In this document: positions 1-64,000 of the stretch, in pieces
Layout of the letters: each line of letters begins with the position of its first letter
Numbering within the stretch: the stretch's first letter is position 1
Origin: Thalassospira lucentensis MCCC 1A00383 = DSM 14000
GTDB taxonomy: Bacteria; Pseudomonadota; Alphaproteobacteria; Rhodospirillales; Thalassospiraceae
Direction: 5' to 3'
Length of the DNA: 64,000 bases
Assembly (NCBI RefSeq): GCF_000421265.1
Contig: NZ_ATWN01000006.1
Location: 62,001 to 126,000, forward strand
Program-made: the position numbers and the translations under genes
The notes under the pieces: generated by a model
The model's input: only the letters and a program-made list of their open reading frames with translations
What the model was told of the DNA's origin: nothing
The model's database searches: none

Positions 1-561
1 TTTCATGCCGTACCACCACCCATGCAGGTGAAGGTTCCCGGCATCGACCCGATCCTTGATGAAAGGAAAGGTCATTAGATTATCCAGCGAATTGCGGATC
101 GAATGGCGCGAGACTTTGTCGACATCCGGGCCATGATGCAGGCAACATTTCGCCATACTGACCCATTCGCCGATAAAGTCACGTTCGGGCACCTTGCCAG
201 CCTCGCCGTGCTCGACCAATGCCTCCATCCCGCCACAGCCGGAATGCCCAAGAATCACGATATCCTTGACCTTAAGATCGCGGACCGCAAATTCAATCGC
301 GGCTGACGTCCCGTGATAGTTTTCATCGGGCTCATAGGGCGGGACAAGGTTGGCGACGTTGCGCACGACAAACATCTCACCCGGCTCGGCATTGGTCAGG
401 ATCGCCGGATCAACGCGCGAGTCTGAACAGGCAATCAAAAGCACTTCGGGCTTCTGGCCCATGTTGACCAAGTCTTCGACGCGTTCAGGGCGCTGCTCAT
501 AATACATCGCCTTGAAGCTTTTAAACCCGGCCAGCATCCGGTCAACGGTCGGCTTTGACAT
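1..561 (-). CDS. beta-class carbonic anhydrase, C-terminus cut by window edge
   Basis: Zinc enzyme interconverting CO2 and bicarbonate in the cytoplasm. Reading from the ATG at 561, the first 187 residues are visible and the 3' end lies outside the window. The N-terminal part reads MSKPTVDRMLAGFKSFKA. The beta-class metal site is complete in what is visible: CSDSR supplies the first zinc cysteine and the Asp/Arg dyad, and HSGCGG supplies the zinc histidine and second cysteine. It lies 106 bp downstream of the thiolase gene on the same strand, so it may be read through from that operon or have its own promoter. The family call is secure; the isoform is not resolved. Confidence 0.93.
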   Translation of the reverse strand, partial: MSKPTVDRMLAGFKSFKAMYYEQRPERVEDLVNMGQKPEVLLIACSDSRVDPAILTNAEPGEMFVVRNVANLVPPYEPDENYHGTSAAIEFAVRDLKVKDIVILGHSGCGGMEALVEHGEAGKVPERDFIGEWVSMAKCCLHHGPDVDKVSRHSIRNSLDNLMTFPFIKDRVDAGNLHLHGWWYGMK

Positions 562-667
562 CGCGCGAACTCCCCTGTTTTGATCAATCACTCTGCCGAC
601 AAAATAGGGGGAATTCGCACAAGTTGGTAGCCCCAAACGCAACTTTTTAGAACGGATTTAATCTGCG

Positions 668-1855
668 TTAAATAAGCTCAATCGCAACGGCCGTGGCTTC
701 CCCCCCGCCAATGCACAGTGATGCGACACCTTTGGTCCCGCCATGGGTTTTAAGCGCATGGATCAAGGTCACCAGCAACCGCGCGCCCGTCGCGCCAATC
801 GGATGGCCAAGGGCACAGGCCCCGCCGTGCACATTAACCTTGCCATGATCAAGCTCAAGATCACGCATCGCGGCCATGGCGACAACCGCAAACGCCTCGT
901 TGATTTCCCAAAGATCGACATCGCCGACCGACCAGCCGGTTTTATCCAGAACCTTTTTGATTGCGTCAATCGGGGCGGTGGTGAACCAGCAGGGTTCCTG
1001 TGCATGGGTCGCCTGCCCGGTGATTTTGGCAAGGGGTTTAAGACCCCGTTTTTGGGCCTCGGACGCGCGCATCATCACCAAGGCCGCTGCCCCATCGGAA
1101 ATCGATGCCGAATGGGCGGCGGTGACTGTGCCGTCCTTGGCAAAGGCCGGACGCAGGGTCGGGATTTTTTCCGGTTTGGATTTTGGTGGTTGCTCGTCGG
1201 CATCAATGGTCACATCACCCTTGCGCGTGGCATAGGTCACCGGGGTGATTTCATCGTCAAAATGCCCGGCCTTCGCCGCATCCTGTGCGCGGGTCAGTGA
1301 TGTGATGGCGTAGTCATCCTGCTCTTTGCGGGTAAATCCGTATTTTTCCGCGGTCGCCTCGGCAAAGGTGCCCATCGACCGGCCCTTTTCATAGGCATCT
1401 TCAAGCCCATCAAGCGCCATATGGTCATAGACCATGTCATGACCGTATTTATGGCCCGACCGCATTTTGGACAGCAAAAATGGCGCATTGGTCATGCTTT
1501 CCATGCCGCCAACCACCATGACATCGGAACTGCCTGCGGCCAGAATATCATGGGCAAACATCACCGCCTTCATGCCCGATCCGCACATTTTATTGATCGT
1601 GGTGGCCCCTGCTGCACGCGGAATACCGGCATGCCATGCCGCCTGACGTGCGGGGGCCTGTCCCTGACCGGCGGGAAGCACATTGCCCATGATGACTTCG
1701 TCAATGTCATCGCCGGACACACCACCGCGCTCAAGGGCGGCCTTGATCGCGACACCGCCAAGCTCGGCGGCGGTAACCGGGGCAAAATCACCCTGCAAAC
1801 CGCCCATCGGGGTGCGGGCACAGGAAACGATGACGATTGGATCAGACGTATTCAT
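668..1855 (-). CDS. atoB: acetyl-CoA C-acetyltransferase (thiolase)
   Basis: Thiolase of 395 residues that condenses or cleaves acetoacetyl-CoA with CoA. The full catalytic set is visible: nucleophile Cys91 in NKMCGSGMKA, His351 in GHPIGATGAR and Cys381 in CIGGGEATA. Length is typical for a type II biosynthetic/degradative thiolase. The ATG at 1855 follows an AGGA box by about 8 nt. It sits 26 bp behind isovaleryl-CoA dehydrogenase, so a role at the end of leucine breakdown (acetoacetyl-CoA to two acetyl-CoA) is the simplest reading. A PHB-type phaA role cannot be excluded from sequence alone. Confidence 0.93.
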   Translation of the reverse strand: MNTSDPIVIVSCARTPMGGLQGDFAPVTAAELGGVAIKAALERGGVSGDDIDEVIMGNVLPAGQGQAPARQAAWHAGIPRAAGATTINKMCGSGMKAVMFAHDILAAGSSDVMVVGGMESMTNAPFLLSKMRSGHKYGHDMVYDHMALDGLEDAYEKGRSMGTFAEATAEKYGFTRKEQDDYAITSLTRAQDAAKAGHFDDEITPVTYATRKGDVTIDADEQPPKSKPEKIPTLRPAFAKDGTVTAAHSASISDGAAALVMMRASEAQKRGLKPLAKITGQATHAQEPCWFTTAPIDAIKKVLDKTGWSVGDVDLWEINEAFAVVAMAAMRDLELDHGKVNVHGGACALGHPIGATGARLLVTLIHALKTHGGTKGVASLCIGGGEATAVAIELI

Positions 1856-1881
1856 GATATTTATCCTGTTGTCTTTAGGTC

Positions 1882-3054
1882 TTAAGCGGTTTCGCCAAAC
1901 AGTTCGCGGCCAATCAGCATGCGCCGTATTTCACTGGTCCCCGCCCCGATTTCATAAAGCTTGGCATCGCGCAGCAACCGGCCCGTGGGGTATTCGTTGA
2001 TATAGCCATTGCCCCCCAGCGTCTGAATCGCTTCAAGCGCCATCCATGTGGCCTTTTCCGCAGCATACAGGATCACACCCGCCGCATCCTTGCGCGATGT
2101 TTCGCCGCGATCACAGGCCTTTGCAACCTCATACACATACGCCCGGCAGGCATTCATCGTGGTGTACATATCGGCCATTTTGCCCTGCATCAGCTGAAAC
2201 TCGCCAATTGCCTGACCAAACTGTTTGCGTTCGTGGATATAGGGCACGACCACGTCCATGCAGGCGCGCATGATCCCGGTGGGGCCTGCGGCCAAAACCG
2301 CCCGTTCGTAATCAAGGCCGCTCATCAGAACGCGCACACCACCATTGAGCTGACCAAGGATGTTTTCTTCGGGGACTTCGCAATCCTGAAAGACCAACTC
2401 GCAGGTGTTTGAGCCGCGCATGCCCAGTTTATCAAGCTTTTGCGCCGTCGAGAAACCCTTGAAACCCTTTTCGATAATGAAGGCGGTAATGCCCTTTGGC
2501 CCGGCTTCCAGATCGGTTTTGGCATAGACCACCAGTGTGTCCGCATCCGGGCCGTTGGTGATCCACATTTTATTGCCATTAAGGATATAATGATCGCCTT
2601 TTTTCTCAGCCCGCAGCTTCATTGACACCACGTCCGATCCTGCCCCCGGCTCGCTCATGGCAAGTGCGCCGACATGTTCACCACTGATCAGTTTGGGCAG
2701 GTATTTTGCCTTCTGATCGGCGTTCCCGTTGCGTTTGAGCTGATTGACGCAGAGGTTCGAATGCGCGCCGTATGACAGAGCGACCGAGGCTGAGGCGCGG
2801 CTGATTTCTTCCATGGCGATGACATGTTCAAGGTATCCAAGGCCAGTCCCGCCGTCTTCTTCGGAAACCGTCATGCCCAGAAGGCCCAAATCGCCGAATT
2901 TGCGCCAGAGATCGTTGGGAAACGCGTTCTTTTCGTCGATCTCGGCGGCGCGCGGTGCGATTTCAGCCTCAGCAAAGGCGGAAACGGTTTCGCGGATCGC
3001 ATTTGCGGTCTCGCCAAGATCAAATTTCAATCCGGGAAATTCGAAAAATGCCAT
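1882..3054 (-). CDS. ivd: isovaleryl-CoA dehydrogenase
   Basis: FAD-dependent acyl-CoA dehydrogenase of 390 residues, oxidising isovaleryl-CoA to 3-methylcrotonyl-CoA in leucine catabolism. Family signatures include [11 protein letters not shown] and [17 protein letters not shown]. The substrate-class clue is the catalytic base: Glu250 lies in [14 protein letters not shown], the place where isovaleryl-CoA dehydrogenases carry it, while the usual acyl-CoA dehydrogenase position near the C-terminus reads [12 protein letters not shown] without a Glu at the active spot. RBS AGGA precedes the ATG at 3054. It is the middle gene of thioesterase-ivd-thiolase. The methylcrotonyl-CoA carboxylase and HMG-CoA lyase genes usually nearby are not in this window. 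Confidence 0.94.
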
Positions 3055-3114
3055 GGTATCTATCCTGCCCTGAGTACGGTTTGATTATTCGTTTAAAATG
3101 AAGAATGCACCGAA

Positions 3115-3579
3115 TTAGTCATTTTCATGCAATAATTCAGGCGGCAGCTTCATCACCTTAAGCGTCTGAAGTGCGGTCGTGCACAACACCGGTTTTTCAT
3201 TCCTCATACCAAAGATATCGATACGGGTGACAATGATCGACCGACCGCGTGAAACAACCTCGCCAACGGCACGCAATTCATCGCCCAAACCGGGTGCAAC
3301 GATGTTGAGTTTATATTCAATCGTCAACATCCCCTGATCGGCCTCAACCAGACTCCATCCGGCAAAGCCCCCGGCAATATCGGCCAGACCAGCAATCAGG
3401 CCTCCGTGGAAAAAGCCATTGTGCTGCACCAGATCAGGACGGGTCGGTACAACCACCTCCACCCGGCCCGGTTTGACGTCGGTGATTTTCGCACCAATCG
3501 ACAGATTGTAGGGCTGCTGGGCAAAACGATAGCGGACTTCGGCATCGTAATTGGGGTTTTGCGGTTCGAACTGTGCCAT
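3115..3579 (-). CDS. PaaI-family hotdog thioesterase
   Basis: Small hotdog-fold acyl-CoA thioesterase. The ATG at 3579 (protein MAQFEPQNPNYDAEVRY) is preferred over an upstream one at 3621 because AGGA lies about 9 nt before it and the resulting 154 residues match the family length. The typical helix region reads VQHNGFFHGGLIAGLADIAGG, where the HGG stretch matches the PaaI active-site loop. It is first in the operon with ivd and thiolase, 61 bp upstream of ivd. It may release CoA from stalled branched-chain acyl-CoA intermediates; the exact substrate is not readable from the sequence. Confidence 0.85.
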   Translation of the reverse strand: MAQFEPQNPNYDAEVRYRFAQQPYNLSIGAKITDVKPGRVEVVVPTRPDLVQHNGFFHGGLIAGLADIAGGFAGWSLVEADQGMLTIEYKLNIVAPGLGDELRAVGEVVSRGRSIIVTRIDIFGMRNEKPVLCTTALQTLKVMKLPPELLHEND

Positions 3580-3646
3580 TCGCGATCCTGATGATAAAGC
3601 GATGCACATTTTTGAATGCACCGGGATATGACGCAGCTCTGTTGTA

Positions 3647-3669
3647 GTTAACGTTTACGTTAACGTCAA
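3647..3669. promoter_or_regulatory. palindromic operator upstream of the thioesterase-ivd-thiolase operon
   Basis: GTTAACG-TTTA-CGTTAAC (3647-3664) is a perfect 7-bp inverted repeat. It overlaps a second palindrome, TTTACGTTAACGTCAA (3654-3669), centred on TTAA with one mismatched pair. It lies 68 bp upstream of the chosen thioesterase start. ACGT-rich dyads of this kind occur before leucine/isovalerate genes controlled by MerR-family LiuR in proteobacteria; assigning it to LiuR is inference. No liuR gene is in the window. Confidence 0.55.
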
Positions 3670-3838
3670 ATCAAATCCGCATAGAGATGCCGATTTAATA
3701 TTTACGTCTCAAACCCCGGAAAATGATGGCCTGTCACCCCGCACACAAATGCCACGACTTCACGGCTTTGAACCAAAAGTAACGACCCGCAGCAAAAACC
3801 GATGCCACCGGTGCACCGATGCCCGGAAAACTCTGAAT

Positions 3839-4666
3839 CTAGTTGGTGTTTTCGCCCCAGCGTTTGATCCCCGCCTCAAGCATGTCGTCCATTGCACCGT
3901 CGGACACAAGCTTGAAGACGGCCTTGGATATCCGCCCGCGCAACGACGCGGTATTGCATTCTGAGTTGTGCGACATGGTCAGATACAGACTTTCTTCGCT
4001 GACCGCCACCGGATAGCTCCGAAGGTTTGTGATGTTTTCACGTGCGGCATAGGCCTTGCCGGGGAATTCTTCGTAAATCAGGTATTCAGCACGATTGTGC
4101 GACAGCATTTTTAAACCCTGATCGAGGCTGGGAACTTCGCGAATGGTAAGGTTTTCGTCCGCATAGGTATCAAACGTCTGACCGAAGCTATTGTTGATCA
4201 CAGTCAGGCCTTCGAGCCCGACCAGATCGGACCATTGGCTATAGCGCAAATCCAGATGGCTTTCGGTCCAGATGACGGTTCGGGTTCTTTGAAAGGGCGG
4301 ATAAAAATAATCCATATATTCAAGGCGGGGCGTGGTCAGGAATGCGCCAGCAATCATATCGATTGAACCATCGCGCATGTTTTGTTGCACACGTCCCCAG
4401 TTACCTGTGTGGATTACTTCGATCTCAACACCGGCAAGCTCACCGACACGTTTAAGGAAATCAGCAGCGGCCCCATCAAGTCTGCGCCCGTCTTTTGCCC
4501 GCCAAAGATAGGGGGGATAATCGGGATTCCCGGATGCCAGAAGATGCGCACAATCGCGCGTCTCATCGGCAGATGTGACAAAATGGCCTGCTTTGTCGTG
4601 CGCCCGTACGGCGCCGGGAACAAGCACCCACACCATCGCGCCGAGTAATATGATCGCCCACCTCAT
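3839..4666 (-). CDS. periplasmic solute-binding protein, SBP_bac_3 type
   Basis: Secreted protein of 275 residues. Residues 1-22 form a signal peptide (hydrophobic AIILLGAMVWVLV, cleavage after VRA). The mature part has the two-lobed amino-acid-binding layout, with DGRRLDGAAADFLKRVGELAG near the N-terminus and DGSIDMIAGAFLTTPRLEYMDYF as the usual mid-domain signature. Such proteins either feed an ABC importer or act as sensors. No permease or ATPase gene is adjacent, so it is an orphan here. The ATG at 4666 follows AGGAG by 10 nt. Ligand unknown; polar amino acids are the family default. Confidence 0.82.
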   Translation of the reverse strand: MRWAIILLGAMVWVLVPGAVRAHDKAGHFVTSADETRDCAHLLASGNPDYPPYLWRAKDGRRLDGAAADFLKRVGELAGVEIEVIHTGNWGRVQQNMRDGSIDMIAGAFLTTPRLEYMDYFYPPFQRTRTVIWTESHLDLRYSQWSDLVGLEGLTVINNSFGQTFDTYADENLTIREVPSLDQGLKMLSHNRAEYLIYEEFPGKAYAARENITNLRSYPVAVSEESLYLTMSHNSECNTASLRGRISKAVFKLVSDGAMDDMLEAGIKRWGENTN

Positions 4667-4811
4667 GGGACATGAACTCCTGTGTCACCCATTAGCCATG
4701 AATGGGCATCGTATTAATATGTGGGATGACGTCCGGAAAAGTCCACCCGCAAGGATAGGTTCAAAGCTTAATTTTTAGGATCTCTGCCATCGCAGACAGG
4801 CCACAAACACG

Positions 4812-4850
4812 AAAAGGGCCGACTGTTTCCAGCCGGCCCTTTGGTATCTT
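4812..4850 (-). terminator. intrinsic terminator of the RNA helicase gene
   Basis: Stem AAAGGGCCG (4813-4821) pairs with CGGCCCTTT (4834-4842), with an inner CTG/CAG extension. On the minus strand the stem runs into TTTTCGTGTTT. It sits 45-80 bp past the helicase stop codon. Confidence 0.75.
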
Positions 4851-4894
4851 TTGTCCGTCGCTATAGGGGGGTATCCCGCCTATAAGATGTCAGC

Positions 4895-6766
4895 TTAGGC
4901 TGAACGACGTTTCATGCCCTGGTTGCCACCGCGACCTTCGCTGCGGCCTTCACTGCGACCACCTTCTGCGCGACGCGGACGATCATTGAAGTCACGGCGT
5001 GCGCCGCCATCACCGCGGGCACCGTCACGACCGGCACCATCACGATTGCGGAAGTTCGCAGCGCGTTCAGCACGCGGCTTGTCTGCACCGCGGCGTTCGC
5101 CACCATCACGACCGGCACCGGCATCACGCTGGCCACCTTCGCCACGCGGGCGGAAGTTACCACCGCGACCGGCACTGCGGTCTTCACGATCACCGCGCGG
5201 GGCACGATCATCATTGTCGAAACGCGGTTTGCGATCGGCACGGAATTCACCGCCATCACGGCGCGGACGATCAGAGAAATCACGACGTGCGCCATCGCGG
5301 GCACCATCACGGCCCCCATCGCGTGCACCATCACGACCACCGAAACCACGTGCTGCGCGTTCACCCTGAACACCATCACGGGCACCGTCACGACCGCCGC
5401 CGAAGCTGCGACCACGACCGGCATCGCGACCACCGTCACGACCGCCATCGCGCGCACCATCACGGGCTGCACCGTCACGACCACCGCCGAAACCGCCGCG
5501 ACCGCGACCGGCATCACGACCACCGCCGAAGCCACCACGACCACGACCAGCATCACGACCGCCGCCAAAGCCACCACGACCACGACCGCCATCACGACCA
5601 CCGCCGCCGCCAGCCGAACGGGCCGGAGGAGCTGCATGGAATTCGTGATTTTCGTCGATGGCAATTTCCTGTTTGATCAGGCGTTCAATGTTGCGCAGCA
5701 AACGAATGTCACGCGGTTCACAGAACGCAATGGCAATCCCTTCGGCACTGCCACGACCGGTACGACCGATACGGTGAACATAGCTGTCGGAATCCTGCGG
5801 CAGATCATAGTTCACAACGTGGGTAATACCCGGAACGTCAATACCACGGGCCGCAACATCGGTTGCGATCAGAACCGGGAACTGGCCATTGCGGAAATTG
5901 CGCAGGATTTTCTGACGGATGCGCTGCTGTTTATCACCATGGATGGCATCGCTATCAATGCCTTCATCGCGCAGCTGGAACGACAGTTCGTCAGCATCTG
6001 CCTTGGTTTTGGTGAAGACCAGAACGCGTTCGGTATCATCACGTTTAAGAATCTGAACCAGAAGCTTGGTTTTGTCGTGACGTTTCACGAACATACCAAT
6101 CTGGGTCACACGCTCGGTGACACTTGCCTGCGGTGCGGTTTCAACCTTGACCGGATCGCGCAGAAGACGGTCGGTCAGATGTTTGACTTCTGCTGGCATG
6201 GTTGCCGAGAACATCACGGTCTGATGTTTGTGCGGCAACTGCTGTGCAACAGTCAGAACGTCTTCGGAGAAGCCCATGTCAAGCATACGGTCGGCTTCAT
6301 CAAGGATGAAGACTTCGACGTCGTCGAAACGGATCGTATTACGCGACATGTGATCAAGCAGACGACCCGGGGTCGCAACCAGGATGTCAACGCCACGGCG
6401 CAGTTCCTGAATCTGCGGGCCCATCGGGGAACCACCGAAAACAACAGATGAGAAAAGGCGGATGCCTTTTTTGAAATCACGCAGACACTGGCCAATCTGG
6501 GTTGCCAGTTCACGGGTCGGCGCAAGGATCACTGCGCGCGGCTGGCCCGGTTTTGGACGCTGCGGATTTTCAGCAAGACGCTGCAGCAACGGAAGGCAGA
6601 ATGCAGCGGTTTTACCGCCACCCGTATGGGAAATACCCATAAGGTCGTGCCCTTCGAGAAGTGCCGGGATCGTAGCAGCCTGAATTTCAGTCGGTGCGGT
6701 GAAACCGGAAGCTTCAACATTGCGCAGCAGGGGCTCGATAAGCTTGAGCCCTTCAAAATTAGTCAT
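4895..6766 (-). CDS. rhlE: DEAD-box RNA helicase, RhlE type, with long RGG/RDG tail
   Basis: ATP-dependent RNA helicase of 623 residues. Core motifs in order: Q-motif region FTAPTEIQ, Walker A SHTGGGKT (about 46-53), PTREL, DEAD (156-159), SAT (187-189), and HRIGRTGR in the second RecA lobe. From about residue 395 to the end the protein is low-complexity and rich in Gly, Arg and Asp: three copies of an [17 protein letters not shown] unit, then many RDGARDGG units, then Arg/Asp-rich segments. The core is normal RhlE size, so the tail is the unusual part; such tails bind RNA and can promote condensates. The upstream gap of more than 350 bp is compatible with a long regulated leader, as in cold-shock helicases. 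Confidence 0.93.
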
Positions 6767-7148
6767 AAAAGGAATATCCTTACGTTATCCGGTGGCGACA
6801 TGTTAACGCCAATGATGCCTGCTCAAACGCAGTCATGACCGGTAACGCGGCAAAGAAGCCACTGCGTCGGACCCTGCAAGAGAGGCAAATGATGTGAGGC
6901 CACAACGTCATCACGTTGTAACCACCCTCCTCGCCTTTGATACAGTTCCTGACAGCTGATTCTGTCTTTGCAAGCGAAGGAATGAGCCGGGTGATACAGG
7001 CCCTTTGAAACAATGTCAATCAAAGCCAACGCCGATCAGCCATGCAAAAACGCATTTGGACGTAATATATCTTCGAGAATTAACTGTTCTGTTTACAATT
7101 CATGGTCCCATAATCGTTATGTGACATGTGCTTAACAAGGGGACGGAC
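6767..7148. other. divergent intergenic region, helicase leader and chemoreceptor promoter
   Basis: Gene-free spacer between the helicase (minus) and the chemoreceptor (plus). It holds a perfect hairpin, ACAACGT-CATC-ACGTTGT (6902-6919), about 140 nt upstream of the helicase start, where it would lie in an untranslated leader if transcription begins beyond it. The part next to the chemoreceptor is AT-rich and probably holds its promoter, but no clean -35/-10 pair could be assigned. Confidence 0.4.
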
Positions 7149-8819
7149 ATGCGATTTCGTGTTGTGACGGGGATTTTTTCAATCCCGGCAATTTGTCTAC
7201 TGACGCTGCTGGCGATTATTTTCACGGTTGCGCTTAATTACCAGACCAGCCTTCGGAACGGGAAGTTCGAGCAGATTTCGCATCTGACCGAAGGGGCGGT
7301 CACAATCGTCGATTCTTATGTTGCCAAGGCAAAATCAGGTGAGATGAGCGAAGCCGATGCCAAGGCAGCCGCCCTTGGTATCCTCAATGCGTATCGCTTT
7401 GACGGTGCCAACTACATCTTTGCCAGTGACTATGGCCACTGCATGGTTCTTGATCCGCTGAGCCCTGAAGACGTTGGCAAATGTAATCCCGACAGCAAAG
7501 TGCGCACCATGATCGTCAAAACGGCCAAGGCCGGTGGCGGGATCATCACCTATGAAACCAAGAAACCCGGTGAAGGTGACAGACTGATTGAAAAGGCGGC
7601 CTATATCCGCCCGATCAAGGAGTGGAACTGGGCGCTGGGGGCTGGCGTTTATATGGATGACGTACAGTCGGAATTCCTGACCATCATGCAGCGTATTGCG
7701 ATTATTTCGGTGATCGCCATCGTGATTGCCGGAATTCTGTCGTGGATTGTCGGCACCCGGATCACCAGAAGTATCGTTGGCCTGAACAGCAGCATTCGCA
7801 CCATTGCGGATGGCGACTATCAGGCACCGGTCGAAACCGAATCGCGTTTCGTTGAAATTGGCGACATGGCGGCAGGTGTTCTTGCCCTGCGTGATAAATC
7901 GGCTCAGGCGCAGCAACTTGAAGCCGATGCCGCCGTTCAGAAACAGAAATCCGAACAGGAACGCCGGTCGAACATCCGATCCATCGCCGAAAAACTTGAA
8001 AGCGAAGTCGGCGGGATTGCAGGTGCGGTAAACACGTCGGTAAAACGCAGTAACGACCTTGCGATCAGCATGGCGCACAATGCCGATGGTATCCTTGGCC
8101 AAAGCCAGCAGGTTGCATCGGCAGCCGGCGAGGTTTCGCAAAACGTTGACGCGGTTGCGGCCGCGACCGAAGAGCTTTCATCCTCGATCACGGAAATCAA
8201 CATTCAGATTTCCCAAATGTCGAACACGGTGGAACGTGCCACCAATGAAAGCCAAAGTGCGTCAAACGATGTCGCGGGCCTTTCCGATACAGTCGACAAA
8301 ATCAAGGAAATCATTGGCCTGATCAATGATATTGCCGGTCAAACCAACCTTCTGGCGCTAAACGCAACGATTGAGGCGGCGCGCGCGGGCGAAGCGGGCA
8401 AAGGCTTTGCCGTGGTCGCAAACGAGGTCAAAAACCTTGCGACCCAGACCGCAAAGGCAACCGACGAAATCGCCGCCCAGATCAACGATATCGTCGATGG
8501 CACCGAACGCGCGGTGACCGGCATTTCACGGGTTTCAGAAACCATTGAACAGGTCAGCGGTGCCTCCACCGCGATTGCCGCTGCCATTGAAGAACAAGGT
8601 GCGGCGACACAGGAAATTTCGGGCAATGCCAACCGCAGTGCGGATGGTGTTAAGCAGATTTCCCAAAGTGTCGATGAAACCATGAAGAGTGCGCAAAGCA
8701 CGACCGGAGATGCCACCGAACTGAAATCGGCATCCGAAGAGCTTTCGAGCCGTTCGGCCGAACTGACCCAGATCATCAAGCGGTTCTCAAGCGATCTGAT
8801 CAAACAATCGGAAAGTTAA
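7149..8819 (+). CDS. methyl-accepting chemotaxis protein with periplasmic Cache domain
   Basis: Membrane chemoreceptor signalling to CheA/CheW. The ATG at 7149 is chosen because AAGGGG lies 6 nt before it; an in-frame upstream ATG lacks such a site. Order: TM1 ([15 protein letters not shown]), a small single-Cache sensor with [16 protein letters not shown] and [17 protein letters not shown]2 ([17 protein letters not shown]), a HAMP segment with DGDYQAP, then a long coiled-coil signalling domain whose hairpin tip reads [21 protein letters not shown]. Length is about 556 residues. Ligand unknown; small carboxylates are common for this Cache type. It ends in a strong terminator, so it is a single-gene unit. 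Confidence 0.95.
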
Positions 8820-8848
8820 GTCCGTCGGACGTCTGACATCTTGACGTT

Positions 8849-8884
8849 AAAGGGCCGGTCTTTTGCAAGACCGGCCCTTTTTTC
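8849..8884 (+). terminator. intrinsic terminator after the chemoreceptor gene
   Basis: Perfect 12-bp stem AAAGGGCCGGTC (8849-8860) and GACCGGCCCTTT (8869-8880) with loop TTTTGCAA, followed by a T-run to 8883. It lies 30 bp past the stop codon. pheA ends on the opposite strand at 8912, so the structure could also stop transcription from that side. Confidence 0.9.
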
Positions 8885-8911
8885 GTGACGTGCTCTACAT
8901 GCTGCGGGGGA

Positions 8912-9772
8912 TTATTCGGCAGGCAAATCGTTTTCGCGGCGGAATGTATGGGCCGGATAAACACCGAGAATGCGAACTTCATGCGAGAAGAATTGCAGTT
9001 CTTCAAGCGCGTGGCGCAGGCCAAGCTGTTCGGGATGGGCTTCGACCTCGGCGAAAAACTGCGTCGCGGTGAAGTGGCCCTCGACCATATAGCTTTCGAG
9101 CTTGGTCATATTGATGCCGTTGGTGGCAAATCCGCCCAGCGCCTTGTAAAGGGCGGCCGCCACGTTGCGCACCCGGAAGACAAAGCTTGTCACAACCGGG
9201 GTGCCGTCATTGGCGATATTGAGCGGATCGCGGGCCAGAATGATAAAGCGCGTTGTGTTGTGTGCGGCGTCTTCGACTTCGGTGCGCAAGATATCAAGGC
9301 CATAAATCTCAGCGGCCAGTGCCGGAGCAATCGCGGCAATCGATTTATCACCAAGATCAGCGACTTCCTTGGCACAGCCCGCCGTATCGGAACCGACAAC
9401 CGTATTCACCCCAAGTTCTTTGCGCAATTTGCGGCATTGGCCCAGCGCATGAACGTGGCTGCGAATTTCCTTGATTTCTTCGATTCTGGTTCCCGGTACG
9501 GCCACAAGGGCGTGATTGATGCGAAGGAACGTCTCGCCAATGATGTGCACACCCGACTCGGGCAGAATGTGGTGCACATCGGCCACGCGCCCGGCGAGTG
9601 TGTTGTCAATCGGGATGACGGCCAGTTCAACGTCGCCGTCTTCCAGTGCACTAAAGGCGCCTTCAAAGGTCCGGTAGGGTACGGTTGCGGCCCCCGGAAA
9701 GGCACGCCGGGCAGCCTGATCGGAATAGGCCCCGTGCATTCCCTGAAAAGCGATCCTTTGTTGCGCGGTCAT
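8912..9772 (-). CDS. pheA: prephenate dehydratase
   Basis: Converts prephenate to phenylpyruvate in phenylalanine synthesis. The start is set at 9772 (MTAQQRIAFQGMHGAYSDQA) because AGGAAA precedes it and longer versions run into kdsB; this gives 286 residues. The catalytic lobes contain GMHGAYSDQAARRAF and the HNTTRFIIL segment with the conserved Thr-Arg-Phe. A C-terminal ACT domain follows (TSFVFRVRNVAAALYKALGG), whose usual ESRP motif reads ESYM here; Phe feedback binding is expected but may differ. There is no chorismate mutase domain. It is 71 bp downstream of kdsB's stop side, likely co-transcribed. Confidence 0.95.
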   Translation of the reverse strand: MTAQQRIAFQGMHGAYSDQAARRAFPGAATVPYRTFEGAFSALEDGDVELAVIPIDNTLAGRVADVHHILPESGVHIIGETFLRINHALVAVPGTRIEEIKEIRSHVHALGQCRKLRKELGVNTVVGSDTAGCAKEVADLGDKSIAAIAPALAAEIYGLDILRTEVEDAAHNTTRFIILARDPLNIANDGTPVVTSFVFRVRNVAAALYKALGGFATNGINMTKLESYMVEGHFTATQFFAEVEAHPEQLGLRHALEELQFFSHEVRILGVYPAHTFRRENDLPAE

Positions 9773-9842
9773 CTGGTTGTTTCCTGATACGTCAAAAGTG
9801 TTTTCGTCACGAACTTCAAGTATTTGGGATAGAAAACCCCAA

Positions 9843-10583
9843 TTACGCGCCCAGCACAAGGCGTGCGCGTTCAAGGTCTTCGGGCGTGTCCACACCCAAG
9901 GGCACGCCATCGACCAATGCGACAGCAATCACCATGCCATTTTCAAGGGCACGCAACTGTTCAAGCCGTTCGCGTTTTTCAAGTTCGGCCGGGGGCAATG
10001 CGACAAAACGATCAAGGGCCGCACGGCGATAGGTATAAAGACCGATGTGATGATACAGCGGGCCATCACCAAACGGTGCGGTCGCGCGGGTGAAATAAAG
10101 TGCACGTGCGACACGCTGGCCGTTAAAGGCAACGACGGCTTTGACCACGTTGGGATTGTGGCGTTCTTCTTCGCGTTTGATTTCAGCCGCCAGCGTTGCG
10201 ATATCGACCATCGGATCATTGAGCGGTTCAAACACCGCCCGGATGTCATCGGGCGAGATCGTCGGCAGATCGCCCTGCACATTCACAACTGCGTCATATG
10301 TGCCATCGGGATCGAATGTCTGCAGGGCCTGATGGACGCGGTCCGAGCCGCTTGGCAAATCGGGATCGGTGAGAACCGCGATGCCGCCCGCCGCCTCAAT
10401 GACATCGACAATTTCCTGTTCGGCACAGGCGACCAGCACCGGGCCGATTTCGGCCTCCATCGCGCGGCGCCAGACCTGCACAATCATCGGTTCACCGCAA
10501 ATGTCGGCCAGCGGCTTGTTGGGCAGTCGCATGGACGCCATACGGGCAGGAATAACAACAACAGGATTGCGCGGCGTCGACAT
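9843..10583 (-). CDS. kdsB: 3-deoxy-manno-octulosonate cytidylyltransferase (CMP-KDO synthetase)
   Basis: Activates KDO with CTP for lipopolysaccharide inner-core synthesis in the cytoplasm. The start at 10583 ([15 protein letters not shown]) gives 246 residues, the usual KdsB length, and has GGAG about 9 nt upstream; earlier in-frame starts add a non-conserved extension. Signatures include [18 protein letters not shown] at the N-terminus (nucleotide loop), [12 protein letters not shown] and [11 protein letters not shown] (metal and substrate binding). It lies directly upstream of pheA on the same strand and divergent from the cytochrome c gene, an arrangement common in alphaproteobacteria. 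Confidence 0.96.
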
Positions 10584-10982
10584 TTTGGAACTCCGGTCAG
10601 GCAGCAGGGCCATATAGTTAGCCACATTTTGATTTCGCGCAAAGCATGCATGTTGCGCAAGATGCCAAAACATGGCTGTGAATCGGCGGGACAATAGCCG
10701 GTTTCAGGGAATAGGCAAAAGACAGAATCGTTTTTGCGGCAATCACGCGGGCCAATGCCCAAAATTGTGCTAGACGAAAGTCTACTGCTTTTTGTTTTCG
10801 CCTTTATGTTTAAGAAAGGTTGATGCAAATCTCTGAAACGTATAGTTTCCCACCGATCAGTTTTGCCTGCTGTCACATGCGTGTTGCGTAAATTGGCGCA
10901 ACACTAGGGGGACGCATGGGCAATCTGGTCTATATTATATATAAAAAACCTGAGAGTGATTAGGCTGTAACGGGGTCCCGTC

Positions 10983-11720
10983 ATGAACACGATGGAAATC
11001 AACAAGATCGTCGCCGGCGTCATTTGTGCCGTGCTTTTGGTCATTGTTGTCGGAAAGATTGGTGGCGCACTTGTCCATCCCGATGAACTGGAAGAAGCGG
11101 TTTATCCCTTCTCCGAAGAACTGATGGCGGGTGCCAATGCGCCTGCTGCGGCGCCAAGCGCACCAGCAGGACCGGAACCTATTCTTGCCATGCTGGCGTC
11201 TGCCGACCTTGGTGAAGGCGAGAAAGTTTTCAAGAAGTGCGCATCCTGCCATGATGCCGAGCAAGGCGGCCCGAACAAGGTTGGTCCGAACCTCTATGGT
11301 ATCGTTGGCGCGAACTTCGCGCACAAAGATGATTTTTCCTATTCCGGCGCCATGGCCGACCATGGCGGTCAGTGGGGCTTTGCCGAGCTGAACGAGTTCC
11401 TTTACAATCCGCGTGGTTACATCGACGGTACGAAAATGGGCTTTGGCGGCCTGAAAAAAGCATCTGACCGCGCAAACGTCATTGCCTGGCTGAACAGCAA
11501 GTCTGACAGCCCGATGGCCTATCCGGATCCGGCGGAAGCCGCAGAAGCAGCCCCAGCTGAAGACGCGGCTGCACCGGCAGAGGATGCTGCGCAATCAGCC
11601 CCGGCTGAAGGCGACGCAGCAGCCCCGGCTGAAGATGCGGCAGAAGATGCGGCAGAAGATGCGGCACCGGCAGAAGGTGATGCAGACGCCGCGCAAGGCG
11701 ACGCAGCACCGGCGCAGTAA
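10983..11720 (+). CDS. membrane-anchored class I cytochrome c (CycM-like) with acidic Ala/Pro tail
   Basis: Periplasmic electron carrier of 245 residues. Residues about 8-28 form an uncleaved membrane anchor (IVAGVICAVLLVIVVGKIGG). The haem site is CASCH (Cys86, Cys89, His90) and the axial Met lies in GTKMGFGG. After the globular domain, at about residue 175, the last 70 residues are almost only Ala, Pro, Glu and Asp in AAPAEDAA-like units, which is not part of the cytochrome fold. CycM-type proteins carry electrons to terminal oxidases. It is divergent from kdsB and has its own terminator. Confidence 0.93.
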   Translation: MNTMEINKIVAGVICAVLLVIVVGKIGGALVHPDELEEAVYPFSEELMAGANAPAAAPSAPAGPEPILAMLASADLGEGEKVFKKCASCHDAEQGGPNKVGPNLYGIVGANFAHKDDFSYSGAMADHGGQWGFAELNEFLYNPRGYIDGTKMGFGGLKKASDRANVIAWLNSKSDSPMAYPDPAEAAEAAPAEDAAAPAEDAAQSAPAEGDAAAPAEDAAEDAAEDAAPAEGDADAAQGDAAPAQ

Positions 11721-11766
11721 CCGGCATTAAACTGGACAGATTTTTCTGATCAGACATTGATTTTTT

Positions 11767-11796
11767 ACAGGGGACAGGTAACTGTCCCCTGTTTTC
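11767..11796 (+). terminator. intrinsic terminator after the cytochrome c gene
   Basis: Perfect 11-bp stem ACAGGGGACAG (11767-11777) and CTGTCCCCTGT (11782-11792), loop GTAA, followed by T residues. It begins 47 bp after the stop codon. Confidence 0.9.
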
Positions 11797-11884
11797 GTTT
11801 CAGGGCCGGTTTTGGCCCTATCTGATCGCGTCTTTCTTGCCGATTTGGACGCCGCGCCATCAACCATCACAGGGATGTGCCTTC

Positions 11885-12667
11885 ATGGAAGATCTCGAGC
11901 CGTTTCTGACCATTGCCCACAAACTGGCCGATGCCGCCCGCCCGGTCGTGCGCAAATATTACCGCACCCCGGTTGCGGTTGATGTGAAGGCCGATGACAG
12001 CCCGGTCACCATTGCCGACCGCGAAGTCGAACGCACCATGCGCGATATTCTGGGTGCCGAGCTTCCTGATCACGGGATTTTGGGCGAAGAATACGGTCGT
12101 GAGAATATGGACGCAGACTATGTCTGGGTGCTTGATCCGATTGACGGCACCAAGTCGTTCATTTCCGGCAAGCCAAGCTTTGCTACCCTGATTGCGCTTT
12201 GCCACAAAGGCAAACCGGTTCTGGGCATCATTGATCAGGCGATCACCGATGAACGCTGGGTCGGCGTCATGGGACAGGCCAGCACCATGAACGGCGATGA
12301 GATCAGTGCGCGCGACTGCGAAAACCTTAAATCCGCGACCTTCTTTACCACCGCACCCGAGCTGTTTCGCGGCGATGCGGCCAAGGCCTATGACGCGGTA
12401 TCGCGCACATGCCGGGTGCCGATGTATGGGGTGGATGCCTATGCCTATGGGCTGACGGCCCTTGGTTTGGCCGATACAGTGGTTGAAACCGGGATGCAGG
12501 CGTATGATTTCTGCGCCCTTGTGCCCGTGGTTGAAGGGGCTGGCGGGGTAATGAGTGACTGGTCAGGCAACCCATTGACCATGGAGAGTGCCGGGGACGT
12601 TATTGCCAGTGGCGATGCGCGGTGCCATCACGATGTTTTGGTCACGATCAAAGCCGCAATGGCCTAA
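11885..12667 (+). CDS. hisN: inositol-monophosphatase-family phosphatase (histidinol-phosphatase-like), copy 1
   Basis: Mg-dependent phosphomonoesterase of about 260 residues. The start at 11885 (MEDLEPFLTIAHKLADAAR) removes a non-conserved leader, and AGGGA lies upstream. Metal-site motifs are present: SPVTIADREVE, GEEYGREN, DPIDGTKSFISGKPSF and, near the end, GAGGVMSDWSG. The EEYG/DPIDGTKSF pattern fits the HisN-type histidinol-phosphate phosphatase branch better than true inositol monophosphatases, but the substrate is inferred. The next gene is a clear paralogue in tandem, 91 bp downstream. Confidence 0.88.
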   Translation: MEDLEPFLTIAHKLADAARPVVRKYYRTPVAVDVKADDSPVTIADREVERTMRDILGAELPDHGILGEEYGRENMDADYVWVLDPIDGTKSFISGKPSFATLIALCHKGKPVLGIIDQAITDERWVGVMGQASTMNGDEISARDCENLKSATFFTTAPELFRGDAAKAYDAVSRTCRVPMYGVDAYAYGLTALGLADTVVETGMQAYDFCALVPVVEGAGGVMSDWSGNPLTMESAGDVIASGDARCHHDVLVTIKAAMA

Positions 12668-12758
12668 CCTGGCCTAAGCTGACCTAAGCACGTGGCCTGA
12701 TTAATTTCTGCGACCCGCCAACTTGCAACCTGCCATCCGCCCAACAGGAGCCCCGACA

Positions 12759-13544
12759 ATGACCAATTCACATCCGTTTCTGGCCATGGCGCACAAGCTG
12801 GCCGATGTCGCCCGGCCTGTGTTGCAAAGCTACTACCGCAAGCCGGTGGAAATTGACGTTAAGGGTGACGCAAGCCTTGTCACCATTGCGGACCGGGAAA
12901 TTGAACGGGCGATGCGCGACATGATCAATGCCGAGCTTCCCGATCATGGGATTCTGGGCGAAGAACACGGATCGGAAAACCTTGATGCGGAATATGTCTG
13001 GGTGCTCGACCCGATTGACGGGACCAAATCGTTTATCGCCGGCAAGCCGAGCTTTAACACCCTGATTGCGCTGTGTCAGAACGGCAAACCGGTTTTGGGA
13101 TTGATCGATCAGGCGATATTGGATGAACGCTGGATCGGGGTTACCGGGCAGGCCACCACGCTGAACGACAAACCGATCAAAGCGCGCGCCTGTGAACATT
13201 TAAAAGATGCCACCATTTTCACCACTGGACCGGATCTTTTCATCACGCCAAAGGCCATTGCCGGATATAAAGCGTCATTTGGGGCAGCACGCCATCCAAT
13301 TTACGGCATTGATTCATATGGCTATGGCCTGATTGCCATGGGGTTTGGCGATGTTTTGGTCGAGTCTAACCTGCAACCCTATGATTTCTGTGCCGCCGTG
13401 CCGGTTATTGAAGGGGCTGGCGGGGTGATTACCGATTGGGATGGCACGGCATTGACCATCAACAGTGGTGATCTGGTAATTGCCAGTGGTGATGCGCGGT
13501 GCCACGGTGAAGGGCTTGATGTGTTGCGTGCTGCGACCGCCTAA
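12759..13544 (+). CDS. inositol-monophosphatase-family phosphatase, tandem copy 2
   Basis: Paralogue of the gene before it. The start at 12759 (MTNSHPFLAMAHKLADVAR) follows CAGGAG by about 8 nt and gives 261 residues. The same metal motifs are intact: SLVTIADREIE, GEEHGSEN, DPIDGTKSFIAGKPSF and GAGGVITDWDG, so both copies should be active. The copies match along their full length; the middle region around the lid (EHLKDATIFTTGPDLFITPK versus ENLKSATFFTTAPELFRGD) differs most and could set substrate preference. One copy may serve histidine synthesis and the other a related phosphate ester. Confidence 0.87.
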   Translation: MTNSHPFLAMAHKLADVARPVLQSYYRKPVEIDVKGDASLVTIADREIERAMRDMINAELPDHGILGEEHGSENLDAEYVWVLDPIDGTKSFIAGKPSFNTLIALCQNGKPVLGLIDQAILDERWIGVTGQATTLNDKPIKARACEHLKDATIFTTGPDLFITPKAIAGYKASFGAARHPIYGIDSYGYGLIAMGFGDVLVESNLQPYDFCAAVPVIEGAGGVITDWDGTALTINSGDLVIASGDARCHGEGLDVLRAATA

Positions 13545-13641
13545 CGCCTTCCGCCGCCATCACATTACCCGTTTGAACCTTTTGGTGTTTGCGCCGATTT
13601 GGGGCATCATTATGTGATGAACCAATCAGTTAGGCGCAATC

Positions 13642-14868
13642 ATGTTTGAATGGGTGATCATCCTTTTCCTGGGATCGGGGCTGATATACGGATTGCAATC
13701 GCGCCGATTACAACGGCGCAGCATTTCATCGCCGATGGTGATGGTGCTTGCCGGGGCGGTGATTGCCCTACCACTTGGTATCTGGCACGAAGCGCCATTG
13801 GCCCCGCTGGCCGATCGCATTCATTTCGCCACCGGCTTTGCCGAAATGACGCTGGCGATTATTTTGTTTCTCGATGCCGCCGTGCTTGATTACCGCAAGG
13901 AACGCCCGGCATTGCGCCTTGCCAACCGGTTGCTTTTGGTCGGATTGCCGCTGACCATCGGGGTGACATGGGCGTTTATCATCGGGATTGATCCAACGAT
14001 TGGCATTTTGCCCGCCCTTATTCTGGCCCTGATTGTCAGCCCGACCGATGCGGCCCTTGGCCAGCCGGTTTTCGAAAACAAAAAAGTCCCCGATGCGGTG
14101 CGCCAGGGCATTAACATCGAAAGCGGTTTGAATGACGGGCTGGTGTTGCCGGTCTTTACCACCGCGGTGTTGTTTGAGGCCGAATTGCTGGGCGAAGGGC
14201 CCGGCAACTGGATCCGCGAAGCGGTGATGGAAATTTCCATCGGGGCCGGGGTTGGTATTTTGACCGGGATCGTCATTGGTTATGTGGTTAATCATGCGGT
14301 GACCCATCGCACCATTCTCGATCGGTTTGAACGGCTTTTGGGGGTGTTATCGGCCCTGTTTATCTACTTCCTGTCGGAAAAGCTTGGCGGCAACGGGTTT
14401 GTTGCGGCCTTTGCCGGGGGATTGGCGCTTAACATCACAAGCGACAAGGTGCGCGATGCGATTGAAAGCTTTGGCGAGGCCGAGTCAGAGCTTTTGACCA
14501 TGCTGACCTTCTTTATCTTTGGCTTGTTGGTTGTCCCGGCGGTTTGCGGGCTTTGGACGTGGCAAATGGTTATTTTCTCGGTCATGAGCCTTGTGGTTTT
14601 GCGGCCCGTCTGTGTGTGGATTTGCATGATCGGCAGCCCCTATTCATTGGCCGAAAAGCTTTATATCGGCTGGTTCGGGCCACGCGGGATTGCCTCGATC
14701 ATTTATTTGCTGATCATGGCCACCATGATTGACCCGACCGGGCATGAGACGATCTATGCCGCGGTTGTGATGATTGTCTGTATCAGCATCATCGCCCATG
14801 GACTTAGTGCCGCCCCGCTGTCGCGCGCGCTGGTGGCGCATCTGGCACGCACATCAAAATCATCCTGA
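13642..14868 (+). CDS. CPA1-family cation/proton antiporter
   Basis: Inner-membrane antiporter of 408 residues with about 12 hydrophobic segments and no C-terminal cytoplasmic domain. The family signatures are present: LALIVSPTDAALGQPVF, matching the TDPV-like helix break of Na+/H+ exchangers, and INIESGLNDGLVLPV, where the ESGLND motif carries the ion-binding Asp. The late segment WFGPRGIASIIYL is also typical. It exchanges Na+ or K+ for H+. It is convergent with the LysE gene, with only 19 bp between the stops and no terminator seen. Confidence 0.9.
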   Translation: MFEWVIILFLGSGLIYGLQSRRLQRRSISSPMVMVLAGAVIALPLGIWHEAPLAPLADRIHFATGFAEMTLAIILFLDAAVLDYRKERPALRLANRLLLVGLPLTIGVTWAFIIGIDPTIGILPALILALIVSPTDAALGQPVFENKKVPDAVRQGINIESGLNDGLVLPVFTTAVLFEAELLGEGPGNWIREAVMEISIGAGVGILTGIVIGYVVNHAVTHRTILDRFERLLGVLSALFIYFLSEKLGGNGFVAAFAGGLALNITSDKVRDAIESFGEAESELLTMLTFFIFGLLVVPAVCGLWTWQMVIFSVMSLVVLRPVCVWICMIGSPYSLAEKLYIGWFGPRGIASIIYLLIMATMIDPTGHETIYAAVVMIVCISIIAHGLSAAPLSRALVAHLARTSKSS

Positions 14869-14887
14869 TATTTGCGGTGAATGCTGC

Positions 14888-15553
14888 TTATTGTTCGGTG
14901 ATGGCAAGGCGCACACCAAGGGCGATGAACATCGCCCCAAGGGAGCGTTGCAGCCACGCGCCAATCGCGCCATTGCCCTTGATGCGAAGGGCCGCCGCCC
15001 CGACCAGAAGCACAATTGCACCTTCGACCACAAGCCCGATCAGATTGACCGTTGTGCCGAGAATGAGAAACTGCAGCGCGCCGTGTCCCTGTTCGGGATG
15101 CACGAACTGCGGCAAGAAGGCCATGAAGAAAATGGCGACCTTGGGATTAAGCACATCAATCATCGCCCCCTGTCGCCATGCCTGAAAGGCGGTGACGTTA
15201 TGGGCCGTGACGCGAGCGGATGCGATGTCGTCTATGTCTGAGGCGGAGGAGGATTTGGCAAAACTGCTGCGCAGCGCGCCAATGCCGAGCCAGACCAAAT
15301 AGGCAACCCCAACCCATTTAACGATGGAAAACGCCAGTGCCGAGGTCGCGAGAATGGCGGAAAGACCAAGGGCAGCAGCAAAAACATGGACAAATGCGCC
15401 CGAAACCACCCCGAAACTTGAGAAAAAGCCGATTTTGCGCCCATGCACCGCCGTTTGACCGATAATATAGGCCATATCAGGCCCCGGCGAGACATTCAGC
15501 AGCGCGGCCGCGATCAGAAACGGGGTATATTGGACCAGAAGGTCAAGCATCAC
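14888..15553 (-). CDS. LysE/RhtB-family amino-acid exporter
   Basis: Six-TM translocator of 221 residues. The N-terminal family signature reads NVSPGPDMAYIIGQT, and loop motifs GVVSGAFVHVFAAALG and NPKVAIFFMAFLPQFV follow the LysE/RhtB pattern. It exports an amino acid or derivative; homoserine, threonine, lysine or leucine are known substrates in the family. Its ATG overlaps the stop of the DinB gene by 4 bp (ATGA), pointing to translational coupling. Confidence 0.9.
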   Translation of the reverse strand: MMLDLLVQYTPFLIAAALLNVSPGPDMAYIIGQTAVHGRKIGFFSSFGVVSGAFVHVFAAALGLSAILATSALAFSIVKWVGVAYLVWLGIGALRSSFAKSSSASDIDDIASARVTAHNVTAFQAWRQGAMIDVLNPKVAIFFMAFLPQFVHPEQGHGALQFLILGTTVNLIGLVVEGAIVLLVGAAALRIKGNGAIGAWLQRSLGAMFIALGVRLAITEQ

Positions 15554-16047
15554 AGCAAATCTCGTGCGTAATAGACCAAATCAATCTCAAGCGGTTTGCC
15601 GCCCGCCTCAAGCAGCATGGACGACAATTGCCCGCGATGATGGGTTTGATGGTTGAACATATGCCCCAAAATCAGATCACGCGGCATGGTATAGGCCCCG
15701 GCCGTGACCGACTGATAGGTCAGATCGCTGGTCAGGACGTCTTCGGTCAGGCCTTCAAGATACGCGATAATCGCCTGATCCTGTGCCTCACGCGCGACCC
15801 GCAGATCGCCAAAGGCATCAAACAGGATGGTATCAAGCGGCATGACTTCGGGCGCACCCAACAACCGCGACAACCACAGACGATCAGCCACCAGAAGATG
15901 GTTCAGGGTGCGCATGATCGACGGGAAGAATGCGGTGCGCGGCTCATACAGTGCGTCGGCGGGCAGGATGGCACAGGCCGCGTACAGATGACCATTGGCC
16001 CAATGATTATAGCCCGCCATGCGTTTGAAAAAGGCGACGCCGTTCAT
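15550..16047 (-). CDS. DinB-family protein
   Basis: Four-helix-bundle protein of 165 residues of the DinB/DUF664 type, named for damage-inducible genes of Bacillus and unrelated to DNA polymerase IV. Three spaced metal-binding histidines are visible: the one in GYNHWANGHLY near residue 15, HLLVADRLW near 50, and HMFNHQTHHRGQLSSML near 130. These proteins act in thiol transfer or remain uncharacterised. It overlaps the LysE exporter start by 4 bp, so the two form one operon; the link between them is unknown. Confidence 0.88.
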   Translation of the reverse strand: MNGVAFFKRMAGYNHWANGHLYAACAILPADALYEPRTAFFPSIMRTLNHLLVADRLWLSRLLGAPEVMPLDTILFDAFGDLRVAREAQDQAIIAYLEGLTEDVLTSDLTYQSVTAGAYTMPRDLILGHMFNHQTHHRGQLSSMLLEAGGKPLEIDLVYYARDLL

Positions 16048-16139
16048 GTGCTTTCTCCGTTCGTCTTTTATCGTCTGGGTTCGTCTTTGCGCGTTTTCAG
16101 TCTAACACACCACCGTCAGGCCAACGATCATGTCAGCAG

Positions 16140-17087
16140 TCAGACACCGGCTTGTTTGGGCTTGTCGTCGCAGACCGGTTCTGGCGCCACTTGTGCCAAG
16201 ACAAGTGATGCCGGTTTGGGCATGCGTTTGGTCAGGATAACCACATTGCCCAGCATCGTCAGCCCGACACCCAGAATGATGTTACCGGTCCAGATGAAAT
16301 CTTCAAACCATGTCGAAAGCAAAAGAGCCACCACCGGAAACATCACCGAACTATAAGACGCGCGGTCCGGCCCGATTTTTCCCAGCAACGTCAAATAGGT
16401 ACCAAACCCGATCACCGAGCCAAACAGCGCCAGATAGACAAGGGCGGCAAGGAACGACGGGCTGGTATCAAACGTCAGTGGCACACCAGAAACCGCGATA
16501 TAACCAAACAGCATGACGGTGCCATAGAGCATGCCAAAGGCATTGGCCTGCATCACCGGAATGCGGTGCGCGTGATTGCGTGCCGAGGCCATATTGCCAA
16601 GCGATGCGATGTAGCTTCCGGCCAGAGACAGCAAAAGCCCGATGCTGCCGCCGGTTGCCAGATCAAAGGCGGCCAGATCGCGGGCAAACACCAGCGAAAT
16701 CCCGGCCATGCCCAGAACCGCGCCAATCACGGTGCGCGTTTCAGGACGGCGATGGAAAAAGATCGCGCCATTAATCATATTCATGATGACGATGGTCGAA
16801 AACACCACCGCCAACAGCCCGGAGGTCAGATGGATACTGGCGATATAGATCAGCACATAGTTAAACGAGAACAGGCAGACGCCAAGGGCGGCCATGAACA
16901 GATGGTCCCGCCGCGAGAAGCGCATTGGCAAGCGGCGCAGGCCACACCATGCCATCAGGATCAGGGTCGCCAGCGCAAAGCGATAGGCAACAGCGGCCTC
17001 GGGGGCGACGGAGAGCTGAAACTGGATCGCAATCCAGGTCGATCCCCAGATCAGAACAACAACCGCATATAAACCCAGTATGCCCAT
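16140..17087 (-). CDS. EamA/DMT-family transporter
   Basis: Ten-TM drug/metabolite transporter built from two EamA repeats. The start at 17087 (MGILGLYAVVVLIWGSTW) is supported by GGAG 8 nt upstream; another ATG lies 15 nt earlier. The first repeat opens with VLIWGSTWIAIQ and the second with GSIGLLLSLAGSYIASLGNM. Substrate is unknown; the family exports amino acids and other small metabolites. It stands alone on the minus strand, unlike the three tandem EamA genes at 20.2-23.2 kb, and its sequence is clearly distinct from theirs. Confidence 0.9.
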   Translation of the reverse strand: MGILGLYAVVVLIWGSTWIAIQFQLSVAPEAAVAYRFALATLILMAWCGLRRLPMRFSRRDHLFMAALGVCLFSFNYVLIYIASIHLTSGLLAVVFSTIVIMNMINGAIFFHRRPETRTVIGAVLGMAGISLVFARDLAAFDLATGGSIGLLLSLAGSYIASLGNMASARNHAHRIPVMQANAFGMLYGTVMLFGYIAVSGVPLTFDTSPSFLAALVYLALFGSVIGFGTYLTLLGKIGPDRASYSSVMFPVVALLLSTWFEDFIWTGNIILGVGLTMLGNVVILTKRMPKPASLVLAQVAPEPVCDDKPKQAGV

Positions 17088-17243
17088 GACGGACTCCAAC
17101 AAAAAGTGAAGCGGTAATCTAGGGCAGAATCACGGGATTCACCAAGCCAGCATTTTTGATCATGGCATTAGGTGGACTAATGCCAACACCCTGTTTGACT
17201 TATCATCAACCAGCCCCGGCCACCCCGCATAGCATGCCCGACA

Positions 17244-19229
17244 TCAGGCCCGTTTGCCATCATCGGCCGGGGTATCGGGGTCGGAGTTAGCATCGGGATC
17301 GGTGCCGACAGTTTTATCTGTGGCGCCGAGATCGTGTTGGGTGTCGTTATCGTCGTCATGCGCGGCATCGAGGATGCCTTGCTGGTCGGCCTTTGAGGTG
17401 CTGCCGATTTGCAATGCGGCGTTTTTCTCGTCGCGGCGACGTTTTTGCCAGTCTTTCCAGATGCTGAGAAGTTCGCTGCGCGACTGGAAGATCGGGATAT
17501 TGCGTTTGGGTTTGGCAATCTGTTGTTCGACCGCCAGCCCGACGTCCGTCACACCATGTTCATCATCGGTGCGGCGCACGATCAATTCCACCGTGCCATA
17601 GGCAATCCGGTCCCCCAGTTCGAGCGTGTCGGACAAATCACGTTCAAGGATATCTGCAACCGTGAGGTCAATGTCGTCCTCGGCGACCGCAAAGCCATAC
17701 AGACGGCCGATATCGGCAATCTGGGTTGTCGCCGGGAAGCTGAAATCACCAAACAGTTCGACGTCATTGGCCCCCTCGGCCGGACCGGCAAACAATTGAT
17801 CAAGCAATTCGACATGACGCGGCGGGGTGATGATATAGACCTGATCGCCACCTTGGATCGGCCCGGCACTGTGCGGGCGAAGCGACGTGCCATCGCGCAG
17901 GATCAGGCTGGGCCGGGCCCAGCGCGGAATGCGTTGGCCGGTTGCAACCGCACTGGCATCATGCACACGATAAATAACGACTTCCTGATTGGCATTGCCG
18001 GGCAATTCAAGATCAATACGGTCGACCGGACCATGACGCGGCGGCACAATAATGCCCAACCAGCGCGCCATCCGCCGGATCGTCCAGCCCTGAAGCAAAA
18101 GGGATGTGATCACAACGATAAAGGCAGTGTTAAACAGAAGCTGTCCTTCGGGAACGCCTTCGACCATCGGCACAATGGCCAACAGGATCGACACCGCACC
18201 ACGCAACCCGACCCACGAAATAAACGCGGTATCATTGCGCGAGAAGTTAAAGAACATCAGGCACAGCCATACCGCGACCGGGCGGGCGACAAACACCAGA
18301 ACCAGTGCCAAGATGACACCGGGGATGATCACCGCACCAAATTCCGACGGGGTGGCCAAAAGACCGAGGGTGACAAACATCGCAATCTGGGCCAGCCATG
18401 TGGTGACATGCTGGAACCGTCGAACGCCGACGCTCATTTTCATGTTGCTGTTGCCGGCATATAGCCCGGCAACATAGACCGCCAAAAAGCCGCTGCCGCC
18501 CAGAATGCTGGTCGCGCCAAACAGGCTGAGTGCGCAGGCCATGGTAATGATCGGCACAAGCCCCGGCTCAAGCTTGACCCGGTTGATCATTTGCACCAGC
18601 GCATAGCCGCCCGCCAGCCCAAAAATCGCACCCAGACCGATTTGCAAGACAAAGCGTTGTAGCAGTTCAAAGGCAACATTGTCCCCACCGCCCAGCACGA
18701 TCAGTTCTACCAGCGAGATGGTCAGAAACACCGCCATCGGGTCGTTCGAACCCGATTCGACTTCGAGCGTGCTGCGTGTACGATCACGCAGATTGATGCC
18801 GCCGACCCGCAGAAGGAAAAATACCGCCGCCGCATCGGTTGAACTGACAATCGCGCCAAACAGAAGGGCCACCAGCCATGGCACACCAAGGACAAGCCAT
18901 GTAATCGCACCAATGACACCGGTGGTGATCATCACCCCGAATGTGGCCAGCACAAGCGAGGGGGCCGCAGCAATTTTCAATGTGCGTCGCTGGGTTTCAA
19001 AGCCGCTGTCAAACAGGATCAGGGCAAGGGCGATGGAGCCGATGAAATAGGCCAACGGCGCATTGTCAAAATCAATGCCGCCAATGCCGTCTTCCCCCGC
19101 GCCAAGGCCGACAAACAAAAACACCAGCAGCAAAGGGGCGCCAACGCGGAAGCTGACCAGACTTGTAAAAACGGCGACAATCACCAGAATCGATGCAATC
19201 AGGATAACCAGATTCATCGAATCAATCAT
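17244..19229 (-). CDS. potassium/proton antiporter (CvrA/NhaP2 type) with regulatory C-terminus
   Basis: Membrane antiporter of about 661 residues. The ATG at 19229 (MIDSMNLVILIASILV) follows AAAGGGGAC. It has about 12 TM segments with SSTDAAAVFFLLR and LEVESGSNDPMAVFL, the ion-path motifs of the NhaP2 group, and WVGLRGAVSILLA. A cytoplasmic region follows from about residue 400 with a TrkA-C-like portion (DQVYIITPPRHVELLDQLF) and a CorC/HlyC-like tail, then a Lys/Arg helix and an acidic Asp/Ala end. K+/H+ exchange under pH or osmotic stress is the likely role. Very close to the usual cvrA layout. Confidence 0.88.
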   Translation of the reverse strand: MIDSMNLVILIASILVIVAVFTSLVSFRVGAPLLLVFLFVGLGAGEDGIGGIDFDNAPLAYFIGSIALALILFDSGFETQRRTLKIAAAPSLVLATFGVMITTGVIGAITWLVLGVPWLVALLFGAIVSSTDAAAVFFLLRVGGINLRDRTRSTLEVESGSNDPMAVFLTISLVELIVLGGGDNVAFELLQRFVLQIGLGAIFGLAGGYALVQMINRVKLEPGLVPIITMACALSLFGATSILGGSGFLAVYVAGLYAGNSNMKMSVGVRRFQHVTTWLAQIAMFVTLGLLATPSEFGAVIIPGVILALVLVFVARPVAVWLCLMFFNFSRNDTAFISWVGLRGAVSILLAIVPMVEGVPEGQLLFNTAFIVVITSLLLQGWTIRRMARWLGIIVPPRHGPVDRIDLELPGNANQEVVIYRVHDASAVATGQRIPRWARPSLILRDGTSLRPHSAGPIQGGDQVYIITPPRHVELLDQLFAGPAEGANDVELFGDFSFPATTQIADIGRLYGFAVAEDDIDLTVADILERDLSDTLELGDRIAYGTVELIVRRTDDEHGVTDVGLAVEQQIAKPKRNIPIFQSRSELLSIWKDWQKRRRDEKNAALQIGSTSKADQQGILDAAHDDDNDTQHDLGATDKTVGTDPDANSDPDTPADDGKRA

Positions 19230-19424
19230 GTTTGTCCCCTTTACCTTGGTTGCGTTTTTGCCATTTGTCTGGATCGTTATCGGCACAAAACGACATTGTT
19301 ACGGCAACAATGGCTTTGTGCGCGATGATCTGATCGCCATTAGGGCATGAATTTATGAATATATGCCTGCAATCAAAAGCATTTCTCCCGCATAGGATTG
19401 TCATCAGTCAAAACAGGAGAATAT

Positions 19425-19886
19425 TTAGTTACTTTCGGCCTGCGCCGGAACAAAGGCTGTTTCCTTTGCCGTTGACAGGGCAATCTCCGGCAATACTTCC
19501 AAAATACCGCCAAGTTCCTTGATCGTGTCGGTGATGAAGCTTTCAAGATGGGCGGTATCGCGCAGGCGCAATTTCAACAGAAAGTCAAACCGCCCGGTCA
19601 TGTGATGGCATTCAAGAACCTCATCGGCCTTGATCAGTGATTTCACCAGTTTTTTATTGCCTTTGGCCGGATCGGTCCGCAACCAGACCATGGCGGTCAA
19701 TGCCCGTCCGATGGCGTGCGGATCAACCGCAATCTGATAGGATTTGATAATTCCCTGATCGCGCAATTTGCGCACGCGATCATTCACCGCAGAGACCGAC
19801 AATCCGACCCTTGTCCCAAGGACCGAATAGGATAGTGAAGCGTCTTCCTGCAAAATATCGATCAACTTGCGATCAATCGCATCCAT
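19425..19886 (-). CDS. Lrp/AsnC-family transcriptional regulator
   Basis: Regulator of 153 residues with an N-terminal winged helix-turn-helix (IDRKLIDILQEDASLSYSV, then GLSVSAVNDRVRKLRDQGII) and a C-terminal RAM ligand-binding domain (DEVLECHHMTGRFDFLLKL). Lrp-type proteins sense amino acids and often control neighbouring exporters. Here it is divergent from the three tandem EamA genes across a 356-bp spacer, so it may control them in response to an amino acid. That link is inference from position. Confidence 0.92.
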   Translation of the reverse strand: MDAIDRKLIDILQEDASLSYSVLGTRVGLSVSAVNDRVRKLRDQGIIKSYQIAVDPHAIGRALTAMVWLRTDPAKGNKKLVKSLIKADEVLECHHMTGRFDFLLKLRLRDTAHLESFITDTIKELGGILEVLPEIALSTAKETAFVPAQAESN

Positions 19887-20242
19887 TAAACTTCCCCCTG
19901 ATGCATTCCTGTCGAGTTGCTTGATCTTACACGAAAATCAGCGGCCCGAGAACATTTCACCCCAAAGCAATGCGCCAGACTGTGAAATTCGCGTGACGAT
20001 TAACCGCTATTGACTTGCGGCTTCTCGCTTTTGCCGTTGTGAAACTGCGAAGCAACATTACTCATACCAATCGCCTAACACGATAGCCTTGCCGGTTGGA
20101 AGCCCCGGGGGTAACCGATTGCGGCAAGACAGCCCCGCCGATTTGTCATACAATATTGAAAGATATATAGTTTCAATTCAATGCCCTGCCTGCCACCCGA
20201 TATCGCCCCCCCCATTTTACCCCTATAAGGGTTCTGCCCCCG
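19887..20242. other. 356-bp divergent spacer between Lrp regulator and tandem EamA genes
   Basis: No gene is supported here. The DNA next to the Lrp gene is mixed, with AT-rich patches around 20150-20175 near the EamA side that could hold a promoter. No clear dyad or riboswitch-like structure was recognised. Confidence 0.35.
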
Positions 20243-21235
20243 ATGCAGCCTTCGCCCCCGACTGCCCCGACTGAACATAATGCCCTGCGTGGTACCCTGC
20301 TTATGATTGGGTCAGCCTTTTGCATGGCGACGATGGCGGTGTTGATCCGCTATGTCACGCAAGATGTTCATCCGTTCGAAGCCGCCTTTTTCCGGAACCT
20401 TTTCGGTTTGGTTCCGATGGTGCCATGGATATTGACCCATGGGCGCACCGGGTTAAAAACCGAACGGTTTAAACTGCATTTCCTGCGCGCCGCCCTTGGC
20501 CTTGGCGCGATGCTGTGCCTGTTTTCCGCCCTTGCCATCACCCCGACGGCACAGGTGATTGCGATTAACTTTACCCTGCCGATCCTGACCACGGTATTGG
20601 CGGCCCTCATTGTACGCGAGGTCGTGCGTGCGCGCCGCTGGAGTGCGGTTGCCATCGGGTTTGTTGGCGCGATGGTCATCATCCGCCCGTTTGGACAAAG
20701 TTTCGAGACCGGCGCGATTTTGGCCCTGACAGCGACGCTGTTTATGGCGGCCGCCATGACGACGGTTAAGATGCTGTCGCGCACCGAAAGTGCCAATGCC
20801 ATTGTCACATGGATGGGGCTGATCATGACGCCGCTATCGTTCTTGCCAGCGCTTTATTACTGGCAGACACCGACACTTTGGCAGTTTGCCGTGCTGCTTT
20901 TGATGGGGGGGTTCGCCACCGCTGGACAGCAGCTTCTGGTGCGGGCCTACCGGGCGGCGGATCAGTCGTATGTGATGATTTTTGACTTCCTGCGCCTGCC
21001 GTTTGTGGCGGCAATGGCCTTTATCATGTTTGGCGAAGTGGTCGATATCTGGACATGGGCCGGGGCGGCCTTGATCATTGGATCGGCCCTTTATATCGCG
21101 CGCCGCGAGGCAGTTCTGGCCAAACAGGCCCGGATTGAGCCGCGCCTGCCGACCAGTGCGCCCGCCGACGCACAAGCCATTCCAGTGACCAGAGAGGACC
21201 GAAACATCGCGTCGGAAAGAAAACCCGATGCGTAG
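20243..21235 (+). CDS. EamA/DMT-family transporter, tandem copy 1
   Basis: Ten-TM transporter of 330 residues with two EamA repeats. Typical segments are FEAAFFRNLFGLVPMVPW, TPTAQVIAINFTLPILTTVL and, in the second half, DFLRLPFVAAMAFIMFGEV. The N-terminus carries a short Pro-rich cytoplasmic stretch and the C-terminus a charged tail. Its last 8 bp overlap the start of the next gene, so the two are translated from one message. Substrate unknown; amino acids or other small solutes are plausible given the divergent Lrp-type regulator. Confidence 0.9.
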   Translation: MQPSPPTAPTEHNALRGTLLMIGSAFCMATMAVLIRYVTQDVHPFEAAFFRNLFGLVPMVPWILTHGRTGLKTERFKLHFLRAALGLGAMLCLFSALAITPTAQVIAINFTLPILTTVLAALIVREVVRARRWSAVAIGFVGAMVIIRPFGQSFETGAILALTATLFMAAAMTTVKMLSRTESANAIVTWMGLIMTPLSFLPALYYWQTPTLWQFAVLLLMGGFATAGQQLLVRAYRAADQSYVMIFDFLRLPFVAAMAFIMFGEVVDIWTWAGAALIIGSALYIARREAVLAKQARIEPRLPTSAPADAQAIPVTREDRNIASERKPDA

Positions 21236-22172
21236 TTGGTATGCGGGCCTGCCCCCCTATTTACAGGCGACGGTCTTTGCCCTGATCGGGACGGTAATGG
21301 CGGCGATGTCATCGGTCCTTGTGCGGTTGGCGACAGCCGAAATTGATCCGTTACAGGCGGTTTTCTTTCGCAATTTCTTTGGCCTGATCATGATTGCGCC
21401 CTTTGCGCTTCGATCCGGGGTGATGCAGCTTAAAACCCATCGACTGCCGATGTTTGGCCTGCGCGCCTTATTGTCGATGGGGGCGATGAGTTTCTGGTTT
21501 TCCGCCCTTGCCTATTTACCGTTGGCCGAGGCGACGACGCTTAATTTTACCGTGCCGTTGTTTGGGACGTTTCTGGCCGCGATCTTTTTGCGTGAAACCA
21601 TTCGAAAGTATCGCATTGCCGCCCTTTTGGCCGGGTTTATCGGGGTTCTGATCATCATTCGGCCCGGCAGTGAGACCATGCAACTGGCAAGCCTTCTTCC
21701 GATTGCCGCCGCCCTTTGTATGGCGTCGGCGGGATTGACGATCAAGTCGCTGTCAAAAACCGAAAACAGCACCACCATTGTGCTTTATATGATGCTTTTG
21801 ATGACGCCAATGACCTTGATCCCAGCCCTTTTTGTCTGGCAAACGCCGGACTTGCCAACGCTTGGCCTTTTGGTCGGGGTCGCGGTTTTTGCCAACATCA
21901 CACAGATTTGCAACACCAATGCGTTCCGGCTTTATGATTACAGCTTTGTGGTCGGGTTTAACTATCTGCGATTGCCGATTGTCGTTGGCATTGCCTTTGT
22001 CCTGTTTGGCGAAGTGCCGGAAATCTGGCTGTTGCCCGGTGCGGGGCTGATTATCGGATCGGCGTTGTTCATTGCACGCCGTGAAGCCAAACTTGCCAAA
22101 GAAGCCAACCGCATCAACCGCGGCCCGACGGCCGCCACCAGCGACATCGAACCGCCGTCAAAACGCCGATAA
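21228..22172 (+). CDS. EamA/DMT-family transporter, tandem copy 2
   Basis: Ten-TM transporter of 314 residues, paralogous to the genes on either side. It keeps the same blocks: DPLQAVFFRNFFGLIMIAP, LPLAEATTLNFTVPLFGTF and NYLRLPIVVGIAFVLFGEV. The start codon overlaps the previous coding sequence by 8 bp, which suggests coupled translation. Copies 2 and 3 resemble each other more than either resembles copy 1 (both have PLAEATTLNFTVPLFGT), so the most recent duplication probably produced these two. Confidence 0.9.
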   Translation: MRSWYAGLPPYLQATVFALIGTVMAAMSSVLVRLATAEIDPLQAVFFRNFFGLIMIAPFALRSGVMQLKTHRLPMFGLRALLSMGAMSFWFSALAYLPLAEATTLNFTVPLFGTFLAAIFLRETIRKYRIAALLAGFIGVLIIIRPGSETMQLASLLPIAAALCMASAGLTIKSLSKTENSTTIVLYMMLLMTPMTLIPALFVWQTPDLPTLGLLVGVAVFANITQICNTNAFRLYDYSFVVGFNYLRLPIVVGIAFVLFGEVPEIWLLPGAGLIIGSALFIARREAKLAKEANRINRGPTAATSDIEPPSKRR

Positions 22173-22201
22173 ACCCGCGCAGAACGTCAGGATCGCCAAA
22201 A

Positions 22202-23155
22202 ATGAAAGCATGGTTTGACCGCCAGCCCAACACGGTAAAGGCCAGCTTTTATGCCCTGTGTGCGGCCATCCTTGCGGCGTGCTTTACGCTGACCATCCGG
22301 TTTGCCACGGCGGAAATTCATCCGTATCAGGCGGTGTTTTTACGGTTCTTTTTCGGTGTCATCCTGATTGCGCCGATGGTGCTGCGCAAAGGATTGGCCG
22401 AACTTAAAACCACGCGCCTGCCGTTGTTTGGGGTGCGCGGGGTGTTGTCGGCTGCGGAAATGTGCCTGTGGTTCATGGCGGTTTTGTATTTGCCACTGGC
22501 CGAGGCCACCACGCTTAACTTCACTGTGCCGCTGTTTGGCACCATACTGGCCGCCGTTGCCTTACGCGAAACGGTGCGCGCCCATCGCTGGATCGCGGTT
22601 GTGGTCGGGTTTGTCGGGGTTGGATTGATTATCCAGCCGGGATCAGATGCGATGCACCCGGCAAGTATCCTTCCGATTGCGGCTGCCCTCTGCATGGCCT
22701 GTGCGGGCATGATCACCAAACGGCTGGTGGCAACCGAAAGCACCACGTCGCTTTTGTTTTATCTGATGATCATCACCACCCCGGTGTCGCTGATCCCGGC
22801 CCTGTTTGTCTGGCAGACACCGAGCCTTGAGGCCTTGGGCCTGATGGCGGTTGCGGCATTGATGATGAATGTCATGCAGATGTGTAATATTCAGGCGCTG
22901 AGGTTGGCCGATTACAGTTTCTTTGTCGGGTTTTCCTATTTACGCCTGCCGATCATCGCCATTCTGGCATTGGTCCTGTTTGGCGAAGTGCCCGATATCT
23001 GGATTTTGCCCGGTGGGGCGATGATTGTCGGGGCGGCGATTTATGTCGCCGTTCGGGAACGCAAGCTAGCCGCAACCAGTGCCCAAGCAACACAAATCCC
23101 GGCACAAGACCCGCAAGCCGCGACCATCACTGGCGAACAAACCAAAGGCCTTTGA
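22202..23155 (+). CDS. EamA/DMT-family transporter, tandem copy 3
   Basis: Ten-TM transporter of 317 residues, third of the tandem set, 29 bp after copy 2 and preceded by AGGA. Blocks shared with copy 2 include PLAEATTLNFTVPLFGT, IIQPGSDAMHPASILPIAAALCM and a FSYLRLPIIAILALVLFGEV helix. The three genes could make homo- or hetero-oligomeric pumps or have split substrate ranges. The intergenic DNA before the SDR gene (23156-23269) is AT-rich, so the cluster probably ends here. Confidence 0.9.
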   Translation: MKAWFDRQPNTVKASFYALCAAILAACFTLTIRFATAEIHPYQAVFLRFFFGVILIAPMVLRKGLAELKTTRLPLFGVRGVLSAAEMCLWFMAVLYLPLAEATTLNFTVPLFGTILAAVALRETVRAHRWIAVVVGFVGVGLIIQPGSDAMHPASILPIAAALCMACAGMITKRLVATESTTSLLFYLMIITTPVSLIPALFVWQTPSLEALGLMAVAALMMNVMQMCNIQALRLADYSFFVGFSYLRLPIIAILALVLFGEVPDIWILPGGAMIVGAAIYVAVRERKLAATSAQATQIPAQDPQAATITGEQTKGL

Positions 23156-23269
23156 TGCCATTGCCCCGTGTTTTGCCCCTACTTGCAATAGCCCTTGCCC
23201 GGTAAAGATATAATTTGGTATAGAAATACCAATTAAAAGATTTCTGAGGAAAAAGGGAGGCTTCACGTC

Positions 23270-24031
23270 ATGCAGGTCAAGGGATCGATTGCCATTGTCA
23301 CCGGGGCGGCGTCCGGGCTTGGTGCGGCCACCGCCGAGGTTTTGGCCAATGCCGGTGCGAAGATCGTTGCATTTGACCTTAATGAAGATGGGGCCAAAGC
23401 CACGGCAGACAAGCTTGGTGGGGTTGGTTTTGGTGTTGATGTTTCGAACGGTGACAGTGTTGAAACCGCGATCAAGGCCGTGGTCGAGACTGTTGGCATC
23501 CCGTCAATTCTGGTCAATTGCGCGGGGATTGTGCACGGTGAACGTATTGTCGGGCGTGACGGACCAGCCGACCTTGCGGCGTTTTCAAAGGTGATCACGG
23601 TCAATCTGATTGGCACATTTAACATGATGCGGGTCACCGCTGATGCCATGAGCCGCAATGAACCATCCGATACGGGCGAGCGCGGGGTGATTATCAACAC
23701 CGCGTCCATCGCCGCATTCGAAGGACAGATTGGACAGGCCGCCTATGCAGCATCCAAGGGCGGTGTGTCTTCTCTTACATTGCCAGCAGCGCGTGAATTA
23801 TCCCGCCATGGGGTCCGGGTCGTGGCGATTGCGCCGGGCCTGTTTGGTACCCCTATGCTGATGGGATTGCCGGGTGAGGTTCAGGAAAGCTTGGCGGCCA
23901 ATACACCATTCCCCAAACGGCTGGGCGATCCAAACGAATATGGCCGGTTGGCGTTGCATATCTGTGAAAATCAGATGATCAATGGCGAAACCATCCGTAT
24001 CGACGGCGCGGTCCGGCTGGAACCGAAATAG
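23270..24031 (+). CDS. SDR-family 3-hydroxyacyl-CoA dehydrogenase (HSD17B10-like)
   Basis: NAD-dependent short-chain dehydrogenase of 253 residues. The cofactor fold starts with TGAASGLGAATAEVL, Asp at the end of strand 2 (IVAFDLNEDG) indicates NAD, and the catalytic Ser/Tyr/Lys are in NTASIAAFEGQ and AAYAASKGG. The long match to human HSD17B10-type enzymes (PFPKRLGDPNEYGRLALHICENQMINGETIRIDGA) supports action on 2-methyl-3-hydroxybutyryl-CoA or similar in isoleucine/fatty-acid breakdown. RBS GGGAGG lies 9 nt before the ATG. It is a single-gene unit with its own terminator. Confidence 0.9.
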   Translation: MQVKGSIAIVTGAASGLGAATAEVLANAGAKIVAFDLNEDGAKATADKLGGVGFGVDVSNGDSVETAIKAVVETVGIPSILVNCAGIVHGERIVGRDGPADLAAFSKVITVNLIGTFNMMRVTADAMSRNEPSDTGERGVIINTASIAAFEGQIGQAAYAASKGGVSSLTLPAARELSRHGVRVVAIAPGLFGTPMLMGLPGEVQESLAANTPFPKRLGDPNEYGRLALHICENQMINGETIRIDGAVRLEPK

Positions 24032-24067
24032 TCCCGCACGGTTCCACCCTACATGACCGCAGCCAGA

Positions 24068-24106
24068 ACACCCTGCCGATCCCACACCGGCAGGGTGTTT
24101 TTTTTT
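24068..24106 (+). terminator. intrinsic terminator after the SDR gene
   Basis: Perfect 11-bp stem ACACCCTGCCG (24068-24078) and CGGCAGGGTGT (24088-24098) with a 9-nt loop and a run of nine T residues (24098-24106). Confidence 0.93.
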
Positions 24107-24147
24107 GTGAAAGACGATGATGTTAAAGCATGTTGATCTGGCAATAG

Positions 24148-24167
24148 ATTCCCGCCTTCGCGGGAAT
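24148..24167. repeat. REP-like palindromic repeat
   Basis: ATTCCCGC-CTTC-GCGGGAAT is a perfect 8-bp inverted repeat followed by GACGA. This hairpin (ATTCCCGC...GCGGGAATGACG) belongs to a class of short repeats dispersed in intergenic DNA of many proteobacteria. Only one copy was noticed in this window. It lies between the SDR terminator and the 3' end of phhB. Confidence 0.6.
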
Positions 24168-24219
24168 GACGATCAGGGGAAGATGGGGCCCCCCCTGCCC
24201 GTCGCGTGCGCGCACGCCG

Positions 24220-24510
24220 TTATTTATCAACAACCGTATTGCAGAAGGTCGCAAGGTCAATGTCCTTGGCCGTCACGCCCCCGGCATCATGGGTGGTCAG
24301 AGTGACGCCGACTTTGTTGTAGACATTGAACCATTCGGGATGGTGATCCATTTTGTCGGCCATGATCGCCACACGGGTCATGAACCCGAAGGCGGAATTG
24401 AAATCGCCAAACATGTAAACGCGGCCAATCGACAGGCCGTCTTCGGCAAGATCCCAGCCCGGAAGGTTGGTCAGGGCGGTCTGGATTGCTGCTTTGTCGA
24501 GTTTGCTCAT
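24220..24510 (-). CDS. phhB: pterin-4a-carbinolamine dehydratase
   Basis: Recycles the oxidised pterin cofactor of aromatic hydroxylases. At 96 residues it is the normal family length. The active-site motif is complete: [23 protein letters not shown], with the HH, and the later His of TTHDAGG. RBS AAGGAG is 8 nt from the ATG. It is the last of three minus-strand genes (GST, UDG-like, PhhB); no phenylalanine hydroxylase lies in the window, so its partner is elsewhere or it acts in another pterin pathway. Confidence 0.95.
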
Positions 24511-24559
24511 GTGTTTTGCTCCTTGTTTTTTATCGCGTCATTGAACCACAAAAGCGCGA

Positions 24560-25198
24560 TTAACCCAACAGGGCCTGTACCTTGGCGCGCAGGACCGGCA
24601 AAAGATCGGTTTCAAACCACGGGTTCTTTTTCATCCATGCGGTGTTGCGCCAGCTTGGATGGGGCATGGGCAAAATACCCTCGGGCAGATAATCGGCAAA
24701 CTGATGCACGGTCTGGGTCATGGTTTTGGCCCGGCGTTTGCCAAGATAGTAACTTTGCGCATATTGCCCGATCAGAAGGGTTAATCCAATGTTGGGTAAA
24801 TGCCCCAGCAGAGCATCATGCCACGTCGGGGCACATTCCGGGCGGGGCGGCAAATCGCCACCGCGCGCCATGCGGCCGGGATAACAAAACCCCATTGGCA
24901 TGATGGCAAGTTTGGCCGGGTCATAGAAATCATCAACCGGCAGCCCCAGCCAGTCGCGCAATCGATCCCCCGACGCATCATTCCATGGCAGGCCGGTTTC
25001 ATGCACCTTTGTCCCCGGCGCCTGCCCGATCACCAGAATGCGGGCCGATTTTGCCATGCGGACAACCGGGCGCGGCCCCAATGGCAAGCTGTCGGCGCAA
25101 ATCGCACAGGCCCGCACATCAGCCAGCAGGGCATCAAGGGCCACGTCCCCGCCGGGCGGGTCAATTTCAGGCAGTTTTCCGGGTTTTAGTCCGGGCAT
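24560..25198 (-). CDS. uracil-DNA-glycosylase superfamily protein
   Basis: Protein of 212 residues from the UDG fold group (COG1573-like). Visible motifs: CAICADSLPLGPRPV near the N-terminus, the glycosylase loop GQAPGTKVHETGLPWNDASGD (motif A), and HPSWRNTAWMKKNPWF as the C-terminal HPS motif. The CAIC pair resembles part of an Fe-S site, but the four cysteines of family-4 enzymes are not all obvious, so a true repair activity is not proven. Its ATG lies 3 nt after the GST stop and its ribosome site is inside the end of the GST gene, so the two are coupled. Confidence 0.82.
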   Translation of the reverse strand: MPGLKPGKLPEIDPPGGDVALDALLADVRACAICADSLPLGPRPVVRMAKSARILVIGQAPGTKVHETGLPWNDASGDRLRDWLGLPVDDFYDPAKLAIMPMGFCYPGRMARGGDLPPRPECAPTWHDALLGHLPNIGLTLLIGQYAQSYYLGKRRAKTMTQTVHQFADYLPEGILPMPHPSWRNTAWMKKNPWFETDLLPVLRAKVQALLG

Positions 25199-25201
25199 GG
25201 G

Positions 25202-25861
25202 TTATTTTACCTCGGAATCCTCGATGATCCATTCTTCGACCGTCGCATCATTGTACCATGCCGTCATATCAGGCAGGGCAAGGATGGTTTCCATATAGGC
25301 ATTGCCCACCGGATCGAGCGTCACGCCATAGGTTTTAAACCGGGTGACCACCGGCGCATACATGGCATCGGCAATGGAAAAGTGGCCAAACAGGAAGTCC
25401 CCGCCCTGCCCATATTGGGTGCGGCAGGTTTTAAAAATCTCGCCAATGCGGGCGATGTCGGCATCGACACCGGGACCGCGCCCCAGACCGGGCAATGATT
25501 TACGGCAGTTCATCGGCATGTGGCTGCGCAACGGGCCAAAGCCGCCATGCATTTCAAGCGATACGGCGCGCGCAATCGCACGGATATCCATATCAAGCGG
25601 CCAAAGCAGGGTATCGGGCTGGGTATCGGCGATATATTCAAGAATCGCCATGGCTTCCCAGATGGTTTTGCGCCCATCGAAAAAGGCCGGGACCTTGGCG
25701 GTTGGCGAAAACACCGGCGCCTGTGCGGCGAAGGCATCGCTGCGCAATTGAACGAGTTTTTCCTCAAATTCGACACCGGCAACTTTGAGCCCCAGCCAAG
25801 CCCGCAGCGACCAGGACGAATAATTTTTATTGCCGATATAAAGGACGGGAAGCGTTTCCAT
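25202..25861 (-). CDS. glutathione S-transferase family protein
   Basis: Cytosolic GST of 219 residues from the start at 25861 (METLPVLYIGNKNYSSWSL); a longer upstream reading adds a non-conserved leader. The N-terminal thioredoxin fold has the catalytic-type Ser in NYSSWSLRAWL, and a C-terminal all-helical domain follows (AVSLEMHGGFGPLRSHMPM). The NKNYSSWSLRAW start is typical of a bacterial GST subgroup near YfcF/zeta-like enzymes. It is first in the operon with the UDG-like gene and phhB. Substrate unknown. Confidence 0.88.
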   Translation of the reverse strand: METLPVLYIGNKNYSSWSLRAWLGLKVAGVEFEEKLVQLRSDAFAAQAPVFSPTAKVPAFFDGRKTIWEAMAILEYIADTQPDTLLWPLDMDIRAIARAVSLEMHGGFGPLRSHMPMNCRKSLPGLGRGPGVDADIARIGEIFKTCRTQYGQGGDFLFGHFSIADAMYAPVVTRFKTYGVTLDPVGNAYMETILALPDMTAWYNDATVEEWIIEDSEVK

Positions 25862-26106
25862 GGCGGAGCCTTTTGACCAATGGGGTTGCGATACAGCGTT
25901 ACTATCTTTGCTTTGCAAAGCCGGTTCAAGCACCCATGCGGGGAATTCTTTTCCCCAATTGCCCAAAGGCCATGGCAGCCGTAAGATCACGGAATATATC
26001 TTGCACTTGGCATCTTACGATGGAAGGCGGGCGGCATCACCGCCGCATATAACGCCCTTGAGCATAAGTAACGCCAGAACCACGTCACCAGCAGGGAAGT
26101 CATACA

Positions 26107-27507
26107 TTGTACGACCACATTATCGCACTTGATACATCCGCAAACCCGATCACCATCACCCCGATTGCCGAAGGCGATTTTACCGCGTGGCTTGCCGATC
26201 AGCCAGCCAATACCAAGGCATGGATTGCCGCCAACGGCTATGAGGCAAAGCGCGGGACGCATCTGGCGTTGCCGGCAAACGGCGGCGGGCTTGGCACCGT
26301 TTTGGTCGGTTACCTTGATGATGCCAAAGCCCTTTGGGACTTTGCCGCACTGCCCATGGCCCTGCCCGAGGGGACCTATGCGTTTGAGGATGGTTTTGCG
26401 AAAAATGCCGAGCTTTATGAAAAGGCTGCCCTTGGTATCTACCTTGGGGGGTATCGGTTTGACCGGTATCGCAAGGATGATGGCAAAAAGGACAAACGTG
26501 CGAAAATCGCCCTGCATGACATCACTGCGACCAAACGGGCCGAGAATGTTGCACGTGGCATCGGACTGGCGCGTGATTTGATCAACATCCCGGCCAATGA
26601 CATGGGCCCGGCCGAACTTGAAGCCGCAGCAAAGCATCTTGGCGCGGAATTTGGGGCCAAGGTCAGCGCGATTGTGGGTGAAGAGTTGCTCAAGCAAAAC
26701 TTCCCGGCCATTCATACGGTCGGGCATGGCAGTGACCGCGAACCGCGCCTGATTGATTTGCATTGGGGCGATCAAGACGCACCAAAAATCACGCTGGTCG
26801 GCAAGGGGGTGTGTTTTGATACCGGCGGCTATGACCTCAAGCCATCAAGCAACATGTTGCTGATGAAAAAGGACATGGGCGGTTCGGCACAGGTTCTGGG
26901 GCTGGCGCGCATGATTATGGCCGCAAACTTGCCGGTCCGGTTGCGTGTGCTGATCCCCGCGGTTGAGAACATGGTGTCGGGCCGGGCCTATCGCCCAAGT
27001 GACATTTTGCAAACCCGTAAGGGCATCACGGTTGAAGTTGGCAATACCGATGCCGAGGGGCGGCTTGTCCTGTCTGATGCGCTGACTGAGGCCGCATCGG
27101 AAGACCCCGACATGCTGCTTGATTTCGCCACCCTGACCGGGGCGGCACGTGTGGCGCTTGGCCTTGGTTTGCCGGCGCTGTTTTCCAATGATGATGATCT
27201 GGCCAATGGGTTGATGGAAAATGGGCTGGCCCTGCATGATCCGATGTGGCGGTTGCCATTATGGGATGAGTACCGTCCGATGCTTGATAGCAAGGCGGCC
27301 GACATGAACAACATTTCCGGCAGCCCGTTTGGCGGTGCGATCATTGCCGGTCTGTTTTTGGATCGGTTTGCCGATGGGGCAAAAAGCTGGGCGCATATTG
27401 ATTTGATGGCCTGGAACCCGACCGACCGACCGGGTCGCCCAACCGGTGGCGAAGCGCAGGGAATTCGGGCTGCCTTCAAGCTGATCGAGGATCGTTTCGG
27501 TAAGTAA
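26107..27507 (+). CDS. leucyl aminopeptidase family protein (peptidase M17)
   Basis: Two-metal aminopeptidase of 466 residues. The metal and catalytic motifs are intact: GKGVCFDTGGYDLKPSSNM (Lys and Asp ligands), KKDMGGSAQVLG, and NTDAEGRLVLSDAL, the M17 signature. The start is a TTG at 26107 with GGGAAG 7 nt upstream; no in-frame ATG closer to the conserved part is better. The N-terminal domain is shorter than that of E. coli PepA and lacks its DNA-binding signature features as far as can be judged. A general peptide-recycling role is likely. Confidence 0.93.
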   Translation: MYDHIIALDTSANPITITPIAEGDFTAWLADQPANTKAWIAANGYEAKRGTHLALPANGGGLGTVLVGYLDDAKALWDFAALPMALPEGTYAFEDGFAKNAELYEKAALGIYLGGYRFDRYRKDDGKKDKRAKIALHDITATKRAENVARGIGLARDLINIPANDMGPAELEAAAKHLGAEFGAKVSAIVGEELLKQNFPAIHTVGHGSDREPRLIDLHWGDQDAPKITLVGKGVCFDTGGYDLKPSSNMLLMKKDMGGSAQVLGLARMIMAANLPVRLRVLIPAVENMVSGRAYRPSDILQTRKGITVEVGNTDAEGRLVLSDALTEAASEDPDMLLDFATLTGAARVALGLGLPALFSNDDDLANGLMENGLALHDPMWRLPLWDEYRPMLDSKAADMNNISGSPFGGAIIAGLFLDRFADGAKSWAHIDLMAWNPTDRPGRPTGGEAQGIRAAFKLIEDRFGK

Positions 27508-27517
27508 ACTAAACCCA

Positions 27518-27784
27518 AGAGCCTTTTCCCTCTGGGCTTGATCGATTTTGTTCGTGCTTGGCGAAGTGTTTGGCAAGGCACAGCGCGCAGAACGATGCGG
27601 CGCATCGTTCAAGCGGTGTAACGATGCGAAACATCGCCAAACACGAACCCTTCGGGCCGGGACCTTCTTCTGCCCCGCAGCGTCAATGGTCTTGACCGTA
27701 GCACCGCTACGCTCTGCGATCATTTCCTTGCCGGACAGTAGAAGGCCTCCGGCAAAACGTTTCAACCCAGAGGGAAAAGGCTCT
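27518..27784. repeat. 267-bp imperfect palindromic element
   Basis: Bounded by a perfect 19-bp inverted repeat: AGAGCCTTTTCCCTCTGGG at 27518-27536 and its complement at 27766-27784. Inside are nested pairs: GTTCGTGCTTGGCG near 27550 with CGCCAAACACGAAC near 27636 (one mismatch), and AACGATGCG-G-CGCATCGTT (27591-27609). No ORF in it looks like a known protein. It sits between the M17 peptidase and the MarR gene and resembles a dispersed repeat or MITE; no flanking target duplication is obvious. Confidence 0.6.
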
Positions 27785-27877
27785 GGATTGTACATTTCCC
27801 AATTAGACCTTTGACATCTACGCAGGGGTCAGGTAGACAGATTACGTATTCGTAACAAATAATTGTTGGGCACAAGC

Positions 27878-28225
27878 ATGTCGATCGAGATCAAACCGTC
27901 CAAGGCCCTCGACCTTTGGCGTATCGCGATTGTAGAAAGTGTGCGTCGGGATTCCCCCGATTTATCTGCTCGGCAAATGGCTTTGTTATTGAATGTTTAC
28001 CTGACCCCGGCGCCGCATACCGTGCGTGGATTGTCAGATGCGCTTAACATCTCCAAACCGGCCATCACCCGTGCCCTTGACCGCCTGAGTTCGCTTGGCA
28101 TGGTCAAACGCAAGGTCGATGAAGACGACCGTCGTTCGGTCCTGATCCAGCGGACGGTTAAAGGGTCTGTTTTCCTGCGCGAGTTTGGCGATATTATCGT
28201 CGCGGCAGGCAAAGAAACCGATTAA
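27878..28225 (+). CDS. MarR-family transcriptional regulator
   Basis: Winged-helix regulator of 115 residues from the ATG at 27878; a TTG 15 nt earlier is less likely. The helix-turn-helix is TVRGLSDALNISKPAITRALDRLSSLG and the wing is KRKVDEDDRRSVLIQRTVKG, both classic for MarR. It is short because the N-terminal dimer helix is reduced. It stands alone, without a divergent target gene, so its regulon is not evident. The palindromic element lies directly upstream, but no clear MarR-type dyad was identified near the start. Confidence 0.88.
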   Translation: MSIEIKPSKALDLWRIAIVESVRRDSPDLSARQMALLLNVYLTPAPHTVRGLSDALNISKPAITRALDRLSSLGMVKRKVDEDDRRSVLIQRTVKGSVFLREFGDIIVAAGKETD

Positions 28226-28533
28226 ACGGCCACTGTTTTGCGGTCACACGACCGTTGCCAGATCGAATTTTGCCCCGTTTGAACGGTAAATTCGCAATAT
28301 GACCGCCCGTAAGACGATTTAGGGCAGCAATCCTTTCCTTTGTGCAAATTCCATTCTTCTTATACAGTCAAAAATCGCTATATACAGACCAGTTGGTATG
28401 TAGCGGCTGTTTTGCGCATCTCGTTCATTTCCCTGTTTTCACTTTTAATAACAAGGGGATAAGCGAAATGAAATCTGCACACATAAGATAACCACGGGTG
28501 AATTTCGCCAAATACTCCGTGCCGGGCGAAAGG
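28226..28533. other. 308-bp spacer between MarR and LysE genes (convergent)
   Basis: No gene supported. It contains a weak hairpin CGGTC-ACAC-GACCG (28241-28254) after the MarR stop, without a T-run, and AT-rich DNA around 28340-28470. Nothing further recognised. Confidence 0.3.
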
Positions 28534-29205
28534 TCAGTGACGGGTGCCCGCACTGCTTTCTGGCATCTCAATCAGCGATAAAAGGGCCGCAGCAGCGATC
28601 AAAACAGCCCCGGAGACCCGTGCCACCACATTTGTCCCGCCGCGCTGCGCCAGCCAAGGCATCACCCGGGCGGCCCCCATCGCGTAAATCATTACGAATG
28701 TGTAATCAAGAACAACGAAGGTCACACCAAGGATCAGCAACTGCGGGATCAATGCGGCGGTCGGATCGACAAATTGCGGGAACAATGCGCCGAAGAACGC
28801 GATGGCCTTTGGATTACCCGCCGCAACCAGAAAACCCTCACGGAACAGTTTACGGCGACGGACGGGTTCATAGTGGCCCGCCGGGTTCGTTTTGATATCG
28901 TTCTGAACCTTGTTTGCCCTGGATTTGCGGAAAAGGGCTGTCAGCCCCATCACCAGAAGAAAACCAACCCCGCACCACTTCACAACCGCAAACGCCGTCA
29001 CCGACGTTGCCAAAAGCGCCCCAAGCCCAACAGCGGCAACCACCATCTGGATCATGTTTGCCGTCACATCGCCCAAGGCCGTCATCAAGGTCGGGCGGGC
29101 GCCATAGCGCAGCGCATGCGACATCCCGATCAGAACACTTGGCCCCGGTGTCAGGACCAGCAAAAAGACAAGAACGGTAAAACTCAGCCAGGTTTCAAAC
29201 GGCAT
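28534..29205 (-). CDS. LysE/RhtB-family amino-acid exporter, second copy
   Basis: Translocator with about six TM segments. The start at 29205 (MPFETWLSFTVLVFLLVL) gives 223 residues. Family motifs include VLTPGPSVLIGMSHALRYG and GNPKAIAFFGALFPQFVD. A stretch of basic residues (KSRANKVQNDIKTN) forms the cytoplasmic loop. It belongs to the same family as the exporter at 14.9-15.6 kb but is not a close duplicate. Substrate unknown; it stands as a single gene. Confidence 0.9.
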   Translation of the reverse strand: MPFETWLSFTVLVFLLVLTPGPSVLIGMSHALRYGARPTLMTALGDVTANMIQMVVAAVGLGALLATSVTAFAVVKWCGVGFLLVMGLTALFRKSRANKVQNDIKTNPAGHYEPVRRRKLFREGFLVAAGNPKAIAFFGALFPQFVDPTAALIPQLLILGVTFVVLDYTFVMIYAMGAARVMPWLAQRGGTNVVARVSGAVLIAAAALLSLIEMPESSAGTRH

Positions 29206-29443
29206 GATAGGCGATCTCCGGTGCAAAGGACGTCATCGGCATATCACGCCATTCCGATTGCACAAGTGCATGTTGTGCAATGCCCCATGACAATGCGTCA
29301 TCGCGCCCGGATCAGCCGCGAAGATTAAAGATCACAGGCTATAAAACCCGCCACAGGATAAACCGGTAGCACCGCCGAAGCATTGCAACCGGTTCATATG
29401 GAGGTCGGGTCAGGAGGTCATTGCAAAGGGAGTGCGAACAGCG

Positions 29444-30139
29444 TTAGCGTTTTTTGGCATCGCCCGGCCAATGATCATAGAATTTGCGAACCTGAACGGA
29501 GCGCAGGGTATCTGGCGGCAAGATAGCTTGTGCCGTTTTCTGCAACTGGAACTGAAGGGCCGAGAAATAGCGGTTCGGCACGGGTGCAAACGGGCTAAAG
29601 GGTGGCTCGGGTGTGATTTCCTCACCTTTTTCGGCCGCTTCTTCGGCGGCGTCTGCTTCGGCCTGAAGTTCTTCTTCGGTTTTGGCAGGCGGGGGTGGCA
29701 ACAAGGCCGGCGCATCAAACTTAAAGCCGCGCTTGCCCGGTTCGCGGGTTTCGAAACGGTTCTGGGTATCGCGATACATCAAACGTTGCAGTTCAACCAA
29801 AAACGCATTGATGATTTTTGGCATCCGGCTTTCGATCACCTCGACATCCTGTTTGGTCGCGGCCTCAAGCCAGATGTTGAATACCAACTGGCGAATGGTG
29901 CCCGATTTTGGCAGAACCACGGTCAGCGACACCGGATCGGGGATGATAACTGTATCAGGGATGACAGGTTCGGTGGGAGCGTCTTCCTCGGCGGCGGGTT
30001 CGTTCTTGGTCGAGGCATCCGCCGACGGGACCGCGCCCAACAAGACAAACGTGCTGAACAGTCCGGCGATCATGCACAGAACGACGCGTTTAAAGATCGT
30101 GGTATTGGCACTGGTTTTTGGCTGCTGGAAGGTCGCCAT
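29444..30139 (-). CDS. FliL-like protein with acidic proline-rich insertion
   Basis: Protein of 231 residues with an N-terminal membrane segment (VVLCMIAGLFSTFVLLGAV) and a periplasmic domain. The blocks SLTVVLPKSGTIRQLVFNIWLEAATKQDVEVIES and RMPKIINAFLVELQRL match the FliL fold (an intermediate helix flanked by strands), and the end reads LPPDTLRSVQVRKFYDHW, like FliL's last strand. Between the two halves lies an insertion of about 60 residues rich in Pro, Glu and Ala. FliL stabilises flagellar stators. There are no flagellar genes nearby, so the role here is unsure. Confidence 0.55.
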   Translation of the reverse strand: MATFQQPKTSANTTIFKRVVLCMIAGLFSTFVLLGAVPSADASTKNEPAAEEDAPTEPVIPDTVIIPDPVSLTVVLPKSGTIRQLVFNIWLEAATKQDVEVIESRMPKIINAFLVELQRLMYRDTQNRFETREPGKRGFKFDAPALLPPPPAKTEEELQAEADAAEEAAEKGEEITPEPPFSPFAPVPNRYFSALQFQLQKTAQAILPPDTLRSVQVRKFYDHWPGDAKKR

Positions 30140-30221
30140 CAACGGTATGCCCCTTTTCTTTCCATGTTATCAGTATCTTATTGGCATTCTTATAGCATCT
30201 TTTACGTGCATATGTCTGCCA

Positions 30222-31856
30222 TCAGTTACTGACAAAATCTGTCCCGGCCGCACGCAGATCAAGGGCGGCCGCCAGAAGCGCCTTGGTATAGGGTTGCTGC
30301 GGATGATCAAACACATCTGCCGCCGCTCCGCTTTCGACCAGTTTGCCGCCCTGCATCACCATCACCCGATGTGAAAGCGCACGCACCACCCGCAAATCAT
30401 GGCTGATAAACAGATAGGCCATTTTGTGGCGTGCCTGCAAATCGCGGAGCAATTCAACAATTTGCGCCTGTACCGACATATCAAGGGCCGACGTTGGTTC
30501 ATCCAGTACGATAAAGCGCGGCTTTAGGACCAATGCGCGGGCAATCGAGATGCGTTGGCGCTGACCCCCGGAAAATTCATGCGGATAGCGGTCCATGGCA
30601 TTTTGCGGCAGGTCGACCTCAACAAGCGCCTCGGAAATGCGTTTTTGACGCTCGGCCGGGGTTAAGTCCGGTTCATGGATTTCAAGCCCCTCCCCGACGA
30701 TCTGGGCGATGGACATGCGCGGGCTGAGTGACCCGAACGGGTCCTGAAACACCACCTGCATGTCGCGGCGCAGAGTGCGTAAATCTGCCCCGGTGAATTT
30801 GCGGACATCCTTGCCGCCAAACCGGATCTCGCCATTGGATTTCAACAGGCGCAGGATCGCCATCGCAAGGGTCGTCTTGCCCGATCCACTTTCCCCGACA
30901 ATACCAAGCGTTTCGCCCTGCTTCAATGTCAGTGAAATATGATCGACCGCATCAAGGTAGCTTTCGGGGCGGCCAAGCAATCCTTTGCGGCCAATCGGAA
31001 AGCGCACCTGAATGTTACTGGTTTCAAGAAGGTCGGCGGCATTTTCAGGCAAAGCCGGTGCATTGCCACTTGGCACGGCGGCCAATAGTTTCTGGGTATA
31101 GGGGTGCTGTGGACTTTCAAACAATCCATGGCCTGTTCCGCGTTCGACGATCTCGCCGTCTTTCATCACACAGACGTTTTGCGCCATTTTCTGCACGATT
31201 TGCAGATCATGGGTGATCAGCAACAAGCCCATGCCAAGTTTGTTCTGCAAATCTTGTAGCAGTTCAAGAATCTGGGCCTGAATGGTGACGTCCAATGCCG
31301 TGGTCGGTTCATCCGCAATCAGAAGTTCCGGTTCGTTGGCAAGCGCCATGGCAATCATGACGCGTTGACGCTGCCCGCCCGATAGCTCATGGGGCAGGGC
31401 CCTCAACCGTGACGACGGATCGGGGATGCCAACCAGGTCAAGCAGTTCGAGAATACGTGCGCGTGCCTTACCGCCACGCAATCCTTTATGCAGCAGCAAC
31501 ACCTCGCCGATCTGCTTTTCAATATTATGCAGCGGATTAAGCGAGGTCATCGGTTCCTGAAAGATCATCGAAATCCGGTTGCCCCGGATTTGGCGCAGCG
31601 TGCGTTCATCCGCCCCGACCATTTCCGTACCATCAAAGGTGATCGAGCCCGATGGATGGGTCGCACGCGGATAGGGCAGCAATTGCAGGATCGAAAGGGC
31701 GGTGACCGATTTGCCTGATCCGCTTTCGCCGACAAGGGCCATGGTTTCCCCGCGCCCCATCGAAAATGAAATGCCCTTAACTGCGGGAATACCGGCAAAG
31801 CTTGCCGAAAGGTCGCTTACCGCCAGAAGCGGCTGTGTCGATTGGGGGGTCGTCAT
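30222..31856 (-). CDS. yejF: peptide ABC transporter ATPase, two fused nucleotide-binding domains (YejF)
   Basis: Cytoplasmic ATPase of 544 residues with two complete ABC modules. Each has Walker A (GESGSGKSVTALSIL and GESGSGKTTLAMAIL), a signature (ELSGGQRQRVMIAMAL and EFSGGQRQRISIARAL) and Walker B (LLIADEPTTALD and FIVLDEPTSALD). The ATG at 31856 is chosen because AGGAG lies 6 nt before it. The fused design is the hallmark of YejF, which powers uptake of oligopeptides and microcin C. It is the last of the yejA-B-E-F operon, starting 9 bp after yejE's stop. Confidence 0.93.
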   Translation of the reverse strand: MTTPQSTQPLLAVSDLSASFAGIPAVKGISFSMGRGETMALVGESGSGKSVTALSILQLLPYPRATHPSGSITFDGTEMVGADERTLRQIRGNRISMIFQEPMTSLNPLHNIEKQIGEVLLLHKGLRGGKARARILELLDLVGIPDPSSRLRALPHELSGGQRQRVMIAMALANEPELLIADEPTTALDVTIQAQILELLQDLQNKLGMGLLLITHDLQIVQKMAQNVCVMKDGEIVERGTGHGLFESPQHPYTQKLLAAVPSGNAPALPENAADLLETSNIQVRFPIGRKGLLGRPESYLDAVDHISLTLKQGETLGIVGESGSGKTTLAMAILRLLKSNGEIRFGGKDVRKFTGADLRTLRRDMQVVFQDPFGSLSPRMSIAQIVGEGLEIHEPDLTPAERQKRISEALVEVDLPQNAMDRYPHEFSGGQRQRISIARALVLKPRFIVLDEPTSALDMSVQAQIVELLRDLQARHKMAYLFISHDLRVVRALSHRVMVMQGGKLVESGAAADVFDHPQQPYTKALLAAALDLRAAGTDFVSN

Positions 31857-31865
31857 AGCCAACTC

Positions 31866-32897
31866 CTAGAACGTTTTGCGCGGGTCAAAGGCATCGCGCA
31901 CCGCCTCGCCGATGAAGATCAACAAACTTAACATCAACGCGATGGCAAAGAAGGCGGTCAGGCCAAGCCACGGGGCCTGAAGATTGTTTTTACCCTGTGC
32001 GAGCAGTTCCCCAAGCGATGGCGATCCGGGTGGCATGCCAAGCCCCAGGAAATCAAGCGAGGTTAGTGCCACAATCGAACCATTCAAAACAAACGGCAGG
32101 AAGGTAATGGTCGCGACCATCGCATTGGGCAAAACATGGCGATACATGATCCGGGTATCTGTCATGCCAAGCGCACGGGCCGCGCGGACATATTCAAGAT
32201 TACGCGCACGCAGGAATTCAGCACGGACAAGGCCGGTCAAACTCATCCAGCTAAACAGCACAAGAATAAACAGCAAGGTCCAGAACCCCGGTGCAAACAG
32301 GCTGGCAAGAATGATCAGGATGAACAGTTGCGGCAAGCCAGACCAGATTTCGATCACGCGCTGCGCACCCAAATCAACCCAGCCGCCGAAATAGCCCTGC
32401 ACCGCACCGGCCGCAATGCCAATCACTGAACTGATCGCGGTGAGCGCCAGACCAAACAGGATCGATATCCTAAAGCCGTAAATCAACCGGGCAAGCACAT
32501 CGCGCCCAAGATCATCGGTGCCGAGCCAATGGCGAGCCGACGGCGAGGCCGGTTGAGGTTCGCGCATTTGAAAATCGATGGTGTTGTAAGAAAACGGAAT
32601 CGGCGGCCAGATGGCAAAGCCGTGGTCCTCGATCTTGCCAAGGATATAGGGGTCGTAAAAATCCGTCTCGACGTCAAAATCCCCGCCATAGGCGGTTTCG
32701 GGATGGTCTGAGAGGATCGGCACATACCAGTTGTCGTCAAATTTGACGAAAATCGGTTTGTCATTGGCGACAAATTCAGCCGCCAGACAGATGACAAACA
32801 AAATGGCAAAGATCACAAGCGACCAGTATCCGCGTTTGTTGGCGCGGAAGTTGACCATGCGACGTTTGTTAAGCGGGGATAAAATGATGTTTGGCAT
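31866..32897 (-). CDS. yejE: peptide ABC transporter permease (YejE)
   Basis: Inner-membrane permease of about 343 residues of the OppC/YejE type. The ATG at 32897 follows GGAGG by 7 nt. An N-terminal TM (YWSLVIFAILFVICLAAEF) is followed by a long periplasmic segment containing FDVETDFYDPYI, characteristic of YejE, then about five TM helices with the transport loop EYVRAARALGMTDTRIMYRHVLPNA (EAA motif). It pairs with yejB as the translocation path. Only 2 bp separate it from the yejB stop. Confidence 0.93.
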   Translation of the reverse strand: MPNIILSPLNKRRMVNFRANKRGYWSLVIFAILFVICLAAEFVANDKPIFVKFDDNWYVPILSDHPETAYGGDFDVETDFYDPYILGKIEDHGFAIWPPIPFSYNTIDFQMREPQPASPSARHWLGTDDLGRDVLARLIYGFRISILFGLALTAISSVIGIAAGAVQGYFGGWVDLGAQRVIEIWSGLPQLFILIILASLFAPGFWTLLFILVLFSWMSLTGLVRAEFLRARNLEYVRAARALGMTDTRIMYRHVLPNAMVATITFLPFVLNGSIVALTSLDFLGLGMPPGSPSLGELLAQGKNNLQAPWLGLTAFFAIALMLSLLIFIGEAVRDAFDPRKTF

Positions 32898-32899
32898 GA

Positions 32900-34015
32900 T
32901 CAATCCTCCCGCGCATCAAAGTTGATCCGGGGATCAACGAAGTGATAGCTGAGATCGCTGATCAGGTTGAGCACAAGCCCAAACAGCGTGAACAGATAAA
33001 GGGTGGCAAACATCACCGGATAGTCCCGCTTCATCACCGCTTCAAAGCCGAGCAACCCAAGCCCGTCGAGCGAGAAAATCACTTCAATCAGGACCGAGCC
33101 AGTAAACAGCAAGCCGATCAAGGCACTTGGGAAACCGGCAATCACCAGCAACATGGCATTGCGAAACACATGGCCATAGAGAACCCGTTTTTCCGTCAGG
33201 CCCTTGGCGCGGGCGGTGACGACATATTGCTTGTTGATTTCATCAAGAAACGAGTTCTTGGTCAACATTGTCAGGGTGGTAAAGCCGCCAATCGTAAGGG
33301 CGGTAATCGGCAAGGCCAGATGCCAGAAATAATCGCCGATTTTGCCCAGAAGTGACATTTCATCAAAATCCGATGAGGTTAATCCCCGAAGTGGGAACAG
33401 ATCGAAATACGTCCCCCCGGCAAACACCACAATCAGCATCACGGCAAACAGGAAGCCCGGAATGGCATAGCCGACAATGATCGCCGCCGACGACCAGACA
33501 TCAAAGTTTGATCCATCGCGCACCGCCTTTGCGACACCAAGGGGGACGGAGACCATATAAATGATCAGTGTTGACCAAAGACCCAGCGAAATCGATACCG
33601 GCATTTTGTCGACCACAAGATCAATGACATCGCGGTCCTGAAAATAGCTTTGGCCAAAATCGAACGTCAGATAGTTTTTCATCATGATCCAGAAGCGTTC
33701 ATAGGCCGGTTTATCAAACCCGAATTGCTTTTCAAGCTGGCTGATGATTTCAGGATCAAGCCCCTGTGCGCCGCGATAGGTCGAGGTCGAGGAAAAGTTG
33801 TTGCTTCCCCCGCCGTTGCCACCGCCGCCGCCGCCACTTTCAGCGCCCTGATTGCTGATGCGTGCGGTTGCGGACACATCAGCCCCCTGAAGCTGCGCGA
33901 CGATTTGTTCAACCGGGCCGCCGGGGGCAAATTGAATGATCGCAAAGTTCAGCACCATGATGCCAAACAAGGTGACCGGGATCAGCAAAAGGCGGCGCAG
34001 GATATAATTCAGCAT
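32900..34015 (-). CDS. yejB: peptide ABC transporter permease (YejB)
   Basis: Inner-membrane permease of 371 residues of the OppB/YejB type, starting [19 protein letters not shown]. The EAA loop is visible as [25 protein letters not shown]. Between the first TM and the rest, at about residues 55-85, there is a Gly/Ser-rich stretch ([19 protein letters not shown]), longer than in typical YejB proteins and probably a flexible periplasmic loop. It starts 3 bp after the yejA stop, so translation is probably coupled. Confidence 0.93.
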
Positions 34016-34018
34016 TGC

Positions 34019-36085
34019 CTAGTACCCCCCCTTGTTAAGCTTTCGGGATTTTTCGGGATCAATCCACCAGGTCATGACCGAGGTGCCCTTAAGCGGCACG
34101 GTATCAGGCCGTCCAAACACATCCCAATAGGCCATCCGATCCCCGCCAAGATAATATTGCGGGATCACGTAAAATCCCCATTGCAGCACCCGATCAAGGG
34201 CGCGCACGCGCTGCACCAGCGTTTCACGATTATCGGCATCAATCACAAGCCCGATCAGTTCATCAATCACCGGGTCGCTGATTCCGGCAAAATTCCGCGT
34301 GCCGGGCTGATTGGCCGCCGATGATGACCAGAAGATTTGCTGCTCATTGCCCGGCGACAGGCTTTGTTGCCACCAAAACGTCGTCATATCGAAATCATAG
34401 GCCTGAATGCGGTTGATCCACTGCCCGGTATCAATCAGACGGATATCAAGTGTGACGCCAAGCTGACGCAGGCGGGCCTTGAGGACCAGTGCGATTTTTT
34501 CTAACCCCGGCTGGCGGATGATCAGTTCAAAGCGGAACGGTTGGCCGGTTTTGCTGTTGATCAATTGCTGATCGCGCAATTCCCAGCCAGCTTCTTGCAG
34601 AAGCTTGATCGAATGACGCAAAGCTTCGCGTCGGCCATTGGGTGGATCGAAATTGGGCAGATATGGTGGTTCGGTAAACAGTTCAGGGGGAAGCTTACTT
34701 TTGAAGCCCTTGAGGATGCCAAGTTCTTCGCCGGTCGGAAGACCGGTTGCGGCCAGTTCGGAATTGGCGAAATAGCTGACGTTGCGCTTATACGCGCCAT
34801 AAAACATCGCCCGGTTCAGCCATTCAAAGTCAAAGGCATATTGCAAGGCTTCGCGCACCCGGCGGTCGGAAAACAGCGGTTTTCGGGTGTTAAACACATA
34901 GGCCTGCATGCCGTTTGGCAGATTATCGGGCAGGAATTCTTTTTTGATCTCGCCGTTTTGCACGGCGGGTGTGTTGTAGGCCGTGTTCCATTCGCGCGAC
35001 GAATGTTCGCTTCGGACCAGATATTCACCGGCAAAGAATGCCTGACGTTCAACATCCAGATCACGGTACGTGTCATAGCGGATGGTATCAAAATTATTGC
35101 TGCCGCGGTTGACCGGCAAATCGGCCGCCCAGTAATCCTTTACCCGTTCATAGGTGATGCGTCGCCCGGCTTCGATACTTTGTATCTTATAGGCACCACT
35201 TCCCACGGGAATATCGAATGTGGTCTTTGAAAAATCGCGCCCTTCCCAATAATGTTTGGGCATGATCGCCAAGTCGGCAACGATCATCGGCAATTCGCGG
35301 TTATTGCCCGGTTTGAAGTCAAACCGCACGGTGAGATCATCAAGCGCCTCGACCTTATCGACCTGGGCATAATACTGGCGATAGACCGGGCTGCCCTTTT
35401 CGATCAGGATATTGAACGAAAAGACGACATCGTCGGCGGTGATGTCGGTGCCGTCCTGAAAGCGCGCACGCGGATCAAGATGGAAAATGGCAAAGGACCG
35501 GTCGGCGGGGTATTCGATGCTGCGCGCGATCAGGCCATAATGCGTGCTGGGCTCGTCGGCACTTCCGACCATCAGACTGTCATACATCAGGCCAAGCCCG
35601 GAGGCGGCTGTGCCCTTCAGGGTATAGGGATTTAACGTGTCAAACGAAACACTTGAGCCTTGTACCAGTGTACCGCCCTTCGGCGCATTGGGATTGACGT
35701 AATCAAAACTCCGGAAATCCGGCCCGTATTTCATATCGCCATACAGCGAGATGCCATGGGACACGGTGGTGACAGGCGCCAGTTGCTCTTCATCAACCGA
35801 TATGGTCGGTGCAGCAACGATTTTTGGCATTTCCTCGGCCTGTGCCGGAACAGAAAACGTCAAAAAGGCCCCTATTGCGATGCCCGATCCAATGCCCGCA
35901 AGCCTGCGGGGCAATGATCTGGTGATCGTTTTGGTGTCAGTCACGGCCCGCGTGACAGCATGCGCGATCATCTGACTAATCGTCTTTCCCCTGATCTGGT
36001 CTGGTCTGGTCTTTTTTGCGACATTCAAAACAGCGCGAACCCATTGCGATGCCCCGTGAAGCAACATGATCACGATACCGGACAT
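34019..36085 (-). CDS. yejA: extracellular peptide-binding protein of the Yej transporter (YejA)
   Basis: Periplasmic SBP family 5 protein. The reading frame opens with an unusual long N-terminus; the real start may be the ATG at 35971, giving about 650 residues, since the signal sequence (RRLAGIGSGIAIGAFLTF, cleavage near VPAQA) follows that Met. Mature motifs include HGISLYGDMKYGPDFRSFDYVNPNAPKGG, the family's N-terminal signature, and PLKGTSVMTWWIDP at the end. It captures peptides for YejBEF. It heads the operon, 100 bp downstream of a LysR gene on the same strand. Confidence 0.93.
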   Translation of the reverse strand: MSGIVIMLLHGASQWVRAVLNVAKKTRPDQIRGKTISQMIAHAVTRAVTDTKTITRSLPRRLAGIGSGIAIGAFLTFSVPAQAEEMPKIVAAPTISVDEEQLAPVTTVSHGISLYGDMKYGPDFRSFDYVNPNAPKGGTLVQGSSVSFDTLNPYTLKGTAASGLGLMYDSLMVGSADEPSTHYGLIARSIEYPADRSFAIFHLDPRARFQDGTDITADDVVFSFNILIEKGSPVYRQYYAQVDKVEALDDLTVRFDFKPGNNRELPMIVADLAIMPKHYWEGRDFSKTTFDIPVGSGAYKIQSIEAGRRITYERVKDYWAADLPVNRGSNNFDTIRYDTYRDLDVERQAFFAGEYLVRSEHSSREWNTAYNTPAVQNGEIKKEFLPDNLPNGMQAYVFNTRKPLFSDRRVREALQYAFDFEWLNRAMFYGAYKRNVSYFANSELAATGLPTGEELGILKGFKSKLPPELFTEPPYLPNFDPPNGRREALRHSIKLLQEAGWELRDQQLINSKTGQPFRFELIIRQPGLEKIALVLKARLRQLGVTLDIRLIDTGQWINRIQAYDFDMTTFWWQQSLSPGNEQQIFWSSSAANQPGTRNFAGISDPVIDELIGLVIDADNRETLVQRVRALDRVLQWGFYVIPQYYLGGDRMAYWDVFGRPDTVPLKGTSVMTWWIDPEKSRKLNKGGY

Positions 36086-36185
36086 CCTGTCATCCTGATA
36101 CTACCGTTTCAGTTCGTTCATTAGAACCGCTTCAGTGCATAAATGAAGGATAAAATGGTGCATTTTCAAGGCATCATCACGTTAT

Positions 36186-37100
36186 TTAGTCTTTCTGTGC
36201 CAATTTTCTTCTTTCGGTTTCAAGTCGGATTTCCGCCATCAACCAATTGCGAAAGGCCCGGACCTTACGCCGTTCCAATCGGCCTTCGGGGTAGCACAGC
36301 GAATAGGCATAGGGGCTGTCGACCGGCAAGTTGAACGGCACGGTCAAGCGGTTGGTGACAACATATTCGCCGATCATCGCCGGGTCCGAAATCACCACGC
36401 CAAAGCCACTTGCCGCAGCCTCCATCGCCATATCAAGAGTGGCAAAGACCGGGCCACGATCCGCATCGACCCCCTTGATCCCGGTTTCGGCCAGCCAGAT
36501 CCGCCAATCTTCGCGTGAGGCCGAACAGTGCAACAAGGTCACATCGCCAAGGTCTTCGGGGTTTTTAAGCTGCTTGGCCAAGTTGGGGTGACAGACCGGC
36601 AGCAATCGTTCGCCGGTCAGAAATTCGTGCACCAGTTGTTCGTCCTGAATGTCGGCGAACCGGATGGCGATGTCTGTTTCGTTAAAATCGACCGGGGCCT
36701 TGTCATCATTATAGGTGCCCAGTTGCACCTGAAGATCGGGGTGTTCCATCTGAAACCGGCCGAGACGCGGCACGATCCAGCGCATGGAAAAGGTCAGCGG
36801 GGCGAGCACACGCAACTGGGTGTCATCGGCGCGGTCCTCGACCTTGGCCACCGTTTGTTCGATCGCATCAAAGGCCGGGGTCAAGCCAAGCAACAGGTTC
36901 CGCCCGGCACGTGTCAGTTTCAAACTGCGGTGCTGCCGATCAAACAGTTTCCGCCCAAGGACATCTTCAAGGTGTTGCACCTGTCGGCTGACGGCCCCTT
37001 GGGTCACGTTAAGCTCATGTGACGCTTTGGTGAAACTTTCAAGACGACCGGCCACTTCAAAGGCACGAAGCGCATTTAACGGCAAAGGGCGACGTTTCAT
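36186..37100 (-). CDS. LysR-family regulator, GcvA-like
   Basis: Regulator of 304 residues: N-terminal winged helix (NALRAFEVAGRLESFTKASHEL, NVTQGAVSRQVQHLEDVLGRKLF) and a C-terminal periplasmic-binding-like effector domain (YNDDKAPVDFNETDIAIRF). This N-terminus is the GcvA/AmpR subgroup signature. It lies directly upstream of yejA on the same strand, not divergent as most LysR targets are, so control of yejABEF is possible but not shown. Ligand unknown. Confidence 0.92.
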   Translation of the reverse strand: MKRRPLPLNALRAFEVAGRLESFTKASHELNVTQGAVSRQVQHLEDVLGRKLFDRQHRSLKLTRAGRNLLLGLTPAFDAIEQTVAKVEDRADDTQLRVLAPLTFSMRWIVPRLGRFQMEHPDLQVQLGTYNDDKAPVDFNETDIAIRFADIQDEQLVHEFLTGERLLPVCHPNLAKQLKNPEDLGDVTLLHCSASREDWRIWLAETGIKGVDADRGPVFATLDMAMEAAASGFGVVISDPAMIGEYVVTNRLTVPFNLPVDSPYAYSLCYPEGRLERRKVRAFRNWLMAEIRLETERRKLAQKD

Positions 37101-37266
37101 GAGGATGACTTTGCATGACTAAAACTCATACAATGATGACTAAAGATGGTTTGAGCGCAAGTGTTTTTAGGCTTAACCCTGAGTTTAGAAGAATTCAGAG
37201 ACACAAAACACAGACACTCGGCCGCGAATTGTTGAGAGCAGGCCGTAAGATTGAAGGAATGAGATC

Positions 37267-37476
37267 ATGGTCGCGATCACCAAAGATGCCGGTGCCTTTG
37301 TCACCACCCGTCGTCCAAACACCACCATCACCCTGATGGATATGCCGCGCCAGTGGGTTAAACGCTATGACCTGCGTCAGAAGCTGGCGGTGATGGACTC
37401 CCGTATGCTGCGCGATATTGGCTGGAACGTTTTTGACGCCCGTCGCGAAGCTGCAAAGCCATTCTGGAAAGCCTAG
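37267..37476 (+). CDS. DUF1127 small protein
   Basis: Basic protein of 69 residues ending in the DUF1127 motif: RQKLAVMDSRMLRDIGWNVFDARREA (the repeated Met/Leu and DIG core). GAAGGA lies 8 nt before the ATG. DUF1127 proteins are short arginine-rich RNA-binding-type or regulatory proteins common in alphaproteobacteria, with roles in stress and nutrient sensing in a few species. The longer N-terminus (about 25 residues before the motif) is mostly Thr/Arg/Pro. It is followed by a small open frame and a strong terminator. Confidence 0.85.
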   Translation: MVAITKDAGAFVTTRRPNTTITLMDMPRQWVKRYDLRQKLAVMDSRMLRDIGWNVFDARREAAKPFWKA

Positions 37477-37512
37477 GCTTTAAGCCTTTGCCCCAAACCA
37501 AAGAGATTTAAA

Positions 37513-37611
37513 ATGTCTGCCCGCATGTTTCGCCTTCAGGGGCCACTTTCATTCCCCTTGCAGGTTATTGACGCTCTGATGAGCGCTTTGAGAATCCCCA
37601 GCGCCAAATAA
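37513..37611 (+). CDS. 32-residue small ORF behind the DUF1127 gene
   Basis: ATG at 37513 with an AGAG-like site 9 nt upstream; the peptide starts MSARMFRLQG and ends ALRIPSAK. Gap to the DUF1127 stop is 36 bp. The stop codon sits in the loop of a 6-bp hairpin, AGCGCC-AAATAA-GGCGCT (37600-37617). I do not recognise the peptide. It could be a real small protein co-transcribed with DUF1127 or chance coding in a leader; only conservation would decide. Confidence 0.35.
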   Translation: MSARMFRLQGPLSFPLQVIDALMSALRIPSAK

Positions 37612-37675
37612 GGCGCTTATGTTTCGATCTCCCTGAACGCAACTCCAACTTCCCCCGTTGGAGCGTGCGCATATG

Positions 37676-37712
37676 AAAACCGGTCACATCCCTGTTGACC
37701 GGTTTTCTTTTT
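37676..37712 (+). terminator. intrinsic terminator after the DUF1127 unit
   Basis: Perfect 11-bp stem AAAACCGGTCA (37676-37686) and TGACCGGTTTT (37696-37706), 9-nt loop, then CTTTTTG. It also lies 33 bp past the stop of the convergent methyltransferase gene and could serve that side. A second hairpin, CTCCAAC/GTTGGAG (37643-37663), lies just before it. Confidence 0.85.
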
Positions 37713-37738
37713 GCGCAACGACGCAAGGCAGGTCCGCC

Positions 37739-39007
37739 TTATTTCTTTTCAGGCAGATGCAAATACATGATGTTTGCCGCACTCAGCACCGAATACATCA
37801 CGGCAAACTGCGCGTTGAATTCGTATTTTTCCGGCTTGGGGTCAAACATCTTATAAATCTCGCCGATGCTGCGTTTGCCATCAATCCGCGACAGGATCGC
37901 CGGGCTGGCAGCAGGCATGGTGCGGGTCACGGCAAGACCGGTAAAGGTGATTTTGATGTTGCCGGTTTTGGCCACCGACCGTGCCAAGGCGGGCCCATCC
38001 ACGCGGGTAAAGAACGGAATGGCGTCTTCGGATGGCATCGGCGGTTTGACCTTGTTTTTGGCCTTCACCACGTAAAATGTGTGCTTGGTGATATTGCCCG
38101 CCATCAGTTCGGCCAGGGCGGCGCGCTCGCGAAACGGCACATGCACCGCACGGTCAAGCACATCATGGCGCGAACAATAGGTTGTCGGGTCATAACGCAT
38201 CGGTTCGACAAAGTTCTGAAGACGCAAACCGGCCTGTTCGGTGAAATCAAACACCTCATCCACCCGGTAGGCCCGGTCCTGTTGATGGAGCAACAGATCA
38301 TAAAACCCGGCATCCCCGCCATGGACATGATCGCCGACAAACGGATTGCGCTTGAGCCAGTTGGTGCCGGGCAGGCTGTTAAACAGCGCCTTGCCGAAAT
38401 TCAAACGCCGCACCCCGCCGGCTTCGGCGTTCATGCGTTCCATCATTTCTTGCATATGGTAAACGCCGGTGCGCCCGAGCTCACCATAGACCATCAAGCC
38501 CATGCCGCCGTTGGGTTTGAGCGCATCAGACAACGCGCGCAACCCGGCATCCGGATCAGGCAGATGATGGAGCACCCCGCAGCAATCAATATAATCAAAC
38601 GGGCCGTGCTCAGCCGCCAGATCGACAAACGATCCGGTGACAAAGGTAACGTTCTTTTCAAGATTGCGGCGCTTGATCCGCGCCTCGGCGATGGCGCGCG
38701 CGCTTTCGGACAGATCGATATAGACAATTTCCGCCTTGGCCTTACGGTCCCGGGCCTGCTGGGCCAGCATGACCAAGGCATCCCCGGTTCCACCACCGGC
38801 AACCAAAATCCTGATTTTGCCCTTGGCGGAAGGGTCGCGCCCGCCAAACACAAAATGCACCACCTCATCCCAATTGCCCGGAGAACCTGTGATCAGGCGC
38901 TTATCCTCGTCGTCCGGATCGCGTGCCGGATAAGGATAGCTTTCATACTGATCGCGCGTCTTGGCAGACGATGACACAGCATCAGGCATTTTTTTGTCGT
39001 CGGGCAT
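37739..39007 (-). CDS. class I SAM-dependent methyltransferase
   Basis: Protein of 422 residues with a Rossmann methyltransferase core: motif I ILVAGGGTGDALVMLAQQA, acidic end of strand 2 IVYIDLSESA, and the post-motif block DYIDCCGVLHHLPDPDAGL. An N-terminal stretch before it contains DQYESYPYPARDPDDE, seen in a group of bacterial methyltransferases that often act on small metabolites or peptides. The last 150 residues form a second domain of unknown function. Substrate not predictable. Start at 39007; a second ATG 18 nt later is possible. Confidence 0.85.
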   Translation of the reverse strand: MPDDKKMPDAVSSSAKTRDQYESYPYPARDPDDEDKRLITGSPGNWDEVVHFVFGGRDPSAKGKIRILVAGGGTGDALVMLAQQARDRKAKAEIVYIDLSESARAIAEARIKRRNLEKNVTFVTGSFVDLAAEHGPFDYIDCCGVLHHLPDPDAGLRALSDALKPNGGMGLMVYGELGRTGVYHMQEMMERMNAEAGGVRRLNFGKALFNSLPGTNWLKRNPFVGDHVHGGDAGFYDLLLHQQDRAYRVDEVFDFTEQAGLRLQNFVEPMRYDPTTYCSRHDVLDRAVHVPFRERAALAELMAGNITKHTFYVVKAKNKVKPPMPSEDAIPFFTRVDGPALARSVAKTGNIKITFTGLAVTRTMPAASPAILSRIDGKRSIGEIYKMFDPKPEKYEFNAQFAVMYSVLSAANIMYLHLPEKK

Positions 39008-39121
39008 TACCGCGGGTTCCAGTAGATCATCGAGTGGGACAGCGCCATCCTATACCAAGGAATTAATTAATAAAATCCGGCGATTTGCTTAATATCAGAC
39101 TTTGTTGAAACAACAGCGACC

Positions 39122-40123
39122 TTAGGCTTCCTGACAGGTGATCACGAGCTTGCCGGTTGCTGTGCGATCGGCAATCGCCGTCAGGGCCTGCATGGCGTCC
39201 GACAAGGGATAGCGGCGTGAAATCATCGGAGTGATTTTACCCGCCGACAACATCGCAACAAGTTCCGCCATGCCCGCACGCGCAAGGTCGGGATTTTGCA
39301 GTAAATAGGCACCAAAATAAAAGCCCAGCACGGCAATATTTTTAACCAGCAGGATATTGGCCGGGATTTGCGGCACGGTGCCACTGGCAAAGCCAATCAG
39401 CAATATGCGCGCCCCTGGCGCAACACAGCGCAGACTTTGGTCAAACACATCCCCACCAACCGGGTCATAGACCACATCAACCCCACCTTGCATCCCCGAA
39501 GGACGGTTAAGCCCGGCGACAATGTCGCGCACCCGGTCACGGATGCTTTGCGTTTTGTAATCAATAACGTAATCGGCACCATGGTCGCGCGCGATCTGGC
39601 ATTTTGCCGCCCCGCCCGCCGTGGCGATCACCGTCGCCCCCAACAATTTGGCGCATTCAACCGCAGTTAACCCAACACCGCCCGCAGCACCATGGACCAG
39701 AACAATCTCGCCCGGCCGCACGTTGACGCGATACTTCAAGCCAAACCAGCTTGTACCATATGCGATTTGAAAGGCTGCTGCTGCGTCAAACGAAACTGCA
39801 TCGGGTAAAGGCATGACAAGGGACGCATCCACCGCAAGCCGGGTGGCATAGCCGCCCCAATCGGGCAGAGCCATGACACGATCCCCCACCGCGATGCCCC
39901 GCACATCATCACCGATTTCCATCACAGTGCCGCTGACTTCAAAACCGGGGGAAAAGGCGCCGGTTGGGCGCTTTTGATAGGTTCCCTGCAGGATCAGGCT
40001 ATCGGCGAAATTAACCCCGCAGGCCGCAACCTCAATCACCACCGCGTTTGGACCGGCCACCGGATCAGGGTGCTCGATCAACTGTGGCTCTTCACCGAAT
40101 GCGGTGCAAATCCATGCTTTCAT
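39122..40123 (-). CDS. NADPH:quinone oxidoreductase, zinc-free MDR family
   Basis: Medium-chain dehydrogenase/reductase of 333 residues from the ATG at 40123 (MKAWICTAFGEEPQLIEHP); the upstream extension is not conserved-looking. It lacks the zinc-binding cysteines of alcohol dehydrogenases and has the quinone reductase pattern AACGVNFADSLILQGTYQ, the nucleotide loop VHGAAGGVGLTAVECAKLLGA, and DVVYDPVGGDVFDQSLR. It probably reduces quinones or enones, for detoxification. Single gene. Confidence 0.9.
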   Translation of the reverse strand: MKAWICTAFGEEPQLIEHPDPVAGPNAVVIEVAACGVNFADSLILQGTYQKRPTGAFSPGFEVSGTVMEIGDDVRGIAVGDRVMALPDWGGYATRLAVDASLVMPLPDAVSFDAAAAFQIAYGTSWFGLKYRVNVRPGEIVLVHGAAGGVGLTAVECAKLLGATVIATAGGAAKCQIARDHGADYVIDYKTQSIRDRVRDIVAGLNRPSGMQGGVDVVYDPVGGDVFDQSLRCVAPGARILLIGFASGTVPQIPANILLVKNIAVLGFYFGAYLLQNPDLARAGMAELVAMLSAGKITPMISRRYPLSDAMQALTAIADRTATGKLVITCQEA

Positions 40124-40275
40124 GCCTGCTGCCTGTCCGTGATCGGGAATAGTTGGCAACAGTGTGCCGCCTGACGAAACGACAAACAAGCCGACATTGG
40201 GCTAAACCCGCAAACAGCCCGCACACAGATTGCGAGATATAGGGTCTGAACCCAAGTGCGATGATGGTTTGGAAA

Positions 40276-40581
40276 TTAGAAAATACGCTGACGTTTGCGT
40301 TTACGGGTCAGCACCAGCAACACGACGGCAGGCACAAACAGCACCACAAGGGCCGGGGCCAGCAGCACAGGGACAAAGATATTGTCCCAGATCCAGACCG
40401 AAACGTAACGCTGTATGACCGATTGCAACAGGTTCAGGCTTCCGGCATCAAGGCGATACCAGAGCTCTCCGGCGGCTGCCAGACGAAAACTACCTGTCTG
40501 AAGCGCCGTGATGGAACCATCGACCAGCACCGCAATGCTGGCGAAAAGCAACAACCATCCCAACGCCCTGAAAAACCACAT
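40276..40581 (-). CDS. small membrane protein of unknown function
   Basis: Protein of 101 residues from the ATG at 40581 with GGAGAAG 5 nt upstream. Two hydrophobic helices, one at the N-terminus (FRALGWLLLFASIAVLVDGS) and one near the C-terminus (FVPVLLAPALVVLFVPAVVLLVL), end in a strongly basic tail (RKRKRQRIF). The middle (SFRLAAAGELWYRLDAGSLNLLQ) is a conserved-looking periplasmic segment. I do not assign a function. It lies between the quinone reductase and the tRNA gene. Confidence 0.7.
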   Translation of the reverse strand: MWFFRALGWLLLFASIAVLVDGSITALQTGSFRLAAAGELWYRLDAGSLNLLQSVIQRYVSVWIWDNIFVPVLLAPALVVLFVPAVVLLVLTRKRKRQRIF

Positions 40582-40919
40582 TGTCTTCTCCGCACCACCC
40601 CGCAAGGATGGGTATATTAGAAAATCATGCAGGCACCCTAACGGCAAGACCCCACCAGCGTAAAGTGTTGCAGGGTTTCAGTGTTATTTATCTTGCAGGT
40701 CGAGAACCCTGACATGAAACCTTAGTCATCAGACCTCAATAAGAAGTAAAGATTGCGCCAGACCACGTTTTCTCAACCCTGATAGCCTTGATCAAAGCAG
40801 CCGTCAGCCCTGTTTTGGGGCGGATTTCCCGAAAGTGAAAAAAGAGGCTGATTGGCCCTTGTCAAGCAAGGACGGGTCGGCTAATGTCCGCCCGCTTTCG
40901 CGATATATAGATCGCATGT

Positions 40920-41009
40920 GGAGAGGTGGCCGAGTGGTTTAAGGCGCACGCCTGGAAAGCGTGTTGGGGTGTAAGCCCCTCAGGGGTTCGAATCCCCTCC
41001 TCTCTGCCA
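40920..41009 (+). tRNA. tRNA-Ser (anticodon GGA)
   Basis: A 90-nt class II tRNA with a long variable arm, including encoded CCA. The acceptor stem pairs GGAGAGG with CCTCTCT (one G-T pair at the end), the anticodon loop CTGGAAA gives GGA for UCC/UCU codons, and the T-arm carries GGTTCGAATCC. No duplicate of its 3' end was seen downstream, so there is no sign of tRNA-site integration on this side. Confidence 0.97.
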
Positions 41010-41185
41010 GTTTCTTTAATAAGATATTGAAATAGTTTTATTTTATTTCCCTGATCTTATCAGTCCGCACAAATTCCTACCTTTCATAAACACTGGTCGT
41101 TTTCCTGCACCCCAAGCTGGAAACACGCCAAGTGCTATGTCAGATATGACGCATGATCATCTGACCTAACTATAGAATCAGGCTT

Positions 41186-41458
41186 TCAAACCGTCAGTTC
41201 CTTATCCTTCAGGCTGCGTAAATCATCATTCAGGCGCGTTTGCCACCCCCGACCCTCTGCCCGATATGCTTCTAAGACATCGGCATCAATCCTGATCGTG
41301 ACCCGCTCTTTCGTGGGAGTTTTCTGGGGACCTCTCTGCCCCCGTGCCCGCGACACCAATTCAGGCAGGACCTCAGAGGCTGGTCGGGCTTTTTTAAATA
41401 GCTCGCCATCCAGTTCCGGAATTTCGTCAAGATCGGGTTCTGTGTTACGTTTGGACAT
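41186..41458 (-). CDS. brnA: BrnA-family antitoxin
   Basis: Antitoxin of 90 residues from the ATG at 41458 (MSKRNTEPDLDEIPELDGEL). The N-terminal half binds the toxin; the C-terminus is a ribbon-helix-helix DNA-binding motif, KERVTIRIDADVLEAYRAEGRGWQTRLNDDLR. Its start overlaps the end of brnT by 14 bp, the usual BrnTA order and overlap. It represses its own promoter together with BrnT. Confidence 0.93.
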   Translation of the reverse strand: MSKRNTEPDLDEIPELDGELFKKARPASEVLPELVSRARGQRGPQKTPTKERVTIRIDADVLEAYRAEGRGWQTRLNDDLRSLKDKELTV

Positions 41459-41708
41459 CTGAATACCTCTTTTGCTCTCGCTTGTTTGCTTTGCGAAGGC
41501 TGATAATACGAACCTTGTCGCCCCGTTCCGCAAAGGCGACAGCATAAACACGATGGCCTATAAACCCGATTGCGAACCAGCGCAGCTCTGTGTGGCGGTC
41601 GTCCGGGATTATAAAGGCAGTATCCCAATCGAAACGTTCCATTTGTTCGAATGCAACGCCATGCTTTTCAGCATTCAATTTGTTCTTGCTGTCGTCCCAT
41701 TCATACAT
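41445..41708 (-). CDS. brnT: BrnT-family ribonuclease toxin
   Basis: Toxin of 87 residues (MYEWDDSKNKLNAEKHGVAF) with the BrnT layout: EWDDSKNKLNAEKHGV near the start, DDRHTELRWFAIGFIGHRVYAVAF in the middle, and IISLRKANKREQKRY at the end with the RKA-R-E-R-Y motif. BrnT cleaves RNA when free of BrnA. RBS GAGGGG precedes the ATG. The pair lies 435 bp downstream of tRNA-Ser in an AT-rich zone, consistent with acquired DNA. Confidence 0.95.
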   Translation of the reverse strand: MYEWDDSKNKLNAEKHGVAFEQMERFDWDTAFIIPDDRHTELRWFAIGFIGHRVYAVAFAERGDKVRIISLRKANKREQKRYSDVQT

Positions 41709-41730
41709 TTACACCCCTCACTCGAAATAA

Positions 41731-41780
41731 AATGTACATACAATAAAAACGTTGGTCAATATCTTTTTGTGCATACAATT
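41731..41780 (-). promoter_or_regulatory. brnTA promoter with paired operator repeats
   Basis: Reading leftward: -35 TTGACC (complement of 41754-41759), 17-nt spacer, -10 TACATT (complement of 41731-41736), about 23 bp before the brnT ATG. Two copies of TGTRCATACAAT (41733-41744 and 41768-41779), 35 bp apart, flank the -35, one of them over the -10. They are the likely BrnA operators. Confidence 0.6.
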
Positions 41781-41890
41781 AATGACAAGCCTGATCACAT
41801 AATTCTTTAAACCCGTGATAGCATCCCACCAACTGACATCAGGCTGTCAGCAGTCCCAGGATATGCTTCTTTTTTGGAAAAGGGGCAGAA

Positions 41891-42073
41891 ATGATCAAAT
41901 TCAACTATCCAGACGGCTCGCATTGTTATCGTGCATTGCATACTGCACATGCCGTATTTCGCAATGACGACGGCAAGTTGATTGCGCGCGCCGAAAAAGC
42001 GGACAGAACTGGGATGTATGAATTCGAAATTACCGGGTTTGAGCTGCTTTCAACTGGTATTGTTTACGATTAA
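41891..42073 (+). CDS. small hypothetical protein, 60 residues
   Basis: MIKFNYPDGSHCYRALHTAH... ending GIVYD. AAGGGG lies 7 nt before the ATG, a good ribosome site. Composition fits a folded beta-rich peptide (FNYPDGSHCY, MYEFEITGFELL). I do not recognise a family. It lies alone between brnTA and the MarR gene, in AT-richer DNA. Confidence 0.55.
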   Translation: MIKFNYPDGSHCYRALHTAHAVFRNDDGKLIARAEKADRTGMYEFEITGFELLSTGIVYD

Positions 42074-42085
42074 GCTCAAAGCCCG

Positions 42086-42580
42086 CTAGCGGTCATTCAT
42101 TTCCACCGCTGCCAACCATTTGCGCAGCAAACCGTCAAGCTGTGCCTGCTCCTCGCTGCTCAGGCCTTCGGCAAGGCGGTGCTGGTTGGCGACATGGTCG
42201 GTGACGGCGGCGTCAATCAGATCGCGCCCCTTTTGGGTGAGCGCGATGACAAAGCCACGGCCGTCATCCGGATTCTTTTCGCGTGAGACCAATCCGGCCT
42301 GTTCAAGCTTATCGAGCCGGTTGGTCATGGTGCCTGATGTTACCATGGTCCATGCGATCAAGTCAGATGGGCTGAGTGCATAGGGCGGGCCGGAACGGCG
42401 CAAAGTGGCGAGCACATCGAAACTTGCCGCACTCAGGCCATGGGCGCGAAAGATATCATCCAATCCCGACATTAAAACGGAACGCAGCCGCCCGAAGCGG
42501 CCAAACATTCCCATTGGCGTCACATCAAGATCGGGACGTTCCTGATGCCACTGCGCCAAAATGCGATCTACCTGGTCCAT
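42086..42580 (-). CDS. MarR-family regulator divergent from an EamA transporter
   Basis: Regulator of 164 residues. The winged helix is YALSPSDLIAWTMVTSGTMTNRLDKLEQAG with wing SREKNPDDGRGFVIALTQKG; N- and C-terminal helices form the dimer. It lies back to back with an EamA gene across an 80-bp gap that holds two palindromes. Most likely it represses both itself and the transporter until a ligand binds. Confidence 0.93.
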   Translation of the reverse strand: MDQVDRILAQWHQERPDLDVTPMGMFGRFGRLRSVLMSGLDDIFRAHGLSAASFDVLATLRRSGPPYALSPSDLIAWTMVTSGTMTNRLDKLEQAGLVSREKNPDDGRGFVIALTQKGRDLIDAAVTDHVANQHRLAEGLSSEEQAQLDGLLRKWLAAVEMNDR

Positions 42581-42602
42581 GGGTGGGTGATGGCAAAAAT
42601 TT

Positions 42603-42642
42603 ATCTTGACGTCAAGATTTATCGATATACCTTGACGTCAAG
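42603..42642. promoter_or_regulatory. two palindromic operators of the MarR/EamA divergon
   Basis: ATCTTGACGTCAAGAT (42603-42618) is a perfect 16-bp palindrome; CTTGACGTCAAG (42631-42642) is its second copy. Their centres are 26 bp apart. Each contains TTGAC, so the operators overlap the -35 boxes of both divergent promoters. Cooperative repression by the adjacent MarR protein is the natural reading. Confidence 0.8.
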
Positions 42643-42659
42643 ATAAATGGAGAAAGCCG

Positions 42660-43577
42660 ATGAACCGAACAACAGACTTATTGCTTACCGCCCTTGCCCC
42701 GGCGATCTGGGGCAGCAGCTATATCGTTGCCACGGAGCTTTTGCCGCATGGCTATCCGCTGACCGTGTCGCTGCTGCGTGCATTGCCGGCGGGTTTGATC
42801 CTGTTGCTTGTTGTCCGCCAATTGCCGCAATCAGGGTGGTGGGGCAAGGTTTTGATCCTTGGCGCGCTTAATTTTGCGATTTTCTGGTCGATGCTGTTTT
42901 TGGCGGCCTACCGCCTGCCGGGCGGGGTGGCCGCGACACTGGGCGCGGTTCAGCCGTTGTTCGTGCTGTTTTTGGCGCGCTTTGCCTTGGGAAGCACCAT
43001 CAAGTTGGCCGGGATCATCGCAGCAATTTCCGGGATCTTTGGTGTTGCACTTCTTGTCCTTGATCCCAGCGCGACGCTTGATCCGGTTGGCATTGCCAGT
43101 GCCACCATCGGCGCCCTTTCAATGGCGGCAGGCACGGTTTTAACCCGCAAATGGCAACCACCCGTATCGCCACTGACCTTTACCGCGTGGCAGCTCACGG
43201 CGGGCGGCGTGCTTCTGATCCCGGTTGCGCTGATTTTGGAGCCATCGTTTCCGGTCCCGACGCTTGAAAACCTTGCCGGGCTGGCGTGGCTTGGCCTGAT
43301 CGGGGCGGCATTGACCTATTATCTGTGGTTTCGCGGGATTGCCAAACTGGGTCCGGCCACGGTGACAAGCTTTGGCTTTCTCAGCCCGACCAGTGCGGTG
43401 TTGCTTGGCTGGATCATCCTTGGCGAACAGTTAAGCCCAACCCAGATCGCCGGTGTGGTGATTGTTCTAGCCAGCATCTGGATCGGACAACGCGCCGCAC
43501 GACCGATGGCTGCGCCGTCATCGTCACCGCCCCCTGTCGAGAGCGCGAGACCTGAAACAGCCCCTCGCACGAGTTAA
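42660..43577 (+). CDS. EamA/DMT-family transporter under MarR control
   Basis: Ten-TM transporter of 305 residues. It starts MNRTTDLLLTALAPAIWGSSYIVATELLPHGYPLT, the signature of the YdcZ/RhaT-like EamA group, and has a second repeat with WLGLIGAALTYYLWFRGIAKLGPATV. GGAG lies 8 nt before the ATG. Position next to the MarR gene suggests a drug- or metabolite-efflux role. It ends in a charged Pro/Ser tail. Not a close relative of the tandem trio at 20-23 kb. Confidence 0.92.
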   Translation: MNRTTDLLLTALAPAIWGSSYIVATELLPHGYPLTVSLLRALPAGLILLLVVRQLPQSGWWGKVLILGALNFAIFWSMLFLAAYRLPGGVAATLGAVQPLFVLFLARFALGSTIKLAGIIAAISGIFGVALLVLDPSATLDPVGIASATIGALSMAAGTVLTRKWQPPVSPLTFTAWQLTAGGVLLIPVALILEPSFPVPTLENLAGLAWLGLIGAALTYYLWFRGIAKLGPATVTSFGFLSPTSAVLLGWIILGEQLSPTQIAGVVIVLASIWIGQRAARPMAAPSSSPPPVESARPETAPRTS

Positions 43578-44115
43578 AATCAAACTCCCCAAATATATAT
43601 AAGGAAACGTCCAATTAAAATTGTCCTGTTTTGGCGCCACTGGCGATGTTGGCACCGCACCCGATCAGATGCACAGTTTGATCAGTATGAAGATGTCCAA
43701 TGGCCCAGCGCCTGCAATGCTTATCGACGGCCCGCCGATAAACCAATATTTGCGCGGCACCGATAGCTAGTTCCTAACCATATCGGGTTGGCGCGGATAA
43801 GTTTTGCTGATTTCGGCTACGCCACGGTCAATCTAATCGGAACGACCAGTAACGCATAGCAACGCCTGACTGTGCGGCTTTAGAACCGGGCGAATTCCGT
43901 CTGCTTCAACTTTACCGCATGAGTACAAGCTACAGCGAGCGTCTATTCTTAGCGGCCGTCTTTTTTTCAAAAGAAGCGGCTCGCAATGCCTAACCCTATT
44001 TTAGTGTGAAACAACACAGCTCGAATTACTACAACAGAACGATATAGAATATTGAAAATAATAACTTATTAGTTTTATGTAAAATTTAAGATGTGAAAAA
44101 ACTAAGGACCGATCG
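43578..44115. other. 538-bp gene-poor spacer before the DUF3800 gene
   Basis: No functional gene supported. A 49-codon open frame (43621-43770, TTG start, stop TAG) shows native-like codon use and could be a gene remnant; I do not recognise it. The rest falls in GC towards 44115, and the last 120 bp are strongly AT-rich, with likely promoter DNA for the next gene. A T-rich run (about 43960-43980) has no clean stem. Confidence 0.4.
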
Positions 44116-45249
44116 ATGTTTTACTTTATCGATGAAAGTGGAAACACAGGGCTAAACATTTTCGATGAAAATCAACCAAAACTGTATTATGGCGTATTAA
44201 GCTGCCAAAAAAATCTGGACCTAATAGCTGCCCCCCTAATGACAAAATGCAGAAAAAAACTTGGTGTGAAACGGATACATGCCAATGAACTGGGCGTTGG
44301 TAGACTACTAGAAATTGCACCCGAAATCATCGAATTCAGCAAGAAAAACGATGTCCGGTTCTCATTTTTCAAAGTGTTAAAACCCGATCATGCAGTTATT
44401 TGTTTCTTCGATCAGGTTTTCGACTCTGCTCTCAATAAAGCAATTAGTTGGAACCATTACTTCTCGCCACTAAGATATCCTCTACTTCTAAAACTGGCCA
44501 TGCTCTTTGATGAAGAACTCGCCAAGTTAGCCTGGAATGCCAGAAAAGCGCAAAACCCAGTTATCTGCGCAGAGATGCTCTGTGAGCTATGTAAGCGGCT
44601 AAGGGATCGCGTTGATTTATTACCTGACGCTCGCAGCAGGGAGTTGATCTCCGGAGCGCTGCACTGGGCCGAGAAAAAACCCATGGAAATTGACTATGGC
44701 GCAGGGAATAAAGATAGCGCGTTGCAAATCTCGCCGAACCTAATTGGGTTCCAGCAGGTTCTTCAAGACGTTGCCACCCAATCGTCAAAAAGAGGACGAA
44801 AAGCGCGGAAGATTACGGTCGATAGACAAAGCCAATTCAACGAAGCCCAAGGCGAGTTGGCGGAGTGGTACTCGAACCTACGTAAAAGCGGACATGTAAG
44901 CGATTTGGGGCCAGGAATGCCGAGCTTTGATTATTCGAAGATGCCCGAAGTACCTCCCACCTTCCGCGCCTCGGACGAGAGCGCCGGCCTCGAAATGGTC
45001 GATGTGACTCTTTGGATCGCAAAACGCATTGAAGAGGGCAAAGATGTCCCTATCGAATTGAGAAAAATGTTCTGGTCCCAAGCTAAACGCGGGTCAACAG
45101 ATGAAGTCTCACTGAAAGCCATAGATCAAAGATGGCGCTTCTTACTAGACTTACCTGAACCTAGTGAAAGCCTGCATGAGGAAATTGAGAAACATTTTGA
45201 ACAGATTGAGGCTGAACGCAAAAAGGAAGTTGAGGCACTAACCAGATAG
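44116..45249 (+). CDS. DUF3800 protein in AT-rich, probably acquired DNA
   Basis: Protein of 377 residues. The DUF3800 hallmarks are all present: MFYFIDESGNTG (Asp6-Glu7) at the start, the second acidic block ITVDRQSQF (Asp236), and LEMVDVTLWI (Asp296). This three-Asp pattern resembles an RNase H-like nuclease active site, and DUF3800 genes are frequent in defence islands and mobile regions. Codons are AT-rich compared with the flanking genes, the start is ATG after a purine-rich AAGGACCG, and there is no operon partner. The C-terminal helix is very acidic. Function unproven. Confidence 0.85.
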   Translation: MFYFIDESGNTGLNIFDENQPKLYYGVLSCQKNLDLIAAPLMTKCRKKLGVKRIHANELGVGRLLEIAPEIIEFSKKNDVRFSFFKVLKPDHAVICFFDQVFDSALNKAISWNHYFSPLRYPLLLKLAMLFDEELAKLAWNARKAQNPVICAEMLCELCKRLRDRVDLLPDARSRELISGALHWAEKKPMEIDYGAGNKDSALQISPNLIGFQQVLQDVATQSSKRGRKARKITVDRQSQFNEAQGELAEWYSNLRKSGHVSDLGPGMPSFDYSKMPEVPPTFRASDESAGLEMVDVTLWIAKRIEEGKDVPIELRKMFWSQAKRGSTDEVSLKAIDQRWRFLLDLPEPSESLHEEIEKHFEQIEAERKKEVEALTR

Positions 45250-45273
45250 TAAAATACTTATTTCGTCAGTTTA

Positions 45274-46041
45274 TTACGCCTTGATGCGGGCAAACACATC
45301 ATCCAATGCGGTGTGGAGTGCCGCCCCGCCCTTTTGCCGCATAAAGGTTTGCGCGACCTGTTCGTTTAAACCGCCCGGTGTCGAGTGGCCTTCGACCAAG
45401 GTGGCAAAGCTTTGATCGGGGGATTTGATTGTGTTGTCAGAAAGCCCGGCAAACAGGGCCGCGAGATAGCGTCTGGCGTCGGCATAATCCGATCCATGTG
45501 CGACCATCCATTGCGCCGAACTTTCAAGAACTTCAAAATAGGTCGCCATCAGCGCACTGCCCGCCGCATACCCGTCAAAAGCATCGATGGTATCGGCTGC
45601 AACCGCCCCGCCGAGTTTTTCAAACAGGGCGATAACATCAGGTGCGCCGGGATAGACCGCCGTCACACAATTACAATGGGCGACCGAGGGTAATGGAATG
45701 GCGCGATCAAAGGAGGCCCCGCCGGAAATCCAGCCTTGCAGCTTTGCAATCGGGATGGTGGCGATCAGGCTGACGATTTGGGTGTTGGCGGGGGCCTTGA
45801 GGCCGCTTAAGACCTGCTCGGCGATTTGCGGGCGGACGGCAAGAAACACGATATCGGCGGCATCCATGAGCACCTGATTGTCGTCTTCGACCCGAACAGT
45901 ATCAAACTCCGTCGCCAGCTTTTGCGAGAATTCACGCCCACGGCGCGAAACGATGATTTCGGAAACCGCATCGTCGGTCGAAAGAAGCCCCCGGATCATG
46001 GCATCACTGATGACGCCGGTGCCAATAAAGCCGAGCTTCAT
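45274..46041 (-). CDS. pyrroline-5-carboxylate reductase family protein
   Basis: NAD(P)-dependent oxidoreductase of 255 residues. The Rossmann start is MKLGFIGTGVISDAMIRG, and AVRPQIAEQVLSGL and SGSALM-type blocks (AAGSALMATYFEVL, ATLVEGHSTPGGLNEQ) match ProC. Whether it really makes proline or acts on another imine is unclear; several residues of the usual proline loop differ (STPGGLNEQ). It shares a 4-bp overlap with thpR upstream. Confidence 0.85.
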   Translation of the reverse strand: MKLGFIGTGVISDAMIRGLLSTDDAVSEIIVSRRGREFSQKLATEFDTVRVEDDNQVLMDAADIVFLAVRPQIAEQVLSGLKAPANTQIVSLIATIPIAKLQGWISGGASFDRAIPLPSVAHCNCVTAVYPGAPDVIALFEKLGGAVAADTIDAFDGYAAGSALMATYFEVLESSAQWMVAHGSDYADARRYLAALFAGLSDNTIKSPDQSFATLVEGHSTPGGLNEQVAQTFMRQKGGAALHTALDDVFARIKA

Positions 46042-46667
46042 TCGATTTCTCCTAACATTTTACGTTCTAAAAACGCCTGATCATCGCGGAAGTTCTGTGT
46101 GTCACCAGTGCCATTTTGGCCATCCGTCCCATCATAGGCCGCGACCACCCGAAATTCCGGGCCTTCGGCGGTGGAATGGCTTTCATACAGGCAGAAACGA
46201 TCAATGGTAAACGTCCGTGAGCTGACATCGCCATGATCGGCAACCGCCTGCTCAATGGTTGCGCGCGCGGCATTGCGGTTGCGGCCGAGCGTAATGTGCG
46301 GGGTGAAATTGCGCATGTCCATGTCGGGGCATTCTTCCAGTGCAAGAAGCGCATTCTCTACCCGTGCGGCCAATTGGCGCATCAGTGGTTGATCCTTGAC
46401 CCCGGCCCAGAAAATGCGGATTTTGCGGGTTGATGCAAAAACATTCAGGCCCTGCACACGAAGGTCAAACGGCTCAAAGGCAATTTTTGCCAAGGCCTGA
46501 TCAATTTCGACAGCCAAGCCGGGATCAACATTGCCGATGAACTTAAGGGTGATGTGCATATTTTCCGGGGTTTGCGCATCAAGCCCCTTAATCCCGCGCG
46601 CCAACGGGTAAAGATCGGCTGCGATATCAGCCGGTATTTCGACGCCAACAAACAAACGCATATTCAA
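46038..46667 (-). CDS. thpR: RNA 2',3'-cyclic phosphodiesterase
   Basis: Protein of 209 residues from the 2H phosphoesterase family. Both catalytic H-x-T motifs are visible: MHITLKFIG near residue 40 and HITLGRNRN near residue 125. ThpR opens 2',3'-cyclic phosphates on RNA ends and was first seen as tRNA ligase-like activity. The C-terminus after the second motif is ordinary. The gene overlaps the ProC-like gene by 4 bp (ATGA). Confidence 0.93.
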   Translation of the reverse strand: MNMRLFVGVEIPADIAADLYPLARGIKGLDAQTPENMHITLKFIGNVDPGLAVEIDQALAKIAFEPFDLRVQGLNVFASTRKIRIFWAGVKDQPLMRQLAARVENALLALEECPDMDMRNFTPHITLGRNRNAARATIEQAVADHGDVSSRTFTIDRFCLYESHSTAEGPEFRVVAAYDGTDGQNGTGDTQNFRDDQAFLERKMLGEIE

Positions 46668-46705
46668 AACTCAAAACGAAATGGGTGGATGCGATCAAGC
46701 AGCAT

Positions 46706-47572
46706 TCAGCCGGTTGATCGGCCCGGAAGCGGAATGATGTCATCCTCGCCGTCGATCTGCGGGAAGTTGCCCGCCGCCCAATCGGCTTTGGCCTGATCAA
46801 TGCGTTCCTTGGAGCTTGAGACAAAGTTCCACCACAGATGGCGATAGCCAACCGACAAGCCGCCCAGCAACATCACCCGGCAGTCGCTTTGCGCGACAAT
46901 ATCGGGGATTTCTTCGGGCGCGACATAGATGAAGCTTTGCGGCGCATAGGCCGTGCCATCAATGCGCAAGGTGCCCGAGACAACATAAAGGGCGGCTTCC
47001 TGATTTTCACCGGGGAGTAAAAGCTGCGCGCCTTCGTCCATGTGGACATCAAGATAAAACAGTTTGGATTTGACCGGCACCGGGGCGGTTTTGCCGAATG
47101 CCTCGCCCGCGATCAGGCGCATGTGCAGGCCGGCATCTTCGATGATCGGCAAATCGTCCTTTGCCACATGGAAGAATTCGGGATCAGATTCTTCGTCTTC
47201 TTCGGGAACGGCGACCCATAATTGCAGCCCGTCGAGTTTGTGTGCGCTGTTGCGCACGGCGTCGGTTTCACGTTCGGAATGGGTGATCCCGCGCCCGGCA
47301 TGCATCCAATTCAGGTCGCCCGGCTTGATTTCAAGCAGGCTGCCAAGGCTGTCATGGTGGCGGATGGTGCCTTCGAAAATATAGGTCACCGTGGCAAGAC
47401 CAATATGGGGATGCGGGGCAACGTCGATCCCCTGACCGGGTTGGAAATCAGCCGGTCCCATATGATCAAAAAACACAAACGGCCCGACCGACCGCACATC
47501 ACGGTGCGGCAGGACGCGGCGCACGGAAAAGGCACCAAGATCGGTTTCCTTACCAAAAATCTGCTTTACCAT
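46706..47572 (-). CDS. pirin family protein
   Basis: Cupin protein of 288 residues of the Pirin/YhhW family. The N-terminal cupin carries the metal-binding PHPHIGLATVTYIFEG, HAGRGITHSE and the ESDPEFFHV block, and a C-terminal pirin-specific domain follows. Bacterial pirins include quercetinase-like dioxygenases; the true substrate is not predictable. Single minus-strand gene between thpR and tas. Confidence 0.92.
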   Translation of the reverse strand: MVKQIFGKETDLGAFSVRRVLPHRDVRSVGPFVFFDHMGPADFQPGQGIDVAPHPHIGLATVTYIFEGTIRHHDSLGSLLEIKPGDLNWMHAGRGITHSERETDAVRNSAHKLDGLQLWVAVPEEDEESDPEFFHVAKDDLPIIEDAGLHMRLIAGEAFGKTAPVPVKSKLFYLDVHMDEGAQLLLPGENQEAALYVVSGTLRIDGTAYAPQSFIYVAPEEIPDIVAQSDCRVMLLGGLSVGYRHLWWNFVSSSKERIDQAKADWAAGNFPQIDGEDDIIPLPGRSTG

Positions 47573-47654
47573 GCGCCGTCTCCTTCACATTTTGGTGGGG
47601 TCAGGAGCCCGACAATCGGGCTGCCTTCCCGTTACCTACGCGTATATCTGTGCC

Positions 47655-48695
47655 TTACGGGCACGGATACGGCCAGGTTTGATGGATATTTTCAATCTCA
47701 GACAGAACGTCTTCGGACAGGGTGATTTTGGCCGATCCGATATTGAGTTTCAGCTGTTCCATACTGGTCGCGCCAATGATGTTTGACGTCAGGAACGGGC
47801 GCGAATTGATATAGGCCAGCGCCATCTGGGATGGATCAAGGCCATTGTCCTTGGCAAGTTTGACATAGGCCTCGGTCGATTTGATGCCGTTTTCGGTCAG
47901 ATACCGGCCAAAGTACTGCGGCCATTTGGTGACACGGGTGCCTTCGGGGCGTGCCCCACCCAAATATTTACCCGACAATGCCCCACCGCCGAGCGGTGAA
48001 TAAGCCAGAAGACCGGCATCTTCGCGGATCGAACATTCCGCCATGCCGACTTCGTATTGACGGGTCAGCAGGCTATAGGGGTTCTGGACCGATACCACGC
48101 GCGGCCAGCCCTTTTTCTCGGCCAGTTCAAGGAACTTCATCAAGCCCCATGGGTTTTCGTTCGACAGACCGATGTGACGGACTTTACCGGCCTTGACCAA
48201 AGCATCAAGGGCTTCGAGGCTTTCCTCGATCGGGGTGAAATCCTCGTCGGCATCATGGACGTAGCCCAGTTTGCCAAAAAAGTTGGAATTCCGGTCCGGC
48301 CAATGGAGCTGATACAGATCGACGTAATCGGTTTTAAGACGTTTGAGCGATCCGTCGATGGCTTCATTGATCTGATCACGGGTCAAACGCGGCCCACCGC
48401 GGACATAGCCAAAACGTTCGGCAGGGCCGACGATTTTGGTTGCGATCACAAGATCATCACGACGCCCGCGTTTTTCCAGCCAGTTGCCGATGATGGTTTC
48501 GGTTTTGGTGAAGGTTTCTTCCATTGCCGGAACCGGATACATTTCGGCGGTATCAATGAAATTGACTTCGTTCGAGGTCGCATAGTCGAGCTGTTCGAAT
48601 GCTTCATCTTGCGTATTCTGTTGGCCCCAGGTCATCGTACCCAGGCAAATAACACTGACATCAATATCAGTACGTCCCAATCGACGGTATTCCAT
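47655..48695 (-). CDS. tas: aldo/keto reductase, Tas type
   Basis: NADPH-dependent reductase of 346 residues, starting MEYRRLGRTDIDVSVICLG. The barrel residues Asp (NFIDTAEMYPV), Tyr and Lys are present, as is HWPDRNSNFFGKLGY, the signature of E. coli Tas and relatives. SNENPWGLMKFLELAEKKGWP is also typical. Tas can replace prephenate dehydrogenase activity in E. coli, but the natural substrate is not known. Single gene. Confidence 0.92.
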   Translation of the reverse strand: MEYRRLGRTDIDVSVICLGTMTWGQQNTQDEAFEQLDYATSNEVNFIDTAEMYPVPAMEETFTKTETIIGNWLEKRGRRDDLVIATKIVGPAERFGYVRGGPRLTRDQINEAIDGSLKRLKTDYVDLYQLHWPDRNSNFFGKLGYVHDADEDFTPIEESLEALDALVKAGKVRHIGLSNENPWGLMKFLELAEKKGWPRVVSVQNPYSLLTRQYEVGMAECSIREDAGLLAYSPLGGGALSGKYLGGARPEGTRVTKWPQYFGRYLTENGIKSTEAYVKLAKDNGLDPSQMALAYINSRPFLTSNIIGATSMEQLKLNIGSAKITLSEDVLSEIENIHQTWPYPCP

Positions 48696-48851
48696 GTATC
48701 AATCCCCTTTTACACCCCGGGTGGGGTGTGCATATTTTTCAATGGATTGAATATATCCTGTCAGGCCGGGGATGGAACCTTTCACAGCAAAAAATGTCGG
48801 GCCGCCTTGAATTTATATTGCTGTTGCAAAGCGTTCCAAACGGGTGCGTGT

Positions 48852-49970
48852 TTAAACAAACAGCGTTAAAACCCCGGTATAGCCATAAAACCGGTCATTA
48901 CAGACTTCGCCATTGCCGTAAAACCCGGTCAGCGGCAAATCACCCAATTCATCACGAATGATCATCATTTCGCGGCTTTCGGTGCCAAACAAATGCGGCC
49001 CACGGGCGACACAGCTGCAATACAGCGCACCACGTGGTTTTCCCGGCAGGCGTTTTTGCACATCGTTCAGCATACGGCGCAGGTCTTCTTCGGCCGCCGC
49101 CCCGTCACGCCGGACAAAGCGAACCGCATCACCCGCCTGCACATCACCGCTGATGGCGATCATGTGATTATGTGGATCAACACCCAGAAGATTACGCACG
49201 ACAAAATCGCCGGTGTCCGAGCCCGGAATCATCAGGGCAACGTGGTAACGACCCGATGCGATGGAATTCTCGCTGCCGTCGGAATTGAGTTCTTCTTTAA
49301 GCACCTCAAGGGCGGGGCGGTCATCAAGCGTGGAAACGATGCCTTCGCGCCCTTCGGTCACGCGATGCACCGGGCCGACAGGGGTGCAGGCCTGCGTGAT
49401 GCCGACCTGAACGGCGGTTTTGGCATCAAACAAAACACCTGATAATCCGCCGTCCACCACACGATCAGCAATCTGTGGCGCGCCGCGTTCGCCCGATGCG
49501 ATACCGCCGACCAGATAGGTCGAGCCAACCCGCGCCAGTTCGCCAAGGGTGGACAATGACTGGGGTGCGCCCGGATCACCATGGACCAACCCAAAGATCG
49601 GTTGCAGGCGGTCGATGGCCTGTTGCAAATCCGGTGCATCCACATCCGCATCGGTTTTCAGCGGTTCGAAAACATGAAAATCCTCACTGGCAAACGGCGC
49701 AATCAGCACCGATGCCGCCGGAACCCCGAAATAGGCCCGACCAGATCCACAGACGCCAATGCCGGCCGTCCCCGTCCAGTGTTCGATCGACAAACGTGAT
49801 CGCAGGAAGGTCAGGATGCTGCCCAGATCGTCAGAAAGCGCCTCGGTGACATACAAAAACGCCAAGGCCTGTTTTGGCAAGGGAGTTGTCTGAAGTTGAT
49901 CGGCCAGTTCGGAGGCCACTGCTGCCCAGTTTTCACCACTGGCATGTGCCGCGCAAAATTCCCCCGTCAT
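48852..49970 (-). CDS. FIST-domain sensory protein
   Basis: Protein of 372 residues with FIST_N and FIST_C domains. FIST_N begins at about residue 25 with the SVLIAPFASEDFHVF-like strand pattern, and FIST_C includes RRMLNDVQKRLPGKPRGALYCSCVARGPHLFG near the end, with the conserved Cys-rich GALYCSC. FIST proteins bind small ligands such as amino acids and usually partner with a signalling protein, but no two-component gene is adjacent here. GGGAGA lies before the ATG. Stand-alone gene. Confidence 0.9.
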   Translation of the reverse strand: MTGEFCAAHASGENWAAVASELADQLQTTPLPKQALAFLYVTEALSDDLGSILTFLRSRLSIEHWTGTAGIGVCGSGRAYFGVPAASVLIAPFASEDFHVFEPLKTDADVDAPDLQQAIDRLQPIFGLVHGDPGAPQSLSTLGELARVGSTYLVGGIASGERGAPQIADRVVDGGLSGVLFDAKTAVQVGITQACTPVGPVHRVTEGREGIVSTLDDRPALEVLKEELNSDGSENSIASGRYHVALMIPGSDTGDFVVRNLLGVDPHNHMIAISGDVQAGDAVRFVRRDGAAAEEDLRRMLNDVQKRLPGKPRGALYCSCVARGPHLFGTESREMMIIRDELGDLPLTGFYGNGEVCNDRFYGYTGVLTLFV

Positions 49971-50089
49971 GCATTCTCCCGATGTTCCATGTTGGACCCT
50001 TCTGGGGCCTTATTCATATCTAAGCATTGCGGTCTGGTGTTCTCAAGATACGCCGTTAAAAAACCCGCGTGAGCCTAGGTTACCTGAGC

Positions 50090-50791
50090 CTAGGTTATAT
50101 GGCGTCGCAGCAGATCCATTGCCGCATTAAGTTGCGTCATGCGTTGGTGCGATCCGTAATTGCTGTCGGGATGATGGATGGCGGCAAGCACGCGATATTT
50201 GGTTCGAATTTCGCGTAAATCCGGCCTAGCACTTGGCGCAAACCCCATGACATGTAGGGCCTCGTTGAAGGTGGTCACACCGCGATCAAGCGGATCAAAA
50301 GCCAGATTATCAACAATCTGACGCAGACGTTCGAGTTCTTCGCGCGATTGCAAAAGTTCGACCGGGGGTTCGGCCTGACGCTTTTTCAGTGCGCGGGCTT
50401 CGGCGAGTGCGGCACTTTCGGCAGCCAGGATATCGGATTTCTCAACCCGCATTTTGACATCGCCCGTGTCAAAATCCAGCGCCATTTTCAAAGCCTTACG
50501 CACCATGATGATGGAAAACCCCGGTGGCAGGCGCAATTGCAGGCGCGGCTTTCTACGCCAAGGACGCCCTTCGGCCGGGCCGGATTTCAAAACAATGGTT
50601 TCTCGGTCCGACTTGGGTGGATCACCCGGATCATCATACTCATCAATCGCCTTTTCCGGCACGATCAGCATTACAGAGCGCGCAAGGTCGGCGGCATTCA
50701 CCCCGCGCCGTTCGGCCAAGGCCTGCACCGCATCACGGAAAACCGACGAACAAGGAATGGTGTAGGATTGTTTGACGCCCGGTGTGGTCAC
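50090..50791 (-). CDS. C-terminal J-domain protein
   Basis: Protein of 233 residues from a GTG at 50791 with GGGGAA 5 nt upstream, which fits better than a TTG at 50806. The J domain is at the very C-terminus: DLREIRTKYRVLAAIHHPDSNYGSHQRMTQLNAAMDLL, with the HPD motif intact, so it should stimulate a DnaK-type chaperone. The N-terminal 160 residues (with a helical KKRQAEPPVELLQSREELERLRQ) are of unknown function and probably select the client. Next to the DnaA-box region. Confidence 0.88.
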   Translation of the reverse strand: MTTPGVKQSYTIPCSSVFRDAVQALAERRGVNAADLARSVMLIVPEKAIDEYDDPGDPPKSDRETIVLKSGPAEGRPWRRKPRLQLRLPPGFSIIMVRKALKMALDFDTGDVKMRVEKSDILAAESAALAEARALKKRQAEPPVELLQSREELERLRQIVDNLAFDPLDRGVTTFNEALHVMGFAPSARPDLREIRTKYRVLAAIHHPDSNYGSHQRMTQLNAAMDLLRRHIT

Positions 50792-50819
50792 GAATATTCC
50801 CCACAAGCATTTGATTTAT

Positions 50820-51520
50820 AATACTATATCAGTGTTTTTACGGCGCACGCCGGACATTGAATGGTTAAAGTCTATCGGCGGATTCCGGGCTGGGCAACTG
50901 CATTTGCAGTCAAAATTTGAATCGCTTCCGATTCATCCACAGGCCCTATTCGGTCGTCAAACCGCGACTCGGAACTGTTTGATAGAACTTAAACACCTGA
51001 TATACCAAGGATATTAACGATTCCCGGCACGTTTGGTTTATTTGTCTGATGAAAAGATAGTCAACAAACTTATCCACAAGACTTTGCAGTGGATAACTCT
51101 CCAGACACATCTAAGACATTGAATCATAAGGACTATCATTATGAATCATTGCGTTTGATTTTCGCTCCTGCGCAGGGGCCAAATCGACTTTTTGAAGTAA
51201 AAATGGCGTCGTTGTTTCCATCTTGCCAACCTGAAAACTACATATGCAGTTACGCCATCGACATTCGGAACATAACCGAAAGTAAATGGAGTGTTAATTT
51301 TACACTCGCCCCACTGTTCAGAGCGATTTTAGGCGGGTTTTTGATGCTTTTGCGGGTAAAATAAGCAGCATTGAATACGATATAACTAGTTGATATATAA
51401 CAGATTAGTGATGATTTTTAGTGTTCTTACGGGATACACTGCCAAGGCAGCCAAAATCATTTCGATAAGCGTACGAATTCCATCTACGTATGCAGTTTTA
51501 ATTGCTGACTCAGACAGATT
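50820..51520. other. gene-free AT-rich region with DnaA boxes and clustered GANTC sites
   Basis: No supported gene from 50807 to 51717. A perfect DnaA box, TTATCCACA (51070-51078), is followed 9 nt later by an inverted near-perfect box (TTATCCACT on the minus strand, 51088-51096). A third near-match, TCATCCACA, lies at 50933-50941. GANTC, the CcrM methylation motif, occurs eight times between 50881 and 51511, seven of them within 267 bp. A 91-codon frame at 51089-51364 starts at GTG inside a box and is not convincing. The features suggest a replication-control locus (origin or DnaA-binding site). Confidence 0.45.
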
Positions 51521-51624
51521 TTAGCCGCTTTTTTTGCGCTTTTTTGTCAAAGAACCAAAACTGAAAGTTTCGCAACCGACTGTAATACATACGATTTTTG
51601 GTCTTTCCGGCTCAACTGAAAACA

Positions 51625-51650
51625 GGCCACATCAGATTGATGCGGCCCGT
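51625..51650 (-). terminator. likely terminator after tesA
   Basis: On the minus strand the transcript forms GGCCGCATCA (complement of 51638-51647) and TGATGTGGCC (complement of 51625-51634), a 10-bp stem with one G-U pair and an AUC loop, followed by TGTTTT. It lies 70 bp past the tesA stop. Confidence 0.6.
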
Positions 51651-51717
51651 TTGGCAAAATCATAAAACGTCTCGTCGTAGAGATGCCGTGGGCAAAACCG
51701 GGAGATGCCCGCCCCGG

Positions 51718-52431
51718 TTAAGACCCGGAGGTGATGATAGAAACAACATCTGGCAGGATACGCCCGACGATTTCATCAACACCCTGTGCATTGGGATGCA
51801 TGCCATCATCCTGATTAAGGGCCGGGTCAGCCGCGACGCCATCAAGGAAAAATGGATATAAATCAACCTGATACTCGCTTGCGAGATCGGGATAGATGCT
51901 GTTGAATTCATCGCCATATTGCATGCCCATATTGGGCGGAGCCATCATGCCAGCCAGCAAAACATCAATGTCCATTGCGCGCAATTTTTCGATGATCTGA
52001 GCCAGATTATCGCGGGTCTGGGCCGGTTCCATGCCGCGCAAGGCATCATTGGCACCAAGTTCAAGCAACACCGCATCGGGTTTATCAACCAATGCCCAGT
52101 CAAGCCGCGCCAGCCCTGCTGCTGTGGTATCGCCAGAAACGGAACTGTTGACGACATTGATTGAATGCCCGGCATCCTTCAAGGCGGCTTCAAGCTTTGG
52201 CGCAAAGCCGTTTTCTTGCGAAAGTCCATAGCCCGCCATCAAACTATCGCCAAATAAAACAAGGGTTTGCGGCTTGTTTTCACTAGCATTGGCATTGGCA
52301 GGTGCAGACAGGAAAATGGCCGCAACCCCAAACAGGATTACACTGCTGCGCGAGACAAACCGCGCGGCACGCCATAGCGGATTTGCAGTGAACTTGATTA
52401 CACTGCACCCTTGCCCGAAGCCAAAATTCAT
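51718..52431 (-). CDS. tesA: periplasmic GDSL esterase (TesA type)
   Basis: Acyl-CoA thioesterase/lysophospholipase of the SGNH family, 237 residues from the ATG at 52431 (GGGA upstream). The signal sequence lies in residues about 25-48 (SSVILFGVAAIFLSAPANA), preceded by basic residues. Catalytic motifs: LFGDSLMAGYGL (Ser), ELGANDALRG (Asn) and DGMHPNAQG (Asp-His). It is divergent from the YbbA-YbbP ABC genes with 169 bp between the starts, the same grouping as tesA-ybbA-ybbP in E. coli, so a shared role in exporting or clearing lipid-like compounds is plausible. Confidence 0.94.
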   Translation of the reverse strand: MNFGFGQGCSVIKFTANPLWRAARFVSRSSVILFGVAAIFLSAPANANASENKPQTLVLFGDSLMAGYGLSQENGFAPKLEAALKDAGHSINVVNSSVSGDTTAAGLARLDWALVDKPDAVLLELGANDALRGMEPAQTRDNLAQIIEKLRAMDIDVLLAGMMAPPNMGMQYGDEFNSIYPDLASEYQVDLYPFFLDGVAADPALNQDDGMHPNAQGVDEIVGRILPDVVSIITSGS

Positions 52432-52600
52432 TACACATCCCATCTCATATGCCTGTTACTTTGTGAAACGGTTACCATACGGTTACCTGCGAACGGCGCA
52501 TTTCAAACCTGTTATGGTTGAACCGAAACCCTGCGTTTCCGTATGAGTATTTAGCCCGCATTCTTATTCTTGCAATGGATTAAGCCCGATAGGACCCCAG

Positions 52601-53347
52601 ATGAGTGTTACTGAAACTGCCTCGATCCCGGATGACAACACCGTCGCATCACGACAGGAACGTAGCAAAACCGTTGATGTGCAGAACCTCAAACTGCGTC
52701 TGGCCGGCCCGGCAGGCATTGTTGAAATCCTGAAAGGGATCGATATTTCTATCGAGGCGGGCGAACGCGTCAGTCTGGTCGGGCCATCCGGATCGGGCAA
52801 AACGTCGCTTTTGATGGTGATTGCTGGGCTGGAGCAAGCCCAGGAAGGTGTAGTCACAGTGTGTGGCAATGATTTGCGCACGCTTGATGAAGACGGGCTG
52901 GCACTGTATCGCCGCCATCATGTTGGCATCGTGTTTCAGGACTTCCACCTGATCCCGACGATGAGCGCACTTGAAAACGTTGCACTTCCGATGGAGTTTG
53001 CCGGGCGCAAGGACGCGTTTGAAAAGGCAGAACAGGAACTTAAAGCCGTCGGGCTCGGTCATCGGATTGGCCATTATCCCGGCCAGCTTTCGGGCGGCGA
53101 GCAACAACGTGTTGCGCTGGCGCGCGCCCTTGCCACCGATCCTGAGCTGTTGCTGGCTGATGAGCCGACCGGGAACCTTGATGGGGCGACCGGCGAAACG
53201 ATTATTGAATTGCTGTTTGATCTGGCCAAGCGCAAAGGATCGACGCTGCTTTTGATTACCCATGATCCCAATCTTGCCGACCGGTGCGACCGCACCATCA
53301 TGCTGCGCGATGGTGAAATCGTTTCGCAGCAGGAAGAGCACTCATGA
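52601..53347 (+). CDS. ybbA: ABC transporter ATPase, YbbA type
   Basis: ATPase of 248 residues. Walker A is GPSGSGKTSLLM, the Q-loop VFQDFHLIPTM, signature LSGGEQQRVALARAL, and Walker B LLLADEPTGNLDG. This sequence style matches the LolD/MacB/YbbA group, which works with FtsX-type permeases. AGGACC lies 6 nt before the ATG. The last 4 bp overlap the permease start (ATGA), so the pair is co-translated. Confidence 0.94.
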   Translation: MSVTETASIPDDNTVASRQERSKTVDVQNLKLRLAGPAGIVEILKGIDISIEAGERVSLVGPSGSGKTSLLMVIAGLEQAQEGVVTVCGNDLRTLDEDGLALYRRHHVGIVFQDFHLIPTMSALENVALPMEFAGRKDAFEKAEQELKAVGLGHRIGHYPGQLSGGEQQRVALARALATDPELLLADEPTGNLDGATGETIIELLFDLAKRKGSTLLLITHDPNLADRCDRTIMLRDGEIVSQQEEHS

Positions 53348-55911
53348 GCCGCACGACAAACGCATCGGATGGTCGCAATGGCGCAGACCGCCTGTGGTCG
53401 ATTGCGTGGCAAGTCTGTCGCCGGGAATTACGCGGCGGCTTGTCCGGCTTTTGGATTTTCCTTGCCTGTCTTGCACTGGGCGTCGGCGCAATTGCGGCCG
53501 TGGGAAACGTTTCGGAATCCGTTCTATCGGCACTTGAGCGTGACGGGCGGAAGCTTTTGGGTGGCGATGTTGAGTTGCGCCTGACCCATACGGATGCCAC
53601 CCCCCAACAGCTTGAATGGCTTAGCGATAATACCGAACGGGTTGGGCAACTTGCGACCATGCGGACCACCGCCTATGGCCCCGATCAACGCCGTTTGGTT
53701 GAGCTTAAAGCCGTTGATGATGCCTATCCGCTGTTTGGCGAGATGGAACTGGCCGATGACATTCCCTTTGCCGGAAGTCTTGATCAAAAAGACGGTGTTT
53801 GGGGGGCTGTGACCGAGGCCGGATTGCTGGAACGCCTTAAGATCAAGGTTGGCGATACGGTGAAACTCGGTGACATCGACGTGCAAATTCGCGGCGTCAT
53901 CACCACCGAACCCGACAAGGCCGTTGGCTTTTTCAACTTTGGTCCGCGTTTAATGGTGTCCAAGGATGCATTGATGCAAACTGGGCTGGTGCAGCCCGGA
54001 AGCCTGATCCGCTATTATTACGCTTTGGATTTGAATGACAGTGAAACACCGACCGCGTTTCGTGAACGGCTTGATGAACAGTTTGAAGATGCCGGGTGGC
54101 GCGTGCGCGATACCGCCAACGCCAATCCGGGACTGCGCCGGTTTATCGAACGGTTGACCCTGTTTCTGACCCTTGTTGGATTGTCCGCCCTTCTGGTTGG
54201 AGGGATTGGGGTGGCCAATGCGGTGCGCAGCCATATCGAAAGCAAAACATCCGTGATCGCCACCTTGAAATCGGTGGGCGCATCGCATGGGCTGGTGTTG
54301 CGGATTTACTTCCTGCAAATCCTTGTACTGGCCGTTATCGGCATTACGATTGGTCTTTTGATCGGGGCAGTGACCCCGGCCGTTGTCGCCCCGCTTCTGG
54401 CCGGACGGCTGCCGATTGATGTCACATTGGGCCCGGCCTTGCCGTCGCTGCTTATTGCGACCAGCTTTGGCATTCTGACCACATTGGTCTTTGCCCTGCC
54501 GTCGTTGTTGCGGGCGCGTGAAATTCCCGCCGCACGTTTGTTCCGGGCCAGTGCCGGATTGCTGGGTGGCAGCCCGGTACGCAAACGCGACTTGCCCTAT
54601 ATCGGCGCGCCACTTGTGCTGTTGCTGATTTTGACCGTAATGACCGCCACTGATAAGACCATCGCCCTTGGCTTTATCGGCGGGTCGGCAGCAGCGATTG
54701 TGATTTTCACCTATGCCGGGCGGGCAATTGTATCCTTATCGAAACGGTTCACCACCGGACGCAACGCCTTTTCACGGCTTGCCCTCACCAACCTGCATCG
54801 ACCAGGCGCCAGCACGGTTCCGGTCGCCCTGTCGCTTGGGCTTGGTCTGACACTTTTGGTGACTATTTCGGGGATCGAGGGCAACCTTGATAACGAGATT
54901 AATGAGAACCTGCCGGAGTCTGCCCCGGCGTTCTTCTTCCTTGATATTCAACCTGACCAGATTGAGGCGTTCCGCACCCAGCTTCTGGCAAAGGATAATG
55001 TTTCGGATGTCGAACAAACACCGATGTTGCGCGGGCGTGTCACCGCAGTTGATGGCGTTAAATCCGAAGATGTCGGACCGGGCGATGATCGTTGGTTCCT
55101 GCGCGGGGATCGTGGGTTGACCTTTGCTGCCGTACCGCCGCCCGAAACCAAACTGGTACGCGGCGATTGGTGGCCGTCAGATTATAATGATGCCTCCAAA
55201 CCGCTGGTATCGATCAGTGCGGACATCGGCAATGCCTTTGACCTTCAGCCGGGCGACACATTGACGGTGAATATCCTCGGGCGCGACATCACCGCCGAGA
55301 TCGCCAATTGGCGCGAAATCGAGTGGCAGAGCCTGCGGATGAATTTTGCCATGGTGTTTTCGCCGGGCCTGATCGACAAGGCCCCCTATAGCCTGATTGC
55401 CACCGCCCATATGCCACGCGACATGGAAGAACCGGTGGATCGCATGATTGGGATCGACTTCCCCAATGTGTCGGCCATCCGGGTGCGCGAAGCCCTTGAA
55501 GCCGCCAATGCCATTCTGGCCGGAATTGGTACCGCGCTTAATGCGACGAGCATGATCGCGATTGTTGCCGGTGTGCTGGTGCTGGCCGGGGCGGTTGCCG
55601 CAGGGCGGCGCAAACGCATCTATGATGCCGTGGTGCTTAAGACACTGGGCGCAACACGGGCCAACATCCTTTATGCCTATGCGCTGGAATACGGCATTCT
55701 TGGGCTGGCGACCGGGGTTTTGGCCGCGCTGGTGGGCTCCATTGCCGCATGGTCGGTGCTTGTGCTGGTGATGGGGGCGTCCTGGACGCTTCTACCCGCG
55801 ACAATACTGGGTCCGATTGCCATCGGGCTGTTTGCCACCCTGTCAGCTGGTTTTGTCGGCACGTGGCAAGCGTTGCGCAGTCCAGCGGCACCGTTACTGC
55901 GTAACGAGTAA
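53344..55911 (+). CDS. ybbP: FtsX-family ABC permease, YbbP type
   Basis: Membrane protein of 855 residues with the YbbP layout: N-terminal TM (FWIFLACLALGVGAIAAV), a large periplasmic domain, a first FtsX block of three to four TMs around residues 265-400 (LIGAVTPAVVAPLLAGRLP), a middle pair, a second periplasmic domain, and a C-terminal FtsX block (AIVAGVLVLAGAVAAGRR, KTLGATRANILYAYALEYG). With YbbA it probably moves lipid or hydrophobic material, possibly assisted by TesA. Overlaps ybbA by 4 bp. Confidence 0.93.
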   Translation: MSRTTNASDGRNGADRLWSIAWQVCRRELRGGLSGFWIFLACLALGVGAIAAVGNVSESVLSALERDGRKLLGGDVELRLTHTDATPQQLEWLSDNTERVGQLATMRTTAYGPDQRRLVELKAVDDAYPLFGEMELADDIPFAGSLDQKDGVWGAVTEAGLLERLKIKVGDTVKLGDIDVQIRGVITTEPDKAVGFFNFGPRLMVSKDALMQTGLVQPGSLIRYYYALDLNDSETPTAFRERLDEQFEDAGWRVRDTANANPGLRRFIERLTLFLTLVGLSALLVGGIGVANAVRSHIESKTSVIATLKSVGASHGLVLRIYFLQILVLAVIGITIGLLIGAVTPAVVAPLLAGRLPIDVTLGPALPSLLIATSFGILTTLVFALPSLLRAREIPAARLFRASAGLLGGSPVRKRDLPYIGAPLVLLLILTVMTATDKTIALGFIGGSAAAIVIFTYAGRAIVSLSKRFTTGRNAFSRLALTNLHRPGASTVPVALSLGLGLTLLVTISGIEGNLDNEINENLPESAPAFFFLDIQPDQIEAFRTQLLAKDNVSDVEQTPMLRGRVTAVDGVKSEDVGPGDDRWFLRGDRGLTFAAVPPPETKLVRGDWWPSDYNDASKPLVSISADIGNAFDLQPGDTLTVNILGRDITAEIANWREIEWQSLRMNFAMVFSPGLIDKAPYSLIATAHMPRDMEEPVDRMIGIDFPNVSAIRVREALEAANAILAGIGTALNATSMIAIVAGVLVLAGAVAAGRRKRIYDAVVLKTLGATRANILYAYALEYGILGLATGVLAALVGSIAAWSVLVLVMGASWTLLPATILGPIAIGLFATLSAGFVGTWQALRSPAAPLLRNE

Positions 55912-55926
55912 CACAGCACGCACATG

Positions 55927-55962
55927 AAAAGGGCCGGTCACATCAATGACCGGCCCCTTTTG
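55927..55962 (+). terminator. intrinsic terminator after ybbP
   Basis: Stem GGGCCGGTCA (55931-55940) and TGACCGGCCC (55947-55956), loop CATCAA, flanked by AAAA and CTTTTGG. It starts 19 bp past the stop. The convergent acyl-CoA synthetase ends 18 bp beyond it and may use the same hairpin. Confidence 0.85.
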
Positions 55963-55979
55963 GTTTAGGGCAATGCGCA

Positions 55980-57596
55980 TTACGCCAAATCGCGCAAAGC
56001 CCGCCGAACGACCTTGCCTGTCGTCGTCATGGGCAGTTCATCAAGAAAGGCAATTTCGCGCGGGTATTCATGGGCGGCCAGACGGGTTTTAACGAACTGC
56101 TTGATGTCGTCTTCAAGCTCGGCACTTTGGGCAAAGCCATCGGCCAGAATGACAAAGGCCTTTACGATTTGCCCGCGCTGGGGATCAGGTTTGCCTATAA
56201 CCCCGGCCATCCGGACAGCCGGATGGGCAATCAGGCAATCTTCGATCTCGCCCGGACCAATCCGGTATCCCGCTGAACTGATGACGTCATCGTCGCGTCC
56301 GACAAAGCGGATATAGCCGTCTTCATCGACACAGCCCATATCGCCGGTCAGCAACCATTCACCGATGTATTTTTCCTGTGTGGCGTCTGGATTGCGCCAA
56401 TATTCCAGAAACATCACCGGATCGGGTGCACGCACAGCAATCCGGCCCATCTCACCAGCACCCAGCACATTGCCATCCAGATCAATCACCGCAACATCAT
56501 GCCCCGGCACTGGACGGCCCATGACACCGGGCTTGGGATCCATGATCGACTGGCAGGAACTAACCACCATGTTGCATTCGGTCTGACCATAAAACTCGTT
56601 GATCGTGACACCGAAAACCCGATGTCCCCAATCAAGAAGTTCCGACCCAAGCGTTTCACCACCACTTGCGATAGAGCGTAAATTACAGTTGAATTTTTGC
56701 GCCACATCATCACCCGCCGCCCGCATCATCTTTAACGCGGTTGGCGGCAGGAAGGTATTGCGCACGCCGAACTGCGCAATCAGTTCAAAGGCAGCCTCGG
56801 GGGTGAATTTTTCAAACCGGTGGGCGACGACTGGCACCCCGTGATGCCAAGATGGCAGAAGCACATCAAGCAACCCACCGATCCATGCCCAGTCGGCGGG
56901 CGTCCACATGACGTCATTGTCCTTTGGAAAGAAATCATGTGACATTTCGACACCGGGCAAATGGCCCAGCAATACCCGGTGCGCATGAAGGGCACCTTTG
57001 GGCTGGCCGGTGGTTCCTGATGTATAAATGATCAGGGCTGGTTCATCGGCACGGGTTTTAACCGGCTCGAACTGATCACTGGCCTCCGCCGACAGGGCCT
57101 TGAAATCAAAACAACTATCGGGCGCACCATCAATCACATAGACATATTCCAAGGCGGGTAAAAGATCGCGAATTTCCGCAATTTTTGCCGCTCCTTCGCG
57201 GTCAGTGACAAGTGCCTTGGCCGCACAGTTGCCCAACCGGTATTCCAGCGCATCAACGCCAAAAAGGGTAAACAGCGGCACAGCAATGCCACCCATTTTA
57301 TAGGTCGCAACATGGGCAATCGCGGTTTCGGGACTTTGCGGCAGTAAAATCCCGACCCGGTCGCCGCGGCGAATACCATGGCGGCGCATGACATTGGCAA
57401 AGCGGTTTGAAAGTCGTTTGATCTGGGCAAAACTGTAATCACGGCGGGACCCGTCCCGCCTGCGATACATCAGCGCCAGCCGATCCGGATCGTCGGCCCA
57501 TTTGTCACAGACATCGACACCAATATTGAAATAAGTCGGCACATCCCAGACGAACTCCGAGCGCACCGTCGCGTAATCATCACGACAGACCAGCAT
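55980..57596 (-). CDS. acyl-CoA synthetase, AMP-dependent
   Basis: Acid:CoA ligase of 538 residues. The P-loop-like motif is IIYTSGTTGQPKGALHAH, the A5 core NEFYGQTECN, A8 LTGDMGCVDEDGYIRFVGRDDDVI, and the C-terminal catalytic lysine lies in MTTTGKVVRRALRD. The overall pattern (HDFFPKDNDVMWTPADWAWIGG, with a PADWAW block) is that of medium-chain or aromatic acyl-CoA synthetases rather than acetyl-CoA synthetase. GGGAGG lies 5 nt before the ATG. Single gene; exact substrate unknown. Confidence 0.93.
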   Translation of the reverse strand: MLVCRDDYATVRSEFVWDVPTYFNIGVDVCDKWADDPDRLALMYRRRDGSRRDYSFAQIKRLSNRFANVMRRHGIRRGDRVGILLPQSPETAIAHVATYKMGGIAVPLFTLFGVDALEYRLGNCAAKALVTDREGAAKIAEIRDLLPALEYVYVIDGAPDSCFDFKALSAEASDQFEPVKTRADEPALIIYTSGTTGQPKGALHAHRVLLGHLPGVEMSHDFFPKDNDVMWTPADWAWIGGLLDVLLPSWHHGVPVVAHRFEKFTPEAAFELIAQFGVRNTFLPPTALKMMRAAGDDVAQKFNCNLRSIASGGETLGSELLDWGHRVFGVTINEFYGQTECNMVVSSCQSIMDPKPGVMGRPVPGHDVAVIDLDGNVLGAGEMGRIAVRAPDPVMFLEYWRNPDATQEKYIGEWLLTGDMGCVDEDGYIRFVGRDDDVISSAGYRIGPGEIEDCLIAHPAVRMAGVIGKPDPQRGQIVKAFVILADGFAQSAELEDDIKQFVKTRLAAHEYPREIAFLDELPMTTTGKVVRRALRDLA

Positions 57597-57716
57597 GTTT
57601 CCTCCCTGTATCTGCCACTGTTATTTGTTTTTTGGCTGCGGCAGATTTTCGCAGCATGCTAGTGCCAATCAGAGAAAATTGGAAGGTCTGTCTGAGCAAC
57701 GGTCAGCTCAGTACCC

Positions 57717-59288
57717 TCAGCGTGCGGGATCGAGCAGAAACGTAAAGTTGGCCGTTTGCCCGGCGTCGGTTACCGCATTGACATGGCAGCCAAGGCAGGT
57801 CGCATCACTATGATGCTGGATAAAGCTTTCAAGGGCACTGTTGGTTAGAAAACGCGGCACTTCGCCAACACCAAACGGTGCCCCACCCGGATTGCCGATC
57901 CATTGCGTGCCCAGCAGCATGTAATTTGCCCAAACCGTGCCTTCCAGTTTGGCTTGCCAGACAAAGTTGGCTTCGGCCGTTCCGGAAAACAATCGCCAAC
58001 ACCGAACAATATCGGGCGGCACCACAGCCCCCCCCGACGCTGTGCGGGCATATGGTGCATGATCATCCCACCGAAGGTCCGCTTGAACGGACTGATTGGC
58101 CCGCCCCCCTGCCCCGGTTCGGCCCCCATAAAAAAGGAACCCGTCGGTCGGGGTTTGGAGCCCGGCCGGATCGGGGGCCAGACAGCCATCGGCAAACGGT
58201 GTATCGGTGATGATGCTATTGGGGCGTCGCGCGTTGGCTGCCAGCGGCACCGTGCCAACATGTTCGAAACTCGACCAGATCCAGCGATCCCCATTGCCAC
58301 TGGTCACACGTTCAACCAGATGCATTCCGACAAGCCCGACCGTCACATCAAGGCAGGCTGACTTGCCATCGAGAGTAACATCCCCATCCAAGGCAATGCG
58401 TGCCGCACGGGTGAAATAGCGATCTCCTGACAGTCCATCGGGCAAAATACGCCAGGCAAATTTCAAAAGCTGTGCGCCCATGACACTGTTTTTGCGCGCA
58501 TCAACAGCCGCATCGGCAACCACAGCATCAGCAGAGTGAGACGCCGAAGCCGTCTTGATCACGCCTTTGGCAAAACTGCCGGTATTTGAAACGCGGGTGT
58601 TGGGACCATGCCCCATGGGGAAAGCAACCGGTTGCCCGGCATTGGCAAACTCCAGACGTCCGGATTCGTGGTCCAGTCCGTTTTGACGAATGTAATTGGC
58701 CGCGACCGGGTTGATGCGGGTTTCATACAAAATGAAATTCCCGGCCTGATCGACCAGAATGTCACCGCTTGATTGGACATGACTTGCCAGCAGCAGGGCC
58801 CCGTCGGGCAGACCATCCCGGCAGGCCGGGTTTGGCATGGCAACCTCGGAAAACAGATCCCGTCTGGTGGGATATGTTTCCCACCGCGCAAGACCGTTCC
58901 CAGTTGGATCAGACGAGGTTACGGCAACAAAGGACTGCCAGGAAAACCGGTCAAAAGGTCGTTGGGCTTCGTAGGCCAAAAATCGGTAAATGAAACTGGC
59001 GTCAAATTCAGGCACATCGACCGGCGCAACAGAACAGGGTGCGGCCTGATCGGGATCAGCACAAAATTCGGATTGAGGATATTTGTCGGTAAAAACCGGA
59101 ATGGCGCCCGAATCCGGGTTCGCCGTCAGATTGGCATTCTGGGCCCGACCGCCATTTGGCAAGACAATACAAAACAACGCCAAACCCGCAAGCGCAGCCA
59201 TGCTTAAACCCGATAAACGCCAAGACAGGCGCTCGGTGATAAGGTTTTGAAGTCGCTTAACGTTTTTGATCAAACTTGGCCCGGACAT
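57717..59288 (-). CDS. secreted protein of unknown function with one C-terminal haem-type CXXCH
   Basis: Protein of 523 residues with an N-terminal signal or anchor (LSMAALAGLALFCIVLPNGG). The body is a long beta-rich region with FSWQSFVAVTSSDPTGNG and FPMGHGPNTRVSNTGSFAKG, not tied to a family I know. A single haem-attachment-like motif, CLGCHVN, sits near the C-terminus (TCLGCHVNAVTDAGQT), followed by FLLDPAR. A monohaem protein with such a large non-cytochrome part is unusual. Genes around it do not reveal the function. Confidence 0.7.
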   Translation of the reverse strand: MSGPSLIKNVKRLQNLITERLSWRLSGLSMAALAGLALFCIVLPNGGRAQNANLTANPDSGAIPVFTDKYPQSEFCADPDQAAPCSVAPVDVPEFDASFIYRFLAYEAQRPFDRFSWQSFVAVTSSDPTGNGLARWETYPTRRDLFSEVAMPNPACRDGLPDGALLLASHVQSSGDILVDQAGNFILYETRINPVAANYIRQNGLDHESGRLEFANAGQPVAFPMGHGPNTRVSNTGSFAKGVIKTASASHSADAVVADAAVDARKNSVMGAQLLKFAWRILPDGLSGDRYFTRAARIALDGDVTLDGKSACLDVTVGLVGMHLVERVTSGNGDRWIWSSFEHVGTVPLAANARRPNSIITDTPFADGCLAPDPAGLQTPTDGFLFYGGRTGAGGRANQSVQADLRWDDHAPYARTASGGAVVPPDIVRCWRLFSGTAEANFVWQAKLEGTVWANYMLLGTQWIGNPGGAPFGVGEVPRFLTNSALESFIQHHSDATCLGCHVNAVTDAGQTANFTFLLDPAR

Positions 59289-59527
59289 GGCAGATTGAGC
59301 CTTTGTGTCTTGCTATCACTGCGCGATTACCCCCTGCATTCAAGCATATTAGCGCTTTTTTGAACGATTGTCGCGTCCAAGCGCGAAGTGAACAAGATCA
59401 CAACATATATTCCCGCAAGGGGCATCAATCGGGCAAACCGTTGCTTTTCGTGGAAATTCTGCCATATTTTGACCATTGCAGGATACTATCAGTATTCTGC
59501 TCACAATTGGATCAAAGAGGGATTTCA

Positions 59528-60250
59528 ATGGCTTTTGAAACGCGTCAACGCGGCTATGACGTCTCGGTTGGCCGGTCGGCGGCCGAGATCGATGCAGGTC
59601 TCCGCGCCTATATGCTAAGTGTTTATAACTACATGGCATCCGCACTGGCTCTGACCGGTGTGGTCGCGATGGCAGTGTCCACCAGCCCAACCCTGATGCA
59701 GGCTATTTTCGGTACAGGACTGCAGTGGATTGTGATGCTGGCCCCGATCGGGCTGGTGTTCTTCCTGAGCGCGCGCATTCACAAAATGAGCTTTGGCGCT
59801 GCACAGACGACGTTCTGGATTTATGCCGCCCTGATGGGTCTGTCGCTTTCATCGATCTTCCTGGTTTATACCGGTGAATCGATTACCCGGACCTTCTTCA
59901 TCACCGCAGGTACTTTTGGTGCGATGAGCCTGTTTGGCTACACCACCAAGAAAGATCTGTCGGGCTGGGGCAGCTTCCTGTTCATGGGTCTGATCGGCAT
60001 CATCATTGCCATGGTGGTCAACATCTTCCTCGCGAGCACGATGTTGCAGTTCATCATCTCGGCTGCTGGTGTACTGATCTTCACGGGCCTTACCGCCTAT
60101 GACACCCAGCGCATCAAGGAAGAGTATCACGAACATGACGACACCGCGACTTCGGGCAAGAAAGCCCTGTTCGGTGCCCTGCGTCTGTATCTTGACTTCG
60201 TGAACCTGTTTATCATGTTGCTGCACTTCTTCGGCGCAAGCCGCGAGTAG
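59528..60250 (+). CDS. Bax inhibitor-1/YccA family membrane protein
   Basis: Inner-membrane protein of 240 residues, starting MAFETRQRGYDVSVGRSAAEID at 59528 after AGAGGGA; upstream in-frame ATGs belong to leader DNA. About seven TM helices follow; the BI-1 family block TGLTAYDTQRIKEEYHE is present. YccA-type members modulate the FtsH protease in E. coli; others act as Ca2+ leak channels. It has its own terminator. HtpX, another membrane quality-control protease, lies 2 kb away. Confidence 0.93.
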   Translation: MAFETRQRGYDVSVGRSAAEIDAGLRAYMLSVYNYMASALALTGVVAMAVSTSPTLMQAIFGTGLQWIVMLAPIGLVFFLSARIHKMSFGAAQTTFWIYAALMGLSLSSIFLVYTGESITRTFFITAGTFGAMSLFGYTTKKDLSGWGSFLFMGLIGIIIAMVVNIFLASTMLQFIISAAGVLIFTGLTAYDTQRIKEEYHEHDDTATSGKKALFGALRLYLDFVNLFIMLLHFFGASRE

Positions 60251-60274
60251 AATGCGTCACGCATTCGCAGTCAG

Positions 60275-60306
60275 AAACCCCGCAGTGCAAGCTGCGGGGT
60301 TTTCTT
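60275..60306 (+). terminator. intrinsic terminator after the BI-1 gene
   Basis: Perfect 11-bp stem AAACCCCGCAG (60275-60285) and CTGCGGGGTTT (60292-60302), loop TGCAAG, then TTCTTTT. A smaller perfect hairpin, AATGCG-TCA-CGCATT (60251-60265), begins right at the stop codon. Confidence 0.92.
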
Positions 60307-60386
60307 TTGCCTGCATGAAATTTGTCCCAAGGGAAACCGTCGCGACATCGTAAAAACAGGATGCCCAAGATCAAGCCAATGATCGA

Positions 60387-62039
60387 TCAGGACCCGGTGG
60401 ATTCCTGATTGTTCTCACCCCCGGTCGCATCCATCACGGCCTTGCGATGGGACAACTGGGACAGCATGTTTTCCGCCCGCGTATAGCCACCCGATGCGGC
60501 GCGCGCAGCACCCTTGGCCCCGGCATCGGTAAAAGCTTCGTACGCTTGCGAGAAGCTGACACGCGCCAGCCCCGTCATCTTTGAATCTTTGCCCTGGCTG
60601 CCATTCATCAGTTGAACCGAGGCCAGTGCAAACATTGTCCGCCCCCAGATATAGGGCTGATCACGCCGGGCACAGACCTTGAGCGATGCCTGATACACAG
60701 GAATGACCTGTTCATCGGGAATATGGATATCATTGATCAGGGCCGATGCGACGATGGACTCCGCCAGACCATAAGCCGCAATTGCATACAGTGCCGCATG
60801 CGACCGGTTGCTGATCATGCCAATTGCCCGGCGAAACTGCACGACACCACTATCGGCGAGTTTGGCGTTTTCGGTTTCTTTGGCATGAGCAACCAATGCT
60901 TCGCCCCCCCGGCAAATCGCCGTCGCACAGTCGGCGGCCGATCCGCCAGTCAATTCAAAGCGCCGGACAAGGAACTTCCAAAGTGCGATGGCCAAGGTTC
61001 CCGTACTTGCCTGCATGTTGCTGACCAACGACCAATTCACCAACCCGCCATAAAGCGCAAGAATGGCTGTTTTCTGGCAATCGACCTTGTCAAAATCGCT
61101 GATTCCGGCAATGAGTTCCTCGGTACTGGCTTCTTTGACGACGACTTCCTTATGGTGCAGTTTTTCGCCCAGCAGCCCCGATGGCGCCGCAGCCTTCACG
61201 ACAGCCTTCTCGACAGGTTGATCCCCGGCGGCCTTAAGAATTTGACGGATTTGGGGTTCAATCACGCGCATCGCCGTCGCGCAATATTTGCGATCACCGG
61301 TTTCAGCCAGAACGTAAGCCGCAAAGGCATAGGCCGTTGCCACGCCGGGCCCCGCAGCATCAAACGTATCGCCCTTCTGAATGCGTTCCTGAATATCTTC
61401 AAGGTGCGAGGTCAGGCGCGCCATCTGCTGGGACCGCATTTCACTGCCGCGCGCCTGATGAACAAGTTCCGCGGAAAGTAAGATACGCAGGGCTTCTGTC
61501 GTATCGTGATGTTCAGGCAGCTTGAAACAATGGGTCAGCGGCATGATCAGGCCATAAAGCGACGATGCCAGTTCATCGCTGATCAGGTGAACTTCAAGCT
61601 GGCCGGTGGCATCGTTTTGCCTTCCCCAGAACATTGCTTGTGCATCACGCTGATGGGCAACGTTCAATGCGCCAAGCTTAGTCTCACGTATGGCCTGAAA
61701 GGGATCCGCAACATCGGGGTTCGGCGCAAAAAACTGATTTACCAGAACGACCTGACTGTCTGGAATCGATGCAAGACTGCGCGAAAGAATATTGGCAATG
61801 GCATCAGGCTGTTCCGGGCTGGTCGGTGTTGCACCCCCTGCAGCACTCGCATTAGCAGGATTGGCATTGGCAGGGTTAGCACCGGAAAAGCGCGCAATGG
61901 CATAGCGGTATGACGGTTCCGGTTCTGACGTTGTCACATCAGAATCAGATGTCACAACGTCGTCAGTATGCCCGTTTGCGTCTTGGCCTGCGAACAGCGA
62001 TTTGATCGCAAGACCAACGACAGACCAGAAACCAGCCAT
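60387..62039 (-). CDS. large protein of unknown function with helical repeats
   Basis: Protein of 550 residues. After a short hydrophobic start (MAGFWSVVGLAIKSLFAG) comes a Ser/Asp/Thr-rich linker and a small repeat (ANPANANPANASAAGG, residues about 55-70). Residues 80-170 look like a folded alpha/beta unit (NILSRSLASIPDSQVVLVNQF, AMFWGRQNDATGQLEVHLIS), and the rest is all-helical with an Ala-rich TPR/Sel1-like pattern. No enzyme motif was found. AAGGGA lies before the ATG. It is divergent-neighbour to BI-1 and upstream-neighbour to htpX, but its role is unknown. Confidence 0.7.
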   Translation of the reverse strand: MAGFWSVVGLAIKSLFAGQDANGHTDDVVTSDSDVTTSEPEPSYRYAIARFSGANPANANPANASAAGGATPTSPEQPDAIANILSRSLASIPDSQVVLVNQFFAPNPDVADPFQAIRETKLGALNVAHQRDAQAMFWGRQNDATGQLEVHLISDELASSLYGLIMPLTHCFKLPEHHDTTEALRILLSAELVHQARGSEMRSQQMARLTSHLEDIQERIQKGDTFDAAGPGVATAYAFAAYVLAETGDRKYCATAMRVIEPQIRQILKAAGDQPVEKAVVKAAAPSGLLGEKLHHKEVVVKEASTEELIAGISDFDKVDCQKTAILALYGGLVNWSLVSNMQASTGTLAIALWKFLVRRFELTGGSAADCATAICRGGEALVAHAKETENAKLADSGVVQFRRAIGMISNRSHAALYAIAAYGLAESIVASALINDIHIPDEQVIPVYQASLKVCARRDQPYIWGRTMFALASVQLMNGSQGKDSKMTGLARVSFSQAYEAFTDAGAKGAARAASGGYTRAENMLSQLSHRKAVMDATGGENNQESTGS

Positions 62040-62239
62040 TACATCCCTTATCCGTGATCATGCATTGCGAATTGGAAAACAAAAGCCCGACAAAGAGTTA
62101 CGGGACCATTGTCTGCCGCGAGTCAATTGGGGTCAATGCACTCAATACCGGTTTTCACGATACTGAAGGATAGGAGTTCGCCACCCGAAAACATAATCAA
62201 TACTGACAAATGTCTGATAAATCGGCATTATTTTATGTT

Positions 62240-63193
62240 TTAGTTCCAAGGGCGTCTTCGTTGTCGACGGGCATTCTGATTGCGAGACTGTGTCTGCCAC
62301 GGCCCAGAATGGGCAGGTTGATCAGCTGTTTGATCTGTCACCGGAACAGTCATGGCCTTAAGACGGGCAATGCGGTTGGCCATATCGGGGTGGGTTGAAA
62401 ACAAACTGTCCATCCCCTTTCCCGACAGTGGGTTGGCGATATACATGTGCGCGGTTGCCGGGTTACGTTCTGCATCCTGATTGGGGATGGTGTGAACGCC
62501 TTTATCAAGCTTGTTCAAGGCACTGGCCAGCCATAACGGATGGCCGCAAATCTCCGCGCCCATTTTATCGGCTTGGTATTCGCGGGTACGTGAAATCGCC
62601 ATCTGAACCAACATCGCGCCAAGCGGGGCCAGAATGGCGACCAAAATCATGCCAAAGCCGCCAAGCGGATTGTTGTTGTCGTTCCGATGACCGCCAAAGA
62701 TACCGGCAAACATTGCAAAATTCGCCAAGGCAGAAATGGCACCGGCGATGGTCGCGGTAATTGTCATGGTCAGGGTATCGCGGTTTTTAACATGGGCCAG
62801 TTCATGGGCCATGACCCCGGCGATCTCGTTCCGATCCAAAAGCTTGAGCAATCCGGTGGTTGCCGCCACGGCCGCATTTTCCGGATTACGCCCGGTGGCA
62901 AAGGCATTGGGCTGTGGATTTTCAACCACATAGACCTTGGGCATCGGCAAACCGGCATTCTGCGACAATTCACGCACCATCGAAACCAGTTCCGGTGCCG
63001 TGCGGTCATCGACCTGGCGGGCGCTTCGCATCCGAAGCAGCATCGCATCCGAGTTCCAATAGGCAAACACGTTCATCGCACCAGCAAAAAGCAAGGCGAT
63101 GATCATGCCCTGCTGCCCGCCAATCATCATGCCGACCACGCCAAACAGCGCGGTCAACCCGGCGAGTAACAAACCTGTACGGATGTAATTCAT
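62240..63193 (-). CDS. htpX: membrane-bound zinc protease HtpX
   Basis: Membrane metalloprotease of 317 residues from the ATG at 63193 ([18 protein letters not shown]). Four hydrophobic segments surround the catalytic domain; the zinc site is HELAH in [14 protein letters not shown], with the third ligand Glu in [12 protein letters not shown]. HtpX degrades misfolded inner-membrane proteins together with FtsH. The C-terminus ends in an unusual Arg/Gln-rich stretch ([17 protein letters not shown]). Confidence 0.95.
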
Positions 63194-63391
63194 GCTCAAG
63201 CGCCCTTCAGACAACGACATCGGGCAAAAGATAGGCATAAGTATTCACATGGCAAGGCATGCCGAAGAAAGGTGAGATCGAACTCACATCATGTCGTGCT
63301 AGGGCAGCGGACAGGCTTTGCGTAAATCCTAGTGAATCATCTTTCGATCAGGCCCGTGGGCGGAAATCAAAACACGCTATCAGAAAAAGGA

Positions 63392-63445
63392 AGAAACAGC
63401 CGGACCTACGGGGGTCGGGGGGGGGAAGTTGGCCCGGCTGTTTCT
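63392..63445 (-). terminator. likely terminator after the RND pump gene, with a poly-G loop
   Basis: A 12-bp stem (AGAAACAGCCGG at 63392-63403 and CCGGCTGTTTCT at 63434-63445) encloses a 30-nt loop containing runs of 5 and 9 G on the plus strand (63410-63425). On the minus strand the stem is followed by TCCTTTTTC. It lies 13 bp past the RND stop codon. Confidence 0.6.
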
Positions 63446-63458
63446 GCAACGATTCCGT

Positions 63459-64000
63459 TTACTCCGCAGACTGATTGGAATCAGCCCCATCGAGTGAACG
63501 GACTTCGTCGCGCCGGCCAATCATGCGCACGAGCACATAAAAGACCGGAGTCAGGATCAGGCCAAATATCGTCACACCCAGCATGCCCGAGAAAACGGCA
63601 ATACCAATCGCGTGGCGCATCTCGGCCCCGGCACCACTGGACAGAACCAGCGGCACGACGCCCATGATGAAGGCCAGTGATGTCATCAGGATCGGGCGCA
63701 ACCGCAGGCGGCTGGCCTCGATCGCAGCCTGAAGCGTTGTGCGGCCCTGATGTTCAAGTTCGCGGGCGAACTCGACAATCAGGATCGCGTTCTTTGATGC
63801 CAGTCCGGCGAGAACAAACAGACTGATCTGGGTGAAGATGTTGTTATCCCCGCCAAACAGATAGACACCAAAGACAGCAGAAAGGATGCTCATCGGGACG
63901 ATCATGATGACCGCCAGCGGCATGGTCAGGCTTTCGTACTGGGCCGCCAGAACCAGGAACACCAGAAGGATACAGATCGGGAAGATATACATTGCTGTAT
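63459..64000 (-). CDS. RND-family efflux pump permease, C-terminal part only
   Basis: The gene continues beyond the right edge; about 180 C-terminal residues are visible. They carry the last TM bundle of an HAE1/AcrB-type pump: ILLVFLVLAAQYESLTMPL, GLASKNAILIVEFARELEHQG, SRLRLRPILMTSLAFIMGVVPLV, and the final TVIFGLILTPVFYVLV-like helix. These match multidrug RND transporters, driven by proton flow in complex with a membrane-fusion protein and an outer-membrane channel, which are not in the window. Confidence 0.95.
   Translation of the reverse strand, partial: TAMYIFPICILLVFLVLAAQYESLTMPLAVIMIVPMSILSAVFGVYLFGGDNNIFTQISLFVLAGLASKNAILIVEFARELEHQGRTTLQAAIEASRLRLRPILMTSLAFIMGVVPLVLSSGAGAEMRHAIGIAVFSGMLGVTIFGLILTPVFYVLVRMIGRRDEVRSLDGADSNQSAE

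Follow-up and report, generated by a model that had tools for sequence, protein, structure and literature searches.

GANTC, CtrA TTAA-type and DnaA motifs are described in combination at Caulobacter promoter regions including those of ctrA, podJ and mipZ (PMC4287350). Promoters associated with GcrA and GANTC are also described in Caulobacter (PMC3667746), in which the DnaA consensus is given as [TC][TCG][AG]TCCACA (PMC2877005). The E. coli datA locus is presented as DnaA boxes and an IHF site near oriC (PMC4585315), and F TraY as a single-chain ribbon-helix-helix (RHH) protein acting beside IHF on bent DNA (PMC12117103). Here, we analyzed an intergenic spacer of Thalassospira lucentensis located between a J-domain gene and tesA, within a window of 64,000 nucleotides (G000:C6:62001-126000, G000 being its own genome of 21 contigs). 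The first-pass annotation had taken this spacer for a possible replication origin, with a DnaA-titration or cell-cycle control site as an alternative. We found that the locus is real and strongly conserved; it was misread as a possible origin and appears instead to be a compound, probably autoregulatory control region of the RHH-like/J protein.

The spacer is 911 bp long with a GC content of 42.6% (978-bp slice) compared to 0.48-0.58 in the 2-kb bins of the window, in agreement with the AT-rich gap of approximately 900 bp first reported. When the J gene was used as an anchor, the spacer was found between this gene and tesA in all 29 Thalassospira genomes. BLASTN with the spacer gave matches in 27 of the 29 genomes, its own included, and in none of the 31 genomes outside Thalassospira. 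The match in G027 (23 bp, elsewhere in the genome) was rejected as chance, leaving 26 real matches. It was noted that conservation among the 29 spacers takes the form of short islands with unconserved stretches of variable length between them. These islands are P1 with O1, the GANTC pair and TCATYCACA; the box at 51070; I1, I2 and I3; O2 with the CtrA-like box; and O3. The layout of P1, palindromes, GANTC pair (28/29), CtrA-like box (29/29), IHF-like sites and perfect DnaA box (16/29) is fixed across the 29 genomes. The palindromes and P1 are the best-conserved elements, and both they and their link to the J gene were absent from the first-pass annotation.

Table 1. Features of the spacer and its flanking genes (positions within the window; fractions refer to Thalassospira genomes unless stated otherwise).
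Feature	Position	Strand	Remarks
Gene for 238-aa protein (J-domain gene)	50090..50806	-	likely start GTG at 50791
Putative intergenic control region, J-domain gene to tesA	50807..51717	.	same synteny in 29/29
Predicted promoter P1 of J-domain gene	50869..50898	-	-35 GTTGC (50894-50898), -10 TAGACT (50869-50874)
GANTC between -35 and -10 of P1	50881..50885	.	GANTC inside P1 stretch in 13/29
Operator-like palindrome O1, AACTGCATTTGCAGTC	50896..50911	.	abuts P1 -35; matching site upstream of same gene in outgroups
GANTC-N6-GANTC pair	50919..50934	.	28/29; 0/51 outgroups
TCATCCACA	50933..50941	+	fits Caulobacter DnaA consensus [TC][TCG][AG]TCCACA; TCATYCACA in 23/29
IHF-like site I1	50990..51002	-	one mismatch in window; strict WATCAA-N4-TTR 13/29, relaxed core 26/29
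Perfect DnaA box TTATCCACA	51070..51078	+	exact at aligned place in 16/29
Inverted near-match TTATCCACT	51088..51096	-	9 nt from perfect box; 2/29 spacers (G000, G001)
IHF-like site I2	51112..51124	-	one mismatch in window; strict 7/29, relaxed core 23/29
Palindrome O2, AACTACATATGCAGTT	51236..51251	.	conserved island
CtrA-like box TTAA-N7-TTTAC	51282..51297	-	TTAA-N7-TTNAC once per spacer, 29/29
IHF-like site I3	51383..51395	-	exact WATCAA-N4-TTR; strict 17/29, relaxed core 24/29
Palindrome O3, ATCTACGTATGCAGTT	51482..51497	.	conserved island
tesA, GDSL esterase, flanking gene	51718..52443	-	Pfam Lipase_GDSL_2, 102.8 bits; name from first-pass annotation

Motif totals over the 29 spacers were compared with 200 dinucleotide shuffles, the counts not being independent as the genomes are related. 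Palindromes of the type CTRC-N4-GYAG numbered 69 compared to 0.5 in the shuffles, CtrA-like boxes 29 compared to 2.1, GANTC sites 158 compared to 98.7, and perfect DnaA boxes 16 compared to 0.3. IHF-like sites totaled 49 compared to 2.6, scored with an E. coli-based consensus (WATCAA-N4-TTR). The full CtrA site TTAA-N7-TTAA was found in none of the 29 spacers (2.8 in shuffles), all of which carry the variant TTAA-N7-TTTAC instead. A loose P1 pattern, GTTGC-N18..20-TANA[CG][TC], was encountered beside O1 in every genome, the -10 and -35 elements being putative assignments. For the CTGC-N4-GCAG form of the palindrome, a possible PhaR-type site was also considered. Most telling for conservation are changes that keep a motif, as the first site of the GANTC pair shifts from GAATC to GACTC in six divergent genomes while remaining GANTC, and the N7 of the CtrA-like box varies. 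In a scan of 1.19 Mb of the relative G013 with five combined criteria that were set after the locus had been seen, the focal spacer alone satisfied at least three.

The perfect DnaA box, the inverted near-match 9 nt away and the third near-match at 50933 were all recovered where the first-pass annotation had placed them. DnaA-like boxes showed no overall excess in the window (12 with at most one mismatch, compared to 10.5 expected), and perfect boxes numbered 23 genome-wide compared to 29 for a reversed control pattern. By itself, the perfect box is at chance level; its support comes from conservation at a single aligned position in 16 of the 29 congeners, where the flanks have diverged. The reported GANTC cluster was likewise confirmed, with eight sites in 50881-51511, of which seven fall in 50881-51147. 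Because the window is depleted in GANTC (67 sites compared to 240 expected from shuffles), eight sites in approximately 630 bp lie well above background. The density in G013 was 1.05 per kb over 1.19 Mb, and GANTC-dense windows are not unique, with at least six sites in 36 of 11,520 overlapping 700-bp windows; the spacer homologue holds six in such a window. When conservation in relatives was assessed, as had been proposed, the GANTC pair was present in 28 of the 29 genomes and the perfect DnaA box was lacking in 13. Elsewhere in G013, a stretch with seven GANTC per 700 bp was observed at C1:131.7-132.4 kb, about 1 kb upstream of dnaA (129,161-130,615, minus strand), and two more 700-bp windows, at 336.4 kb and 713.3 kb on C1, hold eight GANTC each without a DnaA-like box.

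The product of the J-domain gene has a predicted RHH-like (TraY-like) N-terminal domain and a C-terminal J domain. The Pfam DnaJ model scored 23.8 bits in the window's protein, below its cut-off of 27.8, and matched all 50 of the 50 homologues (E<=0.05); a J fold with the HPD motif is present. The AlphaFold2 model (pLDDT 89.7) and its structure matches suggest an RHH-like N-terminal fold, with a second RHH unit that is incomplete in the prediction, and the best VIA-align alignment of the N-terminal model was with F-plasmid relaxosome chains at 8-12% identity. The top Foldseek matches of the N-terminal model, NRPS condensation domains, had low TM-scores and were discarded as noise. At E<=0.001, 149 of the 199 genomes sampled across the order contained a match to the protein, representing 63 of 85 genera.

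We then compared the upstream regions of the J gene in 51 outgroups (47 of the order plus four named alphaproteobacterial assemblies, with two near-copies), which were scored against shuffles by a matrix built from the Thalassospira sites. A palindrome match exceeded the 95th percentile of shuffles in 45 of the 51 and the 99th in 37, so the relation between gene and site is older than the genus. The strict palindrome was found in none of nine outgroups, the sites being found with a relaxed pattern and the matrix. The orientation was the same as that of the gene in 40 of the 45 sites, and the outgroup palindrome often reads AAAACAAC-N4-GYAGTTGA. Since 35 of the 45 end in GTTG and 23 in GTTGA, the right half often falls on a TTGA -35-like element. 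Among the 730-bp outgroup upstreams (100 shuffles), IHF-like sites occurred in 15 compared to 1.6 expected, CtrA-like sites in 11 compared to 1.7, and full TTAA-N7-TTAA sites in 10 compared to 1.2. GANTC was not enriched in the 51 upstreams (112 compared to 141.6), and neither the GANTC pair nor the perfect DnaA box was found in any of them. IHF-like and CtrA-type sites, found with the J gene in Thalassospira as well as in some of the outgroups, therefore look old and patchy from their distribution, and the GANTC pair and DnaA box seem to have been added in Thalassospira.

The palindrome was at or below its reversed-pattern control genome-wide in six of six genomes, and two later palindrome patterns likewise showed no genome-wide excess over controls; a large regulon was therefore dropped. 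In the six-genome pattern scan, the spacer was matched in five genomes and the upstream region of one PfkB-family kinase gene in all six. A related site upstream of this gene, located approximately 79-84 kb from hemE in G013, G010, G005 and G027, fits a loose pattern within 330 bp in 27 of the 29 Thalassospira genomes and is degenerate in G011 and G026. The conserved block upstream of the kinase gene (G000:C6:308550-308814) carries this palindrome-like site and, in 23 of the 29 genomes, TTAA-N7-TTAA. It also has an inverted repeat, which in many genomes reads CGACCG..CGGTCG, and in all 29 a TTGC-type -35 is followed some 16 bp later by TATACT. We regard this kinase gene as a likely second target. 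As a separate observation, two genomes (G027:C1:1274213 and G019:C1:935071; L202, L204) carry AACTGCATGTGCAGAT approximately 370 bp upstream of a znuA-like gene, possibly a further target, and another palindrome match shared by G005 and G010 falls within a reading frame.

The suggestion that the spacer is the chromosomal replication origin draws on its DnaA boxes, GANTC cluster and AT-rich, gene-free DNA, and was examined through GC skew in G013 (single contig, 4,701,725 bp), in 60 stretches covering 1.19 of 4.70 Mb. All stretches between 117 and 314 kb had negative skew and all those taken between 314 and 488 kb had positive skew, with values of -0.034 at 294-314 kb and +0.031 at 314-334 kb; skew was near zero at 541-621 kb, where the focal homologue lies (581 kb), and mixed from 4.33 Mb via zero to 0.10 Mb. 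The change of sign, at about 314 kb, thus falls beside hemE (309-310 kb; parB is at 332 kb), as does the richest 700-bp window of the sampled 1.19 Mb, which starts at 310.3 kb with nine GANTC and seven DnaA-like boxes. The first-pass remark that the flanking genes are not classic oriC neighbours proved right for hemE, which in G000 sits on a different contig (C10) and in four congeners lies about 271 kb (G013), 276 kb (G010), 285 kb (G005) and 352 kb (G027, from the J gene) from the locus. G000 carries two perfect DnaA boxes in the roughly 550 bp preceding hemE, and 720 bp of this region (L125:761-1480) contain six GANTC and five TTATCCA-type boxes with no strict IHF match. This region of C10 is likely the chromosomal origin of this genome, and the probability that the spacer itself is the origin is practically negligible. 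A datA- or DARS-like locus, at which DnaA boxes and IHF bending would lower or reset active DnaA near the origin, is in keeping with the DnaA boxes, IHF-like sites and GANTC of the window and with the distance from hemE in the four congeners checked (each of one or two contigs). However, E. coli datA carries five DnaA boxes compared to one to three here (one perfect box in 16 genomes and none in 13, with two extra near-matches in the window). The perfect box is missing from G010, G005 and G027 among those four congeners while the other elements stay, and the best-conserved block is promoter-like. A datA-like titration role is possible in principle and unlikely, and we consider the reading as a whole quite improbable.

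The cell-cycle half of the original suggestion fared better than either the origin or DnaA titration. It agrees with the GANTC pair, the CtrA-like and IHF-like sites, and a GANTC near a promoter in an organism that encodes GcrA and CcrM; GcrA and the RAMA domain were each detected in three of three genomes searched, and the CcrM model scored 632.8 bits (E 1e-190), below its cut-off of 830. A gene for a small RNA or a short protein behind the conserved blocks could account for the short inverted repeats and promoter-like -35/-10 of block 2 and for reading frames of 81 and 91 aa. Rfam, however, returned only a sub-threshold PrrF match (24 bits compared to a cut-off of 90, E 0.36), and the conserved parts are short islands with variable-length unconserved DNA between them, which makes such a gene highly improbable. 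A more serious question is whether another transcription factor binds the palindromes and controls the J gene as well as the PfkB-family kinase gene, with no DNA binding by the J protein here. The kinase gene has the same site though it is not linked to the J gene, and the evidence for the RHH domain is structural and partial; against this, the site follows the J gene across much of the order (45/51), as expected of an autoregulator, and the product has a predicted DNA-binding-like fold. We regard this alternative as possible and rather doubtful.

We therefore favor, with reasonable confidence, the spacer as a compound promoter and operator region of the J-domain gene with cell-cycle inputs, whose product most likely binds the palindrome and autoregulates. 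The candidate operator is O1, which abuts P1 in all 29 genomes. Through binding O1, which abuts or overlaps the -35 of P1, the J-gene product would control its own synthesis, probably by repression, and the fused J domain may let DnaK act on the protein-operator complex. IHF-like bends could bring O2, O3 and the CtrA-like box near P1, and GANTC methylation may report fork passage. Together, O2, O3, the GANTC pair and, in one species group, the DnaA box would tie J-gene expression to replication and the cell cycle, if CtrA, IHF and DnaA occupy their predicted sites. More tentatively, chromosomal co-chaperones of the TraY-like RHH plus J type may, order-wide, bind their own and the kinase promoter and be remodeled or released by DnaK, together with IHF and CtrA as long-standing partners. 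Thalassospira would have added GANTC methylation and DnaA, forming an origin-proximal nucleoprotein hub.

If true, the RHH-J reading couples proteostasis to gene control and provides a direct link from DnaK co-chaperones to transcription with cell-cycle inputs. A suspected origin becomes a testable regulatory circuit, and for a widespread, little-studied protein a DNA-binding-like fold, an operator and a second target are now predicted. The analysis also locates the likely origin of Thalassospira, at hemE. Among the papers listed by literature searches, none concerned this locus, an RHH-J fusion protein or Thalassospira with GANTC; the search for datA was blunt as the term also matches 'data'.

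Compared with known systems, the spacer shares GANTC sites and DnaA boxes in AT-rich DNA with the hemE oriC of alphaproteobacteria, whereas the hemE cluster lies elsewhere in the same genome and has more TTATCCA-type boxes (five in 720 bp). Like E. coli datA and DARS, it is non-coding with DnaA boxes and IHF-type sites, and like datA it lies on the origin side of the chromosome; unlike them, it has fewer DnaA boxes, which are not genus-wide, and a conserved core that is a promoter-like block. Of the RHH accessory proteins of relaxosomes (F TraY, plasmid MobC), MobC of plasmid RA3 reportedly autoregulates its operon, and the predicted N-terminal fold of the J-gene product aligns best with F-plasmid relaxosome chains. 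The gene here, however, is chromosomal and adds a C-terminal J domain; the model shows the second RHH unit only in part, and identity to the relaxosome chains is 8-12%. As in the compound cell-cycle promoters of Caulobacter, GANTC, CtrA TTAA-type and DnaA motifs meet at a promoter region; the core of the Thalassospira locus is in contrast a palindrome tied to the J gene, with repeated IHF-like sites and a CtrA-like box whose second half is TTTAC.
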